In this document: positions 1-32,927 of the stretch, one piece after another | How the letters are laid out: every line of letters begins with the position of its first letter | How positions within the stretch are numbered: the first letter of the stretch is position 1 | From: an uncultured Clostridia bacterium | GTDB taxonomy: Bacteria; Bacillota; Clostridia; Christensenellales; Pumilibacteraceae | Assembly (NCBI GenBank): GCA_947589145.1 | Contig: CANQCB010000003.1 | Coordinates: forward strand, 1-32,927 | Direction of reading: 5' to 3' | Length of the DNA: 32,927 bases | Made by a program: the position numbers and the translations under genes | Notes under the pieces: generated by a model | Told to the model about the DNA's origin: nothing | What the model saw: the letters and a program-made list of their open reading frames with translations, nothing else | Databases searched by the model: none

Positions 1-1
1 C

Positions 2-1171
2 ATGACCGTCCTTTTTATCCTGCTGCCCGGGCTGCTGTTCTGCGCTGTTGCCGCCGCCGTACGCGGGCATTTTTGGGGAAAGGAAAAGTATACGGCGTTG
101 TCGGTTATAGAGCTGCTCGAACAAATCGTCCGCATTTCGATGTGCGTTGTGCTGTTTCTTTGCGGAATGGGCAAGACTTTCGCCGCGGCGCTGTCGCTCA
201 CCGTCGCCGTTACTTTCAGCGGCGTTCTCACCGTTATTTATTACAAAATCAAGGGCGGCAAATTCCCCTCTCCCAAAGGGCAACTCCGTCCGCTTATCGA
301 AACCTCCGCGCCGATCAGCGCGCTCCGCGCTTCCTCTTCTCTCGTCAATTCCCTGCTCGCTATCGCCGTACCCTTTCTCTTCGCCGCGTCGGGAATGAGC
401 GGAGACGACGCTCTCGGCATGTTCGGAGCGACGATCGGTATGGCTATGCCTCTCCTCTATCTGCCTATCACCGTTATCGGCTCGCTGTCTTATGCTCTTA
501 TACCGACCCTTTCCAAAGCCGACGCGGAGGGCAACGCGCGGGAGGTGCGGCGACAGGTGGAGACGGCGACAAAGTTTTCCGTCGTTATCTCCGCGCTGTT
601 TATCCCCCTCTTCTTCGGCGTGGGCAAAGCGGCGGGCGTTCTCCTTTTCGACAACGAGGTCGCGGGCGACTTCCTGCAAATGGGCGGCGTTTTGCTCATC
701 CCCATTGCGCTCGAAAGTATTACCTCGTCTATGATGAACTCGCTCGGCATGGAAAAACAGGGCTTTGTCAATTATCTGATCGGGACTGCCGCCATGTTCG
801 GCGTTGCCTTCGCTTTCTACGGGCATTTCTCGCCCGCGGTGTTATGTCTGTCCTGGGGCGTATCTCTCACCCTTTCCACCGTTCTCGACATTATCTGTAT
901 CCGAAAAAAGACGGGTATGTCGCTCGGATTTCTCAAAACCATTTTGCAGTGCGTCGCGCTCGCCCTGCCCTGCGCTTTTCTCGCGAAATGGTCGTTCTCC
1001 ATACTCGCGTTTATGCCGCAAATACTCGCGGCGATCGTTGCCGCCGCGCTCGGGTGCGGGTTTTTGTTTTTGCTTTACGGCGCGTTCGACCTGCTCGGGT
1101 TTCATATCGCCAAAGGCAGGCGCAAAAAAACAAAGGATAAAACGCTAAAACGTTTGCATATTAAAGCGTAA
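2..1171 (+). CDS. Polysaccharide/lipid II flippase-like protein (MurJ/SpoVB, MATE-like superfamily), probably 5' truncated by the window edge
   Basis: Polytopic hydrophobic ORF open to the window edge; 'RGHFWGKEKYTALSVIELLEQIVRI' resembles SpoVB/MurJ-type proteins. Confidence 0.75.
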   Translation: MTVLFILLPGLLFCAVAAAVRGHFWGKEKYTALSVIELLEQIVRISMCVVLFLCGMGKTFAAALSLTVAVTFSGVLTVIYYKIKGGKFPSPKGQLRPLIETSAPISALRASSSLVNSLLAIAVPFLFAASGMSGDDALGMFGATIGMAMPLLYLPITVIGSLSYALIPTLSKADAEGNAREVRRQVETATKFSVVISALFIPLFFGVGKAAGVLLFDNEVAGDFLQMGGVLLIPIALESITSSMMNSLGMEKQGFVNYLIGTAAMFGVAFAFYGHFSPAVLCLSWGVSLTLSTVLDIICIRKKTGMSLGFLKTILQCVALALPCAFLAKWSFSILAFMPQILAAIVAAALGCGFLFLLYGAFDLLGFHIAKGRRKKTKDKTLKRLHIKA

Positions 1172-1182
1172 AAGTGTATAAT
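1154..1182 (+). promoter_or_regulatory. Sigma-A type promoter TTGCAT-17-TATAAT driving the ECF S component and purA
   Basis: TTGCAT 1154-1159, TATAAT 1177-1182, 17-nt spacer; overlaps the 3' end of the preceding CDS. Confidence 0.7.
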
Positions 1183-1243
1183 ATCCATTGTGGCGTGTTT
1201 TTGCCGCTTATTATGAATATTTTTGCCTTGGGAGGGCCCGACA

Positions 1244-2257
1244 ATGAGTAAAACTCAGCAGGAAATTGCCGCTCCTGATACTTCGGAAAAAGCAGTAGCA
1301 GAGCAGCATAAGAAACAAAAGACGCATTATTTTACAAGCAGGAAAATAACACAATATGCTGTGTTCGTCGCACTTGCCTTAGTAATGAAATTGGTGGGCA
1401 AATCGCTCACTCTGTCCCCGACGTTTACCGTTACGTTTATTTATATCCCTTGGATATTGAGCGGCGCGGTGCTCGGTCCTATCGGGGGTATGGTCGTGGG
1501 AGCATTGTCCGACGTGCTCGGAAACTTTATGTTCGGCGCGCAGTTTATCCCTCTCACTTTCGTATCCAATTTACTCTATCCGCTTCCGACCGCAATCATT
1601 TATGCGGTGTGGAAACGCGGCAATCACTATGTGAAACTGTCGTTGGGCGCGATCTGTTCCTTGTTGCTTTGCACGCTCGGGATAGGCTCGCTTGCGATCT
1701 ATACTTTCTACGGTTATTACCAAACCATGAACTTCTTCATGTATCTGCTCGCATTCCGTATGCCGCAGGTGGGAGTATTCTTCGTTAACCTCGTCGTTCT
1801 TATTCTTATCGTCGCGCCGCTTGTCAATGTCGGAGTGCTTCCCGAAACGAAAAAATCCGACAGCGAAATGCTCAAAACGGCAATGCTTACCGTCGGAATG
1901 AGCGCGCTTACCGCGCTTACGGTCGCCGCGCTCATAATTATCGGAGCAACCAAGCCGTCGCTTATCGATAGCGGCATGACCGAAGGCATGGTCGGCGGTA
2001 CGATGGGTATCGTCATAATCGCCTACGGCGTGCTTATGTGCCTCGTCGGGCTGACTATGACAAAAAAAGATTCGACAGTCTCCGCCGTGCTCAAAGCCGT
2101 TACCGTTGTTCTGCTGTATGCCGCGCTCACGGTATCGGCAATCACTTATCAAAACAGTATTAACATTTTATATATGTTTCTTATCGCCGTCGCTTTATTT
2201 GCCGTTATCGCTGCGATACGGCTCGTCGGACGAAAGAAAGGAGTAAAAAGCAAATGA
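1244..2257 (+). CDS. ECF transporter S component, folate-family-like, with C-terminal extension of extra TM segments
   Basis: ATG 1244 preceded by GGGAGG; 'AVFVALALVMKLVGKSLTLSPTFTVTFIYIPWILSGAVLGPIGGMVVGALSDVLG' is typical of FolT-like S components. Confidence 0.75.
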   Translation: MSKTQQEIAAPDTSEKAVAEQHKKQKTHYFTSRKITQYAVFVALALVMKLVGKSLTLSPTFTVTFIYIPWILSGAVLGPIGGMVVGALSDVLGNFMFGAQFIPLTFVSNLLYPLPTAIIYAVWKRGNHYVKLSLGAICSLLLCTLGIGSLAIYTFYGYYQTMNFFMYLLAFRMPQVGVFFVNLVVLILIVAPLVNVGVLPETKKSDSEMLKTAMLTVGMSALTALTVAALIIIGATKPSLIDSGMTEGMVGGTMGIVIIAYGVLMCLVGLTMTKKDSTVSAVLKAVTVVLLYAALTVSAITYQNSINILYMFLIAVALFAVIAAIRLVGRKKGVKSK

Positions 2258-3543
2258 TCACCACACTCGTAGGCGCCCAATGGGGGGATGAAGGAAAAGG
2301 TAAAGTTATCGATATAATGGCCGCAAAAGCCGACGTAGTCGTTCGGGCAACGGGCGGAAACAATGCGGGACATACCGTCGTCAGCGGCGGCAAGACTTAT
2401 AAACTCCACCTCGTGCCCAGCGGAATTCTCTACCCGAATACCGTCTGCTGTATCGGCCCCGGCTGCGTTATAGACCCGCTCGCCTTGCTCAAAGAAATGG
2501 ACGAGGTTGCGGCTAACGGCACCGCGCTCGACAATCTCAAAATCGATTACCGCGCGCATATCGTTATGCCATATCACCTGCTTATCGACGAATTGAGCGA
2601 AGCGGCTAAGGGCGAGGGCGGAATCGGTACGACGAAAAAAGGCATCGGACCGTGCTATATGGACAAAGCCGAGCGCATAGGTCTCCGTTTCTACGACCTC
2701 ATTCACCCGGAGATCTTCGGAGGGAAACTGAAAGCCAATCTCGCGGCGAAAGACAGGTATATCGCAGGCATGTTCGGCGCGAAAGAAACCGCAGATCGCC
2801 GCAAAACTCTCGACTTCGATAAAATTTTCGCGGCATATATCGACGCCGGTAAAAAACTCGAAAAGTATGCGGCGGACACGACGGTCATCGCCTACGAGGC
2901 GGACAAGGCAGGCAAATTCGTTCTGTTCGAGGGCGCGCAAGGAACGCTGCTCGATCTCGATATGGGTACGTACCCTTACGTCACGAGTTCGCACCCCGTC
3001 ACGGGCGGGTTCTGCGTGAGCGGCGGTATCGGCCCGACTTATATCAAAGAATGCGTCGGTATCGCCAAAAGTTATACGACGCGCGTGGGTAAAGGTCCAT
3101 TCCCTACCGAACTCTTCGACGAAGTGGGAGACTTTATCCGCGAAGCGGGATTCGAATACGGCACGACTACGGGTCGCCCCCGTCGTTGCGGCTGGCTCGA
3201 CCTCGTTATCCTTAAATATGCCGTGCGCGTAAACGGGCTGACGGGTATCGCGCTCAATAAACTCGACACGCTCACCGGGCTTAAAACGCTCAAAATCTGC
3301 GTGGGCTATAAGTGCGGCGACAAAATCATTACCGACTTCCCCGCGGATATTCACGAACTCGACAAGTGCGAGCCCGTTTATAAGGAGTTTAAGGGTTGGA
3401 CGGAAGATATTACCAAAGCGACTTCGCTCTCGGATCTGCCCCAAGCCGCGCGCGACTACCTCGCGTTTACGGAGAAGTTTATCGGGTGCAAGATCATACT
3501 CGTCGGCGTCGGTCCCGACCGTTCCCAGAGCTTCGAAGTTTGA
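2254..3543 (+). CDS. purA: Adenylosuccinate synthetase
   Basis: 'GAQWGDEGKGKVIDIMA...ATGGNNAGHTVV' and 'TTTGRPRRCGWLDLV' motifs; ATGA overlap with upstream CDS. Confidence 0.97.
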   Translation: MITTLVGAQWGDEGKGKVIDIMAAKADVVVRATGGNNAGHTVVSGGKTYKLHLVPSGILYPNTVCCIGPGCVIDPLALLKEMDEVAANGTALDNLKIDYRAHIVMPYHLLIDELSEAAKGEGGIGTTKKGIGPCYMDKAERIGLRFYDLIHPEIFGGKLKANLAAKDRYIAGMFGAKETADRRKTLDFDKIFAAYIDAGKKLEKYAADTTVIAYEADKAGKFVLFEGAQGTLLDLDMGTYPYVTSSHPVTGGFCVSGGIGPTYIKECVGIAKSYTTRVGKGPFPTELFDEVGDFIREAGFEYGTTTGRPRRCGWLDLVILKYAVRVNGLTGIALNKLDTLTGLKTLKICVGYKCGDKIITDFPADIHELDKCEPVYKEFKGWTEDITKATSLSDLPQAARDYLAFTEKFIGCKIILVGVGPDRSQSFEV

Positions 3544-3753
3544 CAACGGCAGCGCTATTTCGAAAAAAGCGCCCCCGTTTATATAAATCCGAAATAATTT
3601 TATCGACATATTGCATTTTTGCATAATAACGAAATAGGTTGCGCATACTGATATTGCGAAACAAAGTTCACGCGGCGGATACCTATAAGTCAATGCAATA
3701 AAATGCTTAATTGCAAAGTATTCGTCACACGAACTCTGTCATCGCATTTATAA

Positions 3754-3792
3754 AAGACTGTTATGAAAAAATCATAACAGTCTTATTTTTTT
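3754..3792 (+). terminator. Rho-independent terminator, possibly bidirectional, between convergent purA and pyrG
   Basis: AAGACTGTTATGA-loop-TCATAACAGTCTT followed by ATTTTTTT. Confidence 0.85.
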
Positions 3793-3890
3793 ATTGATCG
3801 TCGTGACGCGGGAGTTGACTTATTTCCTAAAACGATTTCGTCAACACTCCCCTGTCGCTATGGGTTTCGGGTCGTTTGTTTCGAGTCGGC

Positions 3891-5456
3891 TTAGTCTTTC
3901 GTTTCCGCAACGTCTTTTGCCGCGGAGGAAAGGAACAAAGATATGAGCTTGTCGGGGTGACCTACCTTGGAGTTGAACTCCGGTCTGAAAGTCACGCCGA
4001 CGTGAAATTTATTGGAAGGAAGTTCGAAGGCGTCGATAAATCCGTCATCGGACATGCCGGATATCGAGAGACCGCTTTTAACGAGAACGTCCGCATATTT
4101 CGCATTGATTTCATAGCGGTGACGGTGGCGCATGCCGATCGACGAGCCGTATGCTTTTGCAAGTACGCTTCCTCTTTTTATCGTTGTGAGGTGATTGCCC
4201 TTTTTGAAGGGAGTCGTGCCGCCGCAGACGAGCGGGCAGTCGGTCTCTCCGAATTCGACGCTGTTTGCGTCGGAAAGCCCCGCTACGTTGCGGGCAAACT
4301 CGATCGCTCCCGCCTGCGCTCCGAGCCCTATCATAAGGCAGGGAATATTGTTTTTGCGCGCCGTTTCCGCCGCTGTCAAAGTGCCGTCGAAACCGCGTTC
4401 GCCGAAGCCCGCCGGGAGAATTATGCCGTCGTAACCTTTGAGGTTCTCCCCGTCGGTGAGTTTATCGCTGCTTATCCAATCGAGTTTGAAGGTCAAACGC
4501 AGGTCTATTGCGGCGTATTTGAGAGATTCGTAGAGAGATATGTAGGCGTCGTGCATTTCCACGTATTTGCCGACAATGGCTATCTTCGCCTGTTTGGTCT
4601 TTTTCAGGCTGTATGCGCGACGAACGACCTCTTTCCACTCGGTCAGATCCGCTTCCCTGTCTTCGAGTTTGAGTTTACGGAGAACGGCGGTCGCAAAACC
4701 TGCCGCTTCGAGTTTGAGCGGAATTTCAAGTATGCGGTCGTTGGTGAGGTTTTCGATTATACAGTCGGGGTATACGTTGCAGAACGCCGCCATTTTCTTT
4801 TTACTGCCGAGTTCGAGCGGATAGTCCGAGCGGCACACGATCACGTCGGGCTGTATGCCGACGTTTTGAAGCTCCTTTACCGAATGCTGGGTGGGCTTTG
4901 TCTTTTGCTCGCCGCTCATTTCGATAAACGGAACGTAAGATACGTGAACGTACGCGACGTTATTTTCCCCCGCAAGCACGTTGAGTTGTTTGAACGCTTC
5001 GAGGAAAGGCGTGCATTCGATGTCGCCGACCGTGCCGCCGACGTCTACGATCACTATCGTATCGTCGTCGAATTTGAGAAGTTGGTTGCGTATTTCGTCG
5101 GTGATGTGCGGAACGATTTGCACCGTACTGCCGTCGTATTTACCCTCGCGCTCGTTATCTATTACCTTTCTGTATATTCTGCCGCTGGTTATGTCGCTGC
5201 GCCAATCGAGATTGTCGTTTATGAAACGCTCGTAGTGACCTATCACGAGGTCGGTCTCCGATCCGTCGTCGGTCACGAAAACTTCGCCGTGCTGATACGG
5301 CGACAGGTGCGACGAGTCTACGTTGAAATAAGGGTCGAATTTTTGGAGCGTTACCTTGTAACCGCGCGATTTGAGAAGTGTGCCGAGGGACGCCGCAGTG
5401 ATACCTTTTCCTATTCCCGATACTACGCCGCCCGTCATTACTACGTATTTTGTCAT
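3891..5456 (-). CDS. pyrG: CTP synthase with degenerate glutamine amidotransferase active site
   Basis: 'TGGVVSGIGKGITAASLG', 'SPYQHGEVFVTDDGSETDL', 'KTKPTQHSVKEL' and GATase domain; AGGAGG RBS upstream of ATG. GATase Cys and His are substituted (see findings). Confidence 0.95.
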   Translation of the reverse strand: MTKYVVMTGGVVSGIGKGITAASLGTLLKSRGYKVTLQKFDPYFNVDSSHLSPYQHGEVFVTDDGSETDLVIGHYERFINDNLDWRSDITSGRIYRKVIDNEREGKYDGSTVQIVPHITDEIRNQLLKFDDDTIVIVDVGGTVGDIECTPFLEAFKQLNVLAGENNVAYVHVSYVPFIEMSGEQKTKPTQHSVKELQNVGIQPDVIVCRSDYPLELGSKKKMAAFCNVYPDCIIENLTNDRILEIPLKLEAAGFATAVLRKLKLEDREADLTEWKEVVRRAYSLKKTKQAKIAIVGKYVEMHDAYISLYESLKYAAIDLRLTFKLDWISSDKLTDGENLKGYDGIILPAGFGERGFDGTLTAAETARKNNIPCLMIGLGAQAGAIEFARNVAGLSDANSVEFGETDCPLVCGGTTPFKKGNHLTTIKRGSVLAKAYGSSIGMRHRHRYEINAKYADVLVKSGLSISGMSDDGFIDAFELPSNKFHVGVTFRPEFNSKVGHPDKLISLFLSSAAKDVAETKD

Positions 5457-5464
5457 ATTGCCTC

Positions 5465-6727
5465 CTATTGCTCGCCCTCTACGGTAAAACCAATTTCACC
5501 GAGTTTAATGCTGTTGTATTCTATTACCGAAAGCAGACGGTCGAGTATTCGCTGCGCTTCCGCTTTGTCCGATATGCCGCGAGGCTTCGAGTCCGCGGAG
5601 TTATCCGAGTGCAGATAAAAATTACGCGTCGCGAAGTATTCGGTATACAATGCCGCCATTACTTCGGGATATATCACCGAACGAATGCGCTTCAAATACC
5701 CTTTTTTCAGCGAGTATTTTCCGCTGTCGTCTTTTTCGTATGCCTGCCCGATCATCTTCACGTTTATGTTCTGCGCGTGTTCGAGGTCGTATATGAACTT
5801 TTCGAGCGCGCGACAGGGCGTCATGAGCATGACCGAATAGTCCGAAAGCCTGCCGATGTTGCTTAAATCGGATATGCCGTTCGAAAGGTCGATTTTCGAC
5901 GATTCGGAGAGATATCTGAGCGCGGTAGGCACGTATTTTTTGAGCAATTTCAGGTTGCTCTTGCTTTCGAGTTGGGTTTTGACGTCCGTTAAAAGTCCGC
6001 TTCCCCCGCCTTTGAGCGTGATTGCGCCGCCCTCTTCGCGCCTGACTTCCAAAACGTCTTTGCCCCGCGTGAGCGAGTAATCGACGACCTTTTCCTGCCT
6101 CGTCGTACGGACTTTTACGCCCGATTCCCCGAGATCTTTTATGACCCATTCGAGACGTTTTGCTCCGACGTTTTTGATCGTGATCGTCTTTTCCTGCGGT
6201 TTTCCCTTACTCGGTCGGTTTTCTTTTTTCTGTCCGATGTTTGCTTTTTGGTGAGATTCGGTTTTTTCGGTTTTTTGCCGTTTGGCGGTATTCTGCCCGC
6301 TTTTTGTTTGCGCTTTACCGCCTTGCGGTTGTTCTTTTACGGTTTTTGTTTGCGCTTTGCCCACTTTCGTTTGCTCTTTACCGCTTTGCTGTTGTTCCTT
6401 TACGCGCTCTTTCGGACGATTTGCCGTCGTATTTTGCGTTTGTTTGGGCGCGGGCGGTTTCGCCGGGAGTTTTTGAAACGGCAGGAGCGGTTTGAGCCGT
6501 TCAAGCGCGTCGGGACTGCCGTCGACGGTGAGGATCTTGGCGACGGTGTCGTAAACAAAGGTAAACTTATCCGCGCCCGAAGCGTATTGATAGATTTCGA
6601 GGTGGCTGATAATCGAGGTCGGAGTGAATTTTTTCCTTTCGTATCCCCGACTTTCGATCGCGACGAAGAAAGCGCTTACCGAAAAAGCGTCTACGCCGTC
6701 TATTCGCAATCTTTCCGTCTTTGCCAT
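5465..6727 (-). CDS. RnlA/RNase LS-like protein with C-terminal HEPN-like domain (R-x4-H) and low-complexity K/Q/T-rich linker
   Basis: C-terminal 'RALEKFIYDLE...VMAALYTEYFATRNFYLHSDN' with RNFYLH (R-x4-H) and an upstream helix Glu; two small alpha/beta-looking segments flank the linker, similar to RnlA architecture. Confidence 0.6.
   Translation of the reverse strand: MAKTERLRIDGVDAFSVSAFFVAIESRGYERKKFTPTSIISHLEIYQYASGADKFTFVYDTVAKILTVDGSPDALERLKPLLPFQKLPAKPPAPKQTQNTTANRPKERVKEQQQSGKEQTKVGKAQTKTVKEQPQGGKAQTKSGQNTAKRQKTEKTESHQKANIGQKKENRPSKGKPQEKTITIKNVGAKRLEWVIKDLGESGVKVRTTRQEKVVDYSLTRGKDVLEVRREEGGAITLKGGGSGLLTDVKTQLESKSNLKLLKKYVPTALRYLSESSKIDLSNGISDLSNIGRLSDYSVMLMTPCRALEKFIYDLEHAQNINVKMIGQAYEKDDSGKYSLKKGYLKRIRSVIYPEVMAALYTEYFATRNFYLHSDNSADSKPRGISDKAEAQRILDRLLSVIEYNSIKLGEIGFTVEGEQ
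6306..6410. repeat. Degenerate in-frame repeat (two ~42-bp copies plus a 21-bp partial copy) encoding [VKEQ(Q/P)Q(S/G)GK(E/A)QTK]
   Basis: Units 6306-6347 and 6369-6410 are closely similar, separated by the partial copy 6348-6368; encodes the linker of the RnlA-like protein. Confidence 0.7.
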
Positions 6728-6735
6728 ACGAATTT

Positions 6736-6764
6736 ATTATACTATACTTTACGATAAATTTCAA
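6736..6764 (-). promoter_or_regulatory. Consensus promoter TTGAAA-17-TATAAT for the RnlA-like gene and pyrG
   Basis: TTGAAA at 6764-6759 and TATAAT at 6741-6736 (minus strand), 17-nt spacer; only 8 nt from the -10 to ATG. Confidence 0.75.
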
Positions 6765-6793
6765 GGATATTGCCCTTATTTATTTTTATATAT

Positions 6794-6828
6794 GAAAATG
6801 CGGCGTTACCTTTCGGACGCCGCATTTC
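6794..6828 (-). terminator. Terminator-like hairpin downstream of the surface protein
   Basis: Minus strand GAAATGCGGCGT-ccgaaaggta-ACGCCGCATTTTC, immediately 3' of the stop codon; weak U-tract. Confidence 0.6.
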
Positions 6829-6842
6829 GGTTGTTTTTAATC

Positions 6843-9800
6843 TCAGTTGTTCTTGGGCTTTCTCTTTCTGAATCTGATGAGGTAAATTATCAAGCCTGCG
6901 ATAAGGAGAACGCCTACGATTATAAGCACGATCGCAAGAGTTGCCGTGGAACTCGACGATATGCTGCTCTTGCCTACTACCGTGATGTACTTATCCGTCG
7001 TCGAAGTGTTGCCCGCAGCGTCGGTTACGCTGTATACGACGCGGTAAGTGCCCGCCTGAGTGAAGGTGTAAGGCTCGGTGCCGCTGTAAGGTCTCGTCTT
7101 GTGGTTTACGGTTACCACAGCATCGCCTGCCGGGTTGTAAAGAACCTTCGAATAGGTGTAAGTCGAACTCTCCGATTCGTCGAGAATGATCTCCGCAAAT
7201 CCGAACGTGTCGTTTACGCTGACTGTGACGTTTTGATCTACGGAAACGTTCTTACCGTTGATCGATCCGATATTTGCGATATGGAATTGCGGCGCGATAA
7301 CGTCGCCTGCTTTTATCGTGAAAGTTGCGCTTGCGGTCTGATCGTTGGGCATCGTCGCGGTATAGGTTACCGTGTACGTTCCGTCTACCTTCGCCTCGAA
7401 CAGGAATTCGTTGCCTACGAGTTCGTCGCCGTCATATCCCGCGGGAAGAACGTCGCCTTTCTTGGTCGTCTCTACTCTGTTGCCGTTGGGGTCCGTAACC
7501 GTTACGGAGATCTTGCTTGCGTTGCTCGTTGCAGAGGAAGCGCTGACGTTGGGAAGTTTTACAAATTCGTGCGTCGTCACGCCGTCTACCGTTTTGGAAA
7601 TCGGAGTGTATGACGGCATGGGTTCGCCGATAACGCGGAACGTTGCCTCAGCGCTATCCGAAGCCGTGGAAGTAACCAAGGTAGCGACGCTCTCGCTTTC
7701 GTTGTCGATGAAATTACCGTTTGCAAGCGACTTGCCCGCATAAACGCCCGTATTGCCGTCCGCATACTTATAAGTTATAAGGCTGTTGTCGGTAGCGTCG
7801 GCATTTTCCGCGGTGCCGTATACAAACGCGTAGTCGCTTATCTGATAGGTTTCGGCGTCCTTTGCGACGAATTCGCTACCCATGAGAGTAAATCTGCCGC
7901 CTTTGATCGAACGAAGTATCCCGATTTTTTCTCCGGTTATCTGAGTGGTGTATTCCGTTTCGAGATAATAAGTTTTGTTTACTTCGATGTCGGTAGGAAG
8001 CGCGGTTGCCGTTCCCGTATCCGCGCTGCCGCTGCTTTCGACAGTCACGAACGCAAGTTTTACGCTGCTCTTGCCAGATACGTGGAAGCCGCGCGCTACG
8101 AGCATATAAGTGCCTGCGGTGGTGGGAGTGAAACGAATGTTATCCACGTGGATAAGAGTCGTGCCGCCCGTGCCGTTATCGCTGTAAGTCTCGAAAGAAA
8201 CTATCTCGTCTTTATTGTCGACGTTCTTGCCGTCGCCGTCCTTAATGCGCTTGACGTACAGTTCGAAGCCGACATAGTTGCGGTTCTCGATCGAGCCGTA
8301 GTCTATGGAGAACGAACCGAAGCCGTATTCCTGTCCGACTTTGCCATTTTCGGAATTAAGTCCGTTGGTAGCGAATACAGGCTCGTAATTAGCGCCCTCT
8401 GCGGTGCCGTCGATGATATCGACTTTTTCCATTTTATATGCGCTTTGACCTACGGAGTCGGTTGCGCGCAACGCTACGTAAGCGCCCTTGGTCAAGTCGC
8501 TTACCGTCACGGTCTGCTCGTCGCCGTTAACGTCGTCCATCGTGAAGGTATGCTCGCCGTCTTCGACTTTGAGCGTCGCAACGTTCGTTCCGGAAGCGGC
8601 GTTGAGCGCGATAGCTTTGCCCGCGTCGAGCCAACCTGCGATCAATTCGTCGGTAATGTTTTCGTCGAACGAAAGATTTTCGTCGCTGTCGGTTGCGTTA
8701 AGGGTCTGATCGAATATGATGTAATATTCCGTTCCGAGACGGGCGTCCTCGCGATCGTTTGCCTTGACGTTCGTTATGGATTGAGTGGTCTCATATTCTC
8801 TGAAAACGAAATAGTCGGGGGTTTCGAAGTTGACGGTCGGGAGCGTGGCGTCGGTAAACGACGAATTAAGTTCGATGGTATAGCTGTTCGACTTGCTGTT
8901 TTTGCCGTCAAAATACGAATATCTGACGTTGTACGTTCCCGTGTTATTGGAATCGTTTATCATGGAGAAGTTGAAGAAGCCCTTCGTGACCTTTTCCGCC
9001 TCGTCGTCATAATAGACAAAGGAATACGTGTTGTCGGGAATTTCCTCGACGTTGCCGTTTATCGTCCATTTACCCGATATCTTGCCGTCCGTTTCGCTGA
9101 CGGTAAATCCGTCCGCTTTGTTATATTCTTCGCTGAGCCAATATCTGAAGAAATAGTAAGTGCTGTCGGTGCTGCCGAAAGACGTGGAGCCGGAAACTCT
9201 CGATCTGCTCGAAGGCTCGGTAGCATATATATTCGAAATGGAAACAAATGTCTTGGTGTTCTGAGAACGCTGCAAATTGAAAGTTACGGTGAGGTTCGAT
9301 TGCCCGTTGTTATCGACGAGTTCGGGAATCGGGAATTGAATGTTGGTATCCGTTACTTCAACGGTAGCGCTTGCGTTTTCCGCGTCCTGCTTGTTGACTC
9401 TGAGTCCCCAAGCGGAAGGAATAAGGCTCTGATCGAAAGACTTGACTACGGGAGCGGTGGTATCCGACGCGGTAAGAGTGAAAGTCTGCGCGGCAATATC
9501 TTCGCCGTTACCCGTGCTGTCGATCACGCTGTAAGAAAGTCTGTACGCTCCGTCCTCGGTGGGATAGAACGACATGAAGTTGCTGTTATCGAAAATGGCG
9601 GGGACCGCTTCGGCAATGTCCGTCGTCGTCTCTCTCTCGCCTTCCGCGGTGTAAGAGTAGCGCTCGGTCGTGCCTTTCTTGTAATACAACGATTTATCGT
9701 TCGCGTCCTTAGCCGCATAGCCGGTGGACTTGTCCACTACCACTTCGGGAACGTCGTATTCCGTGCCGTCGTAGGTGTGCTTGACGGTTATCCGAGTTAC

Positions 9801-10601
9801 GACGCGATTACCGTCGAAGTTATCCGTTACGGTCGCGGGCTGAATGTCGAACTTCGTGTTGGTCGAACTGTTCTGCGTAACGCCGTTTACCGACATGGTA
9901 GGCGCTTTGGTATCTTCGAATTTATCCTGTACTTGCACGGTATAGTCGACGCTTTCGATATTATCGCCGCCGCCCACTTTTGCATAGTACGTTATGAAAT
10001 ACATACCGTTCTCTTCGGGGGTGATCTCAACGCCCTCGTCAAGTTCGGCCTTGCTGTGCTCTTCCGTTTTGCCGGAAGGTAACGTTATCTTTGCGAAAAT
10101 ATTATTGCCGCCGTCCTCCGCTCTTACGGGAAGAAGCGCCTCCTCTTCCTCGTCGTTATAGTATAACGTTGCGGTGGGAAGCGTAAACGCGTCGGAATTT
10201 GCGCGATATGTCGGAACTACTACTTTGCTGTTGTCGACAACGAGCTTGTATTCATATTCCATATAGCATTCCACGCCGTAGGTATAACTTGCATACTCGC
10301 CCTGATCTTCGACGGTAAACGTAATCTCGTAAATACCGACCTGATTGGCGGTTACCTTGTTGCTTTCCGGCGTAATTTCTTTTCCGCTCGGATCGGTAAC
10401 CGTTACCGTTGCGCCAACCGACGTGGGAACGGTAATTTCATCGCCGTACGCTACGCGATCGACTATTTTGGCGTCGACGATTTCCGTTGCCTCGGCGGCA
10501 TTTACGGGTCTTTGCCCGATAAACGCGCCGGTCATTATAAACGCAAACGCCATAATAATCGCTGCCGCTACGGCAATTATTTTGCTTAATCTTTTAGACA
10601 T
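6843..10601 (-). CDS. Large secreted, membrane-anchored surface protein with Ig-like (Big/HYR-like) repeats
   Basis: N-terminal signal peptide (MSKRLSKIIAVAAAIIMAFAF...VNAAEA); repeated 'GTYTVTYTAT..', 'GTYRVVYSVTDAAGNTS' motifs; C-terminal TM plus basic tail (IVLIIVGVLLIAGLIIYLIRFRKRKPKNN); no LPXTG. Confidence 0.85.
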   Translation of the reverse strand: MSKRLSKIIAVAAAIIMAFAFIMTGAFIGQRPVNAAEATEIVDAKIVDRVAYGDEITVPTSVGATVTVTDPSGKEITPESNKVTANQVGIYEITFTVEDQGEYASYTYGVECYMEYEYKLVVDNSKVVVPTYRANSDAFTLPTATLYYNDEEEEALLPVRAEDGGNNIFAKITLPSGKTEEHSKAELDEGVEITPEENGMYFITYYAKVGGGDNIESVDYTVQVQDKFEDTKAPTMSVNGVTQNSSTNTKFDIQPATVTDNFDGNRVVTRITVKHTYDGTEYDVPEVVVDKSTGYAAKDANDKSLYYKKGTTERYSYTAEGERETTTDIAEAVPAIFDNSNFMSFYPTEDGAYRLSYSVIDSTGNGEDIAAQTFTLTASDTTAPVVKSFDQSLIPSAWGLRVNKQDAENASATVEVTDTNIQFPIPELVDNNGQSNLTVTFNLQRSQNTKTFVSISNIYATEPSSRSRVSGSTSFGSTDSTYYFFRYWLSEEYNKADGFTVSETDGKISGKWTINGNVEEIPDNTYSFVYYDDEAEKVTKGFFNFSMINDSNNTGTYNVRYSYFDGKNSKSNSYTIELNSSFTDATLPTVNFETPDYFVFREYETTQSITNVKANDREDARLGTEYYIIFDQTLNATDSDENLSFDENITDELIAGWLDAGKAIALNAASGTNVATLKVEDGEHTFTMDDVNGDEQTVTVSDLTKGAYVALRATDSVGQSAYKMEKVDIIDGTAEGANYEPVFATNGLNSENGKVGQEYGFGSFSIDYGSIENRNYVGFELYVKRIKDGDGKNVDNKDEIVSFETYSDNGTGGTTLIHVDNIRFTPTTAGTYMLVARGFHVSGKSSVKLAFVTVESSGSADTGTATALPTDIEVNKTYYLETEYTTQITGEKIGILRSIKGGRFTLMGSEFVAKDAETYQISDYAFVYGTAENADATDNSLITYKYADGNTGVYAGKSLANGNFIDNESESVATLVTSTASDSAEATFRVIGEPMPSYTPISKTVDGVTTHEFVKLPNVSASSATSNASKISVTVTDPNGNRVETTKKGDVLPAGYDGDELVGNEFLFEAKVDGTYTVTYTATMPNDQTASATFTIKAGDVIAPQFHIANIGSINGKNVSVDQNVTVSVNDTFGFAEIILDESESSTYTYSKVLYNPAGDAVVTVNHKTRPYSGTEPYTFTQAGTYRVVYSVTDAAGNTSTTDKYITVVGKSSISSSSTATLAIVLIIVGVLLIAGLIIYLIRFRKRKPKNN

Positions 10602-10646
10602 TTGGATTTCTCCTTCGATAGTTACTCTTTATAGGCTAACAGAATA

Positions 10647-10676
10647 AGTATATCTTATAATACTCTGCTTTGTCAA
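10647..10676 (-). promoter_or_regulatory. Promoter TTGACA-18-TATACT for the surface protein gene
   Basis: TTGACA at 10676-10671, TATACT at 10652-10647; RBS AAGGAGA before ATG at 10601. Confidence 0.65.
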
Positions 10677-10706
10677 ATGAAATAGCGTTAATTATGTTAT
10701 TTTTCC

Positions 10707-11981
10707 TCACTCCAACACGCGTATGAGGTTTTCCACTCTGTTCGTGCCGTCGTATTTTTCGATTTCGCTTACGGCGCGGCGCACGTCGCTCTCTTTGCAA
10801 GCGTGCGTGAGGAAGAAAATCGCCGCTCTGCCGTTTTCCCCTTTTTGTATCAGGTTCTCGATACTCACGTTGTTTTTCGCGAACACGTTGGAAAGCGAAG
10901 CAAGAACGCCCGTCGCGTCATTAACCGATATGGAAACGTAATATTTGCAAACGTAGTCCGACGAGATCTCCACATCCGCCTTGCCGCTGTTGTCGAAGTC
11001 CGAGTAAAGCGGCGAAACGCGCTTGGCGGCGTATACTATGTCGCTTACTATCGCGCTGCCCGTCGGCCGAGCGCCCGCGCCTCTTCCGTAGAACATGAGG
11101 TCGTCGACAAAGTCGCCGTTCAAGAACACCGCGTTGAAACTGCCGCCCACTCCCGCAAGCGGGTGCGACTTCGGCACGAATGTGGGGTGAACGCGCACTT
11201 CCACGCCGTCGCCCGTTCTCTTTCCGATCGCAAGCAGCTTTATGACGTACCCCATTTCGCTGCCCATTTTTATGTCGGTCTTGGTTATTTTGGTGATACC
11301 CTCGCGATAAACGCAGGTATAAGGCACGCAGGTGTGGAATGCAAGCGACGAGAGTATGGAAAGTTTATAAGCCGCGTCGTAGCCCTCTACGTCCGAAGTC
11401 GGATCGAATTCCGCATAGCCGAGTTGTTGCGCCTCTTTGAGAGCCGCTTCGTAACTCATTCCCTCTTCGGTCATTTTGGTGAGAATGTAATTGGTCGTGC
11501 CGTTTATTATGCCCACGAGCGAATTGATACGGTTCGCCTGCAAACTCTCTTCGAGCGCTCTTATGATAGGCACGCCGCCCACGCAGGACGCTTCGAAATA
11601 CAGCCCGGCGCCGCCTTTCTTTGCCGCCGCTTCGAGTTCGGGCCAATGTTTGGAAATCAATTCCTTGTTCGCCGTCACCACGTTTTTACCCGAGAGCAGT
11701 ACTTTTTCGATAAAAGTTTTCGCGGGCTCGACGCCGCCCATGGTCTCCACCACGACGGAAATGTCTTTGTCCGCCGCGATCTCGTCCACGCTCGACGCCG
11801 CCTTTTCTTCGGGTATGCCGAAAGAACGAATGCGTTCGAGATTTTTATCCAGCACTTTCTTTACGCGAAAGTCGATCCCCTGATTTTTAAGCAGAAAATC
11901 GTGATTTTTCGTGAGTATTTCATAAGTCCCGCCGCCGACGGTGCCTATTCCCATTATTGCTACGTTTACGATTTTGTCCAT
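10707..11981 (-). CDS. hom: Homoserine dehydrogenase with C-terminal ACT domain
   Basis: 'VAIMGIGTVGGGTYEIL', 'VVTANKELIS', 'GIINGTTNYILTKM', 'EFDPTSDVEGYDAAYKLSIL'; C-terminal ACT-like segment. Confidence 0.95.
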   Translation of the reverse strand: MDKIVNVAIMGIGTVGGGTYEILTKNHDFLLKNQGIDFRVKKVLDKNLERIRSFGIPEEKAASSVDEIAADKDISVVVETMGGVEPAKTFIEKVLLSGKNVVTANKELISKHWPELEAAAKKGGAGLYFEASCVGGVPIIRALEESLQANRINSLVGIINGTTNYILTKMTEEGMSYEAALKEAQQLGYAEFDPTSDVEGYDAAYKLSILSSLAFHTCVPYTCVYREGITKITKTDIKMGSEMGYVIKLLAIGKRTGDGVEVRVHPTFVPKSHPLAGVGGSFNAVFLNGDFVDDLMFYGRGAGARPTGSAIVSDIVYAAKRVSPLYSDFDNSGKADVEISSDYVCKYYVSISVNDATGVLASLSNVFAKNNVSIENLIQKGENGRAAIFFLTHACKESDVRRAVSEIEKYDGTNRVENLIRVLE

Positions 11982-11992
11982 TTTTTATCCTT

Positions 11993-12766
11993 TTATTGTT
12001 GTCTGTTGAGTTTGTATATTATGTTCAGTCCGCGAAGCGTCAGCGTTCTGTCCGTAATGTCGATCACGTCGCTGTTTTTCCTTATTATTTCCGAAAGACC
12101 GCCCGTCGCCACCACTTTGGCGTCGGAGTATCCCGTTTCTTCGCGAATGAGGCGAACAATGCGTTCCGCCATGCCGATATAGCCCTGCAAAAGTCCGGAC
12201 TGCATGTTCGTTATGGTTGTCCGACCGACGACCTTGCTCGGGAGCGTAAGTTCTATTTTGGGCAATTTTTCCGCCGAACGGGAAAGCGCGTCCGCCGCGC
12301 TTTTCAAGCCGTGCCCTATCGCGCCGCCGAGGAACTCGCCTTTCTCGCTGATGACGTTGAAAGTCGTCGCCGTGCCGCAATCTATCGTTATGCAAGGACC
12401 GCCGTAAAGGTAATACGCCGCGACGGAATTGACTATCCTGTCCGCGCCCACCTCTTTGGGGTTGTCGTATTTTATGTTTATTCCCGTCTTTATCCCCGAA
12501 CCGACCACGAGAGGTTTTACGCCGATATAGTCGTCGCAAACGTGCTCGAACGTATAGTTCAGTCCCGGCTTGACCGAGGACATTATCGTGCCGTTCACGC
12601 TCTCGGGCGCAATGCTTTTGGCGCGGAATTGGGAGAGAATGTCCAGCCCGTATTCGTCGCCCGTGCGCTGCTGCAACGTTGACAGACGGAAAGAATGAAT
12701 GAGTTTGTCCCCGTCGAATACGCCTATTTTTATGTTGGTATTGCCTATGTCGATCGCAAGTAACAA
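11993..12766 (-). CDS. coaX: Type III pantothenate kinase
   Basis: 'MLLAIDIGNTNIKIGVFDGDKL', 'GADRIVNSVAAYYLYGGPCITIDCGTATTFNVI'. Confidence 0.95.
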   Translation of the reverse strand: MLLAIDIGNTNIKIGVFDGDKLIHSFRLSTLQQRTGDEYGLDILSQFRAKSIAPESVNGTIMSSVKPGLNYTFEHVCDDYIGVKPLVVGSGIKTGINIKYDNPKEVGADRIVNSVAAYYLYGGPCITIDCGTATTFNVISEKGEFLGGAIGHGLKSAADALSRSAEKLPKIELTLPSKVVGRTTITNMQSGLLQGYIGMAERIVRLIREETGYSDAKVVATGGLSEIIRKNSDVIDITDRTLTLRGLNIIYKLNRQQ

Positions 12767-12777
12767 TATCTTTCTCC

Positions 12778-13626
12778 TTAAATTTCCCCGTCGCTTTGTA
12801 CGACCTTTCGCGTTGTTTTTTTCGATGCGCCCGATACGTCGAGATGTAAGCCGCGGCGCATGCCGAATATTACCATCGGCGCGACGACGACCGTTATGAG
12901 GAGTTCGGGAAGAAAGTTCACGACGGTGAGCGTTGCATAAAACGCCGAAAGAGATTTATACGTGTCCGATATATACGACACGAGAGTCAGCATGGGAAGC
13001 ACGAGCGCGGTGTTCGAAACCACCGTAAACAGCGAACCCACGCAAAGCGAAAAATGTTCGAGTTTTCGCGTCGAGTCCTCCGCTTTTGCCGTTTCCACCG
13101 CCAAAAGCAAGCCGATCGAAAGCAGCGCGCCGAGTACGAAAAGTACGAGATAGAGGAAGAACAGCGAGCCCGCGTTACCCATTACGAGAAAGCATATCAT
13201 TCCCGAAACGTCGGAGGTCAGCATAAGCACCGGCAACGTCAGACCGAGACGGAATTTTTTGACGATGAACAATATTCCCTTGCCCGCAAGTTGCGCAAGT
13301 TTATACATACCGTACCCGATCATGCCCACGAACATACGCGGCACTATCGACGCAAGCGGATTCTGAAACAACGGGCTCGGGAATATGAATGCCAATATGA
13401 ACGACACTATTCCGAACATTACGCCCGCGGCTATCGCGTAATAGAACTTATTGTGCGCAAGCGAAAACGTTACCACGCTGATGAGCGCGCACACGGCAAG
13501 CGCCTGACCGCCGAGGGCAACAAGCCCGAACGAGTATGCTTTGTCAAGCAAGTTGGCGACTATTATGACCGCCGCCATTATCGCAAGGGTCGCGATAACG
13601 CGAGAGGGACTCTCCGATTTTTTCAT
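12778..13626 (-). CDS. Multi-spanning membrane protein, ECF transporter S-component-like
   Basis: Hydrophobic ORF with about 6 TM segments, 'ISVVTFSLAHNKFYYAIAAGVMFGIVSFILAFIFPSP...IVPRMFVGMIGYGMYKL'; AAGGAGG RBS; 11-nt gap to coaX. Confidence 0.65.
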   Translation of the reverse strand: MKKSESPSRVIATLAIMAAVIIVANLLDKAYSFGLVALGGQALAVCALISVVTFSLAHNKFYYAIAAGVMFGIVSFILAFIFPSPLFQNPLASIVPRMFVGMIGYGMYKLAQLAGKGILFIVKKFRLGLTLPVLMLTSDVSGMICFLVMGNAGSLFFLYLVLFVLGALLSIGLLLAVETAKAEDSTRKLEHFSLCVGSLFTVVSNTALVLPMLTLVSYISDTYKSLSAFYATLTVVNFLPELLITVVVAPMVIFGMRRGLHLDVSGASKKTTRKVVQSDGEI

Positions 13627-13645
13627 TTTTGCCTCCTTGTCGAAC

Positions 13646-13657
13646 CCCGACGTCGGG
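13646..13657. repeat. 12-bp perfect palindrome CCCGACGTCGGG just upstream of the S-component RBS
   Basis: Read directly; can also form an RNA hairpin. Confidence 0.6.
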
Positions 13658-13686
13658 TGTCCGCACGGAAAATATGTATTTCGAGT

Positions 13687-13707
13687 CGCACGTCTTTCGA
13701 CTGTGCG
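13687..13707 (-). promoter_or_regulatory. Leader RNA hairpin with GAAA tetraloop (CGCAC-A-GTC-GAAA-GAC-GTGCG)
   Basis: 8-bp stem with one bulged A, in the ~110-nt leader of the S-component/coaX/hom transcript. Confidence 0.5.
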
Positions 13708-13735
13708 CTTTCAAGCATTTCTACACGCTTTCGAT

Positions 13736-13764
13736 ATTTTAACATTTTTTGAGGCAAAAATCAA
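13736..13764 (-). promoter_or_regulatory. Promoter TTGATT-17-TAAAAT for S component-coaX-hom
   Basis: TTGATT at 13764-13759, TAAAAT at 13741-13736. Confidence 0.55.
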
Positions 13765-13797
13765 GAAAAATCACATATAAACATATATAAACAAGCG

Positions 13798-13835
13798 CAA
13801 ACAAAAAGAGAACCTCTCGCTTTGGAGAGGTTCGT
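13798..13835 (-). terminator. Rho-independent terminator of the Cys-rich small ORF
   Basis: Minus strand AACCTCTC-CAAAGC-GAGAGGTT followed by CTCTTTTTGTTT. Confidence 0.85.
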
Positions 13836-13870
13836 TTCCTTCGATACTTTTCTTATGTATTCGAAGCGTT

Positions 13871-14047
13871 TTACTTGCAGCAGCAATCGTGAGATCCGCA
13901 GCACGATAACAAAAGCAGTATCGTCACAAGGTCGCAGCAGTCGATTTTCTTGTCGCAGCAGCCGCAACCGCCGCCGCATACCAAGAGAAGCAGGATTATC
14001 GTGCAGATATCGCAACCGCCGCATCCGCAGTTATTCTGACCGAACAT
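13871..14047 (-). CDS. 58-aa cysteine-rich hydrophobic small protein (15 Cys), similar to clostridial 'high-cysteine' small ORFs
   Basis: Translation MFGQNNCGCGGCDICTIILLLLVCGGGCGCCDKKIDCCDLVTILLLLSCCGSHDCCCK*; AAGGAGG RBS; own terminator. Below the size cutoff of the supplied ORF track. Confidence 0.85.
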   Translation of the reverse strand: MFGQNNCGCGGCDICTIILLLLVCGGGCGCCDKKIDCCDLVTILLLLSCCGSHDCCCK

Positions 14048-14243
14048 AGTTTTTCCTCCTTGTTTTGTATTTCTTTTCGGATATTATCAATGCAAGGGGC
14101 GGCGCGCGCGTACCCGCCCGCTCGCATTCTTCCTCATTTGTTTATCCGCAGGTTCTTCCGCATGAGGATATCCTATTTCATAGTATTTTTCATTCGGTCA
14201 AAGTGTTACAAAAATTCGGGAAGCGTAAAGCAACTCTTTTTTC

Positions 14244-14273
14244 TTGACATTGTTCCCTCTCATATAGTAGAAT
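14244..14273 (+). promoter_or_regulatory. Promoter TTGACA-18-TAGAAT for glyS
   Basis: TTGACA 14244-14249, TAGAAT 14268-14273. Confidence 0.65.
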
Positions 14274-14332
14274 TTGAAGGTCGAAAAATTCGAAAGGCGG
14301 CGACTTTGCCGTTTGTATCCAAGGAGAAATTT

Positions 14333-15703
14333 ATGAAAGCGACTATGGATAAACTCGTCAATCTTTGCAAGGGTCGGGGAATTATTTTTCCCGGCAGCGA
14401 GATTTACGGCGGAATGGGCAACACGTGGGATTACGGTCCCGTCGGCGTGGAGATCAAAAACAATCTCAAACGCGCTTGGTGGAAAAGATTCGTGCAGGAA
14501 AGCGACAACTCTTTCGGAGTGGACGCCGCTATTCTCATGAACAGCCGCGTTTGGGACGCCAGCGGTCACACGACCTCTTTCACCGATCCCAAGATGGATT
14601 GCAAAAATTGCAAAACGCGGCACCGTGCGGATAACCTCATCGAAGCGCATTCCAAGGGCGCGGTCAATCCCGACACCATGACGAACGAGGAAATGGAAGC
14701 GTATATCAAGGAACACCACGTCGTTTGTCCCAAGTGCGGCAAAAGCGATTTTACGCCCATACGCACTTTTAACCTCATGTTCGAGACCTCCCGCGGCGTT
14801 ACCGAAGAGGGTCAGAACGTCGTCTATCTCCGTCCCGAAACGGCTCAGGGCGAGTTCGTCAACTTCCTCAACGTTCAACGCACGACGCGCGCGAAAGTTC
14901 CCTTCGGGATCGGACAGATCGGCAAGGCGTTCCGTAACGAAATTACCCCCGGCAACTTCATTTTCCGCACCATCGAGTTCGAGCAAATGGAACACCAATG
15001 GTTCTGCAAAGAAGGCACGGACGCGAAATATTACGAAGAATTCAAGAAAAAGGCGTGGGACTTCCTCGTCGATCTCGGCTTCGACCCCGAGCATTTGCGG
15101 TTCAAGGATCACGACAAGCTGGCGCATTACGCAAAGTCCGCCTGCGACATTCAATATCTCTTCCCCATCGGTTGGAGCGAACTCAACGGCATTCACAACC
15201 GTACGAATTACGACCTCTCGCGTCACGCGGAATTTTCGGGCAAAGCGATGGATTATCTCGATCCCGTTACCAACGAAAAGTATATCCCCTACGTCATCGA
15301 GTACTCGATCGGCGCGGATCGGCTTATGCTTGCCGCTCTCACCGAGGCGTATGACGAGGAAACTCTGGACGGCGGAGATACGCGCGTGGTTATGCACTTC
15401 CACCCCGCCGTTGCCGCTTATAAAGTCGCTGTCCTTCCCCTGCAAAAAAGTCTCGGAGACAAGGCGCGCGAAGTTTACAAAAAACTCTCGAAGTCGTTTA
15501 TGTGCGCCTATGACGAGGCGGGCTCTATCGGGAAGCGCTATCGCCGTCAGGACGAGATCGGTACGCCGTATTGCGTGACCGTCGATTTCGACACGGCAAA
15601 CGACAATACCGTCACGCTCCGCGACCGCGACAGCATGGAGCAGATAAGATTGAATATCGACGACGTCGCCGCTTATGTCGGAGAAAAAATCAAATTCGAT
15701 TGA
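14333..15703 (+). CDS. glyS: Glycyl-tRNA synthetase, single-chain (alpha2) type
   Basis: ATG with AAGGAG RBS; 'GIIFPGSEIYGGMGNTWDYGPVGVEIKNN', 'NLMFETSRGV', 'LRPETAQGEFVNF'. Confidence 0.97.
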   Translation: MKATMDKLVNLCKGRGIIFPGSEIYGGMGNTWDYGPVGVEIKNNLKRAWWKRFVQESDNSFGVDAAILMNSRVWDASGHTTSFTDPKMDCKNCKTRHRADNLIEAHSKGAVNPDTMTNEEMEAYIKEHHVVCPKCGKSDFTPIRTFNLMFETSRGVTEEGQNVVYLRPETAQGEFVNFLNVQRTTRAKVPFGIGQIGKAFRNEITPGNFIFRTIEFEQMEHQWFCKEGTDAKYYEEFKKKAWDFLVDLGFDPEHLRFKDHDKLAHYAKSACDIQYLFPIGWSELNGIHNRTNYDLSRHAEFSGKAMDYLDPVTNEKYIPYVIEYSIGADRLMLAALTEAYDEETLDGGDTRVVMHFHPAVAAYKVAVLPLQKSLGDKAREVYKKLSKSFMCAYDEAGSIGKRYRRQDEIGTPYCVTVDFDTANDNTVTLRDRDSMEQIRLNIDDVAAYVGEKIKFD

Positions 15704-15737
15704 TTTTCGTCCGAGCCGCGGCTTTTGACGGAATACG

Positions 15738-15765
15738 AAAAAGCGGGAAACTTCCCGCTTTTTTC
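15738..15765. terminator. Bidirectional terminator between convergent glyS and sbcC
   Basis: AAAAAGCGGGAA-act-TCCCGCTTTTTT. Confidence 0.9.
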
Positions 15766-15807
15766 ATGCGATCTTTTCCGCAAGACCGCTCGTTCTTTCG
15801 CATTTTA

Positions 15808-18552
15808 TCACACTACTATGTCCACCTTACTGCCGTTGCCTTTGTCCTTCGTTACGATTATTTGTTTGTCGATTTTTTCTTTCAGTTCGGCTACGTGGGA
15901 TATTATTCCTATCAGGCGGTCGCTTTCCGTCATTTCCTGCAAAACTCTGAGCGCTTTTTGCAAAGATTCGTCGTCAAGAGATCCGAAACCCTCGTCTATG
16001 AACATGGTGTCGAGCTTTACGCCGCCCGCCGCCGATTGTATGGTGTCCGAAAGTCCGAGCGCAAGAGACAGCGCCGCTTTGAACGACTCGCCGCCCGAAA
16101 GCGTGCGCACGTCTCGCCGAGTGCCGTTGTAATGGTCGATAACGTCGAGGTCGAGACCGAATTTGGTTTTCATGTCGGTAGCTTCCGTGCGGCGGACGAA
16201 CTCGTACTGCCCGTCGGAAATCGTCATGAAACGCGTGTTCGCCCTCGCCAATATGCGGTCGAAAAACGTGATCTGCGCGAACGTTTCCAGCGTTATTCTC
16301 TCTTTTTGCGGTATCGTTGCGTTCGCCGTGTCCGATATCGCCTTCACCAATACGAGTTTTTCCTCGGTCTTTTTGGCTTCGTCGAGGTTTACGGAAATAT
16401 TCCGCAACGAGGTTCTGTTCGCCGACAGGCGCGCGGCAACCTTTTTTTGTTCTTCCGTTATCTCTTTCTGCTCCGCAGAAAGTCTGTCGCTCTCCTCTTC
16501 GAGCGCAGATACATCTACTTCTTTCCCGATCAGTTGCTCTTTGAGGTGTTCGATTTTTCCCTTTAACTCGCGAATGGCGCTGTTGCATTCTTCGCAATCT
16601 TTTTGCGCTTTTTCGTACGCGGCTTTTATTCCGTTTATCTTGTCGATGAGCTCCGCTTTTACCCGCTCCGCCGTCGATTTGTTCGCGTACGTCAGCTTCG
16701 AGGAAAGCGCGCGCAGACGTTCGACCGTCGCGCTGTGCGCCGCCTCGCAGGAGGCTATCTCCTTTTCCGTCTCTCCTATGTCCCGTTCGAGATCTCTCTT
16801 GACTTTTTCGCAGTCCGGAATGAGTTTGTCGAGCTCGGCATATCGCGCGGTATTTTTGCGCGCCGCTTCGATCTTATCTTCGAGTTCGGATATTTTTTGC
16901 GCGGCGGAGGCGTAAAGCGCGTTCAATTTTTCCCTATGCTCGCTCTCGTCGCACTTACCGATGAGTTCGGCGGTCTTTTGCGCTATCGATTTTTCTTTTT
17001 CTTCCAATGCGCCTTTGAGTTTGCCTGCGTTCGCGCTTGCGGCTTCCGTCGATTTTCGCGCGGTTTCCGCTTCGTTTTTGCCGACGTCCAAATCCCTTTC
17101 GGTCGGAGCGCCGACTTGGCGCACCGCTCTGTGCGGATGAGAAGTCGAGCCGCACACGGGGCAAGGCTGCCCGTCCGTCAGACTCTCGGCAAGCACGCCT
17201 GCCTGCCCGTCGAGATACGCTCTGTATAAGCCGTCGTATATCCGCTTTTTCTCATCGTACTCCGCGACGCGCTCGGCATAAATTTTTTGCGCGGCGTCGT
17301 ATTCTTTCTTGCGTTTTTCGCGCTCGCTTAATTCCTGTTTTAATGCCGCCAGCCGCGACATTATTTCCTCTTGCGCCTTTTTCGCGCTCTCGGCCTCCGC
17401 ACGTTCTTCGCCCGACTTTTCCAAAGTCTTGCGCTCAGCTTTCAGGTCGCCGAGCGTTTTTTCCTTTTCTTCGAGCAGGGCTTTGCAACGGGCGAGTCTT
17501 GCGTTATTATCGGTTATTTGTTTTTGCGCGGTCGCCGATTTTTTGTTCAGCTCGTCCAACTCGTCGTATTCGGGCAGGGTGTGTTCGATATTCGAGACTT
17601 CCTTTTCGGCGTTTTCGCGTTCGGGCTTGCGGCGTTCTTCGGCATCGAGCGCGGTGAGAAGGTCGGCGCTTCTGCCGTTGCTCTCCGCAAGCTCCTTATT
17701 CGCCGCGGAAAGGTCGTTTTTGTTCTTCAAGTAGTTACGCGCTTCGGTTATCGCCGCGGTGAGTTTTTTGATCCCCTCGTTTGCCGACGCAAGTCTTTCG
17801 CCGAGTTGTTTGTCTTTTTCCTCGTCCGCGTCTATTATTCTCTTTATCAGTTCCACGATCTCGACGATGGGCATTTCGCCGCGTTTTGCGAGTTCGACCT
17901 GCGCGTCGTCCGCGCAAATGTTTTGCACGTCGTGTTTTATGCCGCTCTGAACGTCGTCGTATTGCTTTCTGAGTTCGCCGACTTTGCTTTTCAACTCGTC
18001 CTGCAATTTGCCGAAAAGGTGGGTGTTGAAAATTTTGCGGAAAATCTCGGTGCGTTCGGGCGTCGAGGCGGTGAGAATTTTCATAAAATCGCCCTGCGCA
18101 ATCATGGCGACCTGCGCGAATTGATCCCGATTTATGCCCATAATGTCGTCGACGGCTTCGTTGACCGCCTTTGTGCCCGAAATTATTCTGCCGTCGGGAT
18201 ATACGAGTTCGGCGTTGGGCTTTTCGGTGGTTAAACCCGAACGCTTGGACGCGCGCGTGTATTCGGGGTTTCGGGTCACGGCGTAAACTTCCCCTCTGTA
18301 TTCGAATTCCAACTTGACGAAAGTGGGCATGTCCGCTTTCGCGTAATTGGAACGGAGCATTTTCGGTTCACGGTTATCTCCGCTGGCTTCTCCGTACAGC
18401 GCGAAAACTATCGCGTCGAAAATCGTGGTCTTGCCCGCGCCCGTATCCCCCGTTATGAGATACAGCCCCTTTTTCCCCAACTTATTCAAGTCGACTCGGG
18501 TTTCTTCCGCATACGGTCCGAACCCCGCCATGGTGAGTTTTATCGGCCTCAT
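15808..18552 (-). CDS. sbcC: SbcC-type exonuclease ATPase subunit (Rad50-like)
   Basis: 'ITGDTGAGKTTIFDAIVFALYG', long coiled coil with CPVCGS zinc hook, 'TLSGGESFKAALSLALGLSD', 'MFIDEGFGSLD'. Confidence 0.96.
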   Translation of the reverse strand: MRPIKLTMAGFGPYAEETRVDLNKLGKKGLYLITGDTGAGKTTIFDAIVFALYGEASGDNREPKMLRSNYAKADMPTFVKLEFEYRGEVYAVTRNPEYTRASKRSGLTTEKPNAELVYPDGRIISGTKAVNEAVDDIMGINRDQFAQVAMIAQGDFMKILTASTPERTEIFRKIFNTHLFGKLQDELKSKVGELRKQYDDVQSGIKHDVQNICADDAQVELAKRGEMPIVEIVELIKRIIDADEEKDKQLGERLASANEGIKKLTAAITEARNYLKNKNDLSAANKELAESNGRSADLLTALDAEERRKPERENAEKEVSNIEHTLPEYDELDELNKKSATAQKQITDNNARLARCKALLEEKEKTLGDLKAERKTLEKSGEERAEAESAKKAQEEIMSRLAALKQELSEREKRKKEYDAAQKIYAERVAEYDEKKRIYDGLYRAYLDGQAGVLAESLTDGQPCPVCGSTSHPHRAVRQVGAPTERDLDVGKNEAETARKSTEAASANAGKLKGALEEKEKSIAQKTAELIGKCDESEHREKLNALYASAAQKISELEDKIEAARKNTARYAELDKLIPDCEKVKRDLERDIGETEKEIASCEAAHSATVERLRALSSKLTYANKSTAERVKAELIDKINGIKAAYEKAQKDCEECNSAIRELKGKIEHLKEQLIGKEVDVSALEEESDRLSAEQKEITEEQKKVAARLSANRTSLRNISVNLDEAKKTEEKLVLVKAISDTANATIPQKERITLETFAQITFFDRILARANTRFMTISDGQYEFVRRTEATDMKTKFGLDLDVIDHYNGTRRDVRTLSGGESFKAALSLALGLSDTIQSAAGGVKLDTMFIDEGFGSLDDESLQKALRVLQEMTESDRLIGIISHVAELKEKIDKQIIVTKDKGNGSKVDIVV

Positions 18553-19679
18553 TTTTCCTCCCAGATCTCCTCGATCAGTTTTTTGGCAAATTCCGTTTGC
18601 TCGTCCGTCATTTTTCGATTGTTTTGCAATTCGTATAAGTCGCCGAGAAGTTCGAGAGGGCTTTTTTGAACGTCGCTCTCCGTCACCGCTTCCGACTTGC
18701 GCGTGCGTTTGTTGTCGTAATCGAGGCGCATAATGTTGCGGTAAATTATGCGGAGATTTCCGAGCGCGTCGGGGCGATCGTCCTCGTCGGTGAGCGTTAT
18801 TTGCACGTAATCGCTGCGGTAAGTCGTGTTTTCATAAAACGCGCGCGAAGTGAGTTCGTCGTATTTGCCGCGCAATTTCACCATGTCGCGGAGCGGTTTG
18901 AGAGGAACTGTCCGCACGGTCACGCTGCCCTTTTCTTTGAGCTCGACGACGGTAACCGACTTCTTATGTTTGGCTTCGGAAAACGAATATTTGAGCGGCG
19001 TGCCCGAGTAGCGCACCGTTTCCCTGCCGACGTGCTGCGGGCCGTGAATATGCCCGAGCGCGACGTAATCGAAGTCGTCGAACACGGACGCGTCCACGTT
19101 ATCCGATCCTCCCACCGATATATCCTCGGAGTCCGAACGGCTTGCGCCCGTGACGAATTGGTGGGTCACGAGTATGTTACGCCTCGTTTTGTCAACGTCC
19201 ATACGGCTTATCGCGACGGAAAGCGCGTCGGTGTATGAAGTTATGTTTTCCTCGGGAAAGACGGCGCGCACGTTTGCCGGTTTGACGAAAGGCAAAAGAT
19301 ATATCGCCGCCTCGCCGTAACCGTCGCGCATTACGAGCGGCGTGACTTTGCCGTCGTATACGCGCGAAAGATGTACGCCGCCGAGTTGCATTATTCTGCC
19401 GCCGTACGCTATTCTTTCGGGCGAGTCGTGATTACCGCTTATTACGAACACTTGGAGCTTGCGCTCGACGAGCCCGACGAGGAAATCGTCGAAAAGGGCG
19501 ACCGACTCTGCGGACGGTCCCGATTTATCGTATACGTCGCCCGCGATTATCACGCCGTCGGGCTTTTCGACGTCGATAATTCCGAGAATTTCGTTCAGTA
19601 TGTATTTCTGATCCTCGTACATGGAAAACTCGTTGACGCGTTTACCCAAATGAAGATCGGACAGATGTATGAATTTCAT
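18549..19679 (-). CDS. sbcD: SbcD-type exonuclease nuclease subunit (Mre11-like)
   Basis: 'MKFIHLSDLHLGKRV', 'IIAGDVYDKSGPS', 'VISGNHDSPERIAYG', 'VALGHIHGPQ'; ATGA overlap with sbcC. Confidence 0.96.
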   Translation of the reverse strand: MKFIHLSDLHLGKRVNEFSMYEDQKYILNEILGIIDVEKPDGVIIAGDVYDKSGPSAESVALFDDFLVGLVERKLQVFVISGNHDSPERIAYGGRIMQLGGVHLSRVYDGKVTPLVMRDGYGEAAIYLLPFVKPANVRAVFPEENITSYTDALSVAISRMDVDKTRRNILVTHQFVTGASRSDSEDISVGGSDNVDASVFDDFDYVALGHIHGPQHVGRETVRYSGTPLKYSFSEAKHKKSVTVVELKEKGSVTVRTVPLKPLRDMVKLRGKYDELTSRAFYENTTYRSDYVQITLTDEDDRPDALGNLRIIYRNIMRLDYDNKRTRKSEAVTESDVQKSPLELLGDLYELQNNRKMTDEQTEFAKKLIEEIWEEK

Positions 19680-19725
19680 CGTTTATCCCCTTTTCGTTTT
19701 GCAATTTGCCTTTTATTCCGCGGTT

Positions 19726-20412
19726 TCAAGTACATAAACCGATTATTCCGCCCACCAAAAACCGTATTCCCAACGCTATCAGTACCGCGCCGCCGAGAAT
19801 TTGGGCTATGAATTTGAATTTTATTCCGAACGCGGCGTTCAGTCCGCCGCCTATCGCGTTGCCTATTGCCGAAATAACAAAAGTCATGACTCCGATTATG
19901 GCTATGTATAACCATATATTGCTCAATACCGTGATATCGTACGACACGCCGTTGAAGGCAAAGGTCACTCCCACGGCAAGCGCGACGATCGACGTCGCTA
20001 TCGCGGCAAGCAACATGGTGACAAAGCCGTATTCCCGATTCCATTTTTTGCGTTGTTTGCCGTTGCCGTCCGCTTTACCGTCCGCTTTCGCCGCGTCGTC
20101 CGTTTCATGCGTCGGCGCGACGTTTCTCTCTTTTATCCCCTCTATTATCATTTTCACGCCGAGGAAAACGAGGAGCGCGAAGGAGATCCACGGGGTTATG
20201 AATTTGAGATATTCCGCGATATAGTTTGCGAAAATGCCGACGAGGGCGAACCCGATAAGCGGCATGATCATCTGAAACACGCCGAACCAAACTCCGCACA
20301 GCAGCATTTTCGTGAATTTGACTTTTCCGCCTGCAAGCCCCTTGCAAACCGACACCGCCATTGCGTCCATTGCAAGACTTACGGCAAGCAGAACCACCTC
20401 GGTGATATCCAT
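19726..20412 (-). CDS. mntP: Putative manganese efflux pump MntP
   Basis: 'VLLAVSLAMDAMAVSVCKGLAGGK' and second 'LLAAIATSIVALAVGVTFA' repeat typical of MntP/DUF204. Confidence 0.9.
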   Translation of the reverse strand: MDITEVVLLAVSLAMDAMAVSVCKGLAGGKVKFTKMLLCGVWFGVFQMIMPLIGFALVGIFANYIAEYLKFITPWISFALLVFLGVKMIIEGIKERNVAPTHETDDAAKADGKADGNGKQRKKWNREYGFVTMLLAAIATSIVALAVGVTFAFNGVSYDITVLSNIWLYIAIIGVMTFVISAIGNAIGGGLNAAFGIKFKFIAQILGGAVLIALGIRFLVGGIIGLCT

Positions 20413-20444
20413 TTATCGGGTCGAACCTCTCGAAAGTCGTTAAA

Positions 20445-20468
20445 AAATTCGGGGGAATGATCCCCCGT
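20445..20468 (-). terminator. Terminator of the M28-like/GH95/dapB transcript
   Basis: GGGGGA-TCAT-TCCCCC followed on the minus strand by CGAATTTTTT. Confidence 0.8.
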
Positions 20469-20476
20469 TAGTCTTT

Positions 20477-21214
20477 TTATTTATTGAGATAATCTGACAT
20501 ATTGTACATTCCCGGCGCTTTTCCGATCAGAAATTCCGCCGCTTTAAGCGATCCGACGGCGAAAATTTTTCGGCTGAGCGCGGTGTGTTTTATCTCTATT
20601 ATCTCGTCCTCGCCCGCAAAAATCACCGTATGCTCGCCGACGATCGTGCCGCCGCGAATGGCATGCATTCCGATTTCGCCTTTCTCGCGCTTGCAATTAC
20701 CCTCTCTGCCGTTGATCACCTTCGGGTCGTATCCCAACCCTTTTTCCACGGCTTCGAGGAGCTGTTTCGCCGTGCCGGAAGGAGCGTCCGCTTTTTGGTT
20801 GTGGTGCGCTTCCACTATTTCCACGTCGTAGCCGTCGAGAGCCGACGCGAGCAGAGGCAATACGCTTTCCACCACGTTTACGCCCACGCTCATGTTCGCC
20901 GAACGGAATACGGGCACTTTCTCAGAAAGCGCCTTTATTTTTTCGAGTTCTTCCGCGCCGTATCCCGTAGTCGCGATCACGACGGGGACGCGTTTGCTTT
21001 CGGCAAGCGCAACGACCTCGGGAAGCGTGGACGGGCGGGAAAAATCTATGATCACGTCAAAGTCCACCCCGACCTCTGCCGCGCTTGCAAATACGGGATA
21101 TTTGCCGTCTTTCGCGACGTCTATGCCGCCTGCCACTTCTATCCCCGAATTTTCCGCAGTCGCGACGATGGTCTTGCCCATTTTGCCGTTTATTCCCACA
21201 AGAAATATCCGCAT
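20477..21214 (-). CDS. dapB: 4-hydroxy-tetrahydrodipicolinate reductase
   Basis: 'VGINGKMGKTIV', 'VEAHHNQKADAPSGTAKQL', 'AIRGGTIVGEHTVIFAGEDEIIEIKHTALSR'. Confidence 0.96.
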   Translation of the reverse strand: MRIFLVGINGKMGKTIVATAENSGIEVAGGIDVAKDGKYPVFASAAEVGVDFDVIIDFSRPSTLPEVVALAESKRVPVVIATTGYGAEELEKIKALSEKVPVFRSANMSVGVNVVESVLPLLASALDGYDVEIVEAHHNQKADAPSGTAKQLLEAVEKGLGYDPKVINGREGNCKREKGEIGMHAIRGGTIVGEHTVIFAGEDEIIEIKHTALSRKIFAVGSLKAAEFLIGKAPGMYNMSDYLNK

Positions 21215-21247
21215 AATTTCTCCTGTTTATTCCGTATTACGAAATTT

Positions 21248-23611
21248 CTATATTCTGAATTCGATGATGACCGTCTTGTTCGACGGAAGTTTCAAGCCCT
21301 CGATAACGCATTGTTCGGCATTGAAGGTTTCGCCGCCTTTGCCTATCCTGTATACCGCGCCCGAGGGGAGTTGTACGGTGACCGTCGAGGTTTTACGCGA
21401 TTTGAGTTTCGCGGAAGCGGTGTGCTTCTTTGCGTTCCAAGTCAGGCTTACTTCCACGCCCGCTCTCGTCAAAAATCCGTCCGCCTCACCGCGCCAAACC
21501 GCCTGCGGCAGCGCCGGAAGCAACGATATGTACCCTTCTTTCGATTGCAAAAGCATTTCCTGCAAGGCGTTCGTCATGCCGAGGTTGCCCTCGATCGAAT
21601 AACTCGCCCACAATTCCTGCTTGCCTATGCCCATGCCGCGCCAATCGCTCCGCGTACAGACGAGGTTTTGCATGCACATGCCGCGCACTATGCGGGAAAG
21701 CAGGTCGTATGCGCCGTCTCCGTCGCCCGTGCGCGCCAATATGTTCGCATATGTCGACAGCGTGCCGGAAGTAAATTCCTCGCGCGCGGAGGACAATTTC
21801 TTTTTTGCCGTGAGAGAATATGCCTTCGTGAGCTCCTGAGACGCTGTCACCGACGGAAATACCGGATAGAACATTGCCGTCGACGGAGACGTTTCGTTAT
21901 CCGCAAACGCCGCGTCGCAATATTCCTTTACCGTGCCGTCGCCGTTGTACATATACCCCGGCAGGTGCGAAAGCATTTTCTTCCATTTAGCCCGTTCTTC
22001 TTTATAAAGTCCCGTGACCGAAGAACCTTGAATGAGGTTTGTGAGGAGCTCGCGTATTATGGCGAAATCCGCGGTGGCGTTCTTCGCTATTTTCTGCGCT
22101 GCGTCGCCGTATACGTCGTTCGGGCTGAGCGACGGCGAACTCTTGTATGCTCCTCCGTCGAGTTGCAAAAATTCCTCGTAAAAGGTCGCGACGTCCTTCA
22201 TGAAAGGCATTGCCTTTTCTTTGAGGAATTTTTCGTCGCCGGAAAAAAGATAATAATCGTAGAAAAGTCGGCTTATCCAACCTGCCGCGCCCGTGAAGTG
22301 GATCGCCGCGGGGTCTACCGAGCCGAGCGCGCCCGTTCCGTGCGCAATGACGGGAGGTATCAATATTCCGCGGCAGCCGTATATACGAGACGAGTTTTTC
22401 TTCAAGTCCGCGAGCACCGTGGAATAGTAGGTATGTAACGCCGTGACGTACTCTCCGAGATTGCCGGCAAGCGACTGTTCGTAACAAGTCTGCAACTGTC
22501 CCGACGCGTCTATGTTCGAATCGGGCGCTTTATAATCCCCGCACCACAGTCCGTACGGCGAAACGGGCTGAGACGACGGGCTTGTTCCGCAAATGAAAAG
22601 ATATCTGCCGTATGCCCACAGTTTTTCCGCGAGCGCAAGCGGAAGTTCGCCTTCGGTAAAATTTTTCGCCGAAAGCTCGTCCACCGACGCTTCCCTGTCT
22701 GTCGCTTCGAAATCTATGTCCGCCGCGCCGAAAAGTTTGGAATGAAGCGCGGTATGTTCCTTTATGAGCTTTATGTAAGGAAGTTTTTCGGCGGCGAGTT
22801 TCGCACGTAACTCCTTCCACTCCTTTTCCCGCTGACTTTCGATGAACGGACATATAAGCACGAGGATCTTTTCCGCTCCTTTAACCGTTATGCCGCGTTG
22901 CGCGTCCACCTGTTGCGAACCGCCGAAAAACGTAACCTTGGCGACCGCGCCGAATTCCGTTCCGTTATCCGAACGCGCCGAAAAGTACATGAAAAAGTTT
23001 TCGTATTTGACGTTTACGCCCTCGGGGAGTTTGCTTATCGAAACGGGCGTACGAGCGTTGAATTTGTCGTGAAGAGCGAGCGAAAACGTGGCGTCTATGC
23101 TGTTTTTGCCCGATTTGGTGATTTCGTAACAAACTATGTTTTTCGCGCGCGAAACAAACACGGAACGCTCGTATTTCGTCGTTCCGTCCTTGTAAACGAC
23201 GGAAACCTCGCCGTTTTCCATGTTTATTATGCGGCGATAGTCCTTCGCCTGTTTTTCCAACCGCATGTCTACGCGAAAGTCGCAAAGCGGGAGCGGATAT
23301 GACATCGTCGGGCGATATCCCTTGGTTATGAGGGCGCTCGAAAGTATGCCCTGCGCCTCGCTCGCGGCGTTATCGTCCAATTTCTTGCGAACCGCGCCGA
23401 GTTTGTCCGCTACGTCCTGCATGACGCCGACGTGTCCCTGCCACCACAAGTCTCCGTGATTGATCATTATGACTTCGTGGGAAGCGCCGCCGCAAACCGC
23501 AGCGCCTATTACGCCGTTCCCCGTCGGGAGCGCTTCGCGCCAAACAGAACCCCACCAACCGGCAGGCTTGTCGAATTTCAAAGCATTTTTTTGTTTCCTG
23601 ATATTAACCAT
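21248..23611 (-). CDS. Glycoside hydrolase, GH95-like (alpha-L-fucosidase/galactosidase family)
   Basis: N-terminal 'PAGWWGSVWREALPTGNGVIGAAVCGGASHEVIMINHGDLW'; (alpha/alpha)6-like middle 'LQTCYEQSLAGNLGEYVTALHTYY'; C-terminal 'EGNLGMTNALQEMLLQSKEGYISLLPALPQAVWRGEADGFLTRAGVEVSLTWNA'. No signal peptide seen. Confidence 0.8.
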   Translation of the reverse strand: MVNIRKQKNALKFDKPAGWWGSVWREALPTGNGVIGAAVCGGASHEVIMINHGDLWWQGHVGVMQDVADKLGAVRKKLDDNAASEAQGILSSALITKGYRPTMSYPLPLCDFRVDMRLEKQAKDYRRIINMENGEVSVVYKDGTTKYERSVFVSRAKNIVCYEITKSGKNSIDATFSLALHDKFNARTPVSISKLPEGVNVKYENFFMYFSARSDNGTEFGAVAKVTFFGGSQQVDAQRGITVKGAEKILVLICPFIESQREKEWKELRAKLAAEKLPYIKLIKEHTALHSKLFGAADIDFEATDREASVDELSAKNFTEGELPLALAEKLWAYGRYLFICGTSPSSQPVSPYGLWCGDYKAPDSNIDASGQLQTCYEQSLAGNLGEYVTALHTYYSTVLADLKKNSSRIYGCRGILIPPVIAHGTGALGSVDPAAIHFTGAAGWISRLFYDYYLFSGDEKFLKEKAMPFMKDVATFYEEFLQLDGGAYKSSPSLSPNDVYGDAAQKIAKNATADFAIIRELLTNLIQGSSVTGLYKEERAKWKKMLSHLPGYMYNGDGTVKEYCDAAFADNETSPSTAMFYPVFPSVTASQELTKAYSLTAKKKLSSAREEFTSGTLSTYANILARTGDGDGAYDLLSRIVRGMCMQNLVCTRSDWRGMGIGKQELWASYSIEGNLGMTNALQEMLLQSKEGYISLLPALPQAVWRGEADGFLTRAGVEVSLTWNAKKHTASAKLKSRKTSTVTVQLPSGAVYRIGKGGETFNAEQCVIEGLKLPSNKTVIIEFRI

Positions 23612-23662
23612 GCTGCCTCCTTATGCCGCTCGCGCCATGCTTTTGTATTCTTTTGTCCGCTT

Positions 23663-26482
23663 TTATCCCCTCGTTTTAATCACGAATGTAAAGTTGATCG
23701 TCTCGTTAAACTCCGTTTCGAAATATTCTTTTATAAGGGTTTGATCCTGTTTCATTTCCGCGCTGTTGACAACGAGTTCTCCGTATGCGTCGCTCATGTA
23801 TTCGTATGCGGTGATCGTCACGGATTTGCCGTTGCCGTTCGAATCTTTTACGTTTACGAATTTATCCGCGTATCCGCTCGGAAGGACGACGGTAACCGTG
23901 CCCGCGGGATCGTCGAACGTTATCGAATAATCGGGTTCGTCCGTCAAATCTTCCGCGCTCTTCGCAACGGTGAGTACGTCTCCGCGGCTTATGTTCGAGA
24001 TTTCCAACTTAACGAGCGATTGATCGCCGTAGATCGGCGCTATTTTATGCGTTCCGTTGCCTTCGTCGGTTATATTGTCTTTGTTGAATTGCGGCTTGGC
24101 GTCGGGTCTATATTCGTACTCCGTCGCGGTCTTATACGCGCCGATATCGTCGTCCCACGTCCATTTGTAATAGTCGAAGCCGTCAATGTTGCGGATATTT
24201 TTGTATACCCACTCGTCTTTTATGCGCCAGCCGAAGGTGCTCGGATCGCCGAAAGACGCGTCGATATAACAAACCACTCCGTTGTCGTAAACCGCGTCGA
24301 AGTTGTCGGTCACGGTGTAGTCGTATGACGCGGAGACGTTCCCGTTCGCCGTAATTCCGATCGTCGCGCTTACGGGAGCGGCTATGAGAAGGATCAGAGA
24401 TGTGAGCACGCAAACAAACGTTACGCCGAACCAGTTATGATACTTCCATTTTACCTTTTTATTGAGTACTTTCGTCTCGGTAACCGTTTGGAATTTACCC
24501 TTCTTTACCGCGTCCTCTTTCTCTTCCGTCACCGTCTCCACGACGCGAATGGTGTGCGAAGGCAACTTCTCGTATACGTCGGACATGACGGGTTTGAGAT
24601 AGTCGAAGTAAGGAGCGATCGACGAAAGCGTAAGCGCGAACGCCAAGAGAAGGAACGGCAGCGTTATTATCGGGAAAAGGTTGCCTATCGTCAAGAACGA
24701 TTGAACGAGGAACGGAACGCCTATGATCGTAGGCAGAGTGTAAAGGAACAATCTTTCCATGCCGAATCCGAACTTCTGCGCGAAAACGTTTTTGAGGAGT
24801 ACGGACAGCAGCATTACCGCGCCGTTGATAAGTCCTATTATGAGGTAAGGGAGCGCCGCGGTCGGAACTATGAAGCCGAAGCAAACCGCTACGACGATCT
24901 GCGTTACCGCGCCGCCGCGAACGCAGTCCGCCGCTTTAATTCTGAATGCGCGTTTGAACAGCGGATAAAGTCCGCAAGATACCGCGCCTGCAAAAAGCAT
25001 TGCCGGAATAAGCACGCCCGGCGTGAGCAAATGCGCCGACAAAAGCATATTCATGGTCGCCGCGCCGAAAGCCACCGTAAGCAGTCCGATAAGGAAGTAT
25101 GCGACGATGAACGCCGCGAGCGAGAGCGTCAGAGTAAGGAGTACGCCGCCCACGCCCTTGAACATGTTCTTTATGCCGAACGCCTTTTTCTTCGCCGCAA
25201 ACGCAAGGCTTACCGCCAAAAGTATGATGAGAAGTCCCGAGATTGCGTAGACCCAGCCGTCGGTCGTCGCGAAACTTCCGCCGAGATAGGTATATGCGGA
25301 GCTGTCGCCGTTCGCTTTGAGCGCGGACAAATCCGCGTTACCGAAACATTGCGCTATGTTTTCCATCGCGCTCGCATATTGCGCGACGGCGTTTTCCGTT
25401 ACGTTTGCCGCGTTGTCCGCTTTCGTGCCGGCGTCATATTTGCCCGCGGTGAACGCGAAATCCATGCCCGTAACTTCCCACTCGTCGTCTATCTTGTCAT
25501 AGAATGCGTCGAGATCGGAGGTATAAGAGCCTTCGAGGAGATCGGCAACGCTCGTATCGAGACGAACGGAAGCGTCGGACTTGACGTATCCCGACATTAT
25601 GCCGTTGTCGCCGTCCGTCGTGCGAACGACCGTAAGCGCGCCGCCCGCCGTTATCGCGTCGAAGTTGAACACCGCTTTCGTGCGAGAATAAACGTTATCG
25701 AAGCCTACGAACTGATTTTTGAAAGCATACGCGCCGACGTTACCGTCGTATCTGCCGTCGGTAATGACGAACACCACGTCGTTTTTGAACGACTCGTCTT
25801 TAAGCGTTTCCACCGTTCCGAGCATTGCGCCGACGGCTGCCGCCGAAGTCGCGCCGTTCGAGCCGAGAAGCGAGTCGTAGTGGGTCATTATAACCACCGC
25901 GTCGCCGCCGGGGTTTTCGCCCGGAAGCGCGATGATAAAGTCCTTTACGGCGCGGGAATATATCTCACCCTCTTTGCCGACGTAGTCGCCGCCCGTCATA
26001 TCGCTTACCGTATCGCGGTCGAGAACGAAACCGAGAGCGGACATATCCATGAAGGTATACGTCGCCTTGCCGTCTATGAAGTCTGCGGTTATTTTTTGAT
26101 CGACGGACTTGTTGTTCACCTCGGAGCCGTTCGGATTGGTCTCCCTTTCCTTTCTCGCAACGCTCTCGGAAATGCCGCTACCGTCGAGATAACTTTTGAT
26201 CAACGCCGCCGCGCCGTCCGAAGTGAGTTCGCCGTCCGTCGTCGTGTATGCGTTGCGTTCGGTCTCGGACAAAGCCTGTCCGTATGAATATGCCTTACTC
26301 GTATCTACCGATGTTTTCGTGCTCGCTCCCACACAGTAATACGTTACGAATGAGACTATGATCAGCACGAGAGCCACCAACACAAGCAAAGGGTAATAAT
26401 ATAACTTTATGCACTTGGGAAGTTTCTTCTTTGTGTTGTCGCTCGTTTGCGCCCGATTGACGTTGTTCTGCGCTTCGTTCAT
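23663..26482 (-). CDS. M28-family-like membrane protein (TM, extracellular M28 fold, multi-TM, extracellular C-terminus) with degenerate metal site
   Basis: 'AVVIMTHYDSLLGSNGATSAAAVGAML', 'VVFVITDGRYDGNVGAYAF', 'AVFNFDAITAGG' align by eye to M28 motifs; about 8 TM helices follow; overall architecture like eukaryotic ERMP1/Pff1. Confidence 0.75.
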   Translation of the reverse strand: MNEAQNNVNRAQTSDNTKKKLPKCIKLYYYPLLVLVALVLIIVSFVTYYCVGASTKTSVDTSKAYSYGQALSETERNAYTTTDGELTSDGAAALIKSYLDGSGISESVARKERETNPNGSEVNNKSVDQKITADFIDGKATYTFMDMSALGFVLDRDTVSDMTGGDYVGKEGEIYSRAVKDFIIALPGENPGGDAVVIMTHYDSLLGSNGATSAAAVGAMLGTVETLKDESFKNDVVFVITDGRYDGNVGAYAFKNQFVGFDNVYSRTKAVFNFDAITAGGALTVVRTTDGDNGIMSGYVKSDASVRLDTSVADLLEGSYTSDLDAFYDKIDDEWEVTGMDFAFTAGKYDAGTKADNAANVTENAVAQYASAMENIAQCFGNADLSALKANGDSSAYTYLGGSFATTDGWVYAISGLLIILLAVSLAFAAKKKAFGIKNMFKGVGGVLLTLTLSLAAFIVAYFLIGLLTVAFGAATMNMLLSAHLLTPGVLIPAMLFAGAVSCGLYPLFKRAFRIKAADCVRGGAVTQIVVAVCFGFIVPTAALPYLIIGLINGAVMLLSVLLKNVFAQKFGFGMERLFLYTLPTIIGVPFLVQSFLTIGNLFPIITLPFLLLAFALTLSSIAPYFDYLKPVMSDVYEKLPSHTIRVVETVTEEKEDAVKKGKFQTVTETKVLNKKVKWKYHNWFGVTFVCVLTSLILLIAAPVSATIGITANGNVSASYDYTVTDNFDAVYDNGVVCYIDASFGDPSTFGWRIKDEWVYKNIRNIDGFDYYKWTWDDDIGAYKTATEYEYRPDAKPQFNKDNITDEGNGTHKIAPIYGDQSLVKLEISNISRGDVLTVAKSAEDLTDEPDYSITFDDPAGTVTVVLPSGYADKFVNVKDSNGNGKSVTITAYEYMSDAYGELVVNSAEMKQDQTLIKEYFETEFNETINFTFVIKTRG

Positions 26483-26679
26483 TTTATGTCAGTTCCTCGC
26501 TTTTGCATTAAAGCGGCTTATACTCCGCTATCCGTACTATTTTATCATAACAACCGTTTTTTTACAAACTATTTTAAGTCGATTTTCGGTATTTTTCAAA
26601 TTTTTACCATCTTATTATCGCGATTTGCCGCGATATCGATGATTTTTTGTCCGTTCGGTAATTTCCGTGCGCGTTTGGT

Positions 26680-27597
26680 CTATCTCTCTTGTTCGTAATA
26701 TCCGTCTATCTTTTCCGCGGCGCTTTTTATCCTTTCTTTCAGCGAGTGAGGCGAAAGCACTCTCGCGTTCACGCCCATCGAGAGGATCTTATTGACCAAC
26801 TCGTAACTGTCGCTCACTTTCGCGCGGAAAATAAATTTACCTTCTTTGTCTTTGCACGAAACGAGGCTCTCCTCTCCCAGCCATTCTTCCGCCTTTGCAA
26901 GCGCGCTGTCGTTTACTTCCAACTCGATTTCCATCGGCGCTCCGAGATTTACGGAAAGCGCGCCGCGAACGTCTCCCTCTTTTCTTTCGAAACGGCTGTC
27001 GGTGAGTTCTACCGAACGCATTCTTGCAAGACGGAAAAGTCGGAAGTCGCCGTGCGAGTGGCAAAAGCCGTAAACGTACCACACTCCCTCTTTGAGCGCA
27101 AGCGTGTACGGGTCGAGCAGTCTCGCCGTGCAGTTACCCATTCTGTCGGTGTATTCTATCCTGACCGTGCGGTCGCCGTCTATCGCCGCGGTTATCGCCG
27201 TGAGTTTGACCGACGCCGCGCCGCCGGAATTCCAACGGTCGGAATCTATGTAAAAGCGCGGCGATACGCTTTCGCGCTCCGACAGACATGTGAGTTTTCC
27301 CATTATCTCGTCCGACGAGGTCGGAAACGTTGCGGACAGCGCGTCCAAACCCGCTCTTATGCGATCAAGTTCTTCGGCGCCGAGCAGTGCGCCGTGCAGT
27401 CTGTAACCTTCGCTTATACGGTAACCGCCGCCTTTCCCGGGCATCGCTTCCACTGGTACGCCCGACTCGACGAGTTCGTCGATATACCGCTGAACCGTGC
27501 GGCCGGAAATTTCGTAGCGTTCGGAGAGTTCTTTTCTCGTCGCCCGCCCGTTGGCGATCAATGTGAGCATTATTCCGTATAAAGTGGAAAGTTTCAT
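26680..27597 (-). CDS. HTH/WYL-domain transcriptional regulator
   Basis: 'STLYGIMLTLIANGRATRKELSERYEISGRTVQRYIDELVESGVPVEAMPGKGGGYRI' HTH plus WYL-like 'VRIEYTDRMGNCTARLLDPYTLALKEGVWYVYGFCHSHGDFRLFRLARM'. Confidence 0.93.
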   Translation of the reverse strand: MKLSTLYGIMLTLIANGRATRKELSERYEISGRTVQRYIDELVESGVPVEAMPGKGGGYRISEGYRLHGALLGAEELDRIRAGLDALSATFPTSSDEIMGKLTCLSERESVSPRFYIDSDRWNSGGAASVKLTAITAAIDGDRTVRIEYTDRMGNCTARLLDPYTLALKEGVWYVYGFCHSHGDFRLFRLARMRSVELTDSRFERKEGDVRGALSVNLGAPMEIELEVNDSALAKAEEWLGEESLVSCKDKEGKFIFRAKVSDSYELVNKILSMGVNARVLSPHSLKERIKSAAEKIDGYYEQER

Positions 27598-27603
27598 GGA
27601 TAC

Positions 27604-27632
27604 ATTATAACAAACTCCGCTTATTCCGTCAA
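27604..27632 (-). promoter_or_regulatory. Consensus promoter TTGACG-17-TATAAT for the WYL regulator, 6 nt from ATG
   Basis: TTGACG at 27632-27627, TATAAT at 27609-27604, ATG at 27597. Confidence 0.75.
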
Positions 27633-27702
27633 TACGGGCGTAAGAAATTCCCGCCGAACTTCGCAAAAACTTTGCCGATCGCGACGACGTTTATCGCGCC
27701 GT

Positions 27703-28191
27703 TCACAACAGCGTATAAATCTTTCGCGCGAAATTCACGCGTTTGACGTACTCCGCCGTTTCGGGGAACGGAGCGCCGCCGATTTTCCAACTCATGACGT
27801 TGGAATATCCCGCGTTATACGACATGAGCGCGTCGGTCTCGTCGCCGCAAAGGTCAAGGAGATAGCGAAGATAGGCGCTGCCGAGGAGAATTTCGCTTCG
27901 CGCGCTTCCGTCCGCCGCTATCCCCTCGCGCTCGGACACCCACGCCCGCGTGCTCGGCATGAGTTGCATGAGTCCGCTCGCGCCCGCCTCGCTCGTCGCA
28001 GTCTCGTCGTATTTGCTTTCCGTCCATATTACCGCGCGAATCAGCGCTTCGTCGAGCTCGTATGCCCGAGCCGCCTCGGCTACCTCTTTGTCGTAAGCCA
28101 ACGGAAAAAGCGACGACGTGACGAAATAAAAAGCCGCTATCGTCATGATAACGGCAAATATCGCTATGCTTGTTTTAGTCTGTTTAACCAT
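27703..28191 (-). CDS. Lytic transglycosylase (SLT/Slt70-like), N-terminal signal/TM
   Basis: 'LIRAVIWTESKYDETATSEAGASGLMQLMPSTRAWVSE...LGSAYLRYLLD...ALMSYNAGYSNV'. Confidence 0.94.
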   Translation of the reverse strand: MVKQTKTSIAIFAVIMTIAAFYFVTSSLFPLAYDKEVAEAARAYELDEALIRAVIWTESKYDETATSEAGASGLMQLMPSTRAWVSEREGIAADGSARSEILLGSAYLRYLLDLCGDETDALMSYNAGYSNVMSWKIGGAPFPETAEYVKRVNFARKIYTLL

Positions 28192-29336
28192 TGCGCCATC
28201 AGCTCCTTTGCCTGCCGATGAAGCGACTCGATATTCTCGCTCGTCACCGTGACGTCCGCGAGAGAGGAACGTTCCCCGTCGTCGAGTTGCCGCGCCGAGA
28301 TGGAAGCGAACGTTTCCGCGGTTATGCCGTCGCGCTTCGCCGCGCGGTTTTCCCTCACTTCGTAAGGCGCGGAGACGTTCACGCAGACGTCGGCGACGTT
28401 TTGCAATCCGCTCTCGTAAAGCAGCGGAATTTCCGCCACTCTTATTTGAGCGTCCGAACGCGCGATCTCCTTTTTGAGCCGCTCCGCCACCGCCGGGTGC
28501 ACTATGTTTTCCAACGTTTTGAGTTTGCTCGAGTCCGAAAAAACCATGCTTTTAAGCGCGCTTCTGTCGAGTTTTCCCTCTTTTACCGCGTCGGGAAACG
28601 CTCGTTTTATTTCGACGTTTACTTCGCCGCCTTCCTTTTGCAATTCGTGCGTCACTTTATCGGCACTTATAGTATACGCGCCCAGCGCTTCGAGCATACC
28701 GACGAAGGTACTTTTTCCGCTCGCTATGCCGCCCGTCACCGCAACGACGAGATATGGCGGCGTGCAACCGCAATAATGCTGACGGTATATGCCGTATTTT
28801 GCGCAAAGTTCTTTTATGCGCAGGTTGCCGCCCTCTTTTTTGAAGTCCGACGGCAGATTTTTCACGCCGAATTTTTCGGAGAGTTCTGACATTTTTTCGT
28901 TGAGAAACCGGGCGTCTTTGAGGGGGCTCGACGTGAGCGTGGTCGTAAAATAATCGTAACCCTCGGCCGCCGCCTTTTCGGCGGTCCTTTCGAGGCGCGC
29001 CGCACAACAAAGGTCGCACTTCTTTCCGCGCTCTTTGCCGCCTTTTTCCTCGCCCACCGCGTCGTCGTATTCCTTTCTGTCGTAAGGCTCGACGATTATC
29101 GGCGTTTTCGGGCTGAGCGCGGCGACGAGTTTCCGCACTTCGCCGAGTCTTTTTTCGAATTCCGCTTCGGGATATATGTTCGGGTTGTAAAAATATACCG
29201 TTATATCGAAAAACCGCGTCAGAGATTGCAACGCCGCGGACAGGCAGGGCGCGCAACAAACGTGCAAAAGGAGACGGGGGCGCGTTTCAAGCGCCTGCGT
29301 TATCCTCTTGTATTCGCGATTGTAATCGGTTTTCAT
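28164..29336 (-). CDS. Fusion: QueH (epoxyqueuosine reductase, DUF208) N-terminal domain and dephospho-CoA kinase (CoaE) C-terminal domain
   Basis: QueH motifs 'LLLHVCCAPC', 'GKKCDLCCAARLE', 'YRQHYCGC' followed directly by CoaE 'VAVTGGIASGKST', 'VHPAVAERLKKE', 'EIPLLYESGL'; one uninterrupted frame. Confidence 0.92.
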   Translation of the reverse strand: MKTDYNREYKRITQALETRPRLLLHVCCAPCLSAALQSLTRFFDITVYFYNPNIYPEAEFEKRLGEVRKLVAALSPKTPIIVEPYDRKEYDDAVGEEKGGKERGKKCDLCCAARLERTAEKAAAEGYDYFTTTLTSSPLKDARFLNEKMSELSEKFGVKNLPSDFKKEGGNLRIKELCAKYGIYRQHYCGCTPPYLVVAVTGGIASGKSTFVGMLEALGAYTISADKVTHELQKEGGEVNVEIKRAFPDAVKEGKLDRSALKSMVFSDSSKLKTLENIVHPAVAERLKKEIARSDAQIRVAEIPLLYESGLQNVADVCVNVSAPYEVRENRAAKRDGITAETFASISARQLDDGERSSLADVTVTSENIESLHRQAKELMAQWLNRLKQA

Positions 29337-30397
29337 TCTTCCGCCTCGCTCAATTTTGCCGTTATATCCGCTATTTTAAGCGCGTCCAACATTTCGGAAA
29401 TGTCGCCGTTCATAAAATCTTCGATATTGAACAGAGAAAGTCCTATTCTGTGGTCGGTCACTCTGCCCTGCGGAAAATTGTAGGTGCGAATGCGCTCGCT
29501 CCTGTCGCCCGTTCCCACCTGACTTTTACGCTTGTCCGAGTATTCCTTTTCCGCTATGGAGTTATAATAATCGTATACGCGCGCTTTCAGCACCTTCATC
29601 GCCTTGTCGCGGTTCTTCATCTGACTGCGCTCGTCCTCGCAACATACCACTATGCCCGTTGGCAAATGCGTCATGCGCACGGCGGAATCGGTTTTGTTTA
29701 TGTGCTGTCCGCCCGCGCCGCCGCTTCTGTATGTGTCGATCTTGACGTCTTTGTCGAGAATCTCCACGTTTACGTCCTCGGCTTCGGGGAGGACGGCAAC
29801 CGTGACCGTCGAGGTGTGTATCCTGCCCTGCGTTTCCGTCTCGGGTACGCGCTGAACGCGATGAACGCCGGACTCGTATTTCAGCCGACCGAAAACGCCG
29901 TCGCCCGACAACATGAATACCGCCTCTTTCACGCCGCCGAGTTCGGTGACGTTCATGCTCATATCCTCCCAACGATAACCCACGCGGTCGGCGTACATTT
30001 TATACATACGCATGAGATCAGCGCCGAAAAGAGCGGCTTCCTCTCCGCCCGCGCCGCCGCGGATTTCTATTATCACGTTCTTGTCGTCGTTCGGGTCCTT
30101 GGGGAGCAACAGAATTTTGAGTTCGCTTTCCAACCGCTCTATCTCCTTGCGTTTCTCGTTTATTTCTTCTTCCGCGAGGTCGCGCACATCGGGGTCGGAA
30201 AGCAGTTCGCGGGCCGCCTCTATGTCCTTTTCGGCGCGGCAAAGTTCGCCGTACTTTTCGGCTATGGGAGAAAGAGAGGTGTGCTCTTTGCAAAGTTTGC
30301 TCCAATTCGCGGTGTCGGCTATCACGTCGGGGTCGGCTATTTGCTTTTCCAACGTTTGGAAGCGTTGCAATATGGAATTCAATTTTTCTTTATTCAT
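29333..30397 (-). CDS. prfA: Peptide chain release factor 1
   Basis: 'SGGAGGQHINKTDSAVRMTHLPTG', 'RVQRVPETETQGRIHTSTVTVAVLPEAEDV'; ATG 30397 after AGAGGAG RBS preferred over the 30421 start. Confidence 0.96.
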   Translation of the reverse strand: MNKEKLNSILQRFQTLEKQIADPDVIADTANWSKLCKEHTSLSPIAEKYGELCRAEKDIEAARELLSDPDVRDLAEEEINEKRKEIERLESELKILLLPKDPNDDKNVIIEIRGGAGGEEAALFGADLMRMYKMYADRVGYRWEDMSMNVTELGGVKEAVFMLSGDGVFGRLKYESGVHRVQRVPETETQGRIHTSTVTVAVLPEAEDVNVEILDKDVKIDTYRSGGAGGQHINKTDSAVRMTHLPTGIVVCCEDERSQMKNRDKAMKVLKARVYDYYNSIAEKEYSDKRKSQVGTGDRSERIRTYNFPQGRVTDHRIGLSLFNIEDFMNGDISEMLDALKIADITAKLSEAEE

Positions 30398-32255
30398 CGC
30401 CGCTCCTCTTTCGCGCGACAATCACTCTGTCGCTGCCGCCGAGATCCTTGATTACCCGAATGTCCGTGAAAGACTTGCGAAGGAGTTCGCATACGTCCGC
30501 CGCTTGGTCGTGCCCTATTTCCAATACGATCGCGCCGTTTGCCGAAAGGTGTTCGGGCGCGCGCTCGGCAATTATACGATAAAAGCGCAATCCGTCTTTG
30601 CCGCCGTCCAGAGATATTCGCGGCTGACAGGTCACTTCCCTTTGCAAACCGTCTATTTCGTCGGTGCGGATATACGGCGGGTTGGACACTATCACGTCGA
30701 AAGTGCCGTCTATTCCGTCGAAACAATCGCTCTCGATAAGCTGTACGCCGACGAGGTTACTCGCCGCGATTTCCAATGCCGACGCGGAGATATCCGACGC
30801 GGTTATTTTCGCCCCCGTCCTCTCGATTAGCGCACGCGCAATGCAGCCGCTTCCCGTCATAAGGTCGAGGGCGGTTTTCGCGCCCGACTCGTTTATTACG
30901 TCCGCCGCGGTGAGCGCGGTCACTTCGGTCTCCATTCTCGGGAGATGTACGCTTTCGCCGACTTTTATTTCGTAACCGAGAAAGTCCGACTTGCCCATCA
31001 CGTAGTCGAGGGGTTTGCCCTCCGCGCGCGCCGATGATAACTCTTTCATGCGCGCCGTCTGCCGTTTCGTGAGTTTTTCGACGTGCACGAGTTCGTTGCG
31101 CTTTACTCCGAGGACTTCGCAGAGCAGCCAATCTATCTCGGAAGCGTCGTCGATTTTCGCTTCGCCGTACTTCTTTTCGAGATATTTCCGCGCGTCTTTC
31201 ATCGTCATTTCATAGAAATCCACGGTCGGCACGGACGGGTCGTTATCCATTTCGAGAACCTTTCGGAAGGCGACGATCGCCGCTTCCGCCATGCCGTCGT
31301 CGGGCTTTTTGGTCGTGAGCGCTTGAAGCGCGAAACCCGGCGCTTTGAATATGAGGAAAAATTTATTGTCGGGCGCTTTCGCTATGAGTTTCAGCAGTTC
31401 GTAGGACAGCCCCGCGATCACGGGCAAACAGGCAATGCCTATACCCATGCCTATGAGATTGTACAAAAAGCCGCCGAGAGTTTCGCCGCCCACGCATCCG
31501 ACGATAAAAGAACGCGAAAGCCCGCAAACGGATATCACCCACGTCACGAGCGTCATGACGAATACGCTGATGATGACGGTATAAAACAGAAAGGTCGTGC
31601 CGCAACGGGCGTGGCGCGTGGAGCAACTCTGCACGTTCTCCACCGTGAGTTCGAGGTTGTGCTCGTAACAATTTATCGTTCTGTGCTCCGCGCCGTGATA
31701 CATATAGGTGCGCTTTATGTCTTTGATTTTACTCGTGAGCCAAAGATAGAGAATGAGAATTACGACTCGGAAAAAGCCTTTTAACAGGCACATTATGAGT
31801 ACGTAGAGGTTGTCGGAGGATTCCATGCCCGTGCTCGGCACTATCCAAAGGTCGAGAATGAGCCAATTCAGCAGCATGGGCACGGCGATAAAAAGCCCGA
31901 CGGCAAACACTATCGCAAGGAGTACGGCGAGAAACATTCCGCCCTTGCCCAATTTTGCCTCTTCGTCGTCTCCCGCGTATACTTGCGCCGACTTGTTGAT
32001 GTATTTTACGCCGCCGACAAGCGACGATACGAAAGATACCACGCCCCTTATAACGGGTACGCGGCGATACCATTTCGAGGCGCCGTCGTTACGCTCGGTG
32101 TATAAGGTGAGCTCCCCTTTCTCGTCACGGCAACAAAGCGCGGTCGCCGTTTTTCCGCGCATCATTACGCCCTCCAAAAGAGCCTGACCGCCGATATAAC
32201 TCGGCGTATATGCGCCGGGGTTCTTCCACTCCGATTTTTTCTTGTCCTTTTTCAT
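30390..32255 (-). CDS. Fusion: DUF1385 membrane domain and PrmC (release factor N5-glutamine methyltransferase)
   Basis: N-term 'YIGGQALLEGVMMRGKTATAL' and polytopic DUF1385 region; C-term 'PRMETEVTALTA', 'ALDLMTGSGCIARAL', 'FDVIVSNPPYI' of PrmC. Confidence 0.92.
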   Translation of the reverse strand: MKKDKKKSEWKNPGAYTPSYIGGQALLEGVMMRGKTATALCCRDEKGELTLYTERNDGASKWYRRVPVIRGVVSFVSSLVGGVKYINKSAQVYAGDDEEAKLGKGGMFLAVLLAIVFAVGLFIAVPMLLNWLILDLWIVPSTGMESSDNLYVLIMCLLKGFFRVVILILYLWLTSKIKDIKRTYMYHGAEHRTINCYEHNLELTVENVQSCSTRHARCGTTFLFYTVIISVFVMTLVTWVISVCGLSRSFIVGCVGGETLGGFLYNLIGMGIGIACLPVIAGLSYELLKLIAKAPDNKFFLIFKAPGFALQALTTKKPDDGMAEAAIVAFRKVLEMDNDPSVPTVDFYEMTMKDARKYLEKKYGEAKIDDASEIDWLLCEVLGVKRNELVHVEKLTKRQTARMKELSSARAEGKPLDYVMGKSDFLGYEIKVGESVHLPRMETEVTALTAADVINESGAKTALDLMTGSGCIARALIERTGAKITASDISASALEIAASNLVGVQLIESDCFDGIDGTFDVIVSNPPYIRTDEIDGLQREVTCQPRISLDGGKDGLRFYRIIAERAPEHLSANGAIVLEIGHDQAADVCELLRKSFTDIRVIKDLGGSDRVIVARKRSGDE

Positions 32256-32366
32256 GCTATACTTTTAATGTCCCGTGCTTTTCCGATACGTTTTTATATA
32301 TTTATGCTTTCGCCGTCCGCGCGGAGACTTTCGGATAAGCGTTCGCGCGCGGTCTTTCATTGCAAA

Positions 32367-32420
32367 TAAAAAAGCCATACCGAGACCCCGATATTTACGC
32401 GGAAATGGTATGGCTTTTCG
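32367..32420 (-). terminator. Terminator-like hairpin downstream of rpmE
   Basis: Minus strand AAAAGCCATACC-loop-GGTATGGCTTTTTTATTT; long (~26 nt) loop. Confidence 0.75.
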
Positions 32421-32426
32421 TTTTTA

Positions 32427-32636
32427 CTACTTGTTGAGCTTGTATCTTTCGTTGAACTTCGCAATTCTGCCGCCCGTCTCAACGCGTTTCTGCTTGCCGG
32501 TGTAAAAAGGATGGCACTTCGAGCAAACGTCTACTTTGAGTACGTCGCACTTTTTCGTCGTGCCCGTTACAAACTCCGCGCCGCATGCGCAAACGCACTT
32601 TACTTCATGATAATCGGGATGAATATTCTCTCTCAT
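32427..32636 (-). CDS. rpmE: 50S ribosomal protein L31 (zinc-ribbon type)
   Basis: '[27 protein letters not shown]...[32 protein letters not shown]'; AGGAG RBS before ATG 32636. Confidence 0.96.
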
Positions 32637-32702
32637 TTTAATCTCCTTTTTCGAAGGCATACGCACGTCCGTGCTATGTATCTCCGAATTATTAGCCATA
32701 TT

Positions 32703-32731
32703 ATTATAATAGTACGCGCCGCCCTTGTCAA
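32703..32731 (-). promoter_or_regulatory. Consensus promoter TTGACA-17-TATAAT for rpmE
   Basis: TTGACA at 32731-32726, TATAAT at 32708-32703. Confidence 0.8.
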
Positions 32732-32927
32732 GCGTTTTTACCCAAAAAAGGCATATCTTCTCCGCCGTGTTTTTTCAAGGTTTTTATTAAATTTAATCTT
32801 CTTTTTAGCCGGGAATAGTGGACGGCGGAGAGTGGTGCTCAGGGTTTTTTCCTTGCGCACCGCTAACGCTCGCCACGGGCGTGCGCTACGGTATATCCGC
32901 ATCTGCACGCATCTTTTCGGATATCTG

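Follow-up and report, generated by a model that had tools for sequence, protein, structure and literature searches.

Textbooks count CTP synthase among the housekeeping enzymes, and the gene described here raises the question of what a bacterium does with a CTP synthase whose glutaminase site has been dismantled. The gene lies in a 32,927-nucleotide stretch of DNA from an uncultured gut bacterium of the class Clostridia, family Pumilibacteraceae (hereafter the window), at positions 3891–5456 on the minus strand, where it forms a 521-aa frame with no internal stop. We refer to the gene as pyrG2 and to its product as PyrG2. The initial annotation proposed that this enzyme is either ammonia-dependent or repurposed.

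Active-site residues of PyrG2

We numbered the residues by alignment on PyrG of Escherichia coli MG1655. PyrG2 is homologous to the E. coli enzyme over its full length, with 42% identity and most ATP/UTP contacts in common, and it shares the fold of E. coli CTP synthase, to which its AF2 model aligns with a TM of 0.93. In contrast to E. coli PyrG, it lacks the catalytic Cys-His pair, its PGGFG and GTP-site loops are altered, the tunnel loop Pro49-Gly50-Thr51 and Asp72 are lost, and the gene is an extra genomic copy. The three glutaminase changes named in the initial annotation are all present, at exactly the codons it gave. Gly377 replaces the catalytic Cys379 (4326–4328, minus strand; LMIGLGAQ versus LGICLGMQ in E. 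coli), Arg491 replaces the catalytic His515 (3984–3986, minus strand; FRPEF versus FHPEF) and the PGGFG loop reads PAGFG, with Ala349 in place of its first Gly (4410–4412, minus strand). Glu517 is retained, so that the triad is incomplete and reads Gly, Arg, Glu; the alignment to E. coli PyrG offers no substitute Cys or His for these positions. The protein matches the NCBIfam profile TIGR00337 with 607.7 bits (cut-off 462.75), and annotation pipelines would name it a “glutamine hydrolyzing CTP synthase”, a name contradicted by its active site and almost certainly wrong.

Two N-terminal stretches had also been described as drifting. VVSGIGKG is no such case, since the genome's intact pyrG has VVSGLGKG at this place. 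The change from VDPGTMSP to VDSSHLSP is genuine and common to the whole PyrG2 clade; it places Ser48-Ser49-His50 in the ammonia tunnel/GTP loop where E. coli has Pro49-Gly50-Thr51 (5307–5315, minus strand). Moreover, Val71 replaces Asp72 in the synthase active site (5244–5246, minus strand). This replacement, the second, intact pyrG and the RnlA-like neighbour described below were all absent from the initial annotation.

We then compared 42 PyrG2 sequences with 62 canonical CTP synthases. The glutaminase changes are shared by these 42 sequences, isolate genomes included: Cys379 is Gly in 41, and His515 is retained in only six. Sequencing or assembly error is thus ruled out, as had been argued from the single sequence. 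In the synthase domain, 112 positions are invariant among the canonical proteins, and six of them are lost in at least 90% of PyrG2 sequences, namely Pro49, Gly50, Thr51 and Asp72, together with the conservative changes Ile116 to Val and Val235 to Ile. Asp72 is present in all 62 canonical sequences and is Val in 41 of the 42 PyrG2. Position 140 holds Glu in 30 and Asp in 12 of them, and the transferred-phosphate pair Asp72/Glu140 is therefore not preserved. No new conserved acidic residue was found near position 72 in the 42 sequences, and the only one gained in the synthase domain is a Glu at position 181.

The ATP/UTP contact set as a whole is preserved. K18, K40, D147, E149, K187, K189, K223 and R211 of this set, as well as Q114, are unchanged in essentially all 42 PyrG2, D42 is unchanged in 39 and H57 in 40; K223 is presumably a nucleotide contact. 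Asp303, in the region of the adenosine contact, is retained in only 24 of the 42. Most of the other residue roles used here are taken from work on Drosophila CTP synthase (PMC8325340), in which Asp70, the counterpart of Asp72, touches the transferred phosphate via water, and mutants of the neighbouring Lys16 and Lys38 have strongly reduced activity. GTP activation has been linked to residues that include Thr51 and Met52, and the 429–440 loop also has a role in it (PMC9138612). Thr51, Gly351 and the 436–441 loop are not preserved in PyrG2, and Asn475, Arg478 and Gln513 are further losses in its glutaminase (GATase) half. At the former nucleophile elbow, a new common pattern of M377, G379, A382, A384 and G385 occurs in 36–41 of the 42 sequences. 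The glutamine-pocket residues Gly352, Phe353, Glu403 and Arg/Lys470 are mostly retained, and it is possible that PyrG2 binds glutamine without hydrolysing it.

PyrG2 is hence more than a dead GATase domain joined to an intact synthase site, because Asp72 and Pro49-Gly50-Thr51 are altered too. These comparisons strongly support the loss of glutamine-dependent CTP synthesis, and PyrG2 is probably unable to complete the synthase reaction efficiently.

Paralogy, distribution and constraint

The window genome (1.32 Mb in 129 contigs) contains a second, canonical pyrG, which neighbours dapF on a different contig, has all motifs intact and encodes a product with 48% identity to PyrG2. This intact copy makes the window copy an extra gene and rules out that pyrG2 is the only pyrG of the genome. 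We searched 74 genomes of the family (Pumilibacteraceae / Candidatus Protoclostridium) and contigs of named genomes. PyrG2 with the same substitutions was found in 46 of the 74 genomes, a count based on residues for the loci that were read and, for the rest, on identity rank plus a position beside rnlA. Among the named carriers are species of Candidatus Protoclostridium, and cultured isolates are represented by Pumilibacter muris, P. intestinalis and Anaerocaecibacter muris. Most genomes with PyrG2, the window genome among them, also have a canonical pyrG. Seven other family genomes yielded no pyrG (G009, G010, G023, G024, G027, G044 and G045), some of them at least 90% complete; de novo CTP synthesis may have been lost there, or the gene may fall in assembly gaps.

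PyrG2 forms one clade in synthase-domain trees, with an SH-aLRT value of 100 and, in a second tree, support of 100/100; a quick synthase-domain tree was built without positions 49–51 and 72. The trees put this clade outside the family's own canonical pyrG and make it sister to the canonical pyrG of other Clostridia, with moderate support (92/89). A single origin of the clade is well supported by these sequences. PyrG2 was found in the window's family only, and a DNA motif for the change of Asp72 to Val matched no other genome in a 399-genome sample of the phylum; as a control, the matching Asp motif was found in 53 of the 79 genomes of a class sample, so that the power of this search is real, if not full. 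When presence of PyrG2 is placed on the RnlA tree, at least five changes fall on the starred branches, and close relatives differ in it (G038/G026, G021/G035 and G017/G033). PyrG2 has thus been lost repeatedly within the family.

We estimated substitution rates by comparing the window genome with its closest relative; the canonical pyrG genes of this pair of genomes served as reference. In the synthase domain, dN is 0.024 for PyrG2 and 0.020 for canonical pyrG, and in the GATase domain it is 0.223 and 0.051, respectively. The dN/dS of the PyrG2 synthase domain is about 0.02, like that of the housekeeping copy; dS is near or above 1, which leaves such ratios rough, while the contrast in dN is clear. 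By these rates, the synthase half appears to be under demanding constraint and the GATase half relaxed but not free.

The RnlA-like neighbour and its partner position

Directly upstream of pyrG2, on the same strand, lies an rnlA-like gene (5465–6727, minus strand) encoding 420 aa. The Shine-Dalgarno sequence of pyrG2, AGGAGG, can be read directly at 5461–5466 (minus strand), 4 nt before the pyrG2 ATG, where it overlaps the rnlA stop codon TAG. The AF2 model of the RnlA-like protein (pLDDT 80) has two alpha/beta domains, a low-complexity, disordered linker at about residues 86–180 and a helical HEPN RNase domain. The profile PF19034 (RnlA toxin DBD/HEPN) matches its C-terminal part weakly, with 24.3 bits for the protein and 27.1 in a genome search, and matches two family members with 37.1 and 35.4 bits, over the cut-off of 27. 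In Foldseek, the nine best PDB matches of the model are all E. coli RnlA, with E-values of 3e-11 to 6e-11 against 6y2p/4i8o and a best value overall of 2.7e-11. The TM to E. coli RnlA is only about 0.3, with the relative placement of the domains not reproduced, and this differing placement is probably the cause of the low value. Taken together, profile and predicted fold assign the neighbour to the RnlA family. The catalytic HEPN motif R368-N-F-Y-L-H373 (5609–5626, minus strand) is of the RxxxxH type, and all 40 family RnlA-like proteins compared have its R and H, whether or not the genome carries pyrG2.

The gene occurs in 65 of the 74 family genomes (42 of 43 when only the good genomes are counted); in a class-level sample, only 8 of the 391 other genomes yielded RnlA. 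PyrG2 and the rnlA-like gene occur together in 45 of the 46 PyrG2 genomes, and in the remaining one (G054) the contig ends just upstream. Of 20 pairs examined, 19 have pyrG2 immediately downstream of rnlA, and the other has one ORF in between; in G491, a radical-SAM gene sits between the two. A search for RnlB gave no match in any of the 74 family genomes. The same search in seven other Clostridia genomes with RnlA, run as a control, found RnlB in six, each of which has one of its matches immediately downstream of rnlA. Since pyrG2 stands downstream of rnlA and rnlB fills that slot elsewhere, PyrG2 takes the antitoxin gene's position.

The pair resembles RnlA-RnlB (RNase LS, the anti-T4 system of E. 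coli) in that a partner gene stands in tandem with the gene for an RnlA-like HEPN RNase, which has two alpha/beta domains in its N-terminal part. It differs in having a CTP synthase paralog at the partner position and no RnlB match in the family, and in that rnlA is nearly family-wide rather than sporadic, with PyrG2 lost while rnlA stays. In fact, 20 family genomes keep the rnlA-like gene with neither PyrG2 nor an RnlB match, and RxxxxH is intact in those of them that were aligned. In a type II toxin-antitoxin system the toxin is not kept without its antitoxin, but rnlA is here kept without PyrG2, which disfavours PyrG2 as an obligate antitoxin. A different, unrelated antitoxin may be encoded elsewhere in these 20 genomes. 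PyrG2 seems to need RnlA and not the reverse, and its repeated absence beside intact rnlA agrees better with the role of a partner for tuning or sensing than with that of an obligate antidote. A known defence system was also considered and rejected: PADLOC gave no match for PyrG2 and only a weak Cas13-ApeA match (E 0.028) for its neighbour. As a separate observation, G009 and G010, which are of the same genus and have no PyrG2, carry a PemK/MazF-type toxin gene beside rnlA on the opposite strand (L063:5967–6323, identified by Pfam, and L064:4114–4479, by clustering).

Several other elements surround the pair. A promoter-like TTGAAA-17-TATAAT (6736–6764, minus strand), a consensus match only, at 11 of 12 positions, ends 8 nt before the rnlA ATG, and a comparable site precedes rnlA in the closest relative (L101); by sequence, rnlA may be near-leaderless, its transcript starting without a leader. 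Beyond it lie a 12-bp inverted repeat (6796–6827), a possible terminator, and a gene for a large surface protein that combines Ig-like domains with a hydrophobic stretch at the C terminus (6843–10601, minus strand). The protein cluster of the latter is present in 38 of 41 loci, and the gene is nearly always just upstream of rnlA in family genomes, often with a homoserine dehydrogenase gene further upstream. On the other side, a 13-bp inverted repeat with a T-run (3754–3784) between the convergent purA and pyrG2 is a possible shared terminator. The window further contains two gene fusions, both on the minus strand: QueH (epoxyqueuosine reductase) with CoaE (dephospho-CoA kinase) in one 390-aa frame (28164–29336), and a 621-aa frame that joins a DUF1385 membrane protein to a PrmC-type methyltransferase (30390–32255).

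Possible functions of PyrG2

Of the two options in the initial annotation, repurposing has proved the better half. Simple ammonia-dependence is weakened by the intact pyrG, by Val in place of Asp72 in nearly the whole clade, by the loss of Pro49-Gly50-Thr51 and by the behaviour of sole-copy GATase-dead enzymes described below. The adjacent RnlA-family RNase gene suggests what PyrG2 was repurposed for. Our preferred reading, to which we give somewhat less than an even chance, is that PyrG2 is a nucleotide-binding, catalytically impaired CTP synthase recruited to regulate the RnlA-like RNase. PyrG2 would bind pyrimidine nucleotides and ATP, a capacity predicted from residue conservation; in its ligand-bound form it would restrain or tune the RNase, and RNA cleavage would thereby be coupled to the nucleotide state of the cell, as in starvation or phage takeover. 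In a more specific form, which we put forward only tentatively, a CTP synthase has become a nucleotide-sensing regulator of an RnlA-type RNase in the place of RnlB, a switch read by pyrimidine pools. The genetics of the locus (paralogy, residue changes, domain constraint, linkage and the lack of an RnlB match) are well supported by sequence comparison, while the physical interaction of PyrG2 with RnlA, the direction of control and the ligand are what we infer from them; operon linkage alone does not prove a joint function. The open-licence literature that we searched held nothing relevant linking CTP synthase to HEPN or antiphage systems, to pseudoenzymes or to toxin-antitoxin systems.

The rival that survives best is an ammonia-dependent CTP synthase isozyme working on free gut ammonia, with the linkage to rnlA incidental or regulatory. 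The slow evolution of the synthase domain would agree with it, and other lineages of the family have apparently moved to GATase-dead CTP synthases. We found seven such further enzymes (G040, G032:C18, G092, L195, G019, G018 and G034), of at least five separate origins in the tree, and saw rnlA next to none of them. For G018, G034 and G019 the GATase-dead copy is the sole pyrG found (L218:2789–4447, Cys to Gly; L219:2778–4403, Cys to Ser; and L217:2872–4467, Cys to Gly, respectively). These genomes have few class-I GATase matches, one or two each, and the GMP synthases of G019 and G040 are without a GATase domain, which suggests that the lineages of G018, G034 and G019 live on free ammonia. All seven enzymes have lost Cys379 and changed Thr51, but they keep Asp72, and the candidates with a single pyrG keep Pro49, both of which are lost in essentially all PyrG2, along with Gly50. 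Judged by their residues, these Asp72-keeping enzymes are plausible ammonia-dependent CTP synthases and better candidates than PyrG2. Furthermore, the window genome has its intact pyrG, and PyrG2 was never found without rnlA, save in the one genome cut at a contig edge. We consider such an isozyme unlikely, and leave it some weight because the effect of Val for Asp72 on catalysis is a prediction. A CTP synthase of another kind was seen in Oscillospiraceae (L184:5695–7515), in which Glu517 of the triad is replaced by Cys (HPCL versus HPEL) with Cys379 and His515 intact.

It is improbable, in our view, that PyrG2 carries out a new chemistry as a nucleotide modifier, by ATP phosphate transfer or UTP coupling, with a product that controls the RNase or serves elsewhere. 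The retained Lys18 and Lys40, the strong purifying selection on the synthase domain and the new motif at the nucleophile elbow are compatible with an active enzyme, but Asp72 is gone, the only conserved acid that the domain has gained is the Glu at position 181, with none near Asp72, and the literature searched yielded no relative that performs such chemistry. There is also little to recommend regulation of canonical PyrG through mixed tetramers or filaments, with the adjacency to rnlA a regulatory convenience. The entire CTP synthase fold is preserved in the AF2 model and the canonical copy coexists with PyrG2 in most carriers, but PyrG2 is linked to rnlA and not to pyrG, and in the trees it falls outside the canonical pyrG of the family. 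That PyrG2 is a duplicate in decay, retained by chance beside a conserved gene, is very improbable: the repeated losses and the relaxed GATase domain could be read in this way, but the comparison of dN/dS, with the synthase domain as constrained as that of the housekeeping copy, largely refutes it, and the new GATase motif is conserved across the clade.

Regulation of the RnlA-like RNase by PyrG2 can be put to the test, since the cultured Pumilibacter muris, P. intestinalis and Anaerocaecibacter muris carry both rnlA and pyrG2. If it is true, it would suggest a controller for an RnlA-type RNase in a family where no RnlB was found, and PyrG2 would stand as a clear example of a sensor that arose from a metabolic enzyme.
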